Assembly (NCBI GenBank): GCA_030654835.1
Contig: JAURWS010000030.1
Coordinates: 248,001-312,000 of the forward strand
DNA from: Gammaproteobacteria bacterium
Lineage (GTDB): Bacteria > Pseudomonadota > Gammaproteobacteria > Pseudomonadales > Pseudohongiellaceae
DNA length: 64,000 nt
Direction of reading: 5' to 3'
The translations under genes and the position numbers were made by a program. The notes below the pieces were generated by a model, which saw only the letters and a list, made by a program, of their open reading frames with translations, searched no databases and had not been told where the DNA came from. This document shows positions 1 through 64,000 of this stretch, piece by piece (position 1 is the stretch's first letter; each line of letters starts with the position of its first letter).

Positions 1-61
1 TTTTTCTGGAGAGTGGGGTTCGACATGGGGCAGTGAGTCCTCTTCGACTAGCTTCGGTTGA
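1..61. other. Window edge, no gene seen
   Basis: Sixty-one bases lie beyond the 3' end of the TetR gene. I see no start, stop-coupled frame or hairpin that can be assigned. They may belong to the neighbouring gene outside the window. Confidence 0.3.
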
Positions 62-721
62 TCAGGATGGTGTCGTGGCGGATGCCAGGCCGGCGCTGAA
101 CAGGTGACCGTTGAACGCGGCGAGCCGATCGAGAAAGGCGGCGTCCATGGGCCGCTCCATCTGTTCCTCGAACACGTTCTTCAGCAACATCGGCGTCATC
201 GCGAGGCTGACAAAAGCCATGCGCAGGATGTCCGCATCGACGCCGGGGTCGATCTCCCCCTGGGTCTTCAAGGCATCGACCTTGCGCGCACTGCGGGTGC
301 GGCCGCGCTCAAGCAGCTGCTGGATGAAGCGGCGCCCGGGGCCTTGATTGAGAGCCAGCACCTTGAGGATCAACCGGGGGAATTCCGGATGCTTGCTCAT
401 GGTCTCGTAGTACAGGCGCAGAAAGTCGGCGAACCCGGAAGCAGAATTGAGCAGCTGGCCGTCCAGCACGTCGAGCATGGGGCTGAGGGTGTGGCGAATC
501 ATCTCCTCGTAGAGCCCCTCCTTGCTGCCGAAGTAATAACGAATCATGGAGACGTTGGCATTGGCTCGCTCCGCGATCAGCCGAGTGGTGACACGGGCGT
601 AGTCGTCCGCCAGGAAGCAATCGAGCGCAGCCTTGAGCAGACGCGACTGCACCGGGTCGTCATCGGGTTTGTGTACATCGGGCTCGTGCAAATCGGGTTC
701 TTGCATGGGGGTCTCCGGCAC
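62..721 (-). CDS. TetR/AcrR-family transcriptional regulator
   Basis: A one-component DNA-binding repressor of 219 residues, the usual size for the family. The N-terminal helix-turn-helix lies at about residues 27-75 and contains the typical 'TTRLIAERANANVSMIRYYF' recognition segment followed by 'GSKEGLYEEM'. The rest is a helical ligand-binding and dimerisation domain of the CerR-like type, in which residues vary and no ligand can be inferred. The first 20 residues are acidic and proline-rich and contain a repeated E/HEPD/HKPD pattern, so a later start is possible, but no better in-frame ATG precedes the HTH. It is divergent from the SGNH hydrolase gene (178 bp between starts), which could be a target, but no operator is obvious. 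Confidence 0.85.
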   Translation of the reverse strand: MPETPMQEPDLHEPDVHKPDDDPVQSRLLKAALDCFLADDYARVTTRLIAERANANVSMIRYYFGSKEGLYEEMIRHTLSPMLDVLDGQLLNSASGFADFLRLYYETMSKHPEFPRLILKVLALNQGPGRRFIQQLLERGRTRSARKVDALKTQGEIDPGVDADILRMAFVSLAMTPMLLKNVFEEQMERPMDAAFLDRLAAFNGHLFSAGLASATTPS

Positions 722-899
722 TGAAACATGCGATCAGGCTAGCACCCGCTTGCAGGCATCGACAGCGCTTTCGTCAATCAATTCGGTGGGTTTGATTGAA
801 TATCTGCGGGGCTTCTTAAAGGCACGGCTTTGTGTCAGATTAGCGCTGGGCGAATTGAAGTAATTCCGCCTTCCCAACAACAATAATCAGGAGGCCGTC

Positions 900-1622
900 G
901 TGTCACCACTCCGCGCCCATACGCCCAGAATTCGTTTCTCCGGCTTTATCGCCTTACTCTGTGCCACCGCGTTCAGTTTGCAGGTGGCAGCCCAGCAACT
1001 GCCGGATCCGACCCGCTTCGAAGAGGACATTCAGAAGTTCGAGGCGCAGGACCGTGCGACTCCGCCTCCGAAGAGTGCCATCGTGCTGACGGGCAGTTCC
1101 AGCATCAAGTTCTGGAACGAAGAGGCGCCTGCCGATCTCGCGCCGCTGACGGTGATTCCCCGAGGCTTCGGTGGTAGCGTGATGAACGATCTGCTGCACT
1201 ATCTTGATCGCGTGGCGCTGACGTATCAGCCGCGCGCGATCCTGATCTACGAGGGTGACAATGACACCGGCCGTAACTTCATTCCCAATGACACGATCAT
1301 GGCACAGCTGGAAGAAATGATCGGCCGCATCCACGCGCAGCTGCCACAGGCACGCATCTACTTGCTGTCAGTGAAGCCGAGCGTGTTGCGTGAAGAGAGC
1401 TGGCCGGTGGCGCTGGAGTTGAACGAGCGTTACAAGGCGCTCGCCGAAAGTGATGCGCTGGTGACTTACATCGACGTGGCCACTCCATTCCTGAAGAGCG
1501 ATGGCGCGGTGATGACGGACATCTTCGTGGAAGACAACCTGCATCTGAATGACAAGGGTTACGACATCTGGGCGGCGAGCGTCAGAGAGGTGTTGATGGC
1601 GCACGAGGCGCAGTACGAGTAG
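900..1622 (+). CDS. Secreted SGNH/GDSL-family hydrolase
   Basis: A 240-residue esterase or lipase-like protein of the SGNH superfamily, probably periplasmic. Residues 1-31 form a signal peptide (basic N-terminus, hydrophobic 'FIALLCATAFSLQVAA', then Q). Block I is 'LTGSSSIKFW' at about 62-72, with the nucleophile probably Ser67. Block II is the Gly in 'RGFGGSVMND'; block III is 'YEGDND'. The catalytic Asp/His pair is at about D212 and H215 ('DNLHLNDKGY'). The start is GTG at 900, supported by a full AGGAGG at 889-894 with five bases of spacing. The substrate is unknown; acyl or acetyl esters on lipids or polysaccharides are plausible. The gene stands alone. Confidence 0.8.
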   Translation: MSPLRAHTPRIRFSGFIALLCATAFSLQVAAQQLPDPTRFEEDIQKFEAQDRATPPPKSAIVLTGSSSIKFWNEEAPADLAPLTVIPRGFGGSVMNDLLHYLDRVALTYQPRAILIYEGDNDTGRNFIPNDTIMAQLEEMIGRIHAQLPQARIYLLSVKPSVLREESWPVALELNERYKALAESDALVTYIDVATPFLKSDGAVMTDIFVEDNLHLNDKGYDIWAASVREVLMAHEAQYE

Positions 1623-1645
1623 GAAGTACGAATAGTGCTTGTGGC

Positions 1646-2143
1646 TCAGCGTACCCAGTGACGGGCATCCTTCAGAAGTAGAAGCAATTGTCGCTCACGC
1701 AGCGGCGATGCGATGAAGCCAAAACGGGTGTAGAACTTTGCGGCTTCTTCGTCGATGGGGTGGGTCAGCATGGCGCGGATGCCAGCCTGCTCGGCAATCA
1801 GCATTGTGCGGCGGATGGCATCCTGCAACATGCCAAAGCCAATGCCACGCCTCTTATCCCCCGTGGAGACTGCAAGCCGCGCCAGGATCACTGCCGGCAG
1901 AGGGTAGCGCCCCATGCCCTTGCTGATGCGCTCGGGTGCTTCCAGCACATCGACTTGGCCGACGGTCAGACTGAAGTAGCCGACCACGCGGCCACTATCT
2001 GCAACTACGAATGTCTTGGCCGATCCGCTGCCGTGAGCCTGTCGGGCGTGGCGCAGCAGCCAGTCGTTCAAGGCTGGTGTGCCGCAGTCGAACCCTTCCA
2101 GCTGATGCTGCAAACCCAGAGGCTCTGGGCCGCATAAGCTCAT
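1646..2143 (-). CDS. GNAT acetyltransferase toxin, TacT-like
   Basis: A 165-residue GNAT-fold acetyltransferase. The acetyl-CoA-binding segment is 'VSTGDKRRGIGFGMLQDA', and the C-terminal 'FYTRFGFIAS' is typical of TacT/AtaT-type toxins, which acetylate the amino group of charged aminoacyl-tRNAs and stop translation. The N-terminal 'FDCGTPALNDWLLRHA' segment is diagnostic for this toxin group. The ATG at 2143 overlaps the TGA of the upstream DUF1778 gene by four bases (ATGA), which fits translational coupling and a type II toxin-antitoxin pair. A longer form from GTG at 2155 is less likely. The tRNA target cannot be inferred from the sequence. Confidence 0.85.
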   Translation of the reverse strand: MSLCGPEPLGLQHQLEGFDCGTPALNDWLLRHARQAHGSGSAKTFVVADSGRVVGYFSLTVGQVDVLEAPERISKGMGRYPLPAVILARLAVSTGDKRRGIGFGMLQDAIRRTMLIAEQAGIRAMLTHPIDEEAAKFYTRFGFIASPLRERQLLLLLKDARHWVR

Positions 2144-2433
2144 GTCTTGTCCCACGGGGCTTTGCGCGAGAACAGATCGCGCAACCCCTCGCTGGGCTGC
2201 TCTGGCTGTTCCAGCAAATTCATCAGGGCTTGGTACTGGCTACCCGAGACCATAAACAAACGCTGGTCGAGCAGGGTCTGCTCGGCGGCCAGACAGGCAC
2301 TGTCGAGAATGAAATCGGTCAGCGATTTGTGTGCCACTTCGGCCGCACGGCGCAGCACCACTTCCTGTTCGGGTGTGGCACGCAGCCCCAAGCGGGCGGA
2401 CCGGGTAGAAGATGAAGATGCAATGGCAGCCAT
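2140..2433 (-). CDS. DUF1778 ribbon-helix-helix antitoxin, TacA-like
   Basis: A 97-residue antitoxin. The N-terminal 30 residues contain 'ARLGLRATPEQEVVLRRAAE', the ribbon-helix-helix DNA-binding part. It is followed by 'KSLTDFILDSACLAAEQTL', the DUF1778 signature, and a C-terminal tail that would wrap the GNAT toxin. It is the first gene of a two-gene operon and overlaps the toxin start by four bases. A GAGGTG ribosome-binding site lies five bases before the ATG at 2433. By analogy with TacAT the pair should repress its own promoter conditionally; I did not find a clear operator in the short upstream stretch. Confidence 0.85.
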   Translation of the reverse strand: MAAIASSSSTRSARLGLRATPEQEVVLRRAAEVAHKSLTDFILDSACLAAEQTLLDQRLFMVSGSQYQALMNLLEQPEQPSEGLRDLFSRKAPWDKT

Positions 2434-2516
2434 GGTGGCACCTCGTTAGCTGGATCAACCATTGCGATGTTAGTACAAGAGACGCACGCAGTCTAGCCGT
2501 TGCGAATAACCCCCGC

Positions 2517-3122
2517 CTATTTTTTCCACACCAGTAATTGATTATTGGCAGGCATGGTGTTGTCTTCCAGCAGCGTCAGGCCGGCCTCACCTGCCAGCTC
2601 GTTCACCCACTCGAAGTCGCGCACCCCGCTCAGGGGATTTCTGCTCTTAAGCCACAGGTCAAACTGCGCGTTGCTGGGGGTCGTGAAGTTGCCTCGGTAT
2701 TTGAACGGGCCATATATGCAGAGATGTCCGCCGCTCGCGATGATGTTGTCCAGACGCCGAAAAAACTCCGCAACGGCAATGGCCGGCATTATATGCAGGC
2801 TGTTGGCAGTGAACACCGCGTCGAACGGGTTCACGCCCCAATCCTGCTGTGTGACATCCAGTGGCAACGCCAGCGGCAGATTGGGCTGCGCGGCGGCGCG
2901 CAGACGAATGTTCAGTGTATCGACCAGCTCCGGGACATCGGAACTCTGCCAGTGCAACCACGGCATGTGCGTGGTGAAGTGAACTGCGTGCTGACCGGTG
3001 CCCCCGGCGATTTCCAGAACGCGAAGTGGTTGGCGGTGCTCGCCTGCCGCAAAGTGTTTGTGAAGAACGGCAAGAATCGGTTCCTTGTTGTTCTCACAGG
3101 ACTGGCTGAAGGGCAGCTGCAC
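2517..3122 (-). CDS. DUF938-family SAM-dependent methyltransferase-like protein
   Basis: A 201-residue protein of the DUF938 family (related to eukaryotic METTL26). The Rossmann-fold SAM-binding motif I is 'VLEIAGGTGQHAVHF' at about residues 35-49, followed by 'PWLHWQSSDV' and the acidic 'LPLDVTQQDW' strand. The conserved family segments 'FTANSLHIMP' and 'LCIYGPFKYRGNFTTPSNA' are present. No substrate is established for the family. It starts three bases after the end of the response-regulator gene, so it is probably the last gene of the yaaA / response regulator / DUF938 operon. Confidence 0.8.
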   Translation of the reverse strand: MQLPFSQSCENNKEPILAVLHKHFAAGEHRQPLRVLEIAGGTGQHAVHFTTHMPWLHWQSSDVPELVDTLNIRLRAAAQPNLPLALPLDVTQQDWGVNPFDAVFTANSLHIMPAIAVAEFFRRLDNIIASGGHLCIYGPFKYRGNFTTPSNAQFDLWLKSRNPLSGVRDFEWVNELAGEAGLTLLEDNTMPANNQLLVWKK

Positions 3123-3125
3123 GGT

Positions 3126-3992
3126 TCAGTCCTCCTGACTGGCGGTCAGGAACTGTGACAACTTATCCCGCGTATGGGCATCGGCCGTGTCGAAGCGAAT
3201 GACGAGTGTCAGGAATTCCGCATCCGGCTTCTTTTCGGCGGCGGCTATGCTATGCACATAAGCGCCGAGCCCGCCGAGCAGACCACCGATATCATTGCCT
3301 GCGGAGAGATCCACCTGGAGACGTTCGAAGACGGTAGGCAGTTGTGGGGTGCGGCGGGCGATCACGGACATCTCGTCGTTGTCGATACTCTTGATCATGC
3401 ATTTGAGCTGCTGATCGGCGAAGCGGATCAGTCCGGTGCCCTTCATTCTGGACGCCCCTCTGGCAGGCTTCGCGTCGCCTTGACTGACCACCACCGGAGA
3501 CAGCAGCGCCTCGGCGGACCCACTGACAGACGACTCTCCACGTCCGCTGAAAATTTCCAGTGAGCTGAACACGCCGGCGTTCTGGGCATTGCTCTGTTGT
3601 GCGGGTTTCATGTGGCCGGCGCGCACGAGTGCCTTGTGCACCTTTTGCATCAGTTCTTCGCTGGTGAACGGTTTGCTGAGGTAATCGCTGACGCCCAATT
3701 CTACGGCACGCACAATGTGCGTCTTGGCACCCAGGCTGGAAACCATGATGAACGGAATAGTCGCGAGCTTTTCTTCGGCGCGCACCCAGATCAACAGTTC
3801 TTCTCCACTGAGCCCCGGCATCTCCCAATCGCTAAGGATCAGATCGACGGTCTGTTTGTTGAGAATCGCCTGCGCCTTGCGACCATCGGAAGCCTCGACA
3901 ATTTCGCAGGCGGGAAGAAATTTGCGCAGCGTACGCTTGATCAGATCTCTGATAAAGGTCGCGTCGTCTACGAGCAGTATGCGTAATTTCAT
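3126..3992 (-). CDS. Response regulator with C-terminal PilZ-like domain
   Basis: A 288-residue protein. Residues 1-125 are a CheY-like receiver with all key residues: the acidic pair in 'LLVDDA' (D9, D10), the phospho-acceptor D55 in 'LSDWEMPG', the Ser in 'MVSSLG', and the Lys in 'LSKPF'. A linker of about 60 variable residues follows. Residues about 185-285 contain 'GLIRFADQQLKCMIKSI' and 'ARRTPQLPTVFERLQVDL', which look like a PilZ-type beta-barrel, although the canonical RxxxR and DxSxxG cyclic-di-GMP motifs are not clear. Its stop is three bases upstream of the DUF938 gene and its start overlaps the stop of yaaA by four bases. No partner kinase lies nearby. Confidence 0.7.
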   Translation of the reverse strand: MKLRILLVDDATFIRDLIKRTLRKFLPACEIVEASDGRKAQAILNKQTVDLILSDWEMPGLSGEELLIWVRAEEKLATIPFIMVSSLGAKTHIVRAVELGVSDYLSKPFTSEELMQKVHKALVRAGHMKPAQQSNAQNAGVFSSLEIFSGRGESSVSGSAEALLSPVVVSQGDAKPARGASRMKGTGLIRFADQQLKCMIKSIDNDEMSVIARRTPQLPTVFERLQVDLSAGNDIGGLLGGLGAYVHSIAAAEKKPDAEFLTLVIRFDTADAHTRDKLSQFLTASQED

Positions 3993-4801
3993 GCGTTGGC
4001 TTCTTGCTGACGAAAGTGTTGGCGAAAATCGATGTTATTGCGCAGAAACACCGGAGTGTTCGCGCTGGAATCCTTCTCGCTGTAGCGGTATCCATCCACA
4101 TCAAAGGAGAGCAGGTCTGCCGGTTTGCGCAATCGATTCTTGATGATCCAGGCCGTCATCAAACCGCGGGCCCTCTTCGCAAAGAAGCTGATCAGCTTGT
4201 ACTGCCCGCCTTTGAAATCCTTGAATACTGGACTGATTACATCGGCCGCCAGACGCTTTTCATTAACCGCGTGGAAGTATTCATTGGACGCCAGATTCAC
4301 CAGCACGGGCTTTCTTTCCAGGCTGAGCTGAGCGTTGAGCGCCTCGGTGATGCGGTCGCCCCAGAAGCCATAGAGCGAAGTGGCACCTGACACTTTCAAC
4401 GTTGTGCCCATCTCCAGCCGGTAGGGCTGCATGAGGTCGAGCGGGCGCAGTAGACCGTAGAGCCCAGAGAGAATTCGCAAGTGCTTTTGCGCGAAGGTGA
4501 TGTCGTCGCTGGACAGCGACGGCGCATCTAGCCCCAGATAGACATCGCCCTTGAAAGCAAACAACGCCTGCCTGGCGTTGCGCGTGTCGAAGGGCAGCCG
4601 CCAGCTGTTGAAGCGCGCATGGTTGAGATCGCCCAGCGCGCTGCTGACGGACATCAGCTCGGAGATCTGTGCGGAGGACAACTGGCGCAGGTGGTCGATC
4701 AACTGCCGCGAATCCTGCAGGAAGTCGGGCTGGGTAAACTTGCGAATCCTGACCGGGGTCTCGTAGTCCAGCGACTTGGCTGGCGAGATGACAACTAACA
4801 T
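3989..4801 (-). CDS. yaaA: Peroxide stress protein YaaA
   Basis: A 270-residue protein of the YaaA/DUF328 family, which lowers free intracellular iron and limits Fenton damage during peroxide stress in E. coli. The family N-terminus 'MLVVISPAKSLDYETP' is present, and internal signatures such as 'FKGDVYLGLDA', 'RILSGLYGLLRPLDLMQPYRLEMGT' (split here as two parts) and 'NLASNEYFHAV' are conserved. Length matches the family (about 258-270). The first gene of a three-gene minus-strand unit with a response regulator and a DUF938 gene; the four-base overlap at 3989-3992 suggests coupled translation. Confidence 0.93.
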   Translation of the reverse strand: MLVVISPAKSLDYETPVRIRKFTQPDFLQDSRQLIDHLRQLSSAQISELMSVSSALGDLNHARFNSWRLPFDTRNARQALFAFKGDVYLGLDAPSLSSDDITFAQKHLRILSGLYGLLRPLDLMQPYRLEMGTTLKVSGATSLYGFWGDRITEALNAQLSLERKPVLVNLASNEYFHAVNEKRLAADVISPVFKDFKGGQYKLISFFAKRARGLMTAWIIKNRLRKPADLLSFDVDGYRYSEKDSSANTPVFLRNNIDFRQHFRQQEANA

Positions 4802-4847
4802 GGGACTGCCTCGTAGCGGAGATGCGATTCAGGGGCTGGTGTGTCGA

Positions 4848-5411
4848 TCATACCGGGGCGAGGAATTCCTGCCACCAGTCCAGCGGCGTCACCCCGTCGG
4901 CCGGATCGTAGACGTTGCCATAGTACCAGACCGTCCCCGGAAACTGCCCAATGACGCGATCCAGCAGAATCTCGATATTCTGGAAACCGATGGAGACGTG
5001 AATGCTGTAGACCAGCACGCGCGGTGACTGCAGATCCAGTGTGCCATCGAGCAGCTCCAGCTCTGGGCTCAACGTGTTGGCCACCTCCTCGATGCCTTCC
5101 TTGCGCAGCACGCGGATGCACAGGTTGCCGCTGCGCTTGATCAGCTCATAACCAGCCGGATTGTCCGCCGGATAACGAATTCTGTCGCCGGTCGCAAGGC
5201 TGCGCACAAACGCCGGGGATTTGAGCAGGCGGTACTCTTTGGTCGCGGGCGTCATTGCCTCCACAACAATTTTCTCCAGCACTGGCTCGCCGTCGTTGCG
5301 ATAGCCGGCTATCAATGAAAGCGTCAGGGGGGCTTCCGCCTGCACGGGGTTTGCAGTGGCGCTGGCGAGCGTTTTGGTGTGTGAGTCATGGCTGGGCATG
5401 GGCTTTTCCAT
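4848..5411 (-). CDS. Conserved hypothetical protein, possibly DUF4265-like
   Basis: About 187 residues with no signal peptide and no membrane segment. The central part reads like an alpha/beta single-domain protein ('YRLLKSPAFVRSLATGDRIR', then 'GNLCIRVLRKEGI') and ends in an acidic, tryptophan-rich tail ('GVTPLDWWQEFLAPV'). The segment 'VLVYSIHVSIGFQNIEILLD' suggests an ACT- or DUF4265-like fold, but I cannot confirm the family. Three starts are possible (TTG 5429, ATG 5411, ATG 5399). The last has a weak GGAAAAG in front; I kept the middle one. The gene stands alone between yaaA and the divergent yciA. Confidence 0.6.
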   Translation of the reverse strand: MEKPMPSHDSHTKTLASATANPVQAEAPLTLSLIAGYRNDGEPVLEKIVVEAMTPATKEYRLLKSPAFVRSLATGDRIRYPADNPAGYELIKRSGNLCIRVLRKEGIEEVANTLSPELELLDGTLDLQSPRVLVYSIHVSIGFQNIEILLDRVIGQFPGTVWYYGNVYDPADGVTPLDWWQEFLAPV

Positions 5412-5597
5412 CAGACAAATGGTGATCAATTTTGCGGATTCTGTGCATTTCGCACACGGTGCATTTTAACCCGCTTTGCGCGGCGATGGCCAAAGGCAGG
5501 CGCTAGCGTGTCCTCGGGAAGGGCAGATGTGCTAACCTGCCGGGGCTAATTTCCACTTTCATCTTTGATTTTCAAATCAGTACCGCAGGAGGCCCGC

Positions 5598-6023
5598 ATG
5601 GGTTCGCAACAGGAAGACCAAACTACAGAATTACATCCCAAGGGAGAACTGGCGCTGCAGACTCTCGCCATGCCCAAAGACACCAATGCCAACGGTGACA
5701 TCTTCGGTGGCTGGCTGGTATCCCAGATGGACCTCGCCGCAGGCATCGCCACCAAACAGGTGAGCCGCGGACGCAGTGCCACCGTCGCCATGAACAACGT
5801 GGCATTTCACTCTCCCGTCAGCGTGGGTTCGATTGTCAGCTGCTACGCCGAGATGGGCGAGATCGGCCGCAGCTCCATGCACGTCAACATCGAAGTCTGG
5901 ATTTCCAATTCGCTGACCAACCATGGCAAGCGCAAAGTGGCCGAAGGCGAATTCGTGTATGTGGCGATCGATGACCTCGGCCGCACCCGTCGCATTGATA
6001 TTCCTGGCAGGGTTCTGGAGTAA
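5598..6023 (+). CDS. yciA: Acyl-CoA thioesterase, YciA-like hotdog
   Basis: A 141-residue hotdog-fold thioesterase that hydrolyses a broad range of acyl-CoAs. The active-site helix and Asp appear in 'LAMPKDTNANGDIFGGWLVS', followed by 'QMDLAAGIATKQVSRGRSAT' and 'VAFHSPVSVGSIVSCYAEM', all typical of YciA. The ATG at 5598 has an AGGAGG seven bases upstream, so it is preferred over an upstream in-frame start at 5565. It stands alone; the convergent arfB gene follows, with a hairpin between them. Confidence 0.88.
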   Translation: MGSQQEDQTTELHPKGELALQTLAMPKDTNANGDIFGGWLVSQMDLAAGIATKQVSRGRSATVAMNNVAFHSPVSVGSIVSCYAEMGEIGRSSMHVNIEVWISNSLTNHGKRKVAEGEFVYVAIDDLGRTRRIDIPGRVLE

Positions 6024-6054
6024 CTCTTCACGAAAAGTCCCGAATCTGCTGACC

Positions 6055-6081
6055 CCGTGCCCGCTCAGGTGGGCACGGTTT
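6055..6081 (+). terminator. Putative intrinsic terminator between yciA and arfB
   Basis: Perfect 8-bp stem (CCGTGCCC at 6055-6062, GGGCACGG at 6071-6078) with an 8-base loop, followed by TTTA. The T run is short, so termination may be weak. The position between convergent genes fits a shared terminator. Confidence 0.5.
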
Positions 6082-6148
6082 ACGATCCCCCTCCAAGTCA
6101 AGCATCCCTCCCGAACTGCCCCCTGAACTGACCCGGCGAAAGCTTCAC

Positions 6149-6568
6149 CTAATCGTCTCCCACCCGCCCCCGCAACTCTTTCGTCTTGCCACGCAGCACC
6201 TTGCCCTCGACGCGCTTGCGTTGCGAAGACTTGGTGGGCTTCGTCGGCGTGCGTGATTTGCGGACCACGCTGGCCTCGCGAATCAACTCCTGCAGACGTC
6301 GCAGTGCGTCGTCGCGGTTCTGTTCCTGCGTGCGGTGCTGCTGCGCCTTGATGACGACGACACCCTCGCGCGTGATGCGGCTGTCTCGCAAGTTGAGCAG
6401 GCGGTGTTTGTAGAAGAAGGGCAGTGATGACGCGTTGATGTCGAAGCGCAAGTGAATCGCCGTCGACACCTTGTTCACGTTCTGGCCGCCCGCACCCTGC
6501 GCACGGATCGCGCTCAGCTCGATCTCGTCGTCCGGGATGGCGACATTGAGGGATACCTGCAGTGGCAT
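6149..6568 (-). CDS. arfB: Alternative ribosome-rescue peptidyl-tRNA hydrolase ArfB
   Basis: A 139-residue protein (E. coli ArfB/YaeJ is 140) that enters ribosomes stalled without a stop codon and hydrolyses the peptidyl-tRNA. The catalytic GGQ loop is in 'RAQGAGGQNVNKVSTAIHLR', and the long basic C-terminal tail that sits in the empty mRNA channel is present ('RKSRTPTKPTKSSQRKR', then 'LRGKTKELRGR'). The ATG at 6568 is chosen because an AGGAAG lies seven bases upstream; an upstream in-frame start would overlap the P450 promoter. It is divergent from the P450 gene. Confidence 0.93.
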   Translation of the reverse strand: MPLQVSLNVAIPDDEIELSAIRAQGAGGQNVNKVSTAIHLRFDINASSLPFFYKHRLLNLRDSRITREGVVVIKAQQHRTQEQNRDDALRRLQELIREASVVRKSRTPTKPTKSSQRKRVEGKVLRGKTKELRGRVGDD

Positions 6569-6588
6569 ATGAGAACTTCCTGGTGGTC

Positions 6589-6604
6589 TATACTTCTCAG
6601 TATA
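6589..6604. promoter_or_regulatory. Inverted repeat in the arfB / P450 intergenic region
   Basis: TATAC at 6589-6593 and GTATA at 6600-6604 form a perfect 5-bp inverted repeat with a 6-base spacer. It sits in the 65-bp gap between two divergent genes and could be an operator or part of overlapping -10 elements. The evidence is the symmetry only. Confidence 0.35.
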
Positions 6605-6633
6605 ACCAATACGGAAGATCACAGGATGTGATT

Positions 6634-7707
6634 ATGTCGACCATGGACCGGCCGCAGACCATCACCATTACGACTTACCTCGAAGCCCGGCGCGTCCTGA
6701 TGGACCCGCTGACCTTTTCCTCTGCCAGGCCGCTCACCACGATGACGGGTGGCCTCGGTTACAGCTTCGTGCTCTTCTGTCAGGACCCGCCCGAGCATGG
6801 CCGGCTGCGGACACTCATTCAACGGGAGTTCATCAGCAGCCGTCTGCAGGCGCTGCGCGCCTGGATCGAGAGAGAGGTCGACACGGTGCTGGACGGCTAT
6901 CCGCCCGATCCGACCGAGGTCGATATCGTGGCCACGCTGACGCTGCCGTTACCCATGCGGGTGATCAGCAGGCTGCTGGGCGTGAGGGATGCCGACTCGC
7001 AGGCTTTCAAGCACTGGACCGCGAAGGCGGTGGGGCATCAGGACGGCGAGTTGCCAGCGGCGCTCGGGCGCAGGGCGTTTGTGGAGTTGCACAAATTCTT
7101 TCGGGGGCAGATTCGAGCGAACCGGGAACATCCCCCCGACGGACTGATCGGGCATCTGCTGACGCGCTGCGCCGACGAGCTGGAGCTGATCAACTTCTGT
7201 GTGACCTTGATGATTGCGGGCAATGAGACCACCGCCAGCCTGCTCAGCAATCTGCTGCATCTGCTCGCTACCCGGCCTGTGCTGTGGAGCGCATTGCGGG
7301 AGGATAGGTCGCTCATTGGAGCGGTCATTGAGGAAGCGCTGCGCTTCGATCCGCCGATTCAGTTTGTCAGCCGCCTGGTGACACGGCCCGTGGTTGTGGA
7401 AGGAGTCCAGTTGAGCCGCGGCGACACGGTGTTAGTGAATATCGGTGCGGCCAATCGTGATCCGGAGTTTTTTGCCAAGCCGGAGGTGTTCAACCCGGTG
7501 CGCCGCGAGAAGGGCCATCTGGCCTTCTCACATGGCATTCACTACTGCATCGGGGCCAGCCTGACGAGGCTGGAGGCGGAGATTGTGCTGAACAAGATGC
7601 TGGACAGGTATTCGGCAATTGTGCTGGCGGCGCCGGGGGAGCGCTATCCGAATGCGTACTTTCGCGGCTTCAAGTCTCTCTGGCTTCGTGTAGGACAACT
7701 ATCCTGA
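6634..7707 (+). CDS. Cytochrome P450, N-terminally short
   Basis: A soluble bacterial cytochrome P450 of 357 residues. The I-helix oxygen-activation motif is 'AGNETTAS', the K-helix ExxR is 'EALR', and the haem-binding loop is 'FSHGIHYCIG' with the thiolate ligand at about Cys305. Bacterial P450s are usually about 400 residues; the first recognisable element is 'YLEARRVLMDPLTFSSAR' (B-helix region) near residue 15, so about 40 residues of the A-helix and first beta strands are missing. The ATG at 6634 has CAGGA seven bases upstream. An in-frame start at 6562 would overlap arfB and adds no recognisable P450 sequence. No ferredoxin or reductase partner is adjacent. The substrate is unknown. Confidence 0.85.
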   Translation: MSTMDRPQTITITTYLEARRVLMDPLTFSSARPLTTMTGGLGYSFVLFCQDPPEHGRLRTLIQREFISSRLQALRAWIEREVDTVLDGYPPDPTEVDIVATLTLPLPMRVISRLLGVRDADSQAFKHWTAKAVGHQDGELPAALGRRAFVELHKFFRGQIRANREHPPDGLIGHLLTRCADELELINFCVTLMIAGNETTASLLSNLLHLLATRPVLWSALREDRSLIGAVIEEALRFDPPIQFVSRLVTRPVVVEGVQLSRGDTVLVNIGAANRDPEFFAKPEVFNPVRREKGHLAFSHGIHYCIGASLTRLEAEIVLNKMLDRYSAIVLAAPGERYPNAYFRGFKSLWLRVGQLS

Positions 7708-7721
7708 CACAACGACCTGTG

Positions 7722-8120
7722 TCAAACCGAAGCCGACTCTTTGACATTCAGATTCGAATTATCCTGCAGCAGGATGTCCAGTGGGATCTTCAGTCCCGTA
7801 TTGAGCTTGCGGATCATGCTCAAACTTAGTGGGCGTTTATGGTTCAATACTTCGGACACTTTGGGTGCAGAGCCAATGAAAGGGATAAGGTCTTTCTGGC
7901 TTAATCCCTGCTGGTCCATGCGAAATTTGATGGCCTCTACAGGGTCCGGTTTGTCGATTGGAAAACGATCTTTCTCGTAATGCTCAACCAGCAGGGAAAG
8001 CACTTCGAGTTCACTTTCTTCAGGGGAATCCGGCGCGAGGTCGACGGCCATCAATTTCGTCAAGCGTGCGAGTGCCGCCGCATGTTGATCGTCGTTCTTG
8101 ATAACTTTAATTACGGGCAT
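7722..8120 (-). CDS. higA: HigA-type antitoxin with helix-turn-helix
   Basis: A 132-residue antitoxin and autorepressor of the HigBA type II system. The central helix-turn-helix of the Cro/C1/Xre class is in 'GLSQKDLIPFIGSAPKVSEV' followed by 'LNHKRPLSLSMIRKLN'. It lies ten bases downstream of higB, and an AGGAGG sits five bases before its ATG, so it should be translated more strongly than the toxin. Two palindromes upstream of higB (8426-8440 and 8453-8467) are the likely binding sites. It ends 14 bases from the convergent P450 gene. Confidence 0.88.
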   Translation of the reverse strand: MPVIKVIKNDDQHAAALARLTKLMAVDLAPDSPEESELEVLSLLVEHYEKDRFPIDKPDPVEAIKFRMDQQGLSQKDLIPFIGSAPKVSEVLNHKRPLSLSMIRKLNTGLKIPLDILLQDNSNLNVKESASV

Positions 8121-8129
8121 ATCCGCCTC

Positions 8130-8414
8130 CTAAAACACCTGACGGTCATATTCGGCATGAGTTCCTATCCACTCGACCAAGACGATTCCGTTCCGGTAGC
8201 GCACTCTGACAACGAGTCGATAGTGATTTCCTTTGATATTGAAAATCGCGCGATTGTCAGGGAGAAAATCGACACTGCCATAGCGTTTGCGGATGTCCAG
8301 AGGGCTTTTCCAATCGGCTCTTTGCGCTTCCGCTAGCCATGCATCAAGTGGTCTTTTGGTCCCACTGTGTCTGGCGGCGAATTTGCTGATCTTGTCTCGT
8401 CCTAAGACTCTCAT
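8130..8414 (-). CDS. higB: HigB-type mRNA interferase toxin
   Basis: A 94-residue RelE-superfamily toxin of the HigB-2-like kind, which cleaves mRNA in the ribosome. Family features are 'LDAWLAEAQRADWKSPLDIR' with the conserved tryptophan, 'IKGNHYRLVVRVRYRNGIVL' and the terminal 'WIGTHAEYDR'. It comes first in the operon, the usual toxin-first order of higBA. The operon runs in the same direction as uvrD but has its own promoter region with operator-like repeats. Confidence 0.9.
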   Translation of the reverse strand: MRVLGRDKISKFAARHSGTKRPLDAWLAEAQRADWKSPLDIRKRYGSVDFLPDNRAIFNIKGNHYRLVVRVRYRNGIVLVEWIGTHAEYDRQVF

Positions 8415-8425
8415 TTGTGCGCCAG

Positions 8426-8440
8426 TTCCCTATCCGGGAA
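8426..8440. promoter_or_regulatory. Putative HigA operator 1
   Basis: TTCCC-TATCC-GGGAA, a perfect inverted repeat 12 bases upstream of the higB start. It has the same arms and spacer length as the repeat at 8453-8467. Autorepression by HigA at such palindromes is known for the family; binding here is inferred. Confidence 0.6.
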
Positions 8441-8452
8441 GTCTACTCCCGA

Positions 8453-8467
8453 TTCCCAAAAAGGGAA
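8453..8467. promoter_or_regulatory. Putative HigA operator 2
   Basis: TTCCC-AAAAA-GGGAA, a perfect inverted repeat with arms identical to operator 1. The centres are 27 bp apart. A further half site TTCCC follows at 8476-8480. Confidence 0.6.
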
Positions 8468-8550
8468 GTATGAATTTCCCTGTTAAGTGGTTGCTCCTCC
8501 TGACTATAGATCACAAATGAAAAATTGTGTGGGAGTCGGTTTTTATGCGG

Positions 8551-10752
8551 TTATCTCAACACCTCCAGCTTCGCATACGACAGGACCAGCCACTTGCTGC
8601 CGCCCTCGCGGAAGTTGACCTGCACCCGCGCGTTGGCGCCGTGGCCCTCGCAGTTCAGGACAACTCCCTCGCCGAACTTGCCGTGGCGCACGCGCGCGCC
8701 AAGAGAGATGCCAGTGTCCGGCACTTCCTGCTGCACAAGGGACGGCGACAGCGCCGCACGACCATAGAACCCGGATGGCCGGGTGATGGTGGATTTGATG
8801 CGGACATGCTCGATGAGGTCCGCCGGAATCTCGCGAATGAAGCGCGAGGGGCGGGTGATGTTGACATCCCCGTGCAGGCGCCGTGATTCGGCATGGGTCA
8901 TGTACAGCTTCTGCATGGCGCGGGTGATGCCGACGTAGCAGAGCCGACGCTCTTCTTCGAGCCCGGCCAGGCCCTCCATCGACATCTTGTGGGGGAACAG
9001 GCCTTCCTCCATGCCGGCCAGGAACACCAGCCGGAACTCCAGCCCCTTGGCGGAGTGCAGCGTCATCAACTGCACGGCGTCCTCCGACTCACTCGCCTGA
9101 CCTTCGCCCGCATCGAGCGAGGCCTGATCCAGAAATGCTGCGAGGAATTCCATGGATTCGATGGCCATGGCCTCGGCGTCTTCGTCCAGCTCGTCGAAGC
9201 TGCCTGCGGCATTGACCAGTTCCTGCAGGTTTTCGATCCGGGCGCTGGCCTTCTCGCCGCCTTCCTTCTCGTGATGAGGGATCAGGCCGCTGTGGGTGAT
9301 GACGTACTCCACCTTCTTCGCCAGCGCCAATGCTTCGCTGTTCTCGTGCATCTGCTGGATCAGCTCCATGAAACGCTGCACGGCAGTAGCGGCGCGCGCG
9401 GCGAGCAGGCCATGGGTCAGGCACTTGGCGGAGGCGGCCCACAGCGACAGGCCTTCGTCGCGAGCCACGCCGCGCAGGATCTCCAGAGTCTGATCGCCGA
9501 TGCCACGAGTGGGCACGTTGATGACGCGCTCGACGGCGGTGTCGTCGTGACGGTTCACCAGCAAGCGCAGATAAGACAGCGCGTTCTTGATCTCCAGACG
9601 TTCATAGAAACGATGACCGCCGTAGATGCGATAGGGCAGGCCGACCCGGAGCAGCGCGTCTTCCATCTCTCGGGACTGGGCGTTGGAGCGATAGAGTATG
9701 GCCGCGTCAGAGAGGCGATTACCGGTGTTGAGCCAGGACTGCAGGCGCTCGACGATGAAGCGCGCCTCGTCCTGCTCGTTGAAGGCTTCGTAGAGGGAGA
9801 TCGGCTCGCCGTCGCCATCATCGGTCCACAGCTCTTTGCCCAGGCGGCCCGAGTTGTTGGCGATCAGCTTGTTGGCGGCCTTGAGAATGTTGGAGGTGGA
9901 GCGGTAATTCTGTTCCAGACGGACCATGTTGGCGCCGGGAAAGTCCTGATTGAAACGCTGGATATTCTCGATCTTGGCGCCGCGCCAGCCGTAGATGGAC
10001 TGGTCGTCGTCACCCACTACCATCAGGTGGTTGTCACGTCCTGCCAGCACTCGCAGCCAGGCGTATTGAATCGTGTTGGTGTCCTGGAACTCGTCCACCA
10101 GAATGTGCTGAAAGCGGCGCTGATAGTGCTGCAGGATCTGCGGGTTGTGCAGCCACAGCTCGTGGGCGCGCAGCAGGATCTCGCCGAAATCCACCATGCC
10201 GCCCCGGTTGCAGGCGTCTTCATAGGCGGCATACAGCGCCAGCATGGTGCGGGTGTACTCGTCGCCGAAATGCTCGATGTTGGCAGCGCGCAGCCCTTCG
10301 TCCTTCTGCGAGTTGATGTACCACTGACACTGGCGGGGCGGCCAGCGCTCCTCGTCCAGATTCAAGGCTTTGCAGAGGCGCTTGATCAGCCGCAGCTGGT
10401 CGTCGCTGTCGAGGATGTGGAAATTCTCCGGCAGCTTCGCCTCGCGCCAGTGAGTGCGCAACAGCCGGTGGGCCAGACCGTGAAAGGTGCCGACCCACAT
10501 GCCGCCGAGCGGCTGCCCCAGCAGATGTTCGATACGATGACGCATCTCGCGGGCGGCCTTGTTGGTGAAGGTCACGGCGAGGATGCTGAAGGGCGAGATG
10601 TTTTCAATCTGCATCAGCCAGGCGATGCGATGCACCAGCACGCGGGTCTTGCCACTGCCGGCACCGGCCAGCACCAGCAGGTTATTGGCAGGTGCGGCAA
10701 CTGCGAGGCGTTGCGGTTCATTGAGTGAGTCGAGCAGGTGTGAGACGTCCAT
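8551..10752 (-). CDS. uvrD: DNA helicase II UvrD
   Basis: A 733-residue superfamily 1A 3'-5' DNA helicase (E. coli UvrD is 720). It acts in nucleotide excision repair and mismatch repair. The start 'MDVSHLLDSLNEPQRLAV' matches the UvrD N-terminus closely, so ATG at 10752 is chosen over an in-frame start 90 bases upstream. The Walker A motif is 'LAGAGSGKT', motif Ia 'TFTNKAAREM', motif II 'LVDEFQDTN', motif III 'VGDDDQSIYGWRGA', motif IV 'LEQNYRS', motif V 'MTLHSAKGLEF', motif VI 'VGITRAM'. The C-terminal Tudor-like RNA-polymerase-binding tail ('GARVRHGKFGEGVVLNCEG') is present. It is divergent from gcdH. Confidence 0.97.
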   Translation of the reverse strand: MDVSHLLDSLNEPQRLAVAAPANNLLVLAGAGSGKTRVLVHRIAWLMQIENISPFSILAVTFTNKAAREMRHRIEHLLGQPLGGMWVGTFHGLAHRLLRTHWREAKLPENFHILDSDDQLRLIKRLCKALNLDEERWPPRQCQWYINSQKDEGLRAANIEHFGDEYTRTMLALYAAYEDACNRGGMVDFGEILLRAHELWLHNPQILQHYQRRFQHILVDEFQDTNTIQYAWLRVLAGRDNHLMVVGDDDQSIYGWRGAKIENIQRFNQDFPGANMVRLEQNYRSTSNILKAANKLIANNSGRLGKELWTDDGDGEPISLYEAFNEQDEARFIVERLQSWLNTGNRLSDAAILYRSNAQSREMEDALLRVGLPYRIYGGHRFYERLEIKNALSYLRLLVNRHDDTAVERVINVPTRGIGDQTLEILRGVARDEGLSLWAASAKCLTHGLLAARAATAVQRFMELIQQMHENSEALALAKKVEYVITHSGLIPHHEKEGGEKASARIENLQELVNAAGSFDELDEDAEAMAIESMEFLAAFLDQASLDAGEGQASESEDAVQLMTLHSAKGLEFRLVFLAGMEEGLFPHKMSMEGLAGLEEERRLCYVGITRAMQKLYMTHAESRRLHGDVNITRPSRFIREIPADLIEHVRIKSTITRPSGFYGRAALSPSLVQQEVPDTGISLGARVRHGKFGEGVVLNCEGHGANARVQVNFREGGSKWLVLSYAKLEVLR

Positions 10753-10963
10753 GGCGCGGTATTCTAGCCTGAATAAATAACCAGTACACGCGCAAGTTCT
10801 GACTTTGTGGGAGCGTACCCGAGGGCATATGCCCCATGACACGCAGGCTTTCTTTCAAACGGGACAACTTGCTAAGATGCCCGACAAGTTCTGAACGGTC
10901 GCTCGATGCGGGTGCCGCCCGCTGCGCGACTTATCCCCCCTGCTACGCTCGAAGGAGCCACGT

Positions 10964-12151
10964 ATGTCTGCCAGCTCAGATTCTGCCAAATTCAATTGGC
11001 AGGACCCATTCCTGATGAATGACCTGCTCACCGAAGAAGAGCGCATGGTACGTGACACGGCTCACCAGTACGCACAGGAGAAACTGCTGCCCCGCGTGCG
11101 CGATGCGTATAGACGTGAATACACCGACCCCGCCATTTTCCGCGAGATGGGGGCGCTGGGCTTGCTCGGCGCCACGCTGCATGGCTATGGCTGTGCGGGG
11201 GTGAACTATGTCTGCTACGGCCTGATGGCGCGCGAGGTGGAGTCCGTGGATTCCGGCTACCGCTCCATGATGAGCGTGCAGTCCAGCCTCGTGATGCACC
11301 CCATCTACAGCTTCGGTTCCGAGGCGCAGAAGCAGAAGTATTTGCCGAAGCTGGCCACCGGCGAGTGGATTGGCTGCTTCGGTCTCACCGAGCCCGATCA
11401 TGGTTCTGACCCCGGTGGCATGCTGACGCGTGCGCGCACCGTCGAGGGTGGTTTCCGCCTCAGCGGCGCCAAGAACTGGATCAGCAATTCCCCGATTGCC
11501 GACGTGTTCGTGGTGTGGGCGAAGGACGACGAGGGCGTGATTCGCGGCTACATTCTGGAGAAGGGCATGCCGGGGCTGTCCGCACCCAAGATCGAGGGCA
11601 AGCTCGCGCTGCGCGCCTCGATCACTGGCGAGATCGTGATGGACAACGTCTTCGTGCCTGCGGAGAACATGTTGCCGAACGTGCAGGGCTTGAAGGGCCC
11701 GTTCAGCTGCCTGAACTCGGCGCGGCTGGGCATCGCCTGGGGTGCGTTGGGCGCTGCTGAAACCTGCTGGAAAACGGCACTGCAGTACACGTTGGACCGC
11801 AAGCAGTTTGACCGTCCACTGGCCGCCAATCAGTTGATCCAGAAGAAGCTGGCAGTGATGCAGACCGACATCTCGCTGGGCCTGCTCGGCTGTCTGCAGG
11901 GCTCACGCCTGCGCGACGAGAACAAACTGTCGCCACCGCTGATCTCATTGCTGAAGCGCAACTCCTGCCTGAAGGCGCTGGACACAGCCCGCGAGGCCCG
12001 GGACATGCTGGGTGGCAATGGTATATCGGATGAATTTCCGGTGATGCGTCACCTGCAGAATCTGGAGGTGGTCAACACCTACGAAGGCACGCAGGATATC
12101 CACGCGCTGATCCTGGGCCGGGCCCAGACGGGCATTCAGGCTTTCAGTTGA
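10964..12151 (+). CDS. gcdH: Glutaryl-CoA dehydrogenase
   Basis: A 395-residue acyl-CoA dehydrogenase that oxidises and decarboxylates glutaryl-CoA to crotonyl-CoA in lysine and tryptophan breakdown. The N-terminus '[20 protein letters not shown]' and '[19 protein letters not shown]' are characteristic of GcdH within the superfamily. FAD-binding segments are '[16 protein letters not shown]' and 'KNWISNSP'. The catalytic glutamate is in '[20 protein letters not shown]'. GAAGGAG precedes the ATG. No other pathway gene is adjacent, and the 3' end overlaps the convergent ubiA gene by eight bases. Confidence 0.92.
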
Positions 12152-13112
12152 AGAGATAGTGCAGAACGATGCCCGCGAATACCGCAGCGCCGACCTGGTG
12201 GTTGTTGAGGAAGGCCCGGAAGCACGCATCGGGTTCGCGGTTGCGGATCATCTTCTGCTGTTTCACGAAGAGGGCCAGCGCAACGATCAGTCCCAGATAG
12301 AACCACACGCCCAGCCCGAAGCGCGATGCCGCCAGCAGCATCGCCAGCAGGAAGAATGCCTGCAGTGTCCCGATGATGACGGTGTCGGCTTCCCCGAACA
12401 GGATCGCCGTCGATTTGACCCCGATCTGCAGATCATATTCGCGGTCCACCATGGCGTACTCCGTGTCATAGGCCACAGTCCACAGGCAGTTGGCCACGAA
12501 CAGCAGCCAGGCGTGTGCGGGCAGCTCACCCGCCTGCGCCGCGAAGGCCATCAGAATCCCCCACGAAAACGCCACGCCCAGCACCAGCTGGGGCAGATTG
12601 GTAAAGCGCTTCATGAAGGGGTACAACGCCGCGACTGCCACGGCTCCGAACGACAGCTGAATGGTCAGCGTGTTGGTAAACAACAGCAGGATGAAGCCCA
12701 GACCGCACAACACACCAAAGGTCATGAGTGCCTCGTGGCGCTTCACCGCGCCGGTGATGATGGGGCGGTTGCGAGTGCGCAGCACGTTGCCGTCGAAATT
12801 GGTGTCGGCGTAGTCGTTGATGGCGCAACCGGCGGAACGCATGATCCAGGTGCCGAGCACAAAGATCACCAGCAGCTTCAGATCGGGAAAACCCTGCGCC
12901 GCGATCCACAGCGCGCCAAGGGTAGGCCACAGCAGCAGATAGACGCCAATGGGTTTGTCGAGGCGGGTCAGCTGTACAAAGGCGGGGGCGCGCTCGTACA
13001 CTCGAGGAAATCGAGCCTGGAGGCCGGATCGAAAGCTGGATTTGAATTTGGAAGGAAAGCGGGACTGCAGCCACTGGCCGAGTTTCCGTTTTATGTCAGT
13101 GACTCTCTGCAA
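12144..13112 (-). CDS. ubiA: 4-hydroxybenzoate octaprenyltransferase UbiA
   Basis: An integral membrane prenyltransferase that attaches the polyprenyl tail to 4-hydroxybenzoate in ubiquinone synthesis. The first Asp-rich motif is '[20 protein letters not shown]', the second '[20 protein letters not shown]'. About eight membrane segments follow from '[20 protein letters not shown]' on. No ATG lies in the plausible start region. TTG at 13112 has GGAG nine bases upstream and gives 322 residues; GTG at 13001 would give 285, closer to the E. coli length of 290 but without a ribosome-binding site. The frame stays open further upstream into the antisense of the HU gene, which is not meaningful. No ubiC is adjacent. 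Confidence 0.88.
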
Positions 13113-13208
13113 GGGACTGTTCTCCGTGGTTCTGAGCGCGGAGAGTATAAGCCGGATGCGGGGTAATAAGCACCGCCGCCCCACATCGAAAACCGTCAAG
13201 GAGTCATC

Positions 13209-13487
13209 ATGCACAAACCAGAATTGGCCGAGGCAATCGCCGCGCAGACTGGAATTTCCCGGCAGACCGCTGCTGAGGTCTTGAATGCTGTATTGGATGA
13301 GATTGCCAATGCTCTGGCGTTCGATCGCAAGGTCAGCCTGCCCGGTCTCGGGGTGCTGGCACCGGTGCAGCGTCAGGCGCATACCGGCAAGAACCCGGCC
13401 ACTGGTCAGGCGCTTGAGATTCCTGCCCAGCGCAGCGTCGCCTTCCGGCCTGCCAAAAAACTGAAAGATGCACTCAACGAGGTCTAG
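13209..13487 (+). CDS. HU-family nucleoid DNA-binding protein
   Basis: A 92-residue histone-like protein. The N-terminal helices '[14 protein letters not shown]'-like (here '[20 protein letters not shown]') and the beta-arm '[20 protein letters not shown]' carry the family pattern, with the arm-tip proline in '[16 protein letters not shown]' and the terminal '[14 protein letters not shown]'. It matches HU better than IHF alpha or beta. It is encoded alone, divergent from ubiA and convergent with the HDOD gene. It binds and bends DNA without strong sequence preference. Confidence 0.88.
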
Positions 13488-13521
13488 AAATGGTTGCTGA
13501 TGTCCGCCGCAGAACGGCAGA

Positions 13522-14871
13522 TCAGGTCTTGAAGTTGTCGGCAATCTGCATGAGATCACTGCTGGCGGCCAGCACTTTTTGCAGCGCCTCCTGCACCCGC
13601 TCCGGATCAAGGTCGTAGCGCGAATAAAGCGCCAGCGGAATCTCTTCCGGTGGCGCATCCCCGATGCCCTGTTGCCGCAGCAGGCGCAGCACGATGTAGA
13701 TCAGATGCGGATAGACACTGTGCTCGCCCACGTAGTCCGGTTCGTGCTGAAAACGCAGCGCGGTGGTGACCTCGGCGGGCATGTTCCAGAGGTGCATCAG
13801 CCACGCGCTGATCTGTTCGCGACTGATTCCCAGAAGATGATTGTCGATGGCGACATGGCTAATGGCCGGGTTGGCCTCCATGTGTCGACAGATCGACGAG
13901 AAGTGTGGCGGGAAAGTATGCGCCAGCACCAGATAGCCGAAGTTGTGCAGGAGGCCGGCCAGACACGCCAACCCTTGGCTGGGACGCTTGCGCGCGGGAA
14001 TCTGCCGCACAATTGCCTCAATTGCCGTTGAGCAATACACCGATTGCAGCCAGTACGGCGTGATACCGTAAACGCTGTCCTTCGGCAGAGCGATGGTACT
14101 GCCCAGCGCCATTCCGACGGCTAGATTACTTACCAGATCGAAGCCCAGCACGCGCACAATGGCGTCTTGCACCGAGCGGATTTTGCCGGGCGCGGCGTAA
14201 TAGGGCGACGCGGCCCAGCTCACCACCTGTGCCGCGAGACTCGCATCCGATTCCACGATGTCTGCCAGTTCGCGAACTTCGGCATCGGGATTGGCGCGCA
14301 GATTGATGATGCGTCGCGCGGTCTGTGGCAGTGGTGGAATTTCCAGCGTTTCTTCAAGACGTTGTTTGATGCGCAGCGTAGTGAAGTTTCTGATGGAGTC
14401 GAAGATCTGCTCCAGATCGGCGCTGCTGTCCGGTGCGTGCAGGACCAGCGCCGCGGGTGCCACGACGCACTTCACCACGCTCACGCGAAAATCCTTGTTG
14501 GTCAGCGCCGTTCTGAGGTCGTCGAGCCGCAGCTGTTGAATCTGCACGCCGTCGGTTTCGAAGATTTCATAGTTGCAGTCTTGACAAGCTGCCACAGTTT
14601 CTTCGAGCACTGTCGGCAACAGGAAGAAGCCCGCCGCCACATCGAGTTGTTTGAGTTTCTGGCTGCGCGTCAGAGTGACAATCTCCACTTCATGCACTGG
14701 CTGCAGTTCGCGCTCTGTCACACTATTGAGCAATTTCAGATCAAGCAGATGGTTGTTGGGAACGACAACCTGCAGCATGCCCTTGCTGTCCTGCAAGAGG
14801 ACGACACGAACCAGTCGTTCAATTTCTGAATTTTTCTGTGAAATATTCTGACCTGATATCGCGACGGACAT
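13522..14871 (-). CDS. YbaK-like plus HDOD-domain signalling protein
   Basis: A 449-residue two-domain protein. Residues about 15-165 look like a YbaK/aminoacyl-tRNA deacylase-associated domain ('[20 protein letters not shown]', '[20 protein letters not shown]'), probably used as a binding module. Residues about 190-400 are an HDOD domain, an HD-like fold that usually lacks metal-dependent phosphohydrolase activity ('[20 protein letters not shown]'-like start, '[19 protein letters not shown]'). The H and N of 'LLHNFG' replace the HD dyad. HDOD proteins regulate motility, biofilm and stress responses. It stands upstream of, and in the same direction as, no close partner; recG also runs on this strand but upstream. 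Confidence 0.72.
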
Positions 14872-14998
14872 GATTTTCCCGCATTACTTTTGGTTGTTTT
14901 TTATTCAGAAAAAACCGCGCTATGCTGAGCGGGGGCGATGAACACGGCGCCATTATATAGAACCACCGCGCAGTCGCCTACCGTGGCAACGTCGAGTG

Positions 14999-17089
14999 TC
15001 ACACATTGCCATAGAGCTCTCTGTCGCCCAACCAACGGCGGATCAGGGGTTCCACATTCTCCGGATATTTACGTTGTATCAGCTCTGCCTGAATCTTCAC
15101 TTCATCCAGCATGCCGGAGTCGCGACTCAGATCGGCAATGCGGAAACTCATCAGCCCTGTCTGCTGCGTTCCCAGCACCTGACCCGGCCCGCGAATCTGC
15201 AGATCCTGCTCGGCAATGTAGAAACCATCATTGCTGTCGCGCATGATCGTCAGGCGCTGCTTCGCGACCTGTGACAACGGCGCCTGATACAACAGTAGAC
15301 AGTGACTGGCGATGGCGCCGCGTCCGACCCGTCCGCGCAGCTGATGCAGCTGGGCCAGCCCGAGTCGCTCCGGGTTTTCGATCACCATCAGGCTGGCATT
15401 CGGCACGTCGACGCCGACCTCGATCACGGTAGTGGCCACCAGCAATTGCAGCAGGCCGCCCTTGAAGGCATCCATCACGACGGCCTTCTCGCGCGGCTTC
15501 ATGCGGCCATGAATGAGGCCGATGGCGATATCGGGCAACTGGGTCCGCAGCGTTTCCGCCGTGACCTCCGCCGCCTGACATTGCAGCGCCTCCGATTCCT
15601 CGATCAGCGTGCAGACCCAGTAGGCCTGACTGCCCTGTGCACAGGCGTGATAGATACGCTCGATCACCTCGGCGCGCCGGGTGTTGGCGATGATGAGCGT
15701 GTTGACCGGGCTGCGGCCGGGCGGCAGCTCGTCGATGACGCTGCAATCCAGATCGGCATAAGCGCTCATCGCCAGCGTGCGCGGAATCGGCGTGGCGGTC
15801 ATCACCAGTTGATGCGGAATGAAGTGCCCGGTGGCGCCCTTCTCGCGCAATGCCAGACGCTGATGCACGCCGAAGCGGTGCTGCTCATCGATAATGACGA
15901 GGCCCAGCTTCGCAAAGCTCACCTCTTCCTGAAACAGTGCGTGGGTGCCGACGATGATCTGCGCGCCGCCGCTGCTGAAGGCCTGCAACTGTTCCTCGCG
16001 CTTTTTGCCCTTGACCTTGCCGCTGAGCCAGCCGACCTGCAGGCCCAACGGCTCCAGCCAGCGGGAGAAATTGACGAAGTGCTGTTCGGCAAGAATCTCG
16101 GTTGGTGCCATCACGGCCGCCTGATAACCGTTCTCCACTGCCTGTAATGCCGCAATTGCCGCCACCACCGTTTTTCCCGAGCCTACATCACCTTGCAGCA
16201 GGCGCAGCATCGGGTTGCTCTGTGCGAGGTCATCGGCAATCTCGCGGCACACCCGCTTCTGGGCGGCGGTCAGGGCGAAGGGGAGACCGCGCAAAAATTG
16301 CACGGTGTGGTGTTTGCGCAATGGTAGCGGTGGGGCGCTGAGCAGTTCCGCCTGTTCGCGCAGCCTGCGCAGACACAGACGATGACTGAGCAGCTCCTCG
16401 AAGGCGAGTCGGCGCTGGGCCGGGTGCTGTCCGTCGGCGAGCTTCATCAGCATGCTGCCGGTCGCGCCGCTGACGGGTGGGTGATGGAGAAAGCGAATGG
16501 CGTCGGTGAGCGACATGAAGCCGAGGTCGCTGCGAATCGTCTGCGGCAGCCAGTCCACCAGCCGCTCGCCATCGCCCAGCATTCCGAGAGCCTGATCGAC
16601 CAGTGCGCGCAGGCGTGGTTGCTGCAGGCCTTCGGTGACCGGATAGACGGGCGTCAGGTGCGTCTGCACGATGGCGACCTGATCCGGGGCAATGAATTGA
16701 TATTCCGGGTGATACAACTCCAATCCCGTCTTGCCGACCCGCACCTCGCCGTAGCAGCGGATGCGCGCTCCGGGCGTCAGGGCGTTCTTCTGGGCGGCGC
16801 TGAAGTGGAAGAAGCGTAGCGTGATGATGCCGCTGGCGTCCTTGATACGGCACAACAGGCTGCGGCGGCGGCCGAAGACCAGCTCGGTGGCCAGCACTTC
16901 GCCCTCCAGCATCAGCTCGGTGCCCATGCGGCACGCGGCAATCGGGCTGATGCGGGTGCGATCCTGATAACGCAGGGGGAGATGGAAGAGCAGGTCCTGA
17001 ATGGTGATCAGGTGCAGAGTCGCGAGCTTGGCCGCGATGCCGGGGCCCACGCCCTTGAGCGCAGTGAGTGGGGTTTGCTCCGGCAGCAC
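14999..17089 (-). CDS. recG: ATP-dependent DNA helicase RecG
   Basis: A 696-residue superfamily 2 helicase (E. coli RecG is 693) that reverses stalled replication forks and processes branched DNA. The N-terminal wedge/OB domain holds 'HLPLRYQDRTRISPIAACRM'. The helicase core has Walker A 'LLQGDVGSGKTVVA', the motif II variant 'IIDEQHRFGVHQR', motif III 'MTATPIPRT' and motif VI 'HQLRGRVGRG'. The C-terminal TRG motif region is intact. It is the distal gene of the conserved gmk-rpoZ-spoT-ridA-recG arrangement and follows ridA by nine bases. Confidence 0.96.
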   Translation of the reverse strand: MLPEQTPLTALKGVGPGIAAKLATLHLITIQDLLFHLPLRYQDRTRISPIAACRMGTELMLEGEVLATELVFGRRRSLLCRIKDASGIITLRFFHFSAAQKNALTPGARIRCYGEVRVGKTGLELYHPEYQFIAPDQVAIVQTHLTPVYPVTEGLQQPRLRALVDQALGMLGDGERLVDWLPQTIRSDLGFMSLTDAIRFLHHPPVSGATGSMLMKLADGQHPAQRRLAFEELLSHRLCLRRLREQAELLSAPPLPLRKHHTVQFLRGLPFALTAAQKRVCREIADDLAQSNPMLRLLQGDVGSGKTVVAAIAALQAVENGYQAAVMAPTEILAEQHFVNFSRWLEPLGLQVGWLSGKVKGKKREEQLQAFSSGGAQIIVGTHALFQEEVSFAKLGLVIIDEQHRFGVHQRLALREKGATGHFIPHQLVMTATPIPRTLAMSAYADLDCSVIDELPPGRSPVNTLIIANTRRAEVIERIYHACAQGSQAYWVCTLIEESEALQCQAAEVTAETLRTQLPDIAIGLIHGRMKPREKAVVMDAFKGGLLQLLVATTVIEVGVDVPNASLMVIENPERLGLAQLHQLRGRVGRGAIASHCLLLYQAPLSQVAKQRLTIMRDSNDGFYIAEQDLQIRGPGQVLGTQQTGLMSFRIADLSRDSGMLDEVKIQAELIQRKYPENVEPLIRRWLGDRELYGNV

Positions 17090-17098
17090 CTGAGCTCC

Positions 17099-17494
17099 TC
17101 AGCCTGCGAAAGGCAGCGCCATGATCGCTTCCACTTCTATCGCCACGCCTCTGGGCAGCGCGGCGACCTGCACGGTGGATCTGGCGGGGAAGGGGCTCTC
17201 GAAGTAGCGCTTCATGGTGTCGTTGACGATGGTGAAGTCGGCCAGATCGGTCAGAAAAATCGTCAGCTTGACGATGTCCCGCAGGCCTCCACCGGCCGCC
17301 TCAGACACGGCCTGCAGGTTGTCGAAGACCCGCACGGACTGAGCCTCAATGTCGCCAGAGACAACGGTCATGGTGACCGGATCCAGCGGAATCTGCCCGG
17401 AGAAGAACACCAGATTGCCGACGCGGACGCCCTGCGAGTAAGGGCCAATGGCAGCTGGGGCCAGTGCGGTGTTGATGATGCTTCTATTCGACAT
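17099..17494 (-). CDS. ridA: RidA-family enamine/imine deaminase
   Basis: A 131-residue RidA/YjgF/UK114 protein that hydrolyses reactive 2-aminoacrylate formed by PLP enzymes. Signatures are '[20 protein letters not shown]', 'GQIPLDP', the conserved Arg in '[20 protein letters not shown]' that binds the carboxylate, and the terminal 'EVEAIMAL'. It forms trimers with active sites at the interfaces. It lies between spoT and recG, as in many gammaproteobacteria. A REPIN separates it from spoT. Confidence 0.93.
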
Positions 17495-17506
17495 GGAAAG
17501 TCTCCT

Positions 17507-17574
17507 TGTGGGAGCGGGCCGTGCCCGCGATGGTACTGTTCAGCAATTTATCGCGGGCAGGGCCCGCTCCCACA
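17507..17574. repeat. REPIN (two inverted REP palindromes) between spoT and ridA
   Basis: The first REP is at 17507-17530 (TGTGGGAGCGGGCC.., ending GCCCGCGA) and its reverse complement at 17551-17574, separated by 20 bases. Each REP can form its own short hairpin, and together they form a long cruciform. This is the Pseudomonas-type REP family; the mobilising RAYT transposase is not in the window. Confidence 0.88.
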
Positions 17575-17600
17575 GGATAATTCTGAGGGTTTCAGGGTCT

Positions 17601-19766
17601 TCAAGACGCCGCCGCACTCTTCGAAGTTTTCGTGGGCGCCTTGCGACTCTTGACCCGGGTCACCTTGCTCACCGGCTTGATCAGCCTGATGCGCTTCATG
17701 ACCCGTGCCAGATGGATACGGTTGCGCACGTTCAGCGACAGATTGACGATGCTGAAGCGCGCGTCGCGCTCGACGGTGCTGATCTTCTCGATATTAGCCT
17801 CGGCGCCGGTAATCGTGGTCGCCAGTTTGGCGATGATGCCGCGTTCGTTTTCGAGCTCCACGCGAATCTCCACCGAGAACTCGCCTTCCACGTTCGGATC
17901 CCAGCGCACGGAAATGCATTTCTCCGGGTTGTCATGGATCTCGGCGATGTTGCTGCAGCTGTCGGTGTGGATCACCATGCCGCGGCCGGTGCTGATGTGG
18001 CCGATGATGGGGTCGCCCGGAATCGGGTGGCAGCATTTCGCATAGCTCATCACCATGCCTTCCGAACCACGGATGGCCAGTGAGCTGTGCTTGCTGTCCT
18101 TGCCATTGTCCTGGACGGCTTCGGGAACAGTGTCGGGCATCAGCAGTCGCGCCACGACGTACGCCATGCGATTGCCCAGTCCGATGTCCTCCAGCAGGTT
18201 GTCCAGCTCCACCAGGTTGATCTGGCGCAGTGCCTTCTGAATTTCTTCTGGAGGAATCTTCTCCAGCTGTGTGCCAAAGCTGCCCAGCACCTTGTTGAGA
18301 AGCCGTCTGCCCAGTGACACAGACTCGGAGTGACGCTGATTCTTGAGGAAGTGGCGGATATTGCTGCGGGCCTTGCCGGTGACCACGAAGCTCAGCCAGG
18401 CCGGGTTGGGCTGGGTGCCGGGCGCGGTGATGATTTCCACCGTCTGGCCGCTTTCCAGTGGTTCGCTCAATGGCGCCAGACGGCGGCTGATGCGGCAGGC
18501 GACGCAGGAGTTGCCGACGTCGGTGTGCACCGCATAGGCAAAGTCCACGGCGGTGGAGCCGGCGGGCAGCTCCATGATGGTGCCCTTGGGCGTGAAGACG
18601 TAGATCTCGTCCGGGAACAGGTCGATCTTGACATTCTCGATGAATTCCAACGAGTTACCGGCGTTCTGCTGCATCTCCAGCAGGCCGTTGATCCACTGAC
18701 GGGCGCGGATATGCGCATTGTTCGGGGTGTCGTCGTGAGACTTGTACAGCCAGTGCGCGGCAATGCCGTTATTGGCCATGGCCTCCATCTCCTCGGTGCG
18801 GATCTGGATCTCGATGGGCACACCGTGCATCCCAAACAACGTAGTGTGCAGCGACTGGTAGCCATTGGCCTTGGGAATCGCGATGTAGTCTTTGAAGCGT
18901 CCCGGCACCGGTTTATAGAGGTTGTGCACGGCGCCCAGCACCCGGTAGCAGGTGTCGACCTTGTCGACCACGATGCGGAACGCATAGACGTCCATGATCT
19001 CGGAGAACGACTTGCGCTTGGCGCGCATCTTTTCGTAGATGCCGTAGAGGTGTTTTTCTCGGCCGAAGATGCGGGCGGGCATGCCTTCCCGGACGAGGCA
19101 GGCCTCCAGCGCCGTCTGAATCTGTTTGACGATTTCCTTGCGGTTGCCACGCACGCTCTTCACGGCGGCATTGATGCGTCGCGCCCGCATAGGGTAGAGC
19201 GCAGCGAAACCCAACTCCTCGAACTCGAGGCGGATGGCGTTCATGCCCAGGCGGTTGGCGATGGGCGCGTAGATGTCCAGCGTCTCGCGGGCAACGCGAC
19301 GGCGTTTTTCCGGGCTCAGCACGTCGAGCGTGCGCATGTTGTGCAGGCGGTCGGCCAGCTTGACCAGAATGACGCGGATGTCCTTGGCCATGGCGAGCGC
19401 CATCTTCTGGAAGTTCTCGGCTTGCGCCTCGGCGTGACTGCTGAAGGTGATCTTGTTGAGCTTGCTGACGCCATCGACCATCTCGGCAATGGCATCGCCG
19501 AACTGGCCCTTGACGGCCAGCTTGCTGATGCCGGTGTCTTCGATGACATCGTGCAGCATGGCCGCCACCAGGCTCTGGGGGTCCATGTGCATTTCGCTGA
19601 GAATGCCGGCGACGGCGAGGGGATGTGTGACATACGGCTCGCCACTGCGCCGGAACTGGCCGTCGTGGGCCTGTTCGGCGTAGTAGTAAGCGCGGCGGAC
19701 GAGGTTAACCTGCTCGCCTTCCAGGTACCCTGAAAGGCTGGTGGCCAGAGAGTCGATTGTGGTCAC
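17601..19766 (-). CDS. spoT: Bifunctional (p)ppGpp synthetase/hydrolase SpoT
   Basis: A 721-residue RelA/SpoT homologue (E. coli SpoT is 702) that makes and degrades the alarmone (p)ppGpp. The hydrolase HD domain is intact: 'YVTHPLAVAGILSEMHMDPQ' and 'LHDVIEDT' with the HD pair. The synthetase part has 'KEIVKQIQTALEACLV', then 'DVYAFRIVVDKVDTCYRVLG' and 'FKDYIAIPKANGYQSLHTT'. The TGS domain ('IYVFTPKGTIMELPAGSTAV') and a C-terminal ACT domain follow. The start is GTG at 19766 with AGGAAGGAG upstream. It sits 20 bases after rpoZ. Confidence 0.96.
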   Translation of the reverse strand: MTTIDSLATSLSGYLEGEQVNLVRRAYYYAEQAHDGQFRRSGEPYVTHPLAVAGILSEMHMDPQSLVAAMLHDVIEDTGISKLAVKGQFGDAIAEMVDGVSKLNKITFSSHAEAQAENFQKMALAMAKDIRVILVKLADRLHNMRTLDVLSPEKRRRVARETLDIYAPIANRLGMNAIRLEFEELGFAALYPMRARRINAAVKSVRGNRKEIVKQIQTALEACLVREGMPARIFGREKHLYGIYEKMRAKRKSFSEIMDVYAFRIVVDKVDTCYRVLGAVHNLYKPVPGRFKDYIAIPKANGYQSLHTTLFGMHGVPIEIQIRTEEMEAMANNGIAAHWLYKSHDDTPNNAHIRARQWINGLLEMQQNAGNSLEFIENVKIDLFPDEIYVFTPKGTIMELPAGSTAVDFAYAVHTDVGNSCVACRISRRLAPLSEPLESGQTVEIITAPGTQPNPAWLSFVVTGKARSNIRHFLKNQRHSESVSLGRRLLNKVLGSFGTQLEKIPPEEIQKALRQINLVELDNLLEDIGLGNRMAYVVARLLMPDTVPEAVQDNGKDSKHSSLAIRGSEGMVMSYAKCCHPIPGDPIIGHISTGRGMVIHTDSCSNIAEIHDNPEKCISVRWDPNVEGEFSVEIRVELENERGIIAKLATTITGAEANIEKISTVERDARFSIVNLSLNVRNRIHLARVMKRIRLIKPVSKVTRVKSRKAPTKTSKSAAAS

Positions 19767-19785
19767 AAGCCGACTCCTTCCTCAC

Positions 19786-20088
19786 TCAGAGGTCTTCGCC
19801 GAAGGAATCGTCGTCGTCGTTGTCGATGACTTTGGGTGGCGGTGCCTTCAGCTCGTCACGAGACAGCGTGATGATCGGCGTGTTGGTGCGGGCCGTCAGA
19901 ATACTGGCATCGACCAGACCGGCGGCGATCTCGCGCAGGGCGATCACGGTGGGCTTGTCATTGTCTGCCGGTACCAGCGGGTCTTTGCCACCGGTCTGAA
20001 TCTGACGGGCTCTCTTGCTGGAAATCATGACCAGCTGGAATCGATTGTCAACTTTGTCCAGACAATCTTCGACGGTAATACGGGCCAT
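19786..20088 (-). CDS. rpoZ: RNA polymerase omega subunit RpoZ
   Basis: A 100-residue omega subunit, which helps assemble RNA polymerase and forms part of the ppGpp site. The signature '[20 protein letters not shown]' and 'SKRARQI' are present, with 'ALREIAAGL' following. The tail is strongly acidic ('[11 protein letters not shown]'). The ATG at 20088 begins the family N-terminus; the frame continues upstream without family sequence. It lies in the gmk-rpoZ-spoT cluster. Confidence 0.95.
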
Positions 20089-20207
20089 AAAAACACCTGT
20101 TGTTGGATCTGTGGTATTGAGAAGACCGGCGATTCTACTAAAAGAGCGCCGACATTGCATGGTTAATTTGCTTGCAGCCCTTTATTTACGGACATGTGCG
20201 GGCTATT

Positions 20208-20867
<660 letters not shown>

Positions 20868-20905
20868 CTATAGCATTAAGGTCAAAGGGATCATCCCAGC
20901 GCTCT

Positions 20906-21529
20906 TCAGAAATTCCTCTCACGGAACCAGAGATTACACACCCACTTCTCGCCCTCGCGTATCGGCATTCCTGCATGAACACTGTCCAGATGCAGGTCGG
21001 CGGTGCCCGTGATGCAGTTGTGAAACAGCAGCATCCTGCCCTTGCGCGCATCCACGCCCATCCGCAGTTTCGGGAACACGGTGGCACCACTGCCCACCAC
21101 GTCGTTGAGATAGAGCAGGCAAGTCAGCAGCCGCTGACCGCCCCGCGCCATGCAGTGTTTGCCCGCCTCCGTGTCCGGATTCCAGCCATCGAAGTGCGGC
21201 GCGTAGCCTTGTGAGGGCAGATAATGCACGAGCTGGAAGGGTTCGGTATTGGCCAGCGGCAAGCCCACCACTGCGCAGATGCGCTCGGCGAGCGCGGCGA
21301 TCACCGCGTCGTGGCGCTGCGGTATCCAGCACACGGTGCCGGTGCGGCCAGTGTTGCCGATGACGCCGTTGTCAGCAATCGCCTGGGCGGGCTTTGCACG
21401 ATCCCGCCCCGCGCGCAGCAGGTGGTCGATTTCCTCCTGGCTGACGAAGTGCTCGAACACGCAAGCCGTGGGCGCGTCGCTCAAGTGAATGCTGCCGGCG
21501 TAGCGGGTATGGGGTGGGAAACTCATCAT
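20906..21529 (-). CDS. 2-oxoglutarate/Fe(II) oxygenase, prolyl 4-hydroxylase-like
   Basis: A 207-residue dioxygenase of the P4Hc type. The iron ligands are in 'YAPHFDGWNPD' (HxD) and the distal His in 'SVHAGMPIREGEKWVCNLWF', where the Lys that binds 2-oxoglutarate is in 'GEKW'. Bacterial members hydroxylate prolines in elongation factor Tu or other proteins; the substrate here is unknown. Its ATG overlaps the hrpB stop by four bases (ATGA), so it is probably co-transcribed with hrpB. Confidence 0.82.
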   Translation of the reverse strand: MMSFPPHTRYAGSIHLSDAPTACVFEHFVSQEEIDHLLRAGRDRAKPAQAIADNGVIGNTGRTGTVCWIPQRHDAVIAALAERICAVVGLPLANTEPFQLVHYLPSQGYAPHFDGWNPDTEAGKHCMARGGQRLLTCLLYLNDVVGSGATVFPKLRMGVDARKGRMLLFHNCITGTADLHLDSVHAGMPIREGEKWVCNLWFRERNF

Positions 21530-24126
21530 GTGCCTCGCTTCTTGGCGCGACTGGTGGGCTCGGCCTGCAATGGGTCATCCGGCCACGGGTGCCGGGGATA
21601 GCGGCCGCGCAGATCCTTGCGGACCTCGAAGTAGGAGTTGCTCCAGAACCCGGCCAGATCGCGCGTCACCTGTACCGGACGCCGTGCCGGGGAGAGCAGG
21701 TGCAGCAGCACGGGCACGCGGCCATTCACCAGCGTCGGCGTGTGGGTCTGCCCGAACAGCTCCTGCAGTTTTACCGCCAGTATCGGCTCCGGCCCCGTGT
21801 AGTCAACGGCGATCTGGCTGCCGCTGGGGACACCGATATGGGTCGGTGCCAGCTGGCCGAGCTGTTGTTGCAGCGTCCAGTCCAGAGATTCGAGCAGATA
21901 GCGTCCGAGCGGCAGACGGTCGAGCTGCTCCATGCGGGTGATGCCATCGAGCCGTGGCGCGAGCCACTGTTCGAGGCTGGCGAGCAGGGCGCGGTCGCCG
22001 ACTTCCGGCCATGGCGGGCCAAGCACGCGCTGCAGTAAACGCAGGCGGCCGAGCAGTTGCTGATCCTCGTCCGACCACTGCAGGTGGCCACGCTGGCGCA
22101 ACGCATTGAGCAGGCCGGTGCGGATCGCTTCGGGTGGCAGCGAGGTCATGGCGCGTTGCTCCAGCACCAAGGCGCCGAGCTCACGCACCTCCTCGCCGAT
22201 CAATCGGCCGGCTGCCGTGTCCCAGCGCACTTCGGCCCGCCACTGACGCGTCTGTGGGAAGCAGATCTCTAGTTGCTGGCGAGTGATGGTGATGGCGTGG
22301 AAGACCCGTGCGCCGGTGGCGTCGCCATCCAGTTCCACCGCGACGATGAATTCGGCCCGGCTCAGTGCCTGGCTCTCTGGCAGCAATGCCTGGCCGCCAC
22401 TGACAAGCTTGAACCGTACCTGGTTTTTGTCGGTGGTTTGCCGCTGATTCTGCGCGATGCGATCCGGCCAGGCGTGTGCCAGCAGGATCGGCAAGGTGTC
22501 CAGATCGCTGACGTCCAGATTGCAACCCGCTCGCGTGGCCCACTGCTGGGCAGCGCGGCGCCAGTGCGCATCGCGGGCGGGCCCACTCCCACGGTTTGAT
22601 GGTGTGGCAGAGACCATGTGGGAGCGGGCCTCGCCCGCGATCACTTTCTGATCCCGCCCCTGCATCACGGGCCTGTGCGCCAGTATCTGCGCGATATCGG
22701 GTTCCGTGCCGCCCAGCGACTCTTCGACCCACGCGATCACCCAGCATGCCAGCGGCAATGCCTGCTGCCGTGCTGCAACTTCCAGGAGTACCGCCAGACG
22801 CGGATGCGCTGGCCAACGCGCACACTGCCGCCCCAGTGCCGTCAGCGTGCCATCGGCCTGCGTCACCTGCAGGGTCTGCAATAATTGCTTACCGCTGTTG
22901 ATGGCAGACAGGGGCGGAGGGGTGACCCAGCTCAATTGCAGTGGATCACTCACCCCCCAGCGGATCAGTTCGAACACCAGCGCGGAGAGGTCTGCCTGCA
23001 CGATCTCCGGTTCGCGGTGCGCGGCGAGCATGTGCTCCTCGGCCCACAATCGATAGCAATGCCCGGCTGCCTCGCGCCCGGCCCGGCCACGGCGCTGATC
23101 GGCGCTGGCTCGGTTGACGCGGCGGGTCTCCAGCGATGTGAGACCCGAGCGCGGCTGAAACACCGGCACGCGCTCCAGCCCGGCATCGATGACGATGTGC
23201 ACACCCGGCACGGTCAGGCTGGACTCGGCGATGGCGGTGGACAGGATGACGCGGCGGCGTCCGTCCACGGGGCGACTCAGCACCGCCTGCTGCTGGGCAA
23301 GGGCCAGCTGCCCGTGCAAGGGACAAATCTCGATGGTCGAAGGCAGGCTGTCCGCCAGCGCGTTCTGCAGGCGGCGTATCTCCGCCTGCCCGGGCAGAAA
23401 CACCAGGACGTTGCCTTCCTGAATCGCCAAGGCCTCGCGGACCACCGCCGCCTGATGGCGCTCGGCGGGTTCGCGTAACGGCGGGGAGCGGTAATGCGTG
23501 GTGACAGGCCAGATGCGGCCGGGGCAATCGATCACGGGCGTCTGCGCGCCGAGCACCTGTAGCAGTGCGCCGACGTCCAGTGTGGCGGACATCACCAGCA
23601 GGCGCAGGTCCTCGCGCAGCCCCTGCTGGGCGTCCAGCGCCAATGCCAGGCCAAGGTCCGCCTCCAGACTGCGCTCATGAAATTCGTCGAAGATGATGCC
23701 GACCACACCCTCGAGGCTCGGATCGTCCTGCAACATCCGCGTGAGAATGCCCTGCGTCACCACCTCCAGGCGCGTGTGCCGACTGACCTTCGACTCGCCC
23801 CGCACCCGGTAGCCCACGGTCTGCCCCAGTGCTTCACCGAGCTGCTCGGCCATGAACCCTGCCGCAAGCCTTGCCGCCACGCGTCGAGGCTCCAGAAGTA
23901 ACCACTTGCCTTGTCCCAACGACGAATGTGGGAGCGGGCCCGCCCGCGATTGACCTACTCCCTGCCCTGTCACACCCAACAACGCCAGCGGCACCCGTGT
24001 GGTCTTACCCGCGCCGGGCTGAGCAACCAGCAGGCAGCGCGAATTGCCGCGCAGCGCATCCAGGAGCTGCGGGATAACGGCGTCGATGGGCAGGGTGCCG
24101 ACGGTTGGAGGATTCAGGTCTTTCAA
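21526..24126 (-). CDS. hrpB: ATP-dependent helicase HrpB with REP-derived inserts
   Basis: An 866-residue DEAH/RHA-family helicase. Walker A is 'LVAQPGAGKTTRVP', motif II 'IIFDEFHERS' (DEFH variant of DEAH), motif III 'LVMSATLD', motif VI 'QRRGRAGR'. The C-terminal HrpB domain is present ('PTPTLVNGRVPVLLHLLSPA'-like, split over the tail). Its physiological role is unsettled. E. coli HrpB is about 810-820 residues; here two inserts are encoded by REP sequences in frame, one near residues 62-70 and one around residues 495-520. No ATG fits; TTG at 24126, just before 'LPIDAVIPQLLDAL', is preferred. An upstream extension would overlap the divergent PIN gene's leader. Confidence 0.88.
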   Translation of the reverse strand: MKDLNPPTVGTLPIDAVIPQLLDALRGNSRCLLVAQPGAGKTTRVPLALLGVTGQGVGQSRAGPLPHSSLGQGKWLLLEPRRVAARLAAGFMAEQLGEALGQTVGYRVRGESKVSRHTRLEVVTQGILTRMLQDDPSLEGVVGIIFDEFHERSLEADLGLALALDAQQGLREDLRLLVMSATLDVGALLQVLGAQTPVIDCPGRIWPVTTHYRSPPLREPAERHQAAVVREALAIQEGNVLVFLPGQAEIRRLQNALADSLPSTIEICPLHGQLALAQQQAVLSRPVDGRRRVILSTAIAESSLTVPGVHIVIDAGLERVPVFQPRSGLTSLETRRVNRASADQRRGRAGREAAGHCYRLWAEEHMLAAHREPEIVQADLSALVFELIRWGVSDPLQLSWVTPPPLSAINSGKQLLQTLQVTQADGTLTALGRQCARWPAHPRLAVLLEVAARQQALPLACWVIAWVEESLGGTEPDIAQILAHRPVMQGRDQKVIAGEARSHMVSATPSNRGSGPARDAHWRRAAQQWATRAGCNLDVSDLDTLPILLAHAWPDRIAQNQRQTTDKNQVRFKLVSGGQALLPESQALSRAEFIVAVELDGDATGARVFHAITITRQQLEICFPQTRQWRAEVRWDTAAGRLIGEEVRELGALVLEQRAMTSLPPEAIRTGLLNALRQRGHLQWSDEDQQLLGRLRLLQRVLGPPWPEVGDRALLASLEQWLAPRLDGITRMEQLDRLPLGRYLLESLDWTLQQQLGQLAPTHIGVPSGSQIAVDYTGPEPILAVKLQELFGQTHTPTLVNGRVPVLLHLLSPARRPVQVTRDLAGFWSNSYFEVRKDLRGRYPRHPWPDDPLQAEPTSRAKKRGT
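22571..22641. repeat. REPIN inside the hrpB coding sequence
   Basis: Two REP arms in inverted orientation (22571-22592 and 22618-22641) separated by about 25 bases. The whole element is read in frame by hrpB on the minus strand and codes for a serine/glycine/arginine-rich stretch around 'EARSHMVSATPSNRGSGPAR'. Confidence 0.85.
23929..23950. repeat. Single REP inside the hrpB coding sequence
   Basis: TGTGGGAGCGGGCC followed by CGCCCGCGA, one complete REP palindrome. It is read in frame by hrpB between the Walker A motif and the segment 'KWLLLEPRRVAARLA', giving the insert 'GQSRAGPLPHSS'. Confidence 0.85.
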
Positions 24127-24293
24127 GCAGGTTCTCTTCTGGTATCTGGGGTAGTTTTTGGATTGAGTGCGGCCTTGCAGCAGACCACGGCAGCAGACCA
24201 CGAGAGTACGCGAACTTTGATTATTCCGGTATACGAGGCTTCCGATTCCCACTACTGTTGAAGCAGAATTCATCGCCACCGGAGCAAGCACCA

Positions 24294-24914
24294 TTGAAAG
24301 ACCGCTATGTCATCGACACCAACGTACTCATCGCCGCCAGCGCTGCGATGGCGACGCGTTCCGGCAAGCCCCTGCTGCCTCATCACCGTGAGGTCACGCC
24401 ACAGGACGCCGCGCAACTGGAGAAAGTGCTCGACTGGCTGATTGCCTTTGAGCAGAGTGAATCACGGCTGGTGCTGGACAATGCAGGACAGATCAACGTG
24501 GAATATCACCACAAGCTCGATTTTTATGACTATGGCATTCAGGTGGTGATGCTCAAGTTGAGCCGCGAACAGATTGACCGCGTCAACGTCGAGTATGATG
24601 CCGATGGCAACGGCATCGTCCCGCAGCCGCTTGATGAGACCGTGCATGATCTGGCCGATCGCAAGATGGTGGCCGCTGCCATTGCGGCTCTGCTGTTGCC
24701 CGGCAGCAGCGCCGTCGCCTTTGCCGGAGACACGGACTGGTACGACTGGGAGACGGCGCTGTTGCAGACCGGGCTGACGCTGGAGCCGATCATCGAGACA
24801 TGGTCACGTGCCAAGTATGCAGAGAAGACTTCGCGGCAGGCCAAGCGGCATCCTCCGCAGAAACATACTAAACAGACTCACCATCAACAGACGCCACAAG
24901 GTTTCAAACCATGA
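24294..24914 (+). CDS. PIN-domain RNase-like protein
   Basis: A 206-residue protein whose residues 1-170 look like a PIN nuclease domain: 'YVIDTNVLIAASAAM' with the first Asp, a mid-domain Glu in 'INVEYHHK', 'HDLADRKMVAAAIA' and 'AFAGDTDWYDWE' with the remaining acidic residues that bind Mg2+ or Mn2+. The tail is basic and His-rich ('RQAKRHPPQKHTKQTHHQQ'). The start is TTG at 24294 with GGAG nine bases upstream. The stop overlaps the ATG of the RNA ligase gene by four bases (ATGA), a strong sign of co-translation. There is no small antitoxin gene upstream, so a VapC-type toxin role is less likely than an RNA-processing role with the ligase. Confidence 0.75.
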   Translation: MKDRYVIDTNVLIAASAAMATRSGKPLLPHHREVTPQDAAQLEKVLDWLIAFEQSESRLVLDNAGQINVEYHHKLDFYDYGIQVVMLKLSREQIDRVNVEYDADGNGIVPQPLDETVHDLADRKMVAAAIAALLLPGSSAVAFAGDTDWYDWETALLQTGLTLEPIIETWSRAKYAEKTSRQAKRHPPQKHTKQTHHQQTPQGFKP

Positions 24915-25609
24915 CCGAATTCTTTCGTTTCCCTCACACCTGTCATGTGCTCTGGCTTGGCGAAGGAGAGCCACGTGGAGACAAGGTGCTCACGTCGCAT
25001 GAGGCAAACGTGCTGCTTGAAAACGAGATCATCATTGAAGAGAAACTCGACGGCGCCAACCTCGGGATTTCGCTGGACGACAACGGGGAATTGCAGGCCC
25101 AGAACCGTGGGCACTATCTCGAAAAACCTTACAACGGTCAGTTCTCCAGATTGAACGCCTGGCTGGGGCAATACGAGTATGGGCTGAAGATACACCTGAG
25201 TCCCGATCTGATTCTCTTCGGTGAATGGTGTGCGGCGCGGCATTCCCTCGACTATCACGAGCTGCCGGACTGGTTCCTGTTGTTCGACGTCTACGACCGT
25301 GCGACAGAAAAATTCTGGAGTGTGGCGCGTCGCAACGAACTGGGTTATGCGCTTGGCCTGACCATGGTGCCGGAACTCAAGCGTGGCACCTTCACCAAGG
25401 AGCAGTTGACGCACTTTCTGGAAGGCGCGGACAGTCGTTACCGGCCAGGGCAGGTGGAGGGTATCGTGGTTCGCCACGACACAGAGGAATGGAACGAGGG
25501 ACGCGCGAAATTTGTGAACAAGAATTTTGTGCAGGCGATCGAGGAGCATTGGCGCAGCCGTGCGCTCGAGTGGAATCAGGTGGCCACGCCACCACGCCAC
25601 GATCAGTAA
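24911..25609 (+). CDS. RNA ligase-family nucleotidyltransferase
   Basis: A 232-residue protein of the covalent nucleotidyltransferase superfamily, RNA ligase type. Motif I is 'EEKLDGANLG', so K45 should take the AMP. 'LFGEWCAARHSLDY' corresponds to motif III, 'VEGIVVRHD' to motif IV, and 'AKFVNKNF' to motif V. It lacks a large C-terminal domain, so it is near the minimal catalytic module. RNA ligases seal 5'-phosphate and 3'-hydroxyl ends after ATP activation. The four-base overlap with the PIN gene suggests a cleavage and repair or processing pair. Whether it seals RNA or only adenylates a substrate is unknown. Confidence 0.8.
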   Translation: MTEFFRFPHTCHVLWLGEGEPRGDKVLTSHEANVLLENEIIIEEKLDGANLGISLDDNGELQAQNRGHYLEKPYNGQFSRLNAWLGQYEYGLKIHLSPDLILFGEWCAARHSLDYHELPDWFLLFDVYDRATEKFWSVARRNELGYALGLTMVPELKRGTFTKEQLTHFLEGADSRYRPGQVEGIVVRHDTEEWNEGRAKFVNKNFVQAIEEHWRSRALEWNQVATPPRHDQ

Positions 25610-25612
25610 ATC

Positions 25613-25804
25613 TCAGGCCGGCGGATATCCGGCCTCGGTCAGCGCGTGCTTGATTGCCTCTATCCCCGCAGTGGTTTCCAAGGAGACTTTCCTGCTCTCC
25701 AGATCAGTTTCCACAATTGCGTTGGCATCCAGAGTTTTCACCGCAGCGGTGATCGCTTTGACACAATGGCCGCAGCTCATATCGGGGACTGTTAGGTTCA
25801 GCAT
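25613..25804 (-). CDS. Heavy-metal-associated (HMA) domain protein, CopZ-like
   Basis: A 63-residue single-domain metal carrier. The metal-binding motif is MxCxxC, here 'MSCGHC' with Cys11 and Cys14, followed by the usual beta-alpha-beta-beta-alpha-beta pattern. It could be a copper chaperone or a mercury/silver-binding carrier. No metal transport ATPase is adjacent. It is convergent with the RNA ligase gene, with three bases between them. Confidence 0.85.
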   Translation of the reverse strand: MLNLTVPDMSCGHCVKAITAAVKTLDANAIVETDLESRKVSLETTAGIEAIKHALTEAGYPPA

Positions 25805-25896
25805 GTTGACTCCTGATGACGTTGACTGTGTGCTAGATGCGCATAGTGTCCCCCTTGGGAGGGGGGCACGTCAAGTGTCAGTTTTGTACTTCCATG

Positions 25897-26313
25897 CTAG
25901 CGATCAAGGCTTTCTGAGTAATGCCTCGTGCCATAGTAGGAATGAATCTGCCGTCCCCAGGTTTCATCTGCCATGTTCGGCCACCTATCCTTGTTGAATC
26001 CCGGGGCATTTTGCAGCTTCTCTCTGTCAGCGTCCAATATGAAGCGCTTGTTCACCGTGTCCAGCTTCAATCCATTCCAGGGTACCGCGAATAACTTCTC
26101 TCCCATCCCGAAGATACCACCGAAACTCAGCACTGCATACGCGACCCGACCGTCGTGCATATCAAGCATGATGTCCTTGATGCCACCAAGATCATCCTCC
26201 TGAAGGTTGTACACTTTATTCCCAACCAGCGAGTCGACACTCATCAGTCCTGGACCAGCACCGTTGGATTTCCCGTTGTAAATATTTTCGCTTCCGCGAA
26301 TTTCATTATTCAT
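25897..26313 (-). CDS. PRC-barrel domain protein
   Basis: A 138-residue protein with a PRC-barrel at about residues 25-110: 'SVDSLVGNKVYNLQEDDLGG', 'IKDIMLDMHDGRVAYAVLSF' and 'FAVPWNGLKLD' are typical. The C-terminus contains a 'GFNKDRWPNMADETWGRQIH' segment found in a stress-linked PRC-barrel subgroup. The ATG at 26313 is preferred because a CAGGAGA lies just upstream. Related genes are often induced by osmotic or oxidative stress. The gene opens the minus side of the stress cluster, divergent from the membrane protein gene. Confidence 0.78.
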   Translation of the reverse strand: MNNEIRGSENIYNGKSNGAGPGLMSVDSLVGNKVYNLQEDDLGGIKDIMLDMHDGRVAYAVLSFGGIFGMGEKLFAVPWNGLKLDTVNKRFILDADREKLQNAPGFNKDRWPNMADETWGRQIHSYYGTRHYSESLDR

Positions 26314-26596
26314 GATCTTCTCCTGATTATTAAAATATTCGTGAACAGCACAGGCCGCAATCAAGCGATCAACGTGCATGTCAACAACAGCGAAAACATA
26401 CCACTTTCGAACGTCAATATGTGCGCGGTCTATGCATTGTTACATGATTGTTGTGATGGTAGTGTTCTTCAACACTTCCTTTGAATTTGTGTTCTCGATA
26501 AGCGTGACACCGTACAGTTCGACTTAAATTCACGGGGCATTCTTAGCCCAATGTTCAATTATATACAACTCATGATGCTGAATATCCGGGAGTCAA
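26314..26596. other. Divergent promoter region of the stress cluster
   Basis: This 283-bp AT-rich gap separates the PRC-barrel gene and the membrane protein gene. It probably carries two promoters. One inverted repeat is visible (AGTGTT-CTTC-AACACT at 26461-26476). No small gene is evident. Confidence 0.4.
26461..26476. promoter_or_regulatory. Inverted repeat in the stress-cluster promoter region
   Basis: AGTGTT and AACACT form a perfect 6-bp inverted repeat with a CTTC spacer, about 120 bp from the membrane-protein start. It could be an operator; no protein can be assigned. Confidence 0.35.
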
Positions 26597-27454
26597 ATGC
26601 CAATCATCAATGATCATAGTGCAGGAGTATCCTGGGGTGCAGTTCTTGCTGGCGCAGTGTGTGCAGCGGCTCTTTCCTTCATCCTGTTGATTCTTGGATT
26701 CGGTCTTGGTTTGTCGGCAGTGTCGCCATGGTCCAACACTGGAGCCGGTTTGGCCGCCATTGGAATCTCCAGCATCGTATGGGTTGCCTTTACTCAAATT
26801 ACAGCGTCCGGTCTCGGAGGCTACATCGCTGGGCGCCTGCGGGTACGCTGGGCAGATGTTCATAATGATGAAGTGTATTTTCGGGATACAGCGCACGGGT
26901 TGATTGCGTGGTCAATTGCTACCCTGGCTGCCGCTGTGTTGCTGACCTCTACCTTGAGCACTGTGCTGGGTGGTGGACTGAGGCTGGGGGCGGAAGTCGG
27001 TGAAGGTGTAACAGAAGGCGCTTCGCAAGTCGTCGCAACCGTGACCAATGCAGCGGACAGCTATTTCACTGACGCGTTACTGCGACCCCAGTCGGCAACA
27101 GCAGTGGATGCAGCGGGAGACAGCATGCGTGCAGAAATCTCCACAATCCTTCTTCACAACCTTTCTGGCGGCGAGCTCAGCGCCGCAGACACCCAATACA
27201 TGGCTAGAGTCATCGGCAATCACACCGGATTGAGTCAGGCTCAGTCAGAGAGCCGTGTATTACAGATATTTGCAGAAGCTCAACAGGCCGCAATTGCCAG
27301 CGAAAACACAGCAAGAGAGGCGGCAGATATCGCCCGCAAGGCGGCAAGCACTTCCGCACTCTGGATGTTCGTCGCTCTGCTGTGTGGGGCCTTCTTCGCG
27401 AGTTTGATGGCAACGCTTGGTGGCAGGCAGCGCGACGCTGTGGCCTCTTTTTGA
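26597..27454 (+). CDS. Multi-pass membrane protein of unknown function
   Basis: A 285-residue membrane protein. Segments 'AVLAGAVCAAALSFILLILG', 'GLAAIGISSIVWVAFTQITA', 'LIAWSIATLAAAVLLTSTLS' and the C-terminal 'ALWMFVALLCGAFFASLMAT' are membrane helices. Between helices 3 and 4 is a soluble loop of about 130 residues rich in Ala, Ser and Thr that ends in a likely coiled coil ('FAEAQQAAIASENTAREAAD'). GGGAG precedes the ATG. No enzymatic motif is visible. Its place between stress genes suggests an envelope stress role; this is inference from context. Confidence 0.72.
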   Translation: MPIINDHSAGVSWGAVLAGAVCAAALSFILLILGFGLGLSAVSPWSNTGAGLAAIGISSIVWVAFTQITASGLGGYIAGRLRVRWADVHNDEVYFRDTAHGLIAWSIATLAAAVLLTSTLSTVLGGGLRLGAEVGEGVTEGASQVVATVTNAADSYFTDALLRPQSATAVDAAGDSMRAEISTILLHNLSGGELSAADTQYMARVIGNHTGLSQAQSESRVLQIFAEAQQAAIASENTAREAADIARKAASTSALWMFVALLCGAFFASLMATLGGRQRDAVASF

Positions 27455-27500
27455 AGCTCAGGTCTGAACAGAATTTTCTGTAGATCACAAGGACACTTTC

Positions 27501-27572
27501 ATGCGCTCACTACTGCTTTTCTTTCTCGGGATACCAATACCCCTGATCATCATCATCGCAATATTGCTGTGA
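27501..27572 (+). CDS. Small hydrophobic membrane peptide, 23 residues
   Basis: A short gene with a good ribosome-binding site (AAGGA at 27489-27493, seven bases before the ATG). It encodes MRSLLLFFLGIPIPL followed by a run of isoleucines and leucines, ending in TGA at 27570-27572. The peptide is a single membrane span with one N-terminal Arg and an internal Pro pair. It resembles the very short hydrophobic proteins often found next to stress genes. It lies between the membrane protein and the hemerythrin gene in the same direction. Confidence 0.6.
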   Translation: MRSLLLFFLGIPIPLIIIIAILL

Positions 27573-27615
27573 TTATCGTCTCAACCAATCTTTCTACCTT
27601 CACGAGGGTTCAGCC

Positions 27616-28113
27616 ATGAAAACGAATGCCGTACAAATCAAAATTTCGAATGTCCCTGCTTTCAAAGATGCCATCGCTGCATTGAAAAGTGATCATCGCG
27701 CCGTGGAAAAGGCATTTTCAGAATTCGAGAGCATGTCTAAAGGAGACTACGCTCTCAAGAAAAAACTGGCCGATCACATATGCCATGAGCTTACTGTGCA
27801 TATGACAGTCGAGGAAGAATTGGTCTATCCCGAGATCGAGCAAAAAGTGAAAGGCGCCGAAGATATTGTGAATGAAGCGATCGTCGAGCATTCCGGGGCA
27901 AAAGTGCTGATCGAAGAGATCAAGAGCATGAAAGGCAATGAGAAACTCTTCGACACCAAAGTGATGGTGCTGGCGGAGCAGATTGAACACCACGTGAAAG
28001 AGGAGGAAGGCGAGATGTTTCCAAAGGTGCTGAAATCGAAACTCGATGTCGTGGCCCTTGGAGCGCGGATCGCGCAACGAAAGAAGCAAATCAATTCCAG
28101 CCAACCGGAGTAA
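27616..28113 (+). CDS. Hemerythrin (HHE) domain protein
   Basis: A 165-residue four-helix protein with the HHE cation-binding pattern: His in 'LKSDHRAVEK', His and Glu in 'LTVHMTVEEELVYPE', His in 'AIVEHSGAKVL', and His/Glu in 'QIEHHVKEEEGEMFPK'. These residues would ligate a di-iron centre. Proteins of this kind bind O2 or NO or guard against oxidative and nitrosative stress. It lies three bases before the BON gene, so the two are probably one unit. Confidence 0.85.
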   Translation: MKTNAVQIKISNVPAFKDAIAALKSDHRAVEKAFSEFESMSKGDYALKKKLADHICHELTVHMTVEEELVYPEIEQKVKGAEDIVNEAIVEHSGAKVLIEEIKSMKGNEKLFDTKVMVLAEQIEHHVKEEEGEMFPKVLKSKLDVVALGARIAQRKKQINSSQPE

Positions 28114-28116
28114 GTC

Positions 28117-28950
28117 ATGAAAACATTGAAGATGAAAGTACTGTCGGCAGCCGTCGTTTCACTGAGCGTTGGAGGGATGTCCCTTACAGCGTTCGCGCAG
28201 AATGTGTCTCCCGAGATTTCTGCTGCGCGACAGGAATCACAGATTGAAACCACGTTTGAACTCAACCCATATTTGCGCGGACATGGCATTGATGTGGATG
28301 TGATGGCAGGCAAGGCGACTCTGACAGGACGAGTCGATGAGGACATCACGAAAGATCTGGCTCGTGAAATTGCACTGGGAGTCTCTGGAATTGAATCCGT
28401 AGACAATCAGATAGAGGTGCAGGCAGATCTCGTGCGCGCCATGCCTGACGGTAAGAATCGCAGTTTCGGAGCAGTGGTGGATGACGCCTCGATCACTGCC
28501 GCCGTGAAATCGAAACTATTGTGGAGTCGTTATACCGATGGGCTGAAAACAGAGGTCAACACCGAGAACGGTGTAGTCACTCTGAGCGGAACCGCGGGTA
28601 GCGGCGAAGCCAGGGAGCTGGCTGACATGCTGGCGGAAAACACCAATGGTGTAGTGTCGGTGAAAAATGATCTCACCATACAGCCTGGCGCCGCCAGTCA
28701 ATCTGCTGCAAGTCCGACTACCGAGGGGGCAGGACAAGCGATTTCCGACTCATGGATTACCACCAAGGTAAAATCCACATTCACCCTGTCCAACAACGTC
28801 CACAGTCGAGACATTTCCGTCACGACGACTGATGGTGTCGTGGTGCTCACTGGTACAGTCCGCAGTGGCGCCGAACAAGAGCTGGCAATCGCACTCGCTC
28901 AGAACGTGCGTGGAGTACAGAGCGTCAACGCCGACGACCTTACGTACTAA
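28117..28950 (+). CDS. Periplasmic triple BON-domain protein, OsmY-like
   Basis: A 277-residue exported protein. Residues 1-27 form a signal peptide ending 'LTAFAQN'. Three BON domains follow, at about 35-110, 125-190 and 208-277; each has the 'V..GVVTLSGTA.SGEAR' or 'VVVLTGTVRSGAEQ' type core and ends in a 'V.SV.ND' element. BON proteins such as OsmY bind envelope surfaces and protect the periplasm in osmotic stress. It is the last gene of the stress cluster. Confidence 0.87.
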   Translation: MKTLKMKVLSAAVVSLSVGGMSLTAFAQNVSPEISAARQESQIETTFELNPYLRGHGIDVDVMAGKATLTGRVDEDITKDLAREIALGVSGIESVDNQIEVQADLVRAMPDGKNRSFGAVVDDASITAAVKSKLLWSRYTDGLKTEVNTENGVVTLSGTAGSGEARELADMLAENTNGVVSVKNDLTIQPGAASQSAASPTTEGAGQAISDSWITTKVKSTFTLSNNVHSRDISVTTTDGVVVLTGTVRSGAEQELAIALAQNVRGVQSVNADDLTY

Positions 28951-28984
28951 GGCATCCAACTCTCGCGTCAGTGCTCGCTCCACC

Positions 28985-29007
28985 TGTGGGAGCGGGCCTG
29001 CCCGCGA
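28985..29007. repeat. Single REP palindrome
   Basis: TGTGGGAGCGGGCC followed by TGCCCGCGA, the same family as the REPs at 17507-17574, 22571-22641 and 23929-23950. Confidence 0.85.
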
Positions 29008-29023
29008 TTATTCCTGGGCCCGA

Positions 29024-29140
29024 TCACACACAATGCCTCAATCCCGCCTGCATGACCTCCGACAGACCACGCGCCTGTGGCCGCTCATACAGAACCCGCG
29101 TATCCATAATCGCCCAGCGCTCACCTCTATATCTATGGCG
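29024..29140 (-). pseudogene. Possible degraded coding remnant next to a REP
   Basis: A minus-strand frame of about 38 codons ending in TGA at 29024-29026. It reads 'RGERWAIMDTRVLYERPQAR' and then 'GLSEVMQAGLRHCV'. The composition is protein-like, but there is no good start or ribosome-binding site, and the frame is closed upstream by a stop. I cannot assign a family. Confidence 0.25.
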
Positions 29141-29424
29141 TCAATCGCGGTCATGGCCGTTCCTTTGCAGCCTCCAAAAGTCACAGAGGCAAATCAAACA
29201 GAATGACTTTCACCAACAGGGGTTCACCCGATAGTTCCGTGGAAACCCGCGCCGTACATTCGTTTACGCATCCTTTACGTGCACGCAGTACTTTTCTCAT
29301 AAAGGTCTTTCTTCGCAGGAATTCAGGGTATTCACGCATCGCGAAACGCAGCTCATTCCGACATGATGACCCCCTCGACGATTTCAGCAATGCATCCATC
29401 AAGTGATGCGGAAGGGGCGAAGCC

Positions 29425-29991
29425 TTGCAGACTGTTTCACAATATCAGCACTACACTGACGCGCGCTACCAGGACAATGCCGCACCGGCACATCCCAGTT
29501 GGCATGTGTTATGGACGCACAGCAACCGTGAGCGGGCTGTATATGAAGAATTGAGCGCGAAAGGCTACGAGCTGTTCTTCGCACGCATGGACCAGTGGGT
29601 TGCAGACAGGAAAGGCAAGCATGTGGTCCGTGTGCCAATGTTCCGCAGTTACCTGTTCATCCGCCATGCCATAGGCAAGTATGACTACATCGATATCTGT
29701 AACACCAAAGGACTGGTGCGCATCCTGGGTGATCGCTGGGACAAGCTGGCGAGCATTCCTGATCACGAAATCAATGACATCAGAAATCTCTGCGCCTGCG
29801 ACAGCCCGATCACGAGTCACTCCTACCTGAGTCAGGGTGACAAGGTGCGCGTGACACGTGGCAGTTTGAAGAATACGCAAGGAGTACTGGTGAGGAATGA
29901 TCAGCACACCGGGCTCTTGGTGGTATCCGTCTCGCTGCTCAATCGCAGCGTGGCAGTTGAGGTAAATTGTACTGACGTGGTGCCCGTATGA
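29425..29991 (+). CDS. NusG/RfaH-like transcription elongation factor of the EPS locus
   Basis: A 188-residue NusG-family specialised paralogue. The N-terminal NGN domain starts at about residue 24 ('PSWHVLWTHSNRERAVYEEL'), with 'VPMFRSYLFIRHA' and 'KGLVRILGDRWDKLASIPDH' following. The C-terminal KOW domain is 'YLSQGDKVRVTRGSLKNTQG'. Such proteins (RfaH, UpxY, LoaP) help RNA polymerase through long polysaccharide operons. The start is TTG at 29425 with GGAAGG upstream. Its stop overlaps the next ATG by four bases, and it is the first gene of the EPS locus, which fits this job. Confidence 0.8.
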   Translation: MQTVSQYQHYTDARYQDNAAPAHPSWHVLWTHSNRERAVYEELSAKGYELFFARMDQWVADRKGKHVVRVPMFRSYLFIRHAIGKYDYIDICNTKGLVRILGDRWDKLASIPDHEINDIRNLCACDSPITSHSYLSQGDKVRVTRGSLKNTQGVLVRNDQHTGLLVVSVSLLNRSVAVEVNCTDVVPV

Positions 29992-31154
29992 TAATCAAAC
30001 CGACGAAGATCAGACTGGCAGTTTGGCTCATCAGCGCGGCGCTTATCGCAGCGCCTGCACAAGCCGCTTCCTACATTGTCCCCACCCTCGTGACCGCGCT
30101 GCTGGCCGACGACAACGTGCTCATCGGCACCGTAGATCGGCGCAAAGATATCATCACGCGCCTGAGTCCAGGGTTGGAAGTGGGCGCCGAGTCCGAGCGC
30201 TTGTTGCTGAATGCGCGTTATAGCCAGGACATCGAATTCTATCGTGACAATCCCGATTTGGATTCCACCGAAATGCGTCGCTACTTGCAGAGTGAGTTTC
30301 TGTATCGACTCAGCGAACTGGTCCTGTTGTCGGTGGATGCGAGTTACACCGAGTCTCAGTTTCCTGCCGAACTGAATATAAGCACAGGAGCCGGACAAGG
30401 CCGTATTGAAGGCGAACGAGCGGAGATCAATCCTGCATTGAGTTATCGCTTCAGTCCCACCTCCAGTGGTCAGCTTGATTTCCGACACACCCGTGATCGT
30501 CTGGCCGGCGGCGTTGAAAACGACACCAATGCGGTAAACCTTGAGTACGACCATGCGCTCACTACCAGCACACAGATGACCTACGGCTACACCTACTCTC
30601 ATTTTGCCTTCGACAATCCCGAGACTGGGATCGTCGATCTGACCGAGTATTTGCATACACCTCGAGTGGGGATCTTTCACAACTTCAGCGCCTTCACGAG
30701 TATTTCCGCACAGGTCGGCCCCAGTTACACCGCCGACGATGTGGGAGCGAACTTCGCTGTGCAGTTGCAGCGCAATTACAGCAAAGGGCAGTTCGCTGTC
30801 GGTTACAACCGCAGCGCAGGCAGTCTGATTGGTGAGCCCGGGTTGGTGGAGCTGGATGCACTCAATGCGACATTGACTCATGAATTCAGCAATGAATTTG
30901 AAGTCAGTGCCGTGGCCAGCTACGGCCAGGTGCATCGCGAAGACGCTGACTTCTCCGACGATCGCATCTCCCGTGCCGCGCTGAGTGCCATCTACCGGGT
31001 CAATGATTATGCCGCCGTCACCGCGTCCTACAGTTTCAGCGAGCAGCGCATCTCGGGGCCGAATGGCATCGACAACATTCCGCGCAATGTCGCCATGCTG
31101 GCACTGACGCTCACTTATCCTCGCCGCTCCTCACCGGTGATTTTCAATCGCTGA
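29988..31154 (+). CDS. Outer-membrane beta-barrel protein of the EPS locus
   Basis: A 388-residue exported protein with a signal peptide ending 'APAQAA' at residue 27. The mature part is a run of alternating amphipathic strands (for example 'LLLNARYSQDIEFYRDNPDL', 'STQMTYGYTYSHFAFDNPET', 'FAVGYNRSAGSLIGEPG'), ending 'RRSSPVIFNR'. It resembles the outer-membrane barrels of exosortase-associated EPS clusters. It may form the outer-membrane channel or anchor the export complex, since the Wza-like protein here is short. Confidence 0.72.
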   Translation: MIIKPTKIRLAVWLISAALIAAPAQAASYIVPTLVTALLADDNVLIGTVDRRKDIITRLSPGLEVGAESERLLLNARYSQDIEFYRDNPDLDSTEMRRYLQSEFLYRLSELVLLSVDASYTESQFPAELNISTGAGQGRIEGERAEINPALSYRFSPTSSGQLDFRHTRDRLAGGVENDTNAVNLEYDHALTTSTQMTYGYTYSHFAFDNPETGIVDLTEYLHTPRVGIFHNFSAFTSISAQVGPSYTADDVGANFAVQLQRNYSKGQFAVGYNRSAGSLIGEPGLVELDALNATLTHEFSNEFEVSAVASYGQVHREDADFSDDRISRAALSAIYRVNDYAAVTASYSFSEQRISGPNGIDNIPRNVAMLALTLTYPRRSSPVIFNR

Positions 31155-31209
31155 TTTCGTTTCAAAACAAAAGCTTCCCATCGACTGGTGCTGACATTTG
31201 GAGACTTAC

Positions 31210-31782
31210 ATGTCCGTTGAAAAAAACCGCTTGCTGGCCATGATGCTGGCGGCTGTGTTGTCTTCAGCCAGCACGGCGCAGGAAACCCCGTTCACCGAGT
31301 ACCACATCGGGCCTGCTGATGTCCTTTCGATTACCGTCTGGCAGCAGCCGGAGCTGAGTCGTACTGTCACGGTGAGACCCGACGGATTCATCACCTATCC
31401 GTTGCTGGGCGACATGGCAGTGGCATCACTGACCCCCTTGCAGCTGCGAGATCTCGTCGCCGAAAGTCTCAAGAGATACGTGGTCATCATGGTCAGCGAA
31501 GTGACCGTGAGTGTTGATGCGATCAACAGTTACACGGTCTCGGTGATGGGGGAGGTGAATTCCCCGGGACGATTCAGCTTTCAGACCCAGGTTACCGTCA
31601 TTGATGTGCTCGCGGAAGCAGGTGGATTCACCCCATTCGCGGCGAGCTCGAAAGTCGTGATTCTCAGAAAGGAAAACGGCGTCACCCAGCGCATTCCATT
31701 CGACTACCGCCGTGTGGAACGAGGTCGTTCGACACCCGAGGAAATGACCGTATTTCCCGGTGACATCATCATGGTTCCATGA
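31210..31782 (+). CDS. Polysaccharide export protein, short Wza-like
   Basis: A 190-residue periplasmic export protein with the Poly_export domain ('YHIGPADVLSITVWQQPELS', 'VRPDGFITYPLLGDM') and one SLBB domain ('YTVSVMGEVNSPGRFSF', 'VIDVLAEAGGFTPFA'). The signal peptide ends 'SASTAQE' and has no lipobox Cys. E. coli Wza has about 380 residues with three SLBB domains and a C-terminal outer-membrane helix; this protein has neither the helix nor a lipid anchor. GGAG lies six bases before the ATG at 31210. Confidence 0.85.
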   Translation: MSVEKNRLLAMMLAAVLSSASTAQETPFTEYHIGPADVLSITVWQQPELSRTVTVRPDGFITYPLLGDMAVASLTPLQLRDLVAESLKRYVVIMVSEVTVSVDAINSYTVSVMGEVNSPGRFSFQTQVTVIDVLAEAGGFTPFAASSKVVILRKENGVTQRIPFDYRRVERGRSTPEEMTVFPGDIIMVP

Positions 31783-31839
31783 TTGCTTTCCGCTCTTTCC
31801 AACCCCCACTCCTTCCAAACCAATGGTGCAGGTGAAATC

Positions 31840-33330
31840 TTGATAGACAACATGCTGCAAATCTGGTCACGCCGAAAATGGTGGTTGCTCGCAGGATTTC
31901 TGCTAGCCGCCACCACCAGTGCCAGTCTGATCTTTGCTTTGCCGAACTTGTATCGCGGCTCCACTACCGTGTTGCTGGGACAGGATGCAATTGTCGGCGC
32001 CTTTATTGCCGAAGGAACGACCAACCAGCTGGACCAGCGCCTGCACGTCATCCGTCAGGAATTGCTGAGCCGCGAACAACTGCTGGGACTGATCAATCGC
32101 TTCGATCTTTATGACGGTCTGCGCCAGGCCGTGTCGGCAGAAGAATTACTGGATCGCATGCGCCGGGACATCCACATCTCGCAATCCACCACCAGCCAGG
32201 TGAGCCTGCAGCGAGGTCAGTCGGCCCCCATGGAAGTACGCATCGGTTATCAAGGCTGGTCGGCGGAGGAAGTCGCGGAAATCTCCAATGCGCTCGCCGA
32301 AATGTATCGGGAAAAATACGAAGGAATTCGTTTCGGTCAGGCCAGCCGCACCACCGACTTCTTGCGGGAGCAGCTGAATGATGTTGAAGCCAGATTGCGT
32401 AGCCAGGAGCTGGAGATCAATGTGTTCCGTAACGAAAATCTCGGACAACTCCCTCAACAGGAAGGCATGAATCTCGCATCTCTGGAGCGCCTCAACACCG
32501 ATCTGCGTTTGAACGGCGAGCGCCAGATACAGCTGCTGAACCGGCCAAGTCAGAACCCCGCCGGGGAATTCCGCGCCGTGGTAGGCACTGCTGGAGAGTC
32601 GCGTCTGGACCTGTTGCACCGTGAACTGACTGTGATGAGTGCGCGCTACAACCAGCAGCATCCCGGCATGATTCGCTTACAGGACGAGATTCGTCAGCTC
32701 GAACAGATGGCAGTTGCTTCAGAGGATCTCGGCGATGCTGTTCCAGTTATCAGCGTGACAGAAGAACACCGGCAACTTCGTGAAGAGGAAGCCCGACTGC
32801 GTGCATCGATTGCGTCGTTGCAACAGCGCCTGCAACTCTCTCCAGAGATAGATCAAGCACTCACTCAGATGAGCAATTCCTACAACGCCATTCGCGAGGA
32901 GCACCTGCTGTTGTTGCGCCGTTATCAGGATGCTCGCCTTGCCCAGTCTCTGGAGTCGCAACAGACCCAACAGTTTCAAGTGCTTGAAGCGGCGTTACCT
33001 CCTGACCTCGCAGCGGCGCCCAATCGCATTCAGCTTATGGCCATGGCATTGATGCTGACCATCGGTGGGTTGGTAGCGCTGGTATTCGTGGCGGAGCAAC
33101 TGGGGCAGACATTCCACACCGCGAATGATCTCAGGGCTTTCAGCTCGGTGCCGGTGATCGCCAGCATTCATCACTTTTATACATCGGGCGAACGGGTCAA
33201 GAGAGGGATTATCACCATGGGCGTTGTGAGTCTGTATGTGCTGGTTCTGCTGGCACTGGCGTTTTTCATGTACAGCAATGGACAGACTGCAAAAGGTCTG
33301 GTCTGGCTGGTGGCGGGTAACAATGTCTGA
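31840..33330 (+). CDS. Chain-length determinant, Wzz/GNVR type
   Basis: A 496-residue inner-membrane polysaccharide co-polymerase. The first membrane helix is 'WWLLAGFLLAATTSASLIFA', and the periplasmic part has long coiled coils ('LREQLNDVEARLRSQELEIN', 'HRQLREEEARLRASIASLQQ'). C-terminal helices are 'LMAMALMLTIGGLVALVFVA' and 'GVVSLYVLVLLALAFFMYSN'. It controls polymer length and pairs with the downstream CpsD-like kinase. The TTG at 31840 with AGGTG upstream is preferred; ATG at 31852 is an alternative. No Wzc kinase domain is fused. Confidence 0.82.
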   Translation: MIDNMLQIWSRRKWWLLAGFLLAATTSASLIFALPNLYRGSTTVLLGQDAIVGAFIAEGTTNQLDQRLHVIRQELLSREQLLGLINRFDLYDGLRQAVSAEELLDRMRRDIHISQSTTSQVSLQRGQSAPMEVRIGYQGWSAEEVAEISNALAEMYREKYEGIRFGQASRTTDFLREQLNDVEARLRSQELEINVFRNENLGQLPQQEGMNLASLERLNTDLRLNGERQIQLLNRPSQNPAGEFRAVVGTAGESRLDLLHRELTVMSARYNQQHPGMIRLQDEIRQLEQMAVASEDLGDAVPVISVTEEHRQLREEEARLRASIASLQQRLQLSPEIDQALTQMSNSYNAIREEHLLLLRRYQDARLAQSLESQQTQQFQVLEAALPPDLAAAPNRIQLMAMALMLTIGGLVALVFVAEQLGQTFHTANDLRAFSSVPVIASIHHFYTSGERVKRGIITMGVVSLYVLVLLALAFFMYSNGQTAKGLVWLVAGNNV

Positions 33331-34066
33331 ATTCTTCAACAAGCGCACATTGAATCCTCGTCTGGTGCACCTGCTCAGGCCGCACTCTGGTGATGCTCAA
33401 CGCTACCAGCGCCTGCGGTTGGCTGTGGAGAACATTCCCCGCAAGACCGGAGGTGTGGTCGTCGCAATTGCCAGTCCGTCCAGTGGTGAAGGCAAGACAC
33501 TGACCGCCATCAATCTGGCCGGAGCACTCGCACAAAATCCGGCCAGCAAAGTGATGCTGATCGAACTGGATCTGCGCTCGACACAGGGCACGCTTAAGGA
33601 TTATCTGGGCGCCCGGAAATGGTCACCTCGCGGCGTAGTAGATGGGGTGGTGGAGGGGCTTGGAGACAGCATTGCCGATGTTGATGCCGAGGGCGCTGCC
33701 AGCAGCGCACAGATCGATTGGCAGCAGATAGCCCATAGTGTGCCGGAATTCAATCTCACTTTGATTCCTTCCGGCCAGAAGACCGAGTCTCCTTACGAGG
33801 TTCTCAACTCTCCCCAGCTTGAAAGGCTAATCAACCAGGCTCGACTTCGCTTTGACTACATCATTCTGGATACGGCCCCCGTCACGCTCTATCCAGATAC
33901 GCAACTGATCTCGCGCTGGGTGGATCAATTCATTGTGCTGGTCACGGCAGGAATGACGTCACGCAAAGAGCTGGCGGCGTGTCTCGATCTGATGGTGCCG
34001 GAGAAAGTGTTGGGCCTGGTCTTCAACGAATGTCAGCACGCAGATGGCGAACGACATGGGTACTAA
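33323..34066 (+). CDS. CpsD/CapB-type tyrosine kinase
   Basis: A 247-residue BY-kinase-like P-loop protein. Walker A is 'IASPSSGEGKTLTAI' (GEGKT at 55-59); the Walker A' motif is 'VMLIELDLRS' and the Walker B-like segment 'FDYIILDTAPV'. The usual C-terminal tyrosine cluster is absent: the end is 'NECQHADGERHGY' with one Tyr. It would bind the cytosolic tail of the chain-length protein. The ATG at 33323 overlaps the end of that gene by eight bases, and the next gene overlaps its end by 23 bases. Confidence 0.83.
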   Translation: MSEFFNKRTLNPRLVHLLRPHSGDAQRYQRLRLAVENIPRKTGGVVVAIASPSSGEGKTLTAINLAGALAQNPASKVMLIELDLRSTQGTLKDYLGARKWSPRGVVDGVVEGLGDSIADVDAEGAASSAQIDWQQIAHSVPEFNLTLIPSGQKTESPYEVLNSPQLERLINQARLRFDYIILDTAPVTLYPDTQLISRWVDQFIVLVTAGMTSRKELAACLDLMVPEKVLGLVFNECQHADGERHGY

Positions 34067-35108
34067 TCTACGGGATATCGTCAATATGCCCGCTGGAAAA
34101 ATGGCTGGGAAGCGAGTGTTGATATTGGGCACCGGGATGTTTGCACTCGCTCTCGCCAACGAAATCCTGACCCGTCCGCACTGTGGACTTTACGTGATCG
34201 GGTTGGTGACTGAACGCGATCATGGCAGCGTGCACGCGCTGAATATTCCGGTGCTCGGCGAGATCACTCAGCTGCAGAGAATCATTCTGGAATACAAGCC
34301 GGACCGCATCATTGTCACCCTGAACGATCAAGCCATGGCGCGTCATTGCCACAGTTTGGTGGAAGAAAAATTCTTTCGACAGATTCAGGTGGATGATGGT
34401 GAAGAGTTTTACGAGAAGCTGACGGGAAAACTCGCCATCGATACGTTGTCACAGCGTTCCATCATCTACTCCCAGGATTTTCAGTTGCCCGCGCACACGT
34501 TGTATGTCTCGCGTGCGCTCAGCGTCGTTTTCGCGCTGTTGGGGCTTATCGTCATGATCCCGTTGATGGCGCTGATCGCCATCGTAATCAAACTGGATTC
34601 CCCTGGTCCGGTGCTGTTCATTCAGAAGCGTGTCGGCATGGGCCATCGTCCCTTCAATCTGCTGAAGTTCCGCACCATGCTGACCGCGCAGGAGAAAACC
34701 TCTGAATGGGCAGGTGACAACGCGGCGCGCATCACGCGATCCGGCCACATATTGCGCAAATTCCGGCTCGACGAATTGCCGCAATTCATCAATGTGCTGC
34801 GCAGTGACATGAACATCGTCGGGCCACGCCCGCATCCTGTTTCCAACTACGAGCTGTACGCACTGGTCTCACGCAACACACCGGAAAGCGGCGACCAGAT
34901 TCCGTATTACTACCTGCGCTGCCTGGTGCGTCCCGGAATTACCGGATGGGCGCAGGTGAAATATCGCTATGCCAATAATCTTGGCGAAGAGATCGAGAAG
35001 CTGCGCTTTGATCTTTACTACATCAAGCACTATTCGCTGTGGCTTGACGCCAGGATTCTGCTGGAAACGATCAAGGTCGTGGTAATGGGCCACGAGCATC
35101 GCTACTGA
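34044..35108 (+). CDS. Polyprenyl-phosphate sugar-1-phosphate transferase, short form
   Basis: A 354-residue initiating transferase of the EPS pathway. Residues about 20-145 form a CoA_binding_3-like Rossmann domain ('RVLILGTGMFALALANEIL', 'ILEYKPDRIIVTLND'). The membrane helix is 'LSVVFALLGLIVMIPLMALI'; the catalytic domain starts 'DSPGPVLFIQKRVGM' and has 'FNLLKFRTM', 'RLDELPQFINVLRSDMNIVG' and 'RPGITGWAQVKYRYANNLG'. It matches the TIGR03013-like family of exosortase-type EPS loci. Most members have four or five N-terminal membrane helices; these are missing. The donor may be UDP-glucose or UDP-GlcNAc. Confidence 0.85.
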   Translation: MANDMGTNLRDIVNMPAGKMAGKRVLILGTGMFALALANEILTRPHCGLYVIGLVTERDHGSVHALNIPVLGEITQLQRIILEYKPDRIIVTLNDQAMARHCHSLVEEKFFRQIQVDDGEEFYEKLTGKLAIDTLSQRSIIYSQDFQLPAHTLYVSRALSVVFALLGLIVMIPLMALIAIVIKLDSPGPVLFIQKRVGMGHRPFNLLKFRTMLTAQEKTSEWAGDNAARITRSGHILRKFRLDELPQFINVLRSDMNIVGPRPHPVSNYELYALVSRNTPESGDQIPYYYLRCLVRPGITGWAQVKYRYANNLGEEIEKLRFDLYYIKHYSLWLDARILLETIKVVVMGHEHRY

Positions 35109-35161
35109 ATACGCCCCTTCGCTTTCTCCCCACCAAAATTTCATTCCACAGGAACTCTGTT

Positions 35162-36526
35162 ATGAGCAATCTCAATCTTGTGCACAACGACTCGCAGTAC
35201 CCCGGCAGTCATGAAGACTATTACACGCAATTGTCCGAGCGCATCGCGAATCACACGGCAAGAATCGCGGTGATCGGTCAGGGTTATGTCGGGCTGCCAC
35301 TGGCGGCTGAATTCTGTCATGCAGGCTTTCGTGTCACCGGCATCGACATCGACAAGGAGCGGGTGCGAACATTGAACCGGGGCGTGTCGCTCACGCCAGA
35401 TGTGTCCGATACCACTCTTCTGGCGCTGCGCACCGCGGGCTACTACGAAGCAAGCTGGGATTTCTCAGTGCTGAAAAGCAGTGACGTCATACTCATCTGC
35501 GTGCCGACACCGCTGCGGAAATCGAAAGATCCTGACATCTCTTATGTGCTTGCGACGGTGGAGCAGGTGGTGAAGCACCTGTGCCCCGGGCAGTTGATTA
35601 TTCTGGAGTCGACGACCTATCCCGGCACCACGGAAGAGCTGTTGCTGCCGATGTTCGAGGCGAGAGCTTATGTCGCGGGCGAGGATGTATTCGTCGCGTT
35701 TTCACCCGAGCGTATTGATCCGGGCAACAAGCAGTTCACCGTGAAGGACATTCCCAAGATCACCGGCGGGGTCACCCCTGCCTGCACACGACTGGCCGCG
35801 CTGTTTTATCGGCAGATTGTCAGCAAAGTGGTAGAAGTTTCCAGCCCCCGCGTGGCGGAACTGGCCAAGCTCTACGAGAACGTGTTTCGCAGCGTGAACA
35901 TCGCACTGGCGAATGAGTTCTCGCTGATGTGTCGGCAGTTGGGAGTCAGCTCACGCGAGGTCATTGACGCCGCTGCCAGCAAACCGTTCGGCTTCATGCC
36001 TTTCTATCCCGGGCCAGGCATAGGTGGGCACTGTATTCCCATCGATCCGGCCTACCTCGCGTGGAAAATGAAATTCAGCAACTACCAGGCACGTTTCATT
36101 CCGTTGGCGGAAGAGATCAATCAATCCATGCCGGGGCATGTGGTCGATCTGGTCAGCGAGGCGCTGAATGCGCGCAAGCGCTGTCTCAATGGTGCCAATG
36201 TGCTGGCCATCGGAGTGGCTTACAAGCGCGGCGTCGGGGACATTCGCGAATCACCTGCACTGCAAATCATGGACAGTCTGATGAAGCTGGGAGTGAACAT
36301 CAGCTACTCGGACCCTCACGTGGCGAAAATAGTGCTCGGCGGCAAGGACTTCAGCTCGGTGGAGGTCGATGCCACAGTTATCAAAGCCACCGACTGCGTA
36401 CTGATACTGACAGACCATCAGGAGTTTGATTATCAGGCAATGCTGGTTCACGCGTCACTGATCGTGGACACCCGTGGCGCCACGCGCGCACTCACGGGTG
36501 GCAACGCACAGATCATCAGCCTGTGA
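35162..36526 (+). CDS. UDP-N-acetylhexosamine 6-dehydrogenase, WbpA/WecC-like
   Basis: A 454-residue nucleotide-sugar dehydrogenase that oxidises the C6 hydroxyl to a carboxylate with two NAD+. The NAD-binding motif is 'VIGQGYVGLPLAAEFCHAGF', the catalytic Cys is C291 in 'GPGIGGHCIPIDPAYL', and the C-terminal UDP-binding domain has 'GVAYKRGVGDIRESPALQIM'. The 'KFSNYQARFIPLAEEINQSM' helix favours an N-acetylhexosamine dehydrogenase (WbpA/WecC group) over UDP-glucose dehydrogenase. It supplies an acidic sugar such as UDP-GlcNAcA for the polymer. Confidence 0.85.
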   Translation: MSNLNLVHNDSQYPGSHEDYYTQLSERIANHTARIAVIGQGYVGLPLAAEFCHAGFRVTGIDIDKERVRTLNRGVSLTPDVSDTTLLALRTAGYYEASWDFSVLKSSDVILICVPTPLRKSKDPDISYVLATVEQVVKHLCPGQLIILESTTYPGTTEELLLPMFEARAYVAGEDVFVAFSPERIDPGNKQFTVKDIPKITGGVTPACTRLAALFYRQIVSKVVEVSSPRVAELAKLYENVFRSVNIALANEFSLMCRQLGVSSREVIDAAASKPFGFMPFYPGPGIGGHCIPIDPAYLAWKMKFSNYQARFIPLAEEINQSMPGHVVDLVSEALNARKRCLNGANVLAIGVAYKRGVGDIRESPALQIMDSLMKLGVNISYSDPHVAKIVLGGKDFSSVEVDATVIKATDCVLILTDHQEFDYQAMLVHASLIVDTRGATRALTGGNAQIISL

Positions 36527-36557
36527 TGCCTTCAATAAGCCCCTGCGAAGTCTCACC

Positions 36558-37925
36558 GTGCACTCGTTGAGAGGGCAGGAGTGGTGGCGTCGGCAGGCGC
36601 CAGGCAATACCGGGCGCGGCTGCACAGTCGCGGTGACCGACGCGCATGGCAAGGATTCCCCAGACAAGGGCTCTAAAGACGAGGACACTAAAGACAAGGA
36701 AAGCAATCTGCCTTTCCATGCGCTGCTGCTGTTCACGTTCATCCTGTTTCTGGCTCCACAACAGATATTTCCCGTGCTGGCGCCATTGCGTATTGCCATG
36801 CTCTCGATTGTGCTGGCGGTGACAACGCTGGTTGGCAGTCGCTTGTCGCAGGGGCAGCCGATCATGTCCTACCCGGGTGGGGTCGTGATCGTTCTGGCAC
36901 TGACGGGGTGGGCAATTCTTACCATTCCCCTATCACTGTGGCCCGGTGGCAGCGTTGCCTTTCTGACGGAGAAGTATTTCAAGACCATCATTGTCTTTCT
37001 GCTGCTCGCCAGTGTCATCAACACCGCAGCAAGACTGCGAGGTATCTGTCTGGCACTGGTGCTGATGGCCGTGCCGCTGGCGCTCACGGCCATCAGGAAC
37101 CTGCTCACCGGCGTAACGATGATCGGGGGGCAACGGATCATCGGCTACGATGCCCCGCTGGCAGAGAATCCGAATGATATGGCACTGCTGACCAATCTGC
37201 TGCTGCCCCTGGCCATCGGCTTCTTTCTCAGCAGCAAAACCGGATTGCGAAAACTTGGCTTCGGCGCACTGATTCTCCTGATGGTTACCGCCATTTTTGC
37301 GACCTTCTCCCGCGCCGGGTTCCTCACACTGGGGGTCACTTTTTTTTGTTATCTGATTTTGTTGCGCAGTCGGCCGGAACGCCATCTTGCACCGCTGCTG
37401 CTCATCGTTGTGGTTGTTGCACTGCCATTCATGCCCGGGGACTACCTCGGTCGACTTGGCACTATCACCAATATCGAAAGCGACACCACCAACTCAGCAC
37501 AGACCCGCTTGCGCGACTATCTCTCTGCAGTGCAACTGGTGTTCGACAATCCGCTCACGGGGACGGGTGTCGGGACTAACATGCTGGCAATGAATGAGGC
37601 TAGAGGCGCCACGTGGACGGAGATACACAATGTCTACCTCACGCTTTCCGTCGAGCTTGGGCTGCCCGGACTGGCACTGTTTTTAATGCTGGTGATTGCG
37701 TCCATTCGTGCTGCACTGGCCATGCAAGCGCGCAGCAAAGGGGAGCCAGTGCTCCTTGAAATGTATTGTCTGGCCGAGGGCCTGAAGGTCAGCCTCATCG
37801 CGTTCAGCGTGGCCGCACTCTTCCATCCGGTCGCCTACCATTTCTATTTCTATTACATCGCGGGTCTGGCCATGGCGCTGACTCAGATCAATCCAACAGT
37901 TGTTGCAGTGAGGAGTCGAAACTGA
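36558..37925 (+). CDS. Wzy-type polymerase / O-antigen ligase-family protein
   Basis: About 455 residues with ten to twelve membrane helices ('FHALLLFTFILFLAPQQIFP' first). A large periplasmic loop between late helices contains the Wzy_C pattern 'RLRDYLSAVQLVFDNPLTGT' and 'GVGTNMLAMNEARG', 'EIHNVYLTLSVELGLPGLAL'. It should polymerise lipid-linked repeat units. The start is uncertain: the frame opens at GTG 36474, which would overlap the previous gene by 53 bases, and GTG at 36558 and 36633 are alternatives, none with a clear ribosome-binding site. Confidence 0.8.
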   Translation: MHSLRGQEWWRRQAPGNTGRGCTVAVTDAHGKDSPDKGSKDEDTKDKESNLPFHALLLFTFILFLAPQQIFPVLAPLRIAMLSIVLAVTTLVGSRLSQGQPIMSYPGGVVIVLALTGWAILTIPLSLWPGGSVAFLTEKYFKTIIVFLLLASVINTAARLRGICLALVLMAVPLALTAIRNLLTGVTMIGGQRIIGYDAPLAENPNDMALLTNLLLPLAIGFFLSSKTGLRKLGFGALILLMVTAIFATFSRAGFLTLGVTFFCYLILLRSRPERHLAPLLLIVVVVALPFMPGDYLGRLGTITNIESDTTNSAQTRLRDYLSAVQLVFDNPLTGTGVGTNMLAMNEARGATWTEIHNVYLTLSVELGLPGLALFLMLVIASIRAALAMQARSKGEPVLLEMYCLAEGLKVSLIAFSVAALFHPVAYHFYFYYIAGLAMALTQINPTVVAVRSRN

Positions 37926-39166
37926 AAACACCCACAAGACTCTCTACGACAACACCAGAATGGACCGCGCCAGGAGACCCACAGCGTCTCCGCATCATGA
38001 AAGTGGTTACCAATTTTTCCAGTGGAGGCACCGAAGGTCAAGTCCATAACCTCATCAAGGTGCTCGACCGCGACCGCTTTGATCTACAGTTCAGTTGCCT
38101 GAAGAAATACGGGCTCTTTCTGGAGGAGGTGGAGCGCTTGCAGATTCCTGTCCGGGAATTTTCCATCCGTTCTTTTTTTCACCCGAGAACCTGGTGGCAA
38201 CTGGTGAAGATGGCCGCCTTCATGCGCGCAGAAAGTATTCAGGTCTCCCACAGCTACAACTTCTACTCCAATGGCATCGCGGTGCCTGCAGCAAGACTGG
38301 CAGGCGTACCCGTCGTGCTGGCGTCGATCAGGGATCGTGGCATTTACCTGACGCCCATGCAGAAGAAAGTGCAGAAATGGATTTGCAATCTCGCGGACCG
38401 CGTCCTCGTCAATGCCGAGTCCATTCGTGACTGGCTGATCGATCAGGGAGTCTCGCGCGAAAAGATTGCCCTGATCAGGAATGGCATCGACCTGTCGTTG
38501 TACGATCACTTTGCAAACACATCGGATATCCGTAAGGAACTGGGAATTCCGCCTGCCGCCCGGTTGGTGATCATGCTCGCCAGATTGAATCCACAGAAAG
38601 GTATTGATGAATTCCTGCGTGCAGCGTCAACGGTACGCAAACAACATCCTGACGTGCACTTTCTGGTGGTCGGGGACAAGCTGGACTTCAAAGATGGCAT
38701 CGTGGTCAGTGATGCGGATTACCACAGTTACCTGCACCGGCTGACAGCGACGCTGCAGATCAGTCATTGCACCTGGTACACAGGACATCGCACCGATGTG
38801 CCTTCGTTGCTGGCACAATCCTACATGTCGGTGCTGCCGTCTCACAGCGAGGGTCTATCCAACTCGCTGATCGAATCGATGGCGGCCGGATTGCCGCTGG
38901 TGGCAACCAACGTGGGGGGCAACCCGGAACTCGTCAAAGACGGCATTAATGGCCTTCTGGTGCCCGTCAAGGACGACGAGGCACTGGCAAGTGCCATGGT
39001 GACCATTTTGAATGATGCCACCCTGGCTTCCCGCTTCGGGGCGGCCTCTCGGCGTCTGTGCGAAGAACAATTCTCGATGAGCAAGATGGCACTTGCGACT
39101 GAGCAGATCTATCTCGCCGAGCTGGAGAAACGGCATTATCGATATATCAAAGGGAAAGCCAATTGA
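37922..39166 (+). CDS. Glycosyltransferase, GT4 family
   Basis: About 414 residues with a GT-B fold. The N-terminal loop is 'VVTNFSSGGTEGQVHNLIKV', and the C-terminal domain has 'IMLARLNPQKGIDEFLRAAS' and the donor-binding EX7E segment 'SHSEGLSNSLIESMAAGLPL'. The likely retaining transferase adds one sugar of the repeat unit. The only ATG (37997) has no ribosome-binding site, while AGGAG at 37911-37915 precedes a CTG at 37922 that overlaps the previous stop. I therefore chose the CTG, with caution. The stop overlaps the next start (TTGA). Confidence 0.8.
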   Translation: MKTPTRLSTTTPEWTAPGDPQRLRIMKVVTNFSSGGTEGQVHNLIKVLDRDRFDLQFSCLKKYGLFLEEVERLQIPVREFSIRSFFHPRTWWQLVKMAAFMRAESIQVSHSYNFYSNGIAVPAARLAGVPVVLASIRDRGIYLTPMQKKVQKWICNLADRVLVNAESIRDWLIDQGVSREKIALIRNGIDLSLYDHFANTSDIRKELGIPPAARLVIMLARLNPQKGIDEFLRAASTVRKQHPDVHFLVVGDKLDFKDGIVVSDADYHSYLHRLTATLQISHCTWYTGHRTDVPSLLAQSYMSVLPSHSEGLSNSLIESMAAGLPLVATNVGGNPELVKDGINGLLVPVKDDEALASAMVTILNDATLASRFGAASRRLCEEQFSMSKMALATEQIYLAELEKRHYRYIKGKAN

Positions 39167-40308
39167 CGCATCTGACAACTCAATGGATCACCCGTTCAGA
39201 AGACTTCCACTCGCTCAAGGCCGAATGGAATGAACTGCTGGTGAACAGTTGTTGCAATACACTGTTTCTGACGTGGGAGTGGCAGTACACCTGGTGGCAG
39301 AATCTGGCGGAGGGGCGCTCGCTTTTTATTCTGGCAGTGCGCGCTGGCGAGCAGCTGATTGCGCTGGCCCCCATGACGTTACGCCCAGCTGATTACTCGC
39401 GAATGGTCCCGTTCCGGGTGTTGGAGATGCTTGGAGCCGGCAGTGTCGGGTCAGACTACCTGAGCATCATTGTGCGCAATGGTGATGAAGCCAGAGCGCT
39501 GACGGACATCAGCGCGCAGCTGATCGCCCGCAAATTTGTACTGGAGATGCACAACACTGAACGTGGTTCCAGCATCATGACGGCGCTGGCACAGCGGATG
39601 CAGGATGGCGGTTGCCGTACCACCTACCATGCACAGAACTTCAGCCCCTACATCGATCTGTCCAGTTACACCTGGAGCAGCTATATCGAGCGGGGTGACA
39701 CGTCGAATGGCGCGCGCTACCGCAAGCGGATCAGAAAACTCAACCGCACGTTTTCCGTGAGCATGGAGAGAACCACCACGGAGCAGAACCGTTCCAGCGA
39801 TCTCGAGACCATGATTGATCTGCATCTCAAACGCTGGGACGGTAGAGGTGGCACCAACGCATTCGCCACCCGGGGCCTGCGCAATTTTCATGAAGCGTTC
39901 AGTAACATCGCGCTGCAGAACAACTGGCTGCGACTCTTTCTGCTGCGGCTGGATGGCGTGCCTGCCGCCGCTGTCTACGGCTTCTACTACCTGGGCGTGT
40001 TCTATTACTATCAGGCCGGTTTTGATCCGCAGTTCAATCAATACAGCCTTGGCAATCTTGCGATTGGGTTAACCATTGAGCAGGCGCTGGCGGAAGGTGC
40101 CAGGGAGTACGACCTGCTGCACGGCGACGAGGACTACAAGTACGTATGGGCGAACAATGAACGTGAACTGGTTTGCCGCACGATCTATCCGCCGAATGTG
40201 CAGGGATATCTCTGTGCACAAATGATGAAGTTCAGGAAGAGTGTCAAGACTCTCATCCAATCGAAGGCGCCTGTCAGTGAGCGAGAGCGGCCTCACCCCG
40301 CCAGTTGA
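39163..40308 (+). CDS. FemAB/CelD-like GNAT acyltransferase
   Basis: A 381-residue protein of the FemAB-like GNAT type (Acetyltransf_6), found in EPS loci, where it may acylate or aminoacylate a sugar of the polymer. Typical segments are 'WEWQYTWWQNLAEGRSLFIL', 'KRIRKLNRTFSVSMERTTTE', 'FYYLGVFYYYQAGFDPQFNQ' and 'GAREYDLLHGDEDYKYVWA'. The start is TTG at 39163, overlapping the preceding stop by four bases. The acyl donor and acceptor are unknown. Confidence 0.77.
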   Translation: MTHLTTQWITRSEDFHSLKAEWNELLVNSCCNTLFLTWEWQYTWWQNLAEGRSLFILAVRAGEQLIALAPMTLRPADYSRMVPFRVLEMLGAGSVGSDYLSIIVRNGDEARALTDISAQLIARKFVLEMHNTERGSSIMTALAQRMQDGGCRTTYHAQNFSPYIDLSSYTWSSYIERGDTSNGARYRKRIRKLNRTFSVSMERTTTEQNRSSDLETMIDLHLKRWDGRGGTNAFATRGLRNFHEAFSNIALQNNWLRLFLLRLDGVPAAAVYGFYYLGVFYYYQAGFDPQFNQYSLGNLAIGLTIEQALAEGAREYDLLHGDEDYKYVWANNERELVCRTIYPPNVQGYLCAQMMKFRKSVKTLIQSKAPVSERERPHPAS

Positions 40309-40348
40309 AGCCAGAACAGCCAGAGTCAATCTCACAGGTACAGAAACC

Positions 40349-41434
40349 ATGAAAGAATTTCGCAGGCTGGTAAAAAGCAGTGTCGCGACGTTGCTCCATC
40401 AACTGTCCGTGGACAACCTGATCGGACACTCCACCGGTGGTGCCAGAGGTCCCATCGTGATCTGCTATCACCGCGTCGTGCAGAATTTCGAAGATGCTGC
40501 CACGCGGGCGATGCCCTCTCTTCTCATCAGTACCAGCATGTTCGAGAAACAACTGGACTGGCTCGCTGCCCACTTTGACATGGTCTCTCTGGATGAGATT
40601 CTGCAGGGTCCTCAGCACAGCGGAAAGCGTCGACAGGCGACGATCACCTTTGATGATGGCTATGCCGATTTTTACTGGAATGCACTGCCAATCCTGCAGA
40701 AGAAGAAGATTCCCTCTGCAGTGTTTGTCGTGACCGATCTTGTCGGTACCACCAATCTGCAGATTCATGATGAACTGTATCTGTTGCTGTCGCATTGGTT
40801 TAAAAGTCCAGAGGCAAACAAAGAGCTCACTCCAGGCGAAGCGCCGACTGATCCACTGTCTGCGACGCTGGATGCGACACTGGCACTGCACTCCGATCCT
40901 TTCGCCGCTGCCCGATACTTCCTGGAGGTATTCTCCCGACGTGAAGTCGTGGCCATGCTGGCGCTACTGCAGAGGCGCGTGAAGGTATCAACACAATCCC
41001 TGCAGGAATTCGAATCCCTGAACTGGCCGCTGCTGCGAATCATGCATGAACAAGGTGTGACGATCGGCTCACATACCTGCTCGCACAGTCTGTTACCTCA
41101 CCACGATCAGCAGCGCGTGGAGGCGGAGCTGCGAGGCTCGCGCGAGCACCTGGAAACAGAGCTTGGCATGCCGACGAAATATCTGGCGTTTCCCGATGGC
41201 CAGTTCGACGAGAGGATTACCCTTGCCGCCGAAGCAGCCGGTTACCAGGCGGCACTGACCATCTGCAATCACCTGAGTCAGGAACGTCCCCGTTACACGG
41301 TACCCAGGACAGTCTTGTGGGAAAACGCCTGTATCGACAATACCGGACGTTTCTCTCCTGCAATCATGGGTTGTCTGGTCAACGGCGTCTTCAATCTGTC
41401 GTCGCGTTGCGCGCAGGATCATCACGCGTCATGA
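40349..41434 (+). CDS. Polysaccharide deacetylase (CE4 type)
   Basis: A 361-residue NodB-homology protein. Motif 1 is 'TFDDGYADFYW' (both Asp), motif 2 is the HxxxH-type 'SHTCSHSLL', and the entry strand 'VICYHRVVQNF' is typical of the exosortase-locus deacetylase group. There is no signal peptide, so it probably acts on cytoplasmic lipid-linked precursors. It would remove N-acetyl groups from hexosamine units. The ATG at 40349 is favoured; the stop overlaps the flippase ATG by four bases. Confidence 0.83.
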   Translation: MKEFRRLVKSSVATLLHQLSVDNLIGHSTGGARGPIVICYHRVVQNFEDAATRAMPSLLISTSMFEKQLDWLAAHFDMVSLDEILQGPQHSGKRRQATITFDDGYADFYWNALPILQKKKIPSAVFVVTDLVGTTNLQIHDELYLLLSHWFKSPEANKELTPGEAPTDPLSATLDATLALHSDPFAAARYFLEVFSRREVVAMLALLQRRVKVSTQSLQEFESLNWPLLRIMHEQGVTIGSHTCSHSLLPHHDQQRVEAELRGSREHLETELGMPTKYLAFPDGQFDERITLAAEAAGYQAALTICNHLSQERPRYTVPRTVLWENACIDNTGRFSPAIMGCLVNGVFNLSSRCAQDHHAS

Positions 41435-42939
41435 CCCAGCGCTCGGCTACTGAAACGACCCCCGAGGCACTTTTCCGACCGGTGATGGTATTGATGTCAG
41501 GCAGGCTGCTCGGCTTCCTGGCAGCGTTTGCCATCCCGATCGTACTGGCGCGCGTCTTCAATCAGAATGACTTCGGCACCTACAAGCAGCTCTTTCTCAT
41601 TCACGCTACGCTGTTCGGCTTTGCCCAGCTGGGCATGGCGGAAAGTCTTTACTATTTTTTGCCGACAGAATCCCGGCACAGCGGTGCCTACATTGTCAAC
41701 GCCGTGGTGGTGATGGGCGGAGCAGGATTGTTATGCGCGGCATTGCTCTGGTGGCAGAGCGATGCGGTGGCGACGCTATTGAACAACACGGAACTGACTC
41801 CCTACATCCCCTACATTGGTTTGTACCTGCTGCTGATTCTGCTGGGGCTGGTACTCGAAATTGTGCTGACTGCCAGAAGGCTGCATATCGGCGCGTCGCT
41901 CAGTTACGCCGGGACGGACCTGGTGCGCGCGGTGTTCTTCGTCGTGCCGGTGTTGTGGGTGGCGAATCTGCAGTGGCTGATGACCGGAGCCGTGGCGTTT
42001 GCTCTGCTCAAGCTGATGGCGACTCTGCTCTTTCTGGTGCGCTCCAAGGAGATAGAGCTGCGCACGGATCGGCAGCACCTTCGCAGACATCTGACGTATG
42101 CGCTGCCGTTCGGATGTGCGGGTATCATTGAAGTGCTGCAACTCAACTATCACCTGTATGCCGTGTCGTACTATTTCGATGCCGCCACCTTCGCCATCTA
42201 TGCTGTCGGCTGTCTGCAGGTGCCGCTCATTGACATTCTGACATCGACAACCTCAAGCGTCATGATGGTCAACATGCGCCAGAAAGTGATGCAGGGGGAC
42301 TTCGCCGCCGTGCATGCCATCTGGGTGGACTCGGTACGCAAGATCTCTTTACTTCTGCTTCCTCTTGTCACGCTGCTCCTGCTGGTGGCGCCTCTGTTGA
42401 TCGTGTTGCTGTTTGGCGAACCGTACCGCGCCAGCGTGCCGGTGTTCATGGTGTGGACCGCCAGCACAGCGTTGACGTGTTTGTTGACTGACAGCGTGTT
42501 GCGTGTCTTCGCGCAGAACCGTTACCTGATTATGCAGAATGCCTTGCGGCTGGCGATTGTGATTCTGTTGATCCAGTTTTTTCTGGAACGACTCGAACTG
42601 GTGGGGGCTGTGCTGGTGACTACACTGGCAAGCGCGGTCATCAAAGTCATGGCGATGCACAGGGTCGGCTCACTCATTCAAGCGTCCTGGTCTGCCGTGC
42701 TGCCCTGGCGCAGTCTGATGCTCACACTGCTGATCTGCGGTGGAGCGTTGTTGCCCGCGCTTCTGGTGCGCGAGCTACTGTCATTGTCACCTGTTTTGAC
42801 ACTCTTGATTGTCAGCGCCGTGTTCACGCTGACTTATGTATTACTGCTGATTCTGTTCGGACCTCTCACACAGGAAGAGAAGAGTCAGCTGCTGACGTGG
42901 GCTTCGGCGCCGTTGTTGCACTATCGCGTCAACCTCTGA
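41431..42939 (+). CDS. Wzx-type polysaccharide flippase
   Basis: A 502-residue MOP-superfamily transporter with about twelve to fourteen membrane helices from 'LLGFLAAFAIPIVLARVFNQ' to 'LLIVSAVFTLTYVLLLILFG'. It should move lipid-linked repeat units across the inner membrane. The ATG at 41431 overlaps the deacetylase stop (ATGA). The 3' end coincides with the first copy of a 15-bp tandem repeat (42926-42970) in which the TGA stop recurs. Confidence 0.85.
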   Translation: MTQRSATETTPEALFRPVMVLMSGRLLGFLAAFAIPIVLARVFNQNDFGTYKQLFLIHATLFGFAQLGMAESLYYFLPTESRHSGAYIVNAVVVMGGAGLLCAALLWWQSDAVATLLNNTELTPYIPYIGLYLLLILLGLVLEIVLTARRLHIGASLSYAGTDLVRAVFFVVPVLWVANLQWLMTGAVAFALLKLMATLLFLVRSKEIELRTDRQHLRRHLTYALPFGCAGIIEVLQLNYHLYAVSYYFDAATFAIYAVGCLQVPLIDILTSTTSSVMMVNMRQKVMQGDFAAVHAIWVDSVRKISLLLLPLVTLLLLVAPLLIVLLFGEPYRASVPVFMVWTASTALTCLLTDSVLRVFAQNRYLIMQNALRLAIVILLIQFFLERLELVGAVLVTTLASAVIKVMAMHRVGSLIQASWSAVLPWRSLMLTLLICGGALLPALLVRELLSLSPVLTLLIVSAVFTLTYVLLLILFGPLTQEEKSQLLTWASAPLLHYRVNL

Positions 42940-42970
42940 CGCATCAACCCCTGACGCATCAACCTCAGAC
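42926..42970. repeat. Three 15-bp tandem repeats over the wzx stop codon
   Basis: GCGTCAACCTCTGAC, GCATCAACCCCTGAC and GCATCAACCTCAGAC follow each other exactly. The first contains the flippase stop (TGA at 42937-42939). It looks like slippage or duplication at the gene end. Confidence 0.8.
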
Positions 42971-42994
42971 GAATAAATCTTTAAGGGAGCCCTT

Positions 42995-44965
42995 ATGTGT
43001 GGCATTGCCGGCATAGCAGGAAGCAGTGGACAGCTCGTTCATCATGCTGAAATAAAAGCCATGTGCGATGCATTGGTTCATCGTGGCCCGGACGACGACG
43101 GATATTTTGTGCAAGGCCATGTCGGCATGGGCATGCGCCGCCTCAGCATCATCGATGTGGACAACGGACAACAACCAGCCTGGAATGAGAACGGCGATAT
43201 CTGCGTGGTGCTCAATGGTGAAATCTACAACCACCACGCGTTGCGCCTTGAGCTGGCCGGTCGTGGCCATGTGTTTAGAACTCGCTCGGACACCGAAGTG
43301 ATTGTGCATCTTTACGAAGAAATGGGCGAGGCCTGTGTGGAACGTCTGCGTGGCATGTTTGCATTCGCGATCTGGGATCGCCGACAGGACGTTGTGTTGC
43401 TGGTGCGGGACCGGCTCGGCATCAAACCTCTCTACTATTCAGAAGCCAACGGCCGGTTGTTGTTTGCTTCGGAGATGAAGGCTTTGCTGCAGCTGCCTGA
43501 TATCCAGAAAGAGTTCAACTGGGCCTCCGCCAGCTATTTCTTCTCGTTTCTGTCCACTCCTGCCAATGAAAGTATTCTGAAGGGCATTCATAAGCTGCAG
43601 GCAGGTTGTATGTTGCGGTTTGCTTCGGGCGCCAAACCACAGATAAAACAATACTGGGATATCCAGTTTACTCCCGATCATGAGCGCAGTGAGGCCGACA
43701 CGGTGGCGCAGCTGCGTGAAAGTCTCGATGACGCGGTGCGCTGCTGCATGGTCAGCGACGTGCCGGTGGGAGCCTTCCTCAGCGGAGGGCTTGATTCCAG
43801 TTCGGTCGTGGCGCTAATGGCGAAGCAACAGCAGACCGCCGTGCAGACCTTCAGTATAGGGTTTGCCGATGCAAATTATGACGAGACGCGCTTTGCGCGC
43901 GAAGTCGCGCTCGCGCTGGGAACCAAGCATCACGAGTTGATCCTGCAAGCGAGCACGGCCGAGCTGATGCAAGAGCTGGCGTGGTTTCTGGATGAGCCGT
44001 TCGGTGATTCCTCTGTGATTCCCACTTACATGGTGTCGCAACTGGCGTCGAAAAGTGTGAAGGTGATCCTGTCTGGTGACGGTGGTGACGAGGTGTTTGC
44101 CGGCTATGACAAATATTTGGTAGAGGAAAAAGACCGCACAAGGCCACGCATGCCACGCGCGTTGTGCAGAATGATTGGCACGCTGTCTTCGCTTCTGCCA
44201 GAGGGAGCGAAAGGACGCAACTATCTGCGGCATCTGGCACTGCAGGGGATGGATCGCTACCTGGATGCCTCCAGTCTCTACTCTATCGATCAGAAAACCG
44301 CATTGTTCACTGCTCAGTTCGCAGAGCAGGTGCTGGCCTGTGACGCGTGGCGCGAGGCGACGGGCATATTGTCCAGATCCGGCGACACCCACTGGTTGTC
44401 GGCGCTGCAGTATCACGACATCAAGACCTATTTGCCACTGGACATCCTGACCAAAGTGGATCGCATGAGCATGGCAAACTCTCTGGAAGTCCGCGTGCCA
44501 TTGCTCGATCACAAACTGCTTGAATTTGCCGCCACCATTCCGGCTGCCATGCGTTTGAAAGAAGGGCGCACCAAGCACATCTTCAAGGAAGCCATGCGTG
44601 GCGCATTGCCAGAGGCCATCATTGATCGGCGCAAGCAGGGCTTTGCGGTACCGATGGGGCATTGGTTCCGTGCCGACCTGAATGACTATGTGCACGAACT
44701 CTTGCTCTCCGAACGCTGTCTGGCGCGCGGAATATTCCAGGCAGATTACATTCGCAAACTGCTGGCATTGCACGAACAGGGGCGCCCGCTGGCACAACAT
44801 TTGTGGGTGCTGATTTCGTTTGAACTGTGGTGTCGCCGCTTCATGGATCAAAATCTGGTCAACGTCGCCTTACGCAATCGTGTTCTGCCAGACGCCAGCG
44901 CAGACAAGCGCGGCATCCTGGTGCGTTGCCCGGAAATTCTGCACAACTATTCAGAAGGCCGTTAA
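42995..44965 (+). CDS. Asparagine synthase-type amidotransferase 1
   Basis: A 656-residue glutamine-dependent amidotransferase. After processing, Cys2 ('MCGIAGIAG') is the glutaminase nucleophile; 'HRGPDDDGYFVQGHVGMGMR' and 'NGEIYNHHALR' belong to that domain. The synthetase half has the PP-loop 'FLSGGLDSSSV' and 'VPLLDHKLLEFAATIPAAM'. It resembles the exosortase-associated amidotransferase (TIGR03108-like) rather than free asparagine synthetase. It probably amidates a sugar carboxylate of the EPS. AAGG precedes the ATG. A second paralogue is at 48512. Confidence 0.86.
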   Translation: MCGIAGIAGSSGQLVHHAEIKAMCDALVHRGPDDDGYFVQGHVGMGMRRLSIIDVDNGQQPAWNENGDICVVLNGEIYNHHALRLELAGRGHVFRTRSDTEVIVHLYEEMGEACVERLRGMFAFAIWDRRQDVVLLVRDRLGIKPLYYSEANGRLLFASEMKALLQLPDIQKEFNWASASYFFSFLSTPANESILKGIHKLQAGCMLRFASGAKPQIKQYWDIQFTPDHERSEADTVAQLRESLDDAVRCCMVSDVPVGAFLSGGLDSSSVVALMAKQQQTAVQTFSIGFADANYDETRFAREVALALGTKHHELILQASTAELMQELAWFLDEPFGDSSVIPTYMVSQLASKSVKVILSGDGGDEVFAGYDKYLVEEKDRTRPRMPRALCRMIGTLSSLLPEGAKGRNYLRHLALQGMDRYLDASSLYSIDQKTALFTAQFAEQVLACDAWREATGILSRSGDTHWLSALQYHDIKTYLPLDILTKVDRMSMANSLEVRVPLLDHKLLEFAATIPAAMRLKEGRTKHIFKEAMRGALPEAIIDRRKQGFAVPMGHWFRADLNDYVHELLLSERCLARGIFQADYIRKLLALHEQGRPLAQHLWVLISFELWCRRFMDQNLVNVALRNRVLPDASADKRGILVRCPEILHNYSEGR

Positions 44966-44966
44966 G

Positions 44967-44994
44967 GAAGCTACGCCTTCAGCTTCAGGGTTTT
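44967..44994 (+). terminator. Weak hairpin after amidotransferase 1
   Basis: GAAGCT (44967-44972) and AGCTTC (44981-44986) can pair around an 8-base loop just after the stop, followed by AGGGTTTT. This is a weak terminator or attenuator candidate in front of a 153-bp gap. Confidence 0.3.
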
Positions 44995-45147
44995 ACCCGA
45001 TAGCGATGACGTCGCGGTCACTCTATTCTCAGTTTTCTACTCTCCTTACCTCCTGCTCCACTCTTCGGTGTCGAGCAGGGATGGGACGAAGTCTGCGCTT
45101 TCAATCGGTTAACCATCACCACCACATGACTATCAGGTAACAGCACG

Positions 45148-46248
45148 ATGAGGACGCAGCCACTATTGCTCGAACGTCCTGCACAGAGCAGGCGCATTGC
45201 AGTAATAGCCCCCAGTCTCGACATTCTGGGAGGTCAGGGCGTTCAGGCCGCCGCATTGATGGCGGCTCTGCAGAACGATGGTTTCAGTGTCAGTTTTTTG
45301 CCGGTGAATCCTCGTTTCCCGCGCGCACTGCGCTGGCTGCGCGCAGTGCCTTACTTACGTACCGTTTTCAATCAGATTCTTTATCACTGGCAACTCAGAA
45401 AGATCAAGGACGTGGATATTGTGCATCTGTTCTCTGCCTCTTATTGGTCATTTCTCCTGTCCCAGGCGCCCGCAATCGAAGCGGCGAAACGTCATGGCAA
45501 ACCGTTGATCCTCAACTATCACAGCGGTGAAGCCGAGGATCATCTGCGGCACTGGGGAGCGCGAGTACATCCTTGGTTGCGCAAGGTGCAGAAGATCGTC
45601 GTGCCGTCTCTGTATCTTCAGGATGTGTTTGCGCGTCACGGCTACGACGCGCAGATCATTCCCAACATGATTAGCCTCAGCCAGTTCCGGTACCGCGCAC
45701 GCTCGCCATTGCAGCCGAAGCTACTGTCAGTGAGAAATCTCGAACCGATCTACCGAATTGAAAACACGCTCGCTGCGTTCCCGCTGATCAGGGCGATATT
45801 GCCACAAGCCACTTTGACCATCGCAGGCTATGGCAGTCTGGAATCCACGCTGCGCAAACAAGTCAGTGAGCACGGCCTGCTCGGTGTCACGTTTGTGGGA
45901 CGCGTGGAACCTGAAAATATCGCGGCGCTTTACGACCAGTCAGACATCTTCATCAACTCGTCTGTGGTGGACAACCAGCCTGTCTCCATTCTCGAAGCCT
46001 TTGCAGCGGGATTGCCCGTGGTCAGCACACCCACCGGTGACATCGCGTTCATGATCCGTGAAAAACAGACCGGCCTTCTGGTCCCTCCCGACCGCCCCGA
46101 TGCACTCGCCGACGCCGTGCTTTGGTTGCTGGCCCATCAGGCCGAAGCGGTTGAGATTGCGGGTGCAGCCAGACAGGAAGTGGAAAAATATACGTGGGGC
46201 AACGTGCGGGCAGACTGGCGACAACTGTTTAGCGGGGAACCCTCATGA
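45148..46248 (+). CDS. Glycosyltransferase, GT4 family
   Basis: A 366-residue GT-B enzyme. The N-terminal domain has 'IAVIAPSLDILGGQGVQAAA'. The C-terminal donor site has 'PKLLSVRNLEPIYRIENTLA' and the EX7E-type 'SVVDNQPVSILEAFAAGLPV'. The ATG at 45148 follows a 182-bp gap, so a separate promoter is possible here. Its end overlaps the heparinase-family gene by four bases. Confidence 0.8.
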   Translation: MRTQPLLLERPAQSRRIAVIAPSLDILGGQGVQAAALMAALQNDGFSVSFLPVNPRFPRALRWLRAVPYLRTVFNQILYHWQLRKIKDVDIVHLFSASYWSFLLSQAPAIEAAKRHGKPLILNYHSGEAEDHLRHWGARVHPWLRKVQKIVVPSLYLQDVFARHGYDAQIIPNMISLSQFRYRARSPLQPKLLSVRNLEPIYRIENTLAAFPLIRAILPQATLTIAGYGSLESTLRKQVSEHGLLGVTFVGRVEPENIAALYDQSDIFINSSVVDNQPVSILEAFAAGLPVVSTPTGDIAFMIREKQTGLLVPPDRPDALADAVLWLLAHQAEAVEIAGAARQEVEKYTWGNVRADWRQLFSGEPS

Positions 46249-48524
46249 AGCTGCAGAAACTGTTGACGATGACACCGGCCGAGATGGCCTTCCGCGGGCG
46301 TCAAGCCGTGCTCAAGACCATGGAGCGCGTCAGTACCTCCCCTTTGGACAACATTCGGCAAGTGAGTGAGTTCTTTCATTGCCTCGATGAAAATCCTGAT
46401 GATGGCGATAGTCCGGCCTCTCTCTTCAAGCGTGGCTATCCGGAGTATGCCACGCAGAGTCTGCAGTCCGGGTTCCAGGCCGCAGCGCCGCAGCGGTTTT
46501 TCAGTGGAGCCAGCGATACCCTGACACCCGAGCTGATCAACAGCTATCTGCCACAGGACGCCGCTGCCATCATCCGCTCGGCCGATGCTGTGTGTGCAGG
46601 GTGCTTTGAGACACTTGGCTATGGCGCTCTGCGTTTCTTCGACAAACACCACAAGAACAGAATCAACTGGCATCTGGATGCCGTGTCCGGACAGGTGGCT
46701 CCTCTGCTGCACTGGAGCCGCATCAACCCCTTGAATTTTTCTCAGGTTGGTGACAGCAAGGTTGTTTGGGAATTGAACCGGCAGCAGTGGCTGATGACGC
46801 TGGGGCTGGCGTGGCAACTCTCGGGCAACGAACGGTATGCACAGGTATTCATGAAGCACGTGAGCACCTGGATGCAGGACAATCCCGCTGGTTTCGGCAT
46901 CAACTGGTGCAGCTCGCTCGAAGTGTCCTACCGGCTGATCTCGTGGTGCTGGGCTTTGGTGCTGTTCAGGCACTCCGCGTCTCTGTCGCCGCATGCGCAA
47001 TTGTGCATGATGTCCTGGCTGGAGGCCCATGCGACTCACATCGAACGCTATTTATCCGTGTACTACTCTCCGAATACGCACCTGACCGGCGAGGCACTGG
47101 GGTTGTTTTACGCGGGCGTGTTGTTTCCCGAGATCAATGGCGCCATGCGCTGGCGTGCACTGGGTCGGCGTATCCTGCTCGAACAGATGGAACGGCAGGT
47201 GCACGACGATGGCGTGTACTTCGAGCAGTCCAGTCGCTATCAGTACTACACCGTCGAGATCTATTTGCATTTCATGATCCTGTCACAGCGCCACGGCGAC
47301 CAACTGCCCGTCGGCTTCGCGACACGGTTGCAATCGATGCTGGACTTTCTGCTGAATCTGCGGCGCCCTGATGGCACCTTTCCGCAACTGGGCGATACGG
47401 ATGGTGGTTCTCTGCTGCCTCTAATGAGCAGAGTGCCAGGAGACTTCAGTGCGCTCTTTTCTGTGGCGGCGTCCTTGTTTCGTCGGGAAGATTATGCCTG
47501 GGCGGCAAGCGGCAGCACGCCTGAACTAATCTGCCTGCTCGGCCCTGCTGGCCATTACGGATATCTGTCACTCCAGCATAAAGCGCCACGCGTAATGGCG
47601 TCTCAGCTGTATCCCGACGGTGGCTATGTGGTCATGCGTAGCGACTGGCGCGAGCGCGGACACCAGCTGATTCTTGATATCGGCCCACTGGGGTGTCCGG
47701 ACAGCGCAGCGCATGGGCACGCCGATCTGTTGTCCATTCAATGCAGTGCTTTTGGTGACAACTATCTGGTCGACGCGGGCACCGGCAACTACACCGCCGA
47801 TCCTGCCTGGCGCAACTACTTTCGCAGCACGCAGGCGCACAACACCGTCACTGTCGATGGCATGTCACAGATGGAGCCCGATGGTCCATTTGGATGGCAG
47901 GGCCGACGTTCACGCGTGCAACTGCTCAGCTGCAGAAGCGATTCCCAGATGGCATTCGTGGATGCCAGTCACGATGCCTGGGCGAGGATGCCAGATCCGG
48001 TGCTGCACCGCCGCCGCATCGCTTTCGTCAGGCAACGTTACTGGGTGATGGTCGATGATCTGAGCGCACAACAAGCTCACAAGTTTGAATTGCATTTTCA
48101 GTTCGCGCCGATTGCAGTGACGCTGGAAGAAGGAGGCTGGTCTCGTGCTCTGGGGGACGGCGGCAGTTGCCTTCTCATGCACACCAGTGCTACCAGCCCT
48201 GTCCACTGCAAACTCCGCACCGGGGAACTCGATCCACCTGCTGGCTGGATATCGGATAACTATGGGCATCGCGCTCCGGCTCCCGCTTTGCACTGTTCCG
48301 CAGAATCTGCCGAGCCCGTGCGCTTTATCACCATTCTGCTGCCGGAGTCAGAAGCGGACGCCCCGGTTCCGCGCATTACGATCAACCGCTCCACCACGAC
48401 TGGCGATCATCAGTTGCAGATTCAGTTCCACAAAGCGCATCTCACAAAAAACCATGTGGAAGTGATCGACATATCCGACACCGACATCGTCATCACACAA
48501 GGAGAACTGCCGTGTGCGGAATAG
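46245..48524 (+). CDS. Heparinase II/III-family protein (possible polyuronate lyase)
   Basis: A 759-residue protein with an alpha/alpha toroid N-terminal half ('YLSVYYSPNTHLTGEALGLF', 'YYTVEIYLHFMILSQRHGDQ') and a heparinase II/III beta-sandwich half ('AHGHADLLSIQCSAFGDNYL', 'NYTADPAWRNYFRSTQAHNT'). Members include alginate lyases of PL17. There is no signal peptide, so it either acts in the cytoplasm or has a role in polymer turnover or synthesis as in other EPS loci. It is translationally coupled to the GT before and the amidotransferase after. Confidence 0.82.
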   Translation: MKLQKLLTMTPAEMAFRGRQAVLKTMERVSTSPLDNIRQVSEFFHCLDENPDDGDSPASLFKRGYPEYATQSLQSGFQAAAPQRFFSGASDTLTPELINSYLPQDAAAIIRSADAVCAGCFETLGYGALRFFDKHHKNRINWHLDAVSGQVAPLLHWSRINPLNFSQVGDSKVVWELNRQQWLMTLGLAWQLSGNERYAQVFMKHVSTWMQDNPAGFGINWCSSLEVSYRLISWCWALVLFRHSASLSPHAQLCMMSWLEAHATHIERYLSVYYSPNTHLTGEALGLFYAGVLFPEINGAMRWRALGRRILLEQMERQVHDDGVYFEQSSRYQYYTVEIYLHFMILSQRHGDQLPVGFATRLQSMLDFLLNLRRPDGTFPQLGDTDGGSLLPLMSRVPGDFSALFSVAASLFRREDYAWAASGSTPELICLLGPAGHYGYLSLQHKAPRVMASQLYPDGGYVVMRSDWRERGHQLILDIGPLGCPDSAAHGHADLLSIQCSAFGDNYLVDAGTGNYTADPAWRNYFRSTQAHNTVTVDGMSQMEPDGPFGWQGRRSRVQLLSCRSDSQMAFVDASHDAWARMPDPVLHRRRIAFVRQRYWVMVDDLSAQQAHKFELHFQFAPIAVTLEEGGWSRALGDGGSCLLMHTSATSPVHCKLRTGELDPPAGWISDNYGHRAPAPALHCSAESAEPVRFITILLPESEADAPVPRITINRSTTTGDHQLQIQFHKAHLTKNHVEVIDISDTDIVITQGELPCAE

Positions 48525-50503
48525 CAGGAATACTCAAGTTCGATGCAGAAGCGAACGTGAGTGAGGGCGTGCTGGTGCAGATGAGAGAGACGATTCGGCA
48601 TCGCGGGCCCGACGGAGCAGGCACCATGGTGCAAGGTCGCATCGGTCTTGCACATCGGCGGCTGGCCATCATCGATATCGACGGCGGGCCACAGCCCATG
48701 CCGAACAATGCGCGTGACTGTTGGATTACCTACAACGGCGAGCTGTACAACTACAAGACTTTGCGAGCAGAGCTGGAGGCCGTTGGTTGCGAATTCAACT
48801 CACAATCTGATACCGAGGTTCTGCTGCGCGCGTACGAAGTATACGGTGATCTCTGCGTCGAAAAATTTGAAGGCATGTTCGCGTTTGCAGTATGGGACGC
48901 CCGTCAGAAAAGTCTGTTCATGGCACGCGACCGGCTGGGAATCAAACCGCTTTACTACAGCGTATCGGAGTCAGAGCTGCGCTTTGCCTCAGAGGTCAAG
49001 GCTCTGCTGGTAGAGCCCACACAGTCGCATACCTTCAACGCTGCCGTGCTGCCAGACTTTCTTGCCAATCGCTATCTCGCAGGCAGTGAAACTTTTTTTA
49101 CTGGAGTTCACAAATTGCTGCCAGCACACACGTTGCGGTGGACAGCCAAAGAGGGATTCAGGCAGCGCCACTACTGGCAACCCCCGCTTACCAACGAAGA
49201 CCCGCAGGGTACCAGAGCGGATTACGTGGAACAGGTGCGTACGACGTTGAAAGAAGCCGTGCGAAGTCATCTGATCAGCGACGTCCCGATAGGACTCTTC
49301 CTCTCCGGTGGTCTCGATTCGACGGCACTGGCTGCCATCATGGCCCCAATGCTCGACGCACCGATCAAGACCTTTTCCGTGGGCTTCAGCGACGCATCAG
49401 CCAACGAATTGGGCTACGCCAGAGCTGCCGCGGAAGCCGTCGGTGCCGAGCACCGGGATATGGAGGTAACAGCAGAGCAGTTCTTTGCGGCACTCCCTCA
49501 TCTCATCTGGCATGAAGACGAACCTCTTGCCTTCACTTCCAGCGTCCCGCTGCATCTGTTGTCGAAGCTCGCCAGCGAACATGTGAAGGTGGTACTGACC
49601 GGTGAGGGCGCCGATGAACTGTTCATCGGCTACGACTATCGCTACCGCATGACAGCATTCAATCAACGCTGGGGGCAGCGCTTCAACCGTGTGAGCTCTG
49701 CGCGCAGCCGTGCCCTTGTGGCCGAATTTATTCCACGTCTTCCATATGGTATTCGTCGCTACGCGGAACGCAGCTTCATGTCACTCGGCACAGAGCCTCG
49801 CGAATTATTCTGTGAGAATTTCTCCGTGTTCCGCGCGCCGCATCGGGAAGCGTTGTTGAAGGAAAAATTCCAACATCCGGTCGATCCGCTTGTCGATATA
49901 TCCGTTGATCCTCATCGCCATACTCTGGAATTTTTCGCAGCGGCTGGTGACGACATTGTGCAGTGCATGAGTCACGCCGACCTGCAGACTTATCTGGTGG
50001 AATTGCTGATGAAACAGGATCAGATGAGCATGTCCGCGTCACTGGAAAGCCGCGTGCCCTTTCTCGACAACCGTCTGGTGGATCTGGTCGCTGCCATTCC
50101 CGCACGTTTCAAGATGCAGGGTTGGGAAACCAAATCACTGCTGCGTGAAGCGGTTCGCGACATTATTCCTCCCGCTATTCTGCAGCGCCGGAAAATGGGG
50201 TTCCCGGTTCCTTTCGGCGACTGGCTGAGAGGCCCATTCTGGAACCTGCTGGAAAGCGTCGTACTGGGACGCCGGGCTCGTGCCAGAAGGTTACTGGATG
50301 CACATGCAGTGCGCCAGCTGGCATACGAACATCGCCTCGGCAAAGCAGATCATGGTGAACGACTGTGGTTGTTGCTCAACCTGGAAATATGGCAGCGCAT
50401 CTTTGTCGACGGCGATCATCCCTCCGCTGTCTATTCGGATAATCCCCACGTTGAAGAACTGGTTCATCACTCACGCCGCTCCGGCGCCATTCTGACGAGT
50501 TGA
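48512..50503 (+). CDS. Asparagine synthase-type amidotransferase 2
   Basis: A 663-residue paralogue of the protein at 42995. The start is GTG with AAGGAG upstream, giving 'MCGIAGILKFDAEANVSEGV', so the nucleophile Cys2 is intact. 'RHRGPDGAGTMVQGRIGLAH' and the PP-loop 'FLSGGLDSTALAAI' are present, as is 'VPFLDNRLVDLVAAIPARFK'. The two copies are clearly diverged in sequence, so they may amidate different uronic acids or lie at different steps. The start overlaps the heparinase-family gene by 13 bases. Confidence 0.86.
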   Translation: MCGIAGILKFDAEANVSEGVLVQMRETIRHRGPDGAGTMVQGRIGLAHRRLAIIDIDGGPQPMPNNARDCWITYNGELYNYKTLRAELEAVGCEFNSQSDTEVLLRAYEVYGDLCVEKFEGMFAFAVWDARQKSLFMARDRLGIKPLYYSVSESELRFASEVKALLVEPTQSHTFNAAVLPDFLANRYLAGSETFFTGVHKLLPAHTLRWTAKEGFRQRHYWQPPLTNEDPQGTRADYVEQVRTTLKEAVRSHLISDVPIGLFLSGGLDSTALAAIMAPMLDAPIKTFSVGFSDASANELGYARAAAEAVGAEHRDMEVTAEQFFAALPHLIWHEDEPLAFTSSVPLHLLSKLASEHVKVVLTGEGADELFIGYDYRYRMTAFNQRWGQRFNRVSSARSRALVAEFIPRLPYGIRRYAERSFMSLGTEPRELFCENFSVFRAPHREALLKEKFQHPVDPLVDISVDPHRHTLEFFAAAGDDIVQCMSHADLQTYLVELLMKQDQMSMSASLESRVPFLDNRLVDLVAAIPARFKMQGWETKSLLREAVRDIIPPAILQRRKMGFPVPFGDWLRGPFWNLLESVVLGRRARARRLLDAHAVRQLAYEHRLGKADHGERLWLLLNLEIWQRIFVDGDHPSAVYSDNPHVEELVHHSRRSGAILTS

Positions 50504-50506
50504 CAC

Positions 50507-51853
50507 ATGAGTAACATGCGGCTGAACGGCAGCACAAAAGACATGAGCACCAGGGGCGCCAGTTCCGATGGCATGAATGCTGCGGACATGCACTCTGCCG
50601 GGGTGCTCCTCGGCCATACCCCCCTGCGCATTCTCTGGGTGAAGATGGGCGGCTTGTGGCCTGCCAACTCCGGCGGTCGACTGCGCAGCTATCACATGAT
50701 CAACGAGCTGTCCCGCGACAATGATGTCACCGTGCTCACCACCCACTCTTCCGACGAAAGCACGAGTGCACTCAGGGCGCATCTTCCTTACTGCAAAAGG
50801 ATTGATTCGCGGCCCTTCTCTCCACCCAAGAGCACCAGCAAGGCATTTCTCCTCTCTCTGGCGGCCTCCTGGCTGTCACGATTGCCTGTGGATGTTTACA
50901 AGTACCAGCTTCCCGAGTTGCGTCGTGAGGTCCAATTCCTTCTGGCTGGTGGCAACTTTGATGTCTGTATCGCGGATTTCATGACGGCAATTCCCAACGT
51001 TGCCATGACGGGTGCGACCCCGGTGGTGTTCTTCTCGCACAACGTCGAATACATGATCTGGCAGCGGCTGCGGGACAACGAACCCTCGTGGCTGAAGCGC
51101 GTGCTGCTGTCCATCGAATGGCGCAAGATGCGGCGCGCGGAGAAGCGCGCCTGCCGTGCCGCCGTAGCCACCATCGCGGTTTCTGCCGAGGATGCGCGCA
51201 AGCTGCGGGAGAACTGCGAGCACGCCCACGTAGACTCTGTGAACACCGGCGTGGATATCGATTACTTCACGGCCAACAGCACCGTTGCCAAAGATCCGTT
51301 TGCCATTGTCTTCAGTGGCTCAATGGATTGGCATCCCAATGAAGACGCGATGCTCTACTTCATGAAGGACGTGTTCCAGAAAGTGCGGGCGCAAGTTCCC
51401 GAGGCAACCTTGAGTATCGTCGGTCGTCATCCGTCACAGCGATTACGCACAGCGGCCATGCTGGCGGGAGCAGAAGTCACAGGAACGGTTACAGACATTC
51501 GGCCGTGGCTGGACAAGGCCGCTGTCTACATTGTGCCTCTGCGCATCGGCGGAGGGACGCGCTTGAAAATTTACGAGGCCCTGTCGATGGGCAAGGCAGT
51601 GGTCTCCACCACCATCGGCGCTGAAGGCTTGAGCCTGCTCGACGACGTTCATCTGCTGCGGGCCGATACCACTGAGACCTTTGTGAACAGCATTGTAATG
51701 CTGTTGAAGAATCCCGAAATGCGGACCTCACTCGGCGATGCTGGGCGGCAGTTGATGGAAGAAAACTACGGCTGGTCAAAAATCGCCGTGCAATTTGAAT
51801 CCTTGTGTCGTGCGGCCATAGCCGACAAATCCGGCAACGCGCCGCACTCCTGA
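50507..51853 (+). CDS. Glycosyltransferase, GT4 family (exosortase-locus type)
   Basis: A 448-residue GT-B enzyme with an N-terminal extension of about 40 residues before 'LRILWVKMGGLWPANSGGRL'. Its donor domain has 'FSGSMDWHPNEDAMLYFMKD' and 'PLRIGGGTRLKIYEALSMGK'. It resembles the TIGR03087-like transferases of PEP-CTERM/EPS systems. The 3' end is 47 bases before the sugar dehydrogenase gene. Confidence 0.78.
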   Translation: MSNMRLNGSTKDMSTRGASSDGMNAADMHSAGVLLGHTPLRILWVKMGGLWPANSGGRLRSYHMINELSRDNDVTVLTTHSSDESTSALRAHLPYCKRIDSRPFSPPKSTSKAFLLSLAASWLSRLPVDVYKYQLPELRREVQFLLAGGNFDVCIADFMTAIPNVAMTGATPVVFFSHNVEYMIWQRLRDNEPSWLKRVLLSIEWRKMRRAEKRACRAAVATIAVSAEDARKLRENCEHAHVDSVNTGVDIDYFTANSTVAKDPFAIVFSGSMDWHPNEDAMLYFMKDVFQKVRAQVPEATLSIVGRHPSQRLRTAAMLAGAEVTGTVTDIRPWLDKAAVYIVPLRIGGGTRLKIYEALSMGKAVVSTTIGAEGLSLLDDVHLLRADTTETFVNSIVMLLKNPEMRTSLGDAGRQLMEENYGWSKIAVQFESLCRAAIADKSGNAPHS

Positions 51854-51900
51854 AGACCAAACACGCTCCAATCATTTTTTTTGACAACCAAGGGAATTCC

Positions 51901-53220
51901 ATGAAAACGATCAGCATTTTCGGTCTCGGTTATGTCGGCTGCGTCAGCGCCGCCTGCTTCGCCAACGCGGGCTTCAAGGTCATTGGCGTCGATGTGAATG
52001 CAGACAAGGTCAACTTGTTGAACGAGGGCAAGTCCCCCATTGTTGAACCCGGTCTGGACGAGTTGCTTGCGGAAATGGTCGCCAACGGCCGCCTGCGCGC
52101 CACGCAATCGTGTGAGGACGCCATCAGGAATTCCGACTTGGCATTCATCTGTGTCGGAACGCCCGGCAATGAGTTCGGCCAGTTGCAGCTATCGGCGTTG
52201 CGTCGTGTGAGCCAGGAGATCGGCGCAGCGTTGAAGACCGACAGTCGCCGCTATACCGTCGTCGTGCGTAGCACAGTGCTGCCGGGCACCACGCTCAAGA
52301 CTGTTTGCGGGCCGTTGCATGCGGAAGCAGGTGCCTATGCCAGATCGCGTATAAAGGTCGCGGTTAATCCAGAGTTCATGCGCGAAGGCACGGCACTCAA
52401 GGATTTTGCCAACCCTCCTTACACACTGATCGGCTGTGAGGACGACGCCACTACTGAACTGTTGCGAACACTCTATGAAGGCGTCAAGGCCCCCTTTATT
52501 GTGACGCAGATTTCCACCGCGGAAACCGTCAAGTATGTTTCCAACACCTACCACGCGTTGAAGGTCTGTTTTGCCAATGAGATTGGCGATGCCTGCGACC
52601 GCCTCGGGGTGGACGCGCAGGAAGTCATGCGCATTTTCAGGATGGACACCAAACTCAACGTGTCGGAAGCCTATCTGCGGCCAGGTTTTGCATTCGGTGG
52701 TTCGTGTCTGCCGAAAGACGTCAAGGCTCTGCTCTACGCCGCGCATCATTTGAATGTCCAGATGCCACTGCTCAATGCCATCCTGCCTTCCAATAATGGA
52801 CAGATCGAACGCGCAATCAACACCATCATAGCCTCGGGCGCCAGACGTATCGGTGTCGTCGGTCTTTCCTTCAAGGCCGATACTGATGATCTGCGGGAAA
52901 GCCCCATGGTGAGAGTCGTCGAGTCACTGCTTGGCAAAGGGTTGATGGTGAGAATTCTGGATGCGAACGTCGCGATCGCCAAACTGACTGGCGCCAACCG
53001 CCGCTATATTGTCGAGGAGATTCCCCATATCTCGATGCTGATGTGCGACTCCGCTGCAGATCTGGTAGACCATGCAGAACTGCTGGTGATCGGCAGCGAC
53101 AGTGCAGAAGCGGTGCAGGTGCTGGAGCAGACGAAATCATTCCAGACGGTGATTGATCTGACGCGAGGCTGGCTTCGCATCAAAGTGGACGCCAATGTTC
53201 AAAAAAGGGCCGCGGCGTGA
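51901..53220 (+). CDS. GDP-mannose 6-dehydrogenase, AlgD-like
   Basis: A 439-residue nucleotide-sugar dehydrogenase close to Pseudomonas AlgD (436 residues). The NAD motif is 'ISIFGLGYVGCVSAACFANA'; 'GKSPIVEPGLDELLAEMV' and 'RSTVLPGTTLKTV' follow; the catalytic Cys is C269 in 'FAFGGSCLPKDVKAL'; 'GLSFKADTDDLRESPMVRVV' is near the C-terminus. It should make GDP-mannuronate, the alginate precursor, which would put mannuronic acid in this EPS. A UDP-glucose dehydrogenase role is less likely on motif grounds. The ATG at 51901 has AGGGA upstream. Confidence 0.8.
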   Translation: MKTISIFGLGYVGCVSAACFANAGFKVIGVDVNADKVNLLNEGKSPIVEPGLDELLAEMVANGRLRATQSCEDAIRNSDLAFICVGTPGNEFGQLQLSALRRVSQEIGAALKTDSRRYTVVVRSTVLPGTTLKTVCGPLHAEAGAYARSRIKVAVNPEFMREGTALKDFANPPYTLIGCEDDATTELLRTLYEGVKAPFIVTQISTAETVKYVSNTYHALKVCFANEIGDACDRLGVDAQEVMRIFRMDTKLNVSEAYLRPGFAFGGSCLPKDVKALLYAAHHLNVQMPLLNAILPSNNGQIERAINTIIASGARRIGVVGLSFKADTDDLRESPMVRVVESLLGKGLMVRILDANVAIAKLTGANRRYIVEEIPHISMLMCDSAADLVDHAELLVIGSDSAEAVQVLEQTKSFQTVIDLTRGWLRIKVDANVQKRAAA

Positions 53221-54878
53221 AGACTACTGTCAGTATCGGGCTGGGCATCCTCCTGCTGACGCAGTTGGCATTTGCGTTGCCGGAGCGCGCTGTCGAACTG
53301 CCGGGTATCTCGGGTATCTCGGGTGTTTCGGGCATCGCGGGCATCTCGGGAGTGTCGAGAGCCCCGAGAGCCCCGGATGCGTCCGGCCGCACGGTGCGCC
53401 TGGGGCCAGACGACGATCTCCAAGAGGCACTGAATCGAGCGGTCTCCGGCGACGTCATCGAGCTGCAGGCAGGGGCGGTCTTTTACGGACCCTTTGTGTT
53501 GCGACCACACCCAGGGTCCGGCTGGGTCACAATCATCAGCCGTTCCGACGCACAGCATCCGTTGCCGCCAGCCGGCACCCGAGTGACACCGGCGGATGTA
53601 TCTGCCATGGCGTCACTGGTGGCGACGACCGGTTCGGTTATCAGCACCGCTGCAGCTGCGTCCCGCTATCACTTCATTGGCGTCGAGGTTCGCCCCGGTC
53701 AGCGTGACAGTATTCTCGATCAGGTGTTAGGCGGACTGGGCACACTCACCACTCTTGTCGACCTCGGCGCTGGCAACAACAGTGCGGACAACATGCCGCA
53801 TCACATCGTTTTTGAACGCAGTTATCTGCACGGTGATCCTGTGCTGGGCACGCGTCGGGGGATCGCGATGAACGGGGCGCACCTGGCGGTGATCGATTCT
53901 CATCTTGCCGACTTCAAAAGTATGGAAGACTCGCAGGCCGTTGGTGGGTGGGAGGGCAGTGGCCCGTTCTTGCTGCACAACAACTATCTGGAAGCAGCGG
54001 GAGAGAACGTCATGTTCGGTGGCGCAGACCCGAGCATCAAGGAGCGCATTCCTGCGGACATTACGGTGACAGGCAATCACTTCGCAAAGCCGTTGTCCTG
54101 GCGCCGCGCTGACCCAACGCACGACGGCTCGAATTGGACCGTGAAAAATCTTCTGGAACTGAAGAGCGCCAGACGCGTGTTGATTGACGGCAATCTTTTT
54201 GAGCACCACTGGCCGCAGGCGCAAAACGGTTTTGCTATCCTCTTCACAGTGCGCAATCAGGATGGTGACGCTCCATGGTCGCAGGTGGAGGACGTGACCT
54301 TCTCCAACAACATCGTGCGCAGAGTGGCGGCAGGCATCAATATTTTGGGCTATGACGACAATCACAAGAGTCGACGCACCCAGCACGTGCACATCAGGAA
54401 CAATCTTTTTCACGACATCGGTGGGGACTGGGGCAGTGGAGTGTTGCTACAACTTCTCAACAGTCCCGCGCACATCCAGTTTACTCACAACACTTCACTG
54501 CAAAGTAATGCGCTTTTGCGCATGGACGGTGATCCGATTCCCGCTGTCGACTTCCGCTGGAATATTTTTATGGACAACAGCGTTGGCATCAGTGGCACGA
54601 ACACCGCCCCCGGTCAGCACAGCATCGATACTTACCTGGGTACGCCAGTGACGATTGCAGGGAATGTGCTGATTGGGTCCGGTGACCATGATTATCCGTC
54701 GGGCATTACCCGCGTCGACGCTATCAACAGCATGCCTTTTACCGATCCCGCGCGGGCAGACTTTCGCCTGCAGGCCGAGTCCGCGAGTGTGATAGCGGAT
54801 TTTGCCGAAGTGCCCGGCGTGGATTTCACTGCGCTGTGCTCTGCCCTGTCCACTACCGAGCGTCCTGTCTACTGCTAA
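53217..54878 (+). CDS. Secreted right-handed beta-helix protein
   Basis: A 553-residue exported protein. A signal peptide ends about residue 20 ('LTQLAFALPE'), then a six-fold G-[IV]-[SA] tripeptide run (about residues 30-47) serves as a linker. The rest has the repeated beta-helix pattern with ladders such as 'VIDSHLADFKSMEDSQAVGG', 'HNNYLEAAGENVMFGGADPS' and 'FSNNIVRRVAAGINILGYDD'. Such proteins include polysaccharide lyases, C5 epimerases of the AlgG type, and surface binding proteins. The start is GTG overlapping the previous stop (GTGA). In the context of the AlgD-like enzyme, a uronate epimerase or lyase is the leading guess. Confidence 0.72.
   Translation: MKTTVSIGLGILLLTQLAFALPERAVELPGISGISGVSGIAGISGVSRAPRAPDASGRTVRLGPDDDLQEALNRAVSGDVIELQAGAVFYGPFVLRPHPGSGWVTIISRSDAQHPLPPAGTRVTPADVSAMASLVATTGSVISTAAAASRYHFIGVEVRPGQRDSILDQVLGGLGTLTTLVDLGAGNNSADNMPHHIVFERSYLHGDPVLGTRRGIAMNGAHLAVIDSHLADFKSMEDSQAVGGWEGSGPFLLHNNYLEAAGENVMFGGADPSIKERIPADITVTGNHFAKPLSWRRADPTHDGSNWTVKNLLELKSARRVLIDGNLFEHHWPQAQNGFAILFTVRNQDGDAPWSQVEDVTFSNNIVRRVAAGINILGYDDNHKSRRTQHVHIRNNLFHDIGGDWGSGVLLQLLNSPAHIQFTHNTSLQSNALLRMDGDPIPAVDFRWNIFMDNSVGISGTNTAPGQHSIDTYLGTPVTIAGNVLIGSGDHDYPSGITRVDAINSMPFTDPARADFRLQAESASVIADFAEVPGVDFTALCSALSTTERPVYC
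53304..53357. repeat. Six 9-bp repeats coding G-[IV]-[SA]
   Basis: Six imperfect 9-bp units of the type GGTATCTCG lie just after the signal peptide of the beta-helix protein. They give a flexible tripeptide linker. Confidence 0.75.
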
Positions 54879-54896
54879 CACCTCTCTACTGCTAAC
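54869..54896. repeat. Direct repeat over the stop codon of the beta-helix gene
   Basis: CTACTGCTAAC occurs at 54869-54879, containing the TAA stop, and again at 54886-54896. The period is 17 bp. It is similar in kind to the repeat at 42926-42970. Confidence 0.7.
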
Positions 54897-54934
54897 TGAT
54901 CCCTTCACTGACAACCGCTCTCTGGAGTTCACGC

Positions 54935-56065
54935 ATGACAGCCTTATTCTGGTTCAGCGCGCTTATGTTGTTCTATGTATTTATCGGCTACCCCCTGCTG
55001 ATACTTCTGTGGTCGCGGCTGCGCGGTCGTCCTGCCCGCAGTGCACACTATGAACCCACGCTCAGCGTGCTGATTGTGGCGCGCAATGAGCAGGCCACGA
55101 TCAGGAAGAAGTTGATCAATCTACTGGCCATGGATTACCCCATGTACAAGGTGGAGATCGTGGTTGTCTCGGATGCTTCCAACGACGCCACCGACGCAAT
55201 TCTTGGTGAATTCAAATCCCCAGGCGTGGTGATCAAGACCGGGCTCGCGCAACGCGGAAAACCTGCAAACCTCAATGAGTGCGTCCCGGGACTGCGGGGC
55301 GACATCGTGATCCTGATGGATGCCAGGCAGGAAATTGAACGCGGTTTTGCACGTGCACTCGTGAGAAATTTCAGCGATCCGGAAGTGGGCGCCGTCAGCG
55401 GTGAACTGATGCTGGCCCCGGTTTCTGCACACTCCGGAGCGGCAGCCAGTGGCGTCGGATTCTACTGGCGCTACGAAAAGTTCCTGCGGCGTCTGGAATC
55501 CACTATCGACTCATCGGTCGGCGCCACCGGTGCGCTGTATGCGATACGCAGAACACTTTATCGACCTGTGGCGCCGGATACGTTGCTCGATGATCTGTTG
55601 ATTCCAATGAATATCGTACGTCAGGGGTACCGCGTCATATTCGAACCAGACGCTATCGCGCTCGATGCTGCTCCCGTGTCGGCCAGCAGTGAATTCCGCA
55701 GAAAAGTGCGCACAATTGCCGGCAACTTTCAATTGTTTTCCCGCGAGACGTGGCTGCTGAATCCGGTGGCCAATCGGCTGTGGTTGCAGACGATCTCGCA
55801 CAAGTTTTTCCGCTTGACGGCACCGGTGTTTCTGGCGCTGCTCATGATCAGCAACTTCTTTTTGATCGACAGTCCATTCTTCCAGATGACACTGATTGCC
55901 CAGTTGCTTTTCTACAGCGCGGCGCTGGGTGGTCTGGTGTCGGAATCCCGCTGGAAAAGTTATCGCGCACTCGCCATCCCCTATGCATTCTGCGTCCTCA
56001 ACTGGGCCACAGTCATCGGTTTTATCCGCTTCATGTTCAAGCAACAAAAAGTGATGTGGAAGTAG
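54935..56065 (+). CDS. Membrane glycosyltransferase, GT2 family
   Basis: A 376-residue processive-looking GT-A transferase. An N-terminal helix ('FSALMLFYVFIGYPLLILLW') precedes 'LSVLIVARNEQATIRKKLIN'. The donor and base-site motifs are 'VVVSDASNDATD', 'RGKPANLNECVPGL', 'IVILMDARQEI' and 'LLDDLLIPMNIVRQGY'. Two or three C-terminal helices start at 'LTAPVFLALLMISNFFLIDS'. The usual QxxRW is replaced by a related 'FRRKVRTIAGNFQLF'. It could add a sugar or polymerise a chain. Confidence 0.8.
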   Translation: MTALFWFSALMLFYVFIGYPLLILLWSRLRGRPARSAHYEPTLSVLIVARNEQATIRKKLINLLAMDYPMYKVEIVVVSDASNDATDAILGEFKSPGVVIKTGLAQRGKPANLNECVPGLRGDIVILMDARQEIERGFARALVRNFSDPEVGAVSGELMLAPVSAHSGAAASGVGFYWRYEKFLRRLESTIDSSVGATGALYAIRRTLYRPVAPDTLLDDLLIPMNIVRQGYRVIFEPDAIALDAAPVSASSEFRRKVRTIAGNFQLFSRETWLLNPVANRLWLQTISHKFFRLTAPVFLALLMISNFFLIDSPFFQMTLIAQLLFYSAALGGLVSESRWKSYRALAIPYAFCVLNWATVIGFIRFMFKQQKVMWK

Positions 56066-56120
56066 AACACCACTCCCCATCCGCCCTTCGTAATAACATT
56101 CAACCAAGTGAGGAAACAAA

Positions 56121-57074
56121 ATGATCTATCTGGTCACCGGTGGTGCTGGTTTTATCGGGTCACATATCGCTGCACATCTCTGCTCACTCGGAGCAGACGT
56201 ACGCGTTCTGGACAATTTTTCCACAGGCAAGCGCGAGAATCTCGACGGACTTCCTGTCACGCTGATTGAGGGAGATATTCGTGATGCTGCCTGCGTCGCG
56301 GCCGCTGTCGAGGGCGTCGACACCATTTTCCATCAGGCAGCACTGTGCTCTGTTTCGCGCTCGATGCAAGACCCGGCATCAACGCATGACGTCAACGTCA
56401 ATGGCACGGTGACTCTGCTCGATGCGGCGAGAAAGGCAGGCACAAGACGCTTTGTGATGGCATCCTCGTCTTCAGTGTACGGTGACTCGGACGTTTTCCC
56501 GAAACACGAAGACATGCGGACTGATCCGCTGTCGCCCTATGCAGTGTCCAAGCTGATCTGTGAATTCTATTGCCAGCTTTACTGGAAAGCGTTCGGGCTG
56601 GACACGGTAGCGCTGCGTTATTTCAACGTGTTTGGTCCGCGTCAGGACCCACATTCGGAATACTCCGCTGTGATTCCGCGCTTTGTGCACGCGATGGTGC
56701 AGGGAGCATCACCGCATATTTACGGTGATGGTTTGCAGTCCCGTGATTTCACGTTCGTAAACGATGTGGTGCAGGCCAATATGGCTGCCGCCAGCAGTTC
56801 TTATTCACCAGGACAGGTCATGAATATTGCCTGCGGCAATCGCTGGACTCTGATCGATCTGATCAACAGCCTGGAAAAAATACTGCAACGTCAGACGCGA
56901 CCAGTATTTGAAAGTGCCCGGCGCGGCGACGTAAAACATTCGCAGGCGAGCATCCGCAAGGCGCAAACCATGATTGGCTTTGCGCCCGAAGTGATGTTCG
57001 ACGATGGGCTGCGCAAGACCGTCGACTGGTTTACTGCGAAGGAAATGCCGCAACAACTGCGTGTCGCGGTTTAG
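56121..57074 (+). CDS. NAD-dependent sugar epimerase, WbpP-like UDP-GlcNAc 4-epimerase
   Basis: A 317-residue extended short-chain dehydrogenase. The NAD motif is 'VTGGAGFIGSHIAAHLCSLG', the catalytic triad has Ser in 'VMASSSSVYGDS' and YxxxK in 'SPYAVSKLICEFY', and the substrate segment is 'RYFNVFGPRQDPHSEYSAVI'. The absence of the long GalE extension and the small residues favour UDP-GlcNAc/UDP-GalNAc epimerases (WbpP type) over GalE. It is the last plus-strand gene of the EPS locus. Confidence 0.8.
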   Translation: MIYLVTGGAGFIGSHIAAHLCSLGADVRVLDNFSTGKRENLDGLPVTLIEGDIRDAACVAAAVEGVDTIFHQAALCSVSRSMQDPASTHDVNVNGTVTLLDAARKAGTRRFVMASSSSVYGDSDVFPKHEDMRTDPLSPYAVSKLICEFYCQLYWKAFGLDTVALRYFNVFGPRQDPHSEYSAVIPRFVHAMVQGASPHIYGDGLQSRDFTFVNDVVQANMAAASSSYSPGQVMNIACGNRWTLIDLINSLEKILQRQTRPVFESARRGDVKHSQASIRKAQTMIGFAPEVMFDDGLRKTVDWFTAKEMPQQLRVAV

Positions 57075-57115
57075 GCTGCGCAGCAACCAGTTAACAGCCG
57101 CTCATCAATAGCCGT

Positions 57116-59023
57116 TCAGTCAACAAGAAGGGTCACGTCCTCTACAGCCGCATTTACATTGTAGAGAGCGGTGCCAGCGAACAGTCGGTTCTCTGCCGTG
57201 TATTCAGAGGAGTAGAAGACAGTGCCGTTGTGCGCGTAGGAGGCGCGACCTGCGTTGATGCTGATGCTGAAACGGTCGCCGTCCTGATAGCGGATTTCCG
57301 CACGGTAATTGCCACTCTCACGGACCTCTGCCATTCCACTTTGCAGTCGCAACCCCAGCACCAGATCTTCCGCTACCGGTATCTCCTGGGTCTGTGAAAA
57401 TCCAGCGAGCATGAGCGCCCAGGACGACCCGACAGTAAACTCCATGTGCGCGTGGTCGGCAGTGAGAGCCTCTTCAGAAATGGAGCCGGCATCCCCGCAG
57501 CCATCACAACCGGAGGTTTTGGTGATCCGGTTGCCTGCCACCGTAATGTTGCGTGTCGTCTGCCAATGCACGGAGGAGGACGCTGGCGCATCATCTGAAC
57601 CTGAGTCATCTGAACCTGAGTCATCCGAACCCGAGTCATCCGAATCCCAATCATAGGAATCCGAGCCAATCGAGTTGTCCGTGACACCAGTCAACAGATG
57701 CCCTGGCACGTGCACAATGAAAGCATCAAGTCGAGACCCTCCCATGTTGCTGGTCCACAGGAAATAGCGCCCAGTGATGTCCAGATTGCCCTTGGCGTAA
57801 CGGGCGTACTCGTTGTCTCCACCCGGTGCGTCCAGATCGGTCATCAGCGGAGCTACCACCAACGAAGTCGAAGAGCCGTCCATGTTGAAACAGACGACCT
57901 CATTGGCATGGATTCCTTTGGAGCGATTGATGCTGCTGCCACAGGCATACTGCTGACTCGGCGCCACGCCTGACTGGGCATTGGTGTGGGAGACGTGGGC
58001 CGGTGCAAACACATTCCAGTCCTTGTTGTAATAGACACGCTTGCCCTTGAGCGACTTCTCATTGAAGTCCCAAAGCTTCCAGGTGTTCGCATCAGAGGCC
58101 CAGTTGTCGGCGGCAATCATGTAGCCGTGCCCCATGTCGGAGTGCCCGGCCGCACCGTCCTTGTCACGAATAATGCGCTCGTCGCCGGTTCTCAGGTTGA
58201 CGACCAGATTGTCCTCGCCATCCCTGCCATCAAGATTGGCCTTGACCACCAGCCACTCTCCGCTGCGATCGACCTGGCACTCATCGAAGTCCTGAGTGAT
58301 CGGGTAGTAATGGTACTGACGGCCATCTTCCTCATAAGCCATACACCCCAGAACCCGATAATTGCCGCTGTCGCGGACGGTCGCCGAATGTACGCGATCA
58401 TTGTCGCTGGTGTGCATCTGGGTCAACACCACGCCGCTGCCAAGTTGATCCGAAATATCCACTACCGTGCGCATCTCTTCCGTAATGACATCGAAGCGGA
58501 CAATGCGGGGTCCATCGTTGATGTACAGAGTCGTGGGCAGCGTGGCACTGAAATACCAACCTTCCCCTGTCGCCCAGCTAAGATGATTTCTGGACGGAAA
58601 CAGCGGCCCCAAATCCTTCAGTTCACCGCTCACTTTGTTGAACTCAAACAAGGTCGGCCCCTTTCCTCCACGTGTCTGATCAAGCCCCAGAAAGATCAGC
58701 ATCGATTCCTTGCCGACATGATTGTTCATGTTGCGCCAGTAAGAGTAGCCCGCGTAATTCACACAGTCATTGCCTGCGCAGTCGGTCGCATTCGTCAAGC
58801 GCACTGCGTCGCTGTTGTAGGGCGCGGGAAATCTGAATACGCCACGCTGTGGGATGAAGCTGCGTAATGCACTTGCGTCGATGAGCGTTCTTACTGCTGA
58901 TTTGTTCGGCGTTTCAAGAAATCCTCCTCGTGCAGGTTGTGCCGATAAAAAGGGTGTGTGTAAAAAACTGAAGGTGGCTGCCAGAGCACACACGCTTCTC
59001 ATTACATACTGCTTTTCTTTCAT
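57116..59023 (-). CDS. Secreted two-domain protein, paralogue A (unknown function)
   Basis: A 635-residue exported protein. The signal peptide ends about residue 30 ('LHTPFLSAQPA'). Residues about 40-450 are a repeated beta-strand domain with signatures 'VGYSYWRNMNNHVG'-like ('YAGYSYWRNMNNHVGKESML'), 'HSDMGHGYMIAADNW' and 'SHTNAQSGVAP', probably a beta-propeller. A Ser/Asp linker of five-residue repeats (DSGSD type) follows near residues 455-478. Residues about 490-635 form a lectin-like jelly roll ('SVHWQTTRNITVAGNRITKT', 'ASYAHNGTVFYSSEY'). Similar propeller folds occur in polysaccharide lyases, but no catalytic assignment is possible. It is a paralogue of the protein at 59177. Confidence 0.7.
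   Translation of the reverse strand: MKEKQYVMRSVCALAATFSFLHTPFLSAQPARGGFLETPNKSAVRTLIDASALRSFIPQRGVFRFPAPYNSDAVRLTNATDCAGNDCVNYAGYSYWRNMNNHVGKESMLIFLGLDQTRGGKGPTLFEFNKVSGELKDLGPLFPSRNHLSWATGEGWYFSATLPTTLYINDGPRIVRFDVITEEMRTVVDISDQLGSGVVLTQMHTSDNDRVHSATVRDSGNYRVLGCMAYEEDGRQYHYYPITQDFDECQVDRSGEWLVVKANLDGRDGEDNLVVNLRTGDERIIRDKDGAAGHSDMGHGYMIAADNWASDANTWKLWDFNEKSLKGKRVYYNKDWNVFAPAHVSHTNAQSGVAPSQQYACGSSINRSKGIHANEVVCFNMDGSSTSLVVAPLMTDLDAPGGDNEYARYAKGNLDITGRYFLWTSNMGGSRLDAFIVHVPGHLLTGVTDNSIGSDSYDWDSDDSGSDDSGSDDSGSDDAPASSSVHWQTTRNITVAGNRITKTSGCDGCGDAGSISEEALTADHAHMEFTVGSSWALMLAGFSQTQEIPVAEDLVLGLRLQSGMAEVRESGNYRAEIRYQDGDRFSISINAGRASYAHNGTVFYSSEYTAENRLFAGTALYNVNAAVEDVTLLVD
57591..57665. repeat. Five 15-bp tandem repeats coding the DSGSD linker
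   Basis: The units at 57591, 57606, 57621, 57636 and 57651 are variants of TCATCTGAACCTGAG. The first two are identical and the later ones degenerate. Read on the minus strand, they give an acidic five-residue repeat between the two domains of paralogue A. Confidence 0.85.
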
Positions 59024-59083
59024 ACTTCGTTACTCCTGCTGACCGCGATTCCGCTATTGGTCTTATTGTCATTAAATGAAAAC

Positions 59084-59111
59084 CCCGTGTCAGGTGAGAT
59101 ACCTGAACGGG
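59084..59111. terminator. Bulged hairpin in the paralogue A leader
   Basis: CCCGT-g-TCAGGT (59084-59095) pairs with ACCTGAACGGG (59101-59111) around a GAGAT loop, an 11-bp stem with one bulge. On the minus strand it is followed by GTTTTCATTT. It lies 60 bases before the paralogue A start, so it could end the transcript of paralogue B or attenuate paralogue A. Confidence 0.55.
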
Positions 59112-59150
59112 ATTTTAGACAAGTGTTTGCGGAAAATTTTGATGTACCAG

Positions 59151-59170
59151 CGTAACGATCATGTAACGAT
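59151..59170. promoter_or_regulatory. GTAAC direct repeat upstream of paralogue A
   Basis: GTAACG at 59152-59157 and again at 59163-59168, an exact 11-bp period. The same architecture occurs upstream of paralogue B (61494-61513). It is about 128 bp from the paralogue A start. One helical turn of spacing fits a dimer binding site of a response regulator or an LuxR-type protein. Confidence 0.55.
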
Positions 59171-59176
59171 GACCTG

Positions 59177-61378
59177 CTACCACGACGGAGTGGTGACGAC
59201 CATGTCAGCGGAACTCGTTACCTGTGCGGATGAATCCCGCGCAATTGCCCTGAAATGCACCTGGCTCCCTGGAGAAAGAGAGGGCAGAACAACACGGTGA
59301 GAGGTCTGCAAAGTGGCGTTGTAGTTACTTGAAACACCATAGTTGCTGCTGGCGCCATACTGCACCACGCTTTCGGCTGGCTTGTCAGTGGTCCACGAGA
59401 CTTCCAACGCACCCGGTGCCTGCTCACGCATCGACAGCGCCGTGATTTTTGGCGCTTTATCTGTCATGAGCACGAGATGCTCCAGTGTAGAACCAATGTT
59501 GTTGTGAGAGGTTCCAGCGAACAGTGGATAGGAGGCTGCTCGCGACTGCGTGTAGAACACCACGCCGTTGCGTGCATACTTCACCTTGCCGCTCTCAATC
59601 CGAATGCCGAAGCGATCCCCTTTCTGAAACGCGATGCTGGCTCGATAAACATCCTTCTCCCGCACTTCCGCAATGCCGCTCTGAAATCGCAATCCCAGCA
59701 TCAGTGCTTTTGCGGTGGGAATGGTTTGGGTCTTCGTGAAACCGGCAAACATCAACGGCCCGGTCGACTGCACCGTGAATTCCAGCGTGGCAGAACCACT
59801 GTCAACTCGTTGCGTGGAGATCGCCCCGGCGTCTGCACAGCCTTCACAACCGGCGGTCTTGATGATCCTATTGGAGGACACTGCCACGTTGCGCGTGGTG
59901 TGCCACAGCAGGGCGTCAGGCAGCACTTCATTGCTTACTGTCAGAGCGAGTGGTTCAAGAGTGGGTGGCGCCAAAGGGGGTGGTGGTGGCCGCGGCAGAT
60001 CCGGGAGCGGCTCTGAAGGCGGGCTGACTCCTGTCAGCAGTTGATCGGGCACCTTCACGATGAAGGCGTCGAGTCTTGAGCCTCCCATGTTGCTGGTCCA
60101 TATATAGTAGCGCCCGGTGACATCCAGATTCCCCTTGGCATAGCGTGCGTACTCGTCGTCGCCACCTGATGCGCCAGGATTCGTCATCACTGGAGCCACC
60201 ACCAACGTGGACTCAGAACCGTTCAACGTGAAACAGAAGATCTCGTTGGCATGGGGTCCTGTAGAACTGTTTATGCTGCTTCCGCAGGCGTATTGCTGGT
60301 CGGCCGTCAGTCCCGGGCGTGCATTGGTGTGGGAAACATGGTCCGGCGCCGCCACGTTCCAGTTGGTGTTGTGGTAGATCTTCTTCCCGGTCAGGGTCGG
60401 CTGAGTGAAATCCCATACCTTCCAGGTGTTTGCGTCGTTCGCCCAATTGTCGGCGGCGATCATGTAACCATGGCCCAGGTCGGAATGTCCGGCGGCGCCG
60501 TCCCTGTCGAGTAACACCCGTTGCGCACCAGTGCGAAGGTCGACAATCAGGTTGTCTTCGCCGTTGATGCCATCCAGATTGGCCTTGATGACCAACCATT
60601 GGCCGCTGCGATCCACCTGGCACTCATCAAACGCAGTAGTGATCGGGAAGAAGTGGTACCGGGCAATATCCTCCTCGTAGACCATGCAGCCCATGTTGCG
60701 GTAGGTGGTAGATTCCCGAACCGTTGCCGAATGCACACGGTCGTCGTCACTGGAATGCATCTGACGCAGAAAGTAACCGCTGCCGAGCTTTTGCGTGACG
60801 TCCGCTACCGTTTGCATCTGCCCGGTGATGACATCAAGGCGGACAATGCGGGGGCCATCGTTGAGGTACAGTTTGGTCGGTAGCGTGGCACTGAAGTACC
60901 AGCCCTCGCCGGTCGACCAGCTGAGAGGATGCTCTTTCGGCAGCAGCGGCCCCAGATTTTTCAGCACACCGCTGGATTTGTTGAGCTCCATCAGCGTCGG
61001 TCCGGCCCCGCCACGACTGCGATCAAGCCCGAGGAAGATCAGCATGGACTCCTGACCGACATGATTGTTCATGTTGCGCCAATACGAGTAGCCGACATAG
61101 TTGACACAGTCTGCACCGGCGCAGTCGGTGGCGTTGGTCAACCGAACAGCGTCGGTGTTATACGGAGCGGGGAATTTGAATGCGCCCCGCTGCGGCAGGA
61201 AGCTCTGGATCTGGCTGGTGCTCAGCGCTGGTCGAGCGATTGCCGTATCAGGGGTCTCCAAAAAGCCACCGGCCACTTGCGCGCTGGCTAACGATGTTGC
61301 TGACGACACGGCCAATGTACTGACCCCGATCAAAATACCTTCAAGCAATCTTCCTACCGTAAATTTTCTGTTGTTCAT
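59177..61378 (-). CDS. Secreted multidomain protein, paralogue B (unknown function)
   Basis: A 733-residue exported paralogue of the 57116 protein. The signal peptide ends about residue 34 ('SLASAQVAGG'). The propeller-like domain is well conserved with paralogue A ('HSDLGHGYMIAADNW', 'YVGYSYWRNMNNHVGQESML'). The linker here is proline-rich ('LPDLPRPPPPPLAPPTLEP') instead of Ser/Asp-rich. The jelly-roll domain ends near residue 640 ('VKYARNGVVFYTQS'). An extra C-terminal FN3-like domain follows ('ALEVSWTTDKPAESVVQYGA'), as at the N-terminus of purple acid phosphatases. It is likely a surface or released protein linked to the EPS; the reaction, if any, is unknown. Confidence 0.7.
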   Translation of the reverse strand: MNNRKFTVGRLLEGILIGVSTLAVSSATSLASAQVAGGFLETPDTAIARPALSTSQIQSFLPQRGAFKFPAPYNTDAVRLTNATDCAGADCVNYVGYSYWRNMNNHVGQESMLIFLGLDRSRGGAGPTLMELNKSSGVLKNLGPLLPKEHPLSWSTGEGWYFSATLPTKLYLNDGPRIVRLDVITGQMQTVADVTQKLGSGYFLRQMHSSDDDRVHSATVRESTTYRNMGCMVYEEDIARYHFFPITTAFDECQVDRSGQWLVIKANLDGINGEDNLIVDLRTGAQRVLLDRDGAAGHSDLGHGYMIAADNWANDANTWKVWDFTQPTLTGKKIYHNTNWNVAAPDHVSHTNARPGLTADQQYACGSSINSSTGPHANEIFCFTLNGSESTLVVAPVMTNPGASGGDDEYARYAKGNLDVTGRYYIWTSNMGGSRLDAFIVKVPDQLLTGVSPPSEPLPDLPRPPPPPLAPPTLEPLALTVSNEVLPDALLWHTTRNVAVSSNRIIKTAGCEGCADAGAISTQRVDSGSATLEFTVQSTGPLMFAGFTKTQTIPTAKALMLGLRFQSGIAEVREKDVYRASIAFQKGDRFGIRIESGKVKYARNGVVFYTQSRAASYPLFAGTSHNNIGSTLEHLVLMTDKAPKITALSMREQAPGALEVSWTTDKPAESVVQYGASSNYGVSSNYNATLQTSHRVVLPSLSPGSQVHFRAIARDSSAQVTSSADMVVTTPSW

Positions 61379-61493
61379 AATTTTCTCTCTAGCGACGATT
61401 ACTCATCGAAACTCCTTGTGGCGTGGATTGGAAAATCCATATCAGGTGTTTACCCGGTAGGAGTGCGAATAGAACAGATTTTTGCCGGGCTGA

Positions 61494-61513
61494 TGTAACG
61501 TTGACGTAACAAT
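61494..61513. promoter_or_regulatory. GTAAC direct repeat upstream of paralogue B
   Basis: GTAACG at 61495-61500 and GTAACA at 61506-61511, an exact 11-bp period. The flanks are similar to the site at 59151-59170. It is about 116 bp from the paralogue B start. The element could serve both paralogues and possibly the rsbT-like gene. Confidence 0.55.
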
Positions 61514-61560
61514 CTATTAAATTGCGATAGTTAAGAGGGCTGGAGCACAGACCAGATTTG

Positions 61561-61669
61561 AGGTCATCACCTGCTTGCTTGCGAGGAAAAAAAGCAGTGA
61601 TTCAGCGTCAGGTCATCACCCGATCACTTGCGACGAAACGAAGCGCCAGTCCAGTTTCAGGTCATTACC
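61561..61669. repeat. Three direct repeats with an exact 49-bp period
   Basis: AGGTCATCACC at 61561, AGGTCATCACC at 61610 and AGGTCATTACC at 61659, with further similarity after each (CTTGCGA and related). The array ends 86 bp before the rsbT-like start and could bind a regulator of the signalling genes. Confidence 0.8.
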
Positions 61670-61754
61670 CGATGCTCTGTGACGGAGATGCGGAGTAATC
61701 TTTTCGCTACATATATCGGCAGGAATCCCTGTCAGGAAACGGAGAGTTTTAGAA

Positions 61755-62240
61755 ATGAGAGAAGAATCAGTCGGTTATTTGTCGAGCGTAGAAAATGATT
61801 TTTTATTCAGTCGAAAGATGGATCCCGATGCGTTTGAAGAGTCAGCCACAATAAAAATTGAAAACCCGCGGGACATTGTGAATGCGCGACAGAAAGGAAG
61901 AGTAATGGCACAGGAAGTTGGCTGTTCCTCCACTCAAGCCACGCTGGTCGCAACAGTGATCTCCGAGCTTTCCAGGAACATCATTCTCTACGCCGGTTTT
62001 GGAGAGATGGTGCTAAAGAACATCACCAAAGATTCACGCATAGGTCTGCAGATTGTCGCCAGCGACGATGGGCCTGGCATACAGAATATCGCCAGAGCCA
62101 TGATGAATGGATTCTCGACATCAGGTGGACTTGGGCTGGGGCTTTCCGGAGTAAAACAGATTGCAGACAGCTTTCAGATCAAGAGTGAGCCCGGCCATGG
62201 CGTGAGAATAGAACTCATAATATGGCTGGCGAGGAAATAA
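61755..62240 (+). CDS. RsbT-like serine kinase / switch protein
   Basis: A 161-residue GHKL ATPase-fold protein close to Bacillus RsbT. From about residue 35: 'DIVNARQKGRVMAQEVGCSS', the N-box region 'ISELSRNIILYAGFGEMVL', then 'SDDGPGIQNIARAMMNGFST' and 'SGGLGLGLSGVKQIADSF', all as in RsbT. RsbT phosphorylates RsbS/RsbR stressosome proteins and, when released, binds the N-terminal domain of the phosphatase RsbU. Here no RsbS or RsbR gene is in view, while the next gene has an RsbU-like input domain. The first 33 residues are an extension with no family match. ATG at 61755, GGAG upstream. Confidence 0.87.
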   Translation: MREESVGYLSSVENDFLFSRKMDPDAFEESATIKIENPRDIVNARQKGRVMAQEVGCSSTQATLVATVISELSRNIILYAGFGEMVLKNITKDSRIGLQIVASDDGPGIQNIARAMMNGFSTSGGLGLGLSGVKQIADSFQIKSEPGHGVRIELIIWLARK

Positions 62241-62368
62241 ATCCCTAGTTAAAGCATGGACATAGTGCGCGAATTGTTTTTGAATTGTTCGGTACAGTAC
62301 AGAGAAAATCGGACTCCATGCCATACTCCCCGTCGTTTGGATGAATCGAAAACGGAAGAGAGATCATA

Positions 62369-63295
62369 ATGACAAAAACTGAAAATCCGCGGCAGCAAGT
62401 GTATCAAGAACTCTTGAGTGCGTACTTGACAAGTGGTGGTGGTGAAAAAGCGCTGACAGTGGCTTACGAAATTGGTAGAAAAGATTTGCAGAATGGCATA
62501 GGGCTTCTGGAAATTGCGGAGACTCACCAGCAGGCACTAAATGAGACGCTGAGCATGGCGAATGATTGCGTTGCGACACAGAGTGCAATGAACAGAGCTG
62601 CGAGTCATTTTCTCAAAGAGGCCCTGTCTGCTTTTGAAGTATCTAGGCTTTGTAATCGTCAGACCAACGACGTATTGATCAAGCTGTACGATGTGTTTGA
62701 GAATGAAGCCAAACGCATTGCGCATCGCCTCCACGACGAATCGGCACAGATGCTGGCAGTGGTCTATCTGGAGCTGGCAGAGATCGCAAATAGTTCGCCG
62801 GGCGACACTGCAAAACGCATTGGGGACGTTGTGGGACATCTTGACCAGGTGTCTTCTCAACTGCGTAGCCTGTCACATGAACTGCGTCCCATTATTCTGG
62901 ATCGACTGGGGCTCATGCCGGCACTGCGAGCACTCGCGGACGGGGTTAGAAAAAGGAGTCAGTTGCTCATAGAGGTCACTGGAGACACCGAAGGGAGACT
63001 TTCTGCATCACTCGAGATCGTTCTCTATCGTGCCGTTCAGGAGGCACTCGCGAATGTCTGTCGCCACGCGCGGGCGAGTCACGTCGATGTACATGTGTGG
63101 CGCGAAGCCAATTCGTTGTACTGTGCAGTGAGTGACGACGGCATCGGCATCCAGTTGTCCACGGATGGCACGACAATTTCACAAGGGCTGGGCCTGATCG
63201 GCATCACCGAACGCGCAAGAGCACTTGGTGGCATTTGTGACGTGTCTTCACGACCAAACTTTGGCACCACATTACAGGTCACTGTCCCATTATGA
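62369..63295 (+). CDS. Soluble histidine kinase with RsbU_N-like input domain
   Basis: A 308-residue protein without membrane segments. Residues 1-80 match the N-terminal RsbU dimerisation domain: 'VYQELLSAYLTSGGGEKALT', 'VAYEIGRKDLQNGIGLLEIA', 'THQQALN'. Residues about 110-180 form a HisKA_3 dimerisation domain with the phospho-acceptor H122 in 'RIAHRLHDESAQ'. The HATPase domain has an N-box in 'QEALANVCRHARASHVDV', G1 'SDDGIGI' and G2 'GLGLIGITERARALGG'. It overlaps the response regulator start by four bases. The input domain suggests direct control by the RsbT-like protein encoded upstream. Confidence 0.85.
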   Translation: MTKTENPRQQVYQELLSAYLTSGGGEKALTVAYEIGRKDLQNGIGLLEIAETHQQALNETLSMANDCVATQSAMNRAASHFLKEALSAFEVSRLCNRQTNDVLIKLYDVFENEAKRIAHRLHDESAQMLAVVYLELAEIANSSPGDTAKRIGDVVGHLDQVSSQLRSLSHELRPIILDRLGLMPALRALADGVRKRSQLLIEVTGDTEGRLSASLEIVLYRAVQEALANVCRHARASHVDVHVWREANSLYCAVSDDGIGIQLSTDGTTISQGLGLIGITERARALGGICDVSSRPNFGTTLQVTVPL

Positions 63296-63936
63296 TAAAG
63301 CATAAAACCAAGCGTGTTGTAGTTGCGGATGATCATGTCATGTTTCGGCAGGGCTTGATCGCGATGCTCAATGGCGATGAATTCAACGTGGTGGGCGAAG
63401 CCGAAGATGGTCATGAAGCCATTCGCGTCGTACGCAATCTGACTCCGGATCTGGCCATACTGGATTTCAGTATGCCGCTGCTGAATGGTATCGATGCCGC
63501 GCGTGACATTCAGCGCCGCTCACCCAATACCCATGTGGTGCTGCTAACCATGTATGACGACGACGCGTGCGTGCTGGAAGCGCTCAGGGCCGGTGTGCGC
63601 GGCTATGTACTGAAGTCACAGACCACCGCGGATCTGGTCGTAGCGCTGCGCGAGGTCATCCAAGGTTCGGTATATCTGAGCCCGGGCATTTCCGACTCAG
63701 TCGTCAGCATCTATATTTCCAAAAGCAATGCAGATTCCGAAGTGCTTAGCGAACGAGAGCGCCAGGTGCTCCAGTTGATCGCCGAAGGGCATACAACCAA
63801 GTCCATCGCGTCGATGCTGTTCGTCAGTGTCAAGACAGCAGAATCCCATCGGACGCACATCATGCAGCGTCTGGATATTCATAACATCGCCAGTCTGGTT
63901 CGTTACGCGATTCGTCGCGGCATGATCAAAGCTTGA
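63292..63936 (+). CDS. NarL/FixJ-family response regulator
   Basis: A 214-residue regulator. The receiver (residues 8-125) has the acidic pair in 'VVADDHVMF', the phospho-acceptor D58 in 'LAILDFSMPLLNG', the Thr in 'LLTMYDDD' and the Lys in 'VLKSQT'. The LuxR-type DNA-binding domain is 'LSERERQVLQLIAEGHTTKS' followed by 'VKTAESHRTHIMQRL'. It should be phosphorylated by the kinase just upstream (ATGA overlap). A GTAAC-type direct repeat upstream of the secreted paralogues is a candidate target. Confidence 0.92.
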   Translation: MIKHKTKRVVVADDHVMFRQGLIAMLNGDEFNVVGEAEDGHEAIRVVRNLTPDLAILDFSMPLLNGIDAARDIQRRSPNTHVVLLTMYDDDACVLEALRAGVRGYVLKSQTTADLVVALREVIQGSVYLSPGISDSVVSIYISKSNADSEVLSERERQVLQLIAEGHTTKSIASMLFVSVKTAESHRTHIMQRLDIHNIASLVRYAIRRGMIKA

Positions 63937-63967
63937 GAGTGCTCCTGATTGCAAAGAGGCAAACAGC

Positions 63968-64000
63968 TTGAACATAGTGCTGGCAGATGATCATGCCATG
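63968..64000 (+). CDS. Second response regulator, 5' end only (cut by window edge)
   Basis: Eleven codons are visible: TTG start at 63968, then 'NIVLADDHAM'. The acidic pair with the following His and Met is the usual start of a NarL/FixJ receiver, like the regulator just upstream. GAGG precedes the start. Only the first residues are in view, so the output domain is unknown. Confidence 0.6.
   Translation, partial: MNIVLADDHAM

Follow-up and report, generated by a model that had tools for sequence, protein, structure and literature searches.

The DNA analysed here (the window) is a stretch of 64,000 nucleotides from a gammaproteobacterium of the family Pseudohongiellaceae, whose own genome is denoted G000 among the genomes compared. 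Towards the end of the window lies a block that consists of an rsbT-like gene, a soluble histidine kinase with an RsbU N-terminal (RsbU_N) domain, and two LuxR-type response regulators. The original prediction of an RsbT-like gene, an RsbU_N kinase and a response regulator between 61755 and 63936, all on the + strand, is confirmed. The features of the locus are the following:

29988-57074, + strand: exopolysaccharide cluster (outer-membrane barrel, chain-length protein, sugar transferase, heparinase II/III-like protein, UDP-sugar dehydrogenase, glycosyltransferases, epimerase)
44985-45000, unstranded: 1-mismatch copy of the dyad, in an intergenic gap inside the polysaccharide cluster; may be chance
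57116-59023, - strand: secreted paralogue B (635 aa)
59177-61378, - strand: secreted paralogue A (733 aa), divergent from rsbT; low-confidence beta-propeller model
61442-61457, unstranded: 1-mismatch copy of the dyad, on the side of the divergent secreted-protein gene
61557-61669, + strand: 15-nt direct repeat before rsbT, three copies, start-to-start 49 and 49 bp, every copy overlapping a dyad copy
61559-61574, unstranded: 2-mismatch copy of the dyad, before rsbT
61608-61623, unstranded: exact copy of the dyad, before rsbT
61657-61672, unstranded: exact copy of the 16-bp dyad TCRGGTN4ACCYGA, its first base 98 bp before rsbT
61755-62240, + strand: rsbT-like gene (161 aa); ~30 poorly conserved N-terminal residues precede the HATPase core
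62369-63295, + strand: soluble histidine kinase (308 aa), RsbU_N - linker - HisKA_3 - HATPase_c
62402-62641, + strand: RsbU_N domain, kinase residues 12-91 (Pfam PF08673 and a profile match to solved RsbU N-termini)
62711-62893, + strand: HisKA_3 phosphoacceptor domain with motif RLHD (Pfam)
63292-63936, + strand: response regulator RR1, REC and LuxR-type HTH (Pfam)
63968-64000 and beyond the window end, + strand: RR2, a second LuxR-type response regulator (208 aa, TTG start; Pfam; L002 3969-4595)

The kinase and RR1 genes share 4 bases, the end of the former overlapping the start of the latter. A gap of 128 bp lies between rsbT and the kinase gene, which makes a single transcript of the two uncertain, and no sigma-70-like promoter was found in 61300-64000. 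RR2, at 63968, is absent from the original prediction. Beyond the window, RR2 is followed by a GNAT gene and then by an opposing, lone OmpR-type winged-helix gene. In the polysaccharide cluster, 8 of the 10 proteins scanned match Pfam at 1e-5, and the general NCBIfam models for an EPS sugar transferase and for an asparagine synthase pass their cut-offs; XrtA-type NCBIfam models match five cluster proteins, all below the cut-offs.

The RsbT-like identity of the 161-residue protein holds. It is 40.6% identical to the RsbT encoded in a sigB gene run of Lysinibacillus (E 1e-31), whereas the RsbW of the same run gives E 1.6, which is not meaningful, and an anti-sigma (RsbW-like) identity is rejected on this comparison. 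The SpoIIAB NCBIfam model reaches 40 bits, far below its cut-off of 135. Against the PDB, the best of the 22 matches of an RsbT profile is SpoIIAB (1til, E 2.5e-10) and none is named RsbT; the window protein alone found no match in a single-sequence PDB search. The full-length protein shares 73% identity with its counterpart in G005, a genome of the same genus, and 60% with that in G027, of the same family. The corresponding values for the RsbT core are 80% and 68%, comparable to those of the kinase core (67% and 72%), and the ATP-site motifs appear intact in the window, G005 and G027.

The domain order predicted for the kinase, RsbU_N before a NarL-type core, is also upheld. Pfam places RsbU_N (PF08673) on residues 12-91 with 40.6 bits (E 2.9e-10, cut-off 25.5), followed by HisKA_3 (28.4 bits, cut-off 24) and HATPase_c (45.7 bits, cut-off 26.4). 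With HisKA_3 plus HATPase_c, the kinase and its LuxR-type regulator class as a two-component system of the NarL/DesK type; H122 of the RLHD motif is presumably the acceptor, and no PP2C/SpoIIE phosphatase domain was found in the kinase with Pfam. A profile of 13 such kinase N-termini, 12 of them from relatives and some more RsbU-like than the window protein, ranks four B. subtilis RsbU N-terminal sequences first in the PDB (2j6z, E 1.1e-17; 2j70; 1w53; 2j6y), the next match being an apparently designed protein at E 4.5e-4, while the window N-terminus alone has no PDB match. A chance match to RsbU_N is rejected, since the window protein exceeds the Pfam cut-off by itself and the profile finds the RsbU structures. 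Within the genome, the domain was found once, in this kinase. An AlphaFold model of the kinase, with a mean pLDDT of only 70.2, shows a four-helix N-terminal domain (7-85), a low-confidence stretch (88-116), and then the DHp and catalytic parts, and its best Foldseek matches are VraS and DesK. A scan of the genome collection with the kinase yielded only two distant kinases (30-33% over the core).

The search for this architecture across genomes, which had been proposed with the original prediction, found RsbU_N above the cut-off in 18 distinct genomes (3 out of 144 among the relatives, 8 out of 369 in the class and 9 out of 398 in the phylum, each count including the own genome). One RsbU_N protein per genome was scanned with Pfam in 13 genomes, and 13 of 13 carry HATPase_c plus HisKA or HisKA_3, the latter lying below cut-off in three proteins (G005, G224, G630). 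The remaining five genomes were read by eye, and the RsbU_N protein of G572 resembles one with an HD-type output. Second RsbU_N copies are present in G572, G579, G607, G630 and G644. Two further matches were dropped, one below threshold in a DnaJ-type protein by eye (G009) and one below cut-off (G749). Within the fetched stretches, rsbT lies near RsbU_N in 15 of the 18 genomes and RsbS/RsbR in 8 of the 18 (G401 counted with its second contig); no rsbT was found in those of G340, G607 and G622, two of which are on short contigs.

The B. subtilis RsbT residue numbers used here (R19, R23, N24, D92) follow what we take to be the sequence of that protein. Passages of a 2025 eLife paper give the RsbT-RsbU contacts as RsbU E24, Y28, I74 and I78 with RsbT R19, R23 and N24, and pair RsbU R91 with RsbT D92 (PMC12143880). 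The equivalents of RsbT R19 and R23 are conserved in all six genomes with such a kinase (window, G005, G027, G224, G380, G401), and that of RsbU E24 (E26) in 13 of 13 N-terminal rows; however, RsbT N24 and D92 are replaced, and the kinases do not conserve RsbU Y28, which is T30 in the window protein. The predicted handshake between RsbT and the kinase is thus plausible in view of R19, R23 and E24 and of the frequent proximity of rsbT to RsbU_N, though Y28, N24 and D92 do not bear it out, and an RsbT-RsbU_N interface at this locus is likewise plausible as judged from the aligned residues.

The predicted link to partner switching is not supported, as a search of the genome for its canonical partners RsbS and RsbR came up empty. 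An RsbS profile, which picks up RsbR as well, has no match at E<=0.1 in G000, G005 or G027 (3/3), each rated 100% complete. The same profile matches both RsbS and RsbR in the control genomes G224, G380 and G401 (3/3), of which the first two contributed sequences to it and G401 did not. Similarly, the fetched stretches of the G000, G005 and G027 loci contain no rsbX. The absence of RsbS/RsbR may be less special than it appears, because the locus stretches of G572, G579, G644 and G776 also have RsbT without RsbS/RsbR nearby.

The block adjoins the same polysaccharide cluster in three genomes. The gene order kept in G005 and G027 runs from the UDP-sugar dehydrogenase through a 553-aa protein, glycosyltransferase, epimerase, secreted gene(s), rsbT, kinase, RR1, RR2 and GNAT to the winged-helix gene. 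The genomes G224 and G380, which belong to two further families of the class, have a complete rsbR-S-T-X that is followed by genes closely homologous to the kinase (phmmer E 3e-76 and 3e-69) and to RR1 (E 2e-76 and 2e-75). In G401, rsbR-S-T-X ends at a contig end, and a different contig has, at its own end, the kinase gene, RR1 and a further rsbT, ~2-6 kb from homologues of the window UDP-sugar dehydrogenase (58%), glycosyltransferase (47%) and epimerase (50%). An unrooted RsbT tree, which left out the RsbT of G047, splits the window clade, G019 and the G401 copies from the other nine rows (96/95); a kinase-core tree, with outgroup rows L010 and L013 left out, placed neither G019 nor the outgroups. 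The most economical interpretation is that an ancestor linked to a stressosome lost R, S and X, though the trees leave this direction unproven.

The syntenic locus of G019, a draft in 480 contigs with 7% contamination and a single case, encodes a 247-residue kinase without RsbU_N at E<=0.01 (Pfam), and no RsbU_N remnant was seen upstream of it in three frames. In the RsbT of this genome, the R23 column is occupied by T, the next residue being R, and the ATP-lid is altered. This pattern fits a co-function of RsbT and RsbU_N, as read from the sequences of one contaminated draft in which RR1 evolves fast too. The RsbT branch measures 4.42 in G019 vs 0.69 in G027, and the RR1 branch 0.61 vs 0.099; a faster decay of RsbT than of RR1 is not supported, the RR1 branch being proportionally as long. 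Because G019 retains rsbT though its kinase is without RsbU_N, RsbT may have another role.

The region between rsbT and the divergent secreted gene carries the dyad and the direct repeat. The dyad pattern was derived from the rsbT and secreted-gene upstreams of the window, G005 and G027, and their shuffle values are partly circular. With <=1 mismatch, it starts 85-98 bp before rsbT in G000, G005 and G027. Of nine secreted-protein genes, six have it 70-82 bp ahead of them, and these six include unlinked genes of G027 and G047. On the rsbT side there are three copies in the window, one of them with 2 mismatches, and only one each in G005 and G027. Six secreted-gene upstreams stand outside the derivation: three have it at <=1 mismatch (G027 contig 21, G047, G005 B), and the other three are off-pattern, with 3 mismatches in G019, 3 in G030 and 4 at best in the 200 bp upstream of the window's paralogue B, where no dyad was found. 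Many matches in the window at <=2 mismatches are chance, because 14 were counted against 7.2 expected. The exact dyad has three places in the whole own genome, two of them before rsbT (reversed-pattern controls: one place in G000, one in G001 and four in G013). It is present in 6 of 12 genomes, with three places in G023, where no block was found, and is absent from G030; away from rsbT and the secreted genes, 11 of 11 exact sites inspected are inside a predicted ORF. With <=1 mismatch, a 13-base half of the repeat has 33 genomic places, against 8 for the reversed pattern, and exact matches are confined to the three copies before rsbT.

The sole exact dyad of G047 precedes a secreted-protein gene, and the best RR1 match of that genome has only 33% identity. 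This does not support the view that the dyad is read by RR1 or RR2 alone, and the reader may be another protein. Genes read as Crp/Fnr-type occur near the block in G005, G027 and G224. A count of rsbT and secreted-gene co-occurrence in five genomes was dropped, as the G047 rsbT belongs to a different rsbR/S/T/X-type run. Secreted paralogue A is a possible target of the block.

Taken together, the locus is best explained as a two-component system under RsbT control that has survived the loss of its stressosome, to which a probability of about 0.6 is given. RsbT would dock on the dimeric RsbU_N and the flexible linker, order the linker and turn the kinase on, as for RsbU; a switching-on is inferred because the RsbU case is experimentally supported. 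A result from V. vulnificus counts against this reading: passages of Heinz et al. (2022, PMC9237108) report no RsbT interaction obtained with the downstream two-component protein, though RsbU_N was undetected in that protein. The kinase would phosphorylate RR1, and perhaps RR2. With no stressosome to hold RsbT, activity would be set by the amount of RsbT or by an unrecognised antagonist. Supply of RsbT through its own promoter would be a first guess, the rsbT upstream carrying the conserved dyad that is triplicated in the window. At a guess, the system would regulate its own block and the divergent secreted-protein gene, with the polysaccharide cluster as a further possible output. A bolder form, held tentatively at a little under even odds, takes RsbT as an independent co-activator, controlled by its dose, of a histidine kinase in charge of a polysaccharide/secreted-protein locus, with the relatives as stages of disassembly: in G401 the stressosome is full and rsbT is duplicated, in G000, G005 and G027 no RsbR/S was found, and in G019 RsbU_N is gone as well.

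RsbT proteins classically have a STAS partner, and canonical partner switching could persist here through an unrecognised STAS-type antagonist that sequesters RsbT and frees it on a signal. At E<=0.001, G000 has four STAS matches, namely three sulfate permeases and a STAS_2 protein (contig 32, L005 1480-1815), the latter being the one stand-alone STAS protein of the genome and the candidate for this part; but its neighbours read by eye as a chemotaxis cluster and the RsbS profile does not match it at E<=0.1, so this arrangement is unlikely. RsbT is a protein kinase in B. subtilis, and it might hold the kinase off or phosphorylate it on serine/threonine, instead of ordering the linker. Excerpts of Heinz et al. 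(2022, PMC9237108) put forward a phosphorylation dependent on RsbT for those downstream kinases that have no RsbU_N; the window kinase, however, retains that domain, and the activation of RsbU by linker ordering via the same domain has experimental support in the part consulted of the eLife paper (PMC12143880), which renders such modes of action improbable. Lower still stands the reading of RsbT as a relic being lost, with a kinase that is constitutive or senses something else. It would accord with the failure to find RsbR/S in block-bearing genomes and with the G019 kinase without RsbU_N beside a diverged rsbT, but the RsbT core is conserved about as well as the kinase core in G005 and G027 and its ATP-site motifs seem intact.

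RsbRST output modules are reportedly, by its title, the subject of a 2005 paper. The original prediction knew of no well-described system with this wiring of RsbT to a kinase, but a claim that the wiring is undescribed is not supported: RsbU_N signalling proteins and kinases that accompany rsbT and stressosome genes appear in passages of two papers, with RsbT control proposed (Heinz et al., 2022, PMC9237108; eLife 2025, PMC12143880). The former passages place RsbU_N-like domains in signalling proteins downstream of rsbRSTX, and the latter model one RsbU_N kinase. Related literature includes a Nature Communications 2016 paper on V. brasiliensis, seen in excerpt, and a SiaABC biofilm paper that uses 'RsbT-like' once. 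No paper on an RsbT-kinase set without a stressosome, or on one tied to exopolysaccharide, was found in the open-access literature searched, most subscription papers and preprints lying outside this scope. What looks new here is the RsbT-kinase set without RsbS/RsbR, the RsbT-kinase link itself having already been proposed in print.

Known systems share parts of this arrangement. The B. subtilis RsbT-RsbU pair of the sigma-B cascade is alike in RsbT and the RsbU N-terminal domain, but its output is a PP2C phosphatase, RsbV/RsbW and sigma-B, whereas that of the window is a histidine kinase with LuxR-type regulators. A run of Lysinibacillus fusiformis read as rsbT-rsbU-rsbV-rsbW-sigB (NZ_CP130332.1) is alike in that rsbT stands beside its target gene and no rsbR/rsbS is annotated in 8.4 kb, in a plasmid gene table that is incomplete, and differs in its sigma-B output; its rsbT is annotated as an anti-sigma regulatory factor. 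Moorella thermoacetica possesses a stressosome. Its RsbT-MtG pair is alike in that RsbT acts on an RsbU_N protein with a non-phosphatase output, and differs in that this output is a diguanylate cyclase (Quin et al., 2012, as cited in passages of PMC12143880). The Proteobacterial rsbRSTX operons, according to the parts consulted of PMC9237108 and PMC12143880, are alike in RsbT and in RsbU_N fused to a signalling output, kinases included; they differ in that rsbR, rsbS and rsbX are present, whereas in G000, G005 and G027 RsbS/RsbR were not found genome-wide and rsbX is absent from the locus.

RsbT has so far been studied as a protein freed by a large sensor complex. The linker-ordering mechanism, in the passages at hand, is a proposal for kinases; it has been demonstrated with a phosphatase, and a diguanylate cyclase is cited as a further case. 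A set of RsbT, kinase and regulator without the sensor complex would permit a clean test of the activation of a histidine kinase by linker ordering, and the syntenic G019 kinase, naturally without RsbU_N, is a built-in comparison.

The divergent region between rsbT and the secreted-protein gene carries a pair of GTAAC motifs 11 bp apart, and the pair was also seen in three other genomes with the syntenic locus (G005, G027 and G019).

61495-61510 of the window, two GTAAC motifs 11 bp apart

At a guess, a direct repeat of 11 bp would be a fitting site for the lone winged helix of OmpR type whose gene lies further downstream. Candidate readers of the 16-bp dyad are proteins of three genomes whose genes, read as Crp/Fnr-type, lie close to the kinase block.

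L051, 5750-6469, putative Crp/Fnr-type
L023, 16193-17847, putative Crp/Fnr-type
L024, 14406-15998, putative Crp/Fnr-type

One such protein of G005 shares 73% identity with its counterpart in G027 and 58% with that in G224, a genome with rsbRSTX.

G401, which also has rsbRSTX, holds a close pair of rsbT copies, one inside that cluster and the other placed after a response regulator; the two group together in the RsbT tree (support 99/95).

L052, 6608-7129, rsbT copy
L100, 492-959, rsbT copy

In G117, of the same order, an rsbR-S-T run is followed by two longer proteins with RsbT-like parts (locus L098, 5629-10376). Elsewhere (locus L059, 8148-9206), RsbU_N lies ahead of a putative HD-type phosphohydrolase output, as judged by eye, and an RsbT-like gene adjoins.

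Relatives of the two secreted paralogues occur in 6 of 144 genomes, own genome counted.

57116-61378 of the window, minus strand, two secreted paralogues (B, 57116-59023; A, 59177-61378)

Because the low-confidence model of paralogue A (pLDDT 63) has a propeller-like part and gives the oligogalacturonate lyase 3c5m as its second Foldseek match, the secreted paralogues may possibly be polysaccharide-acting enzymes.
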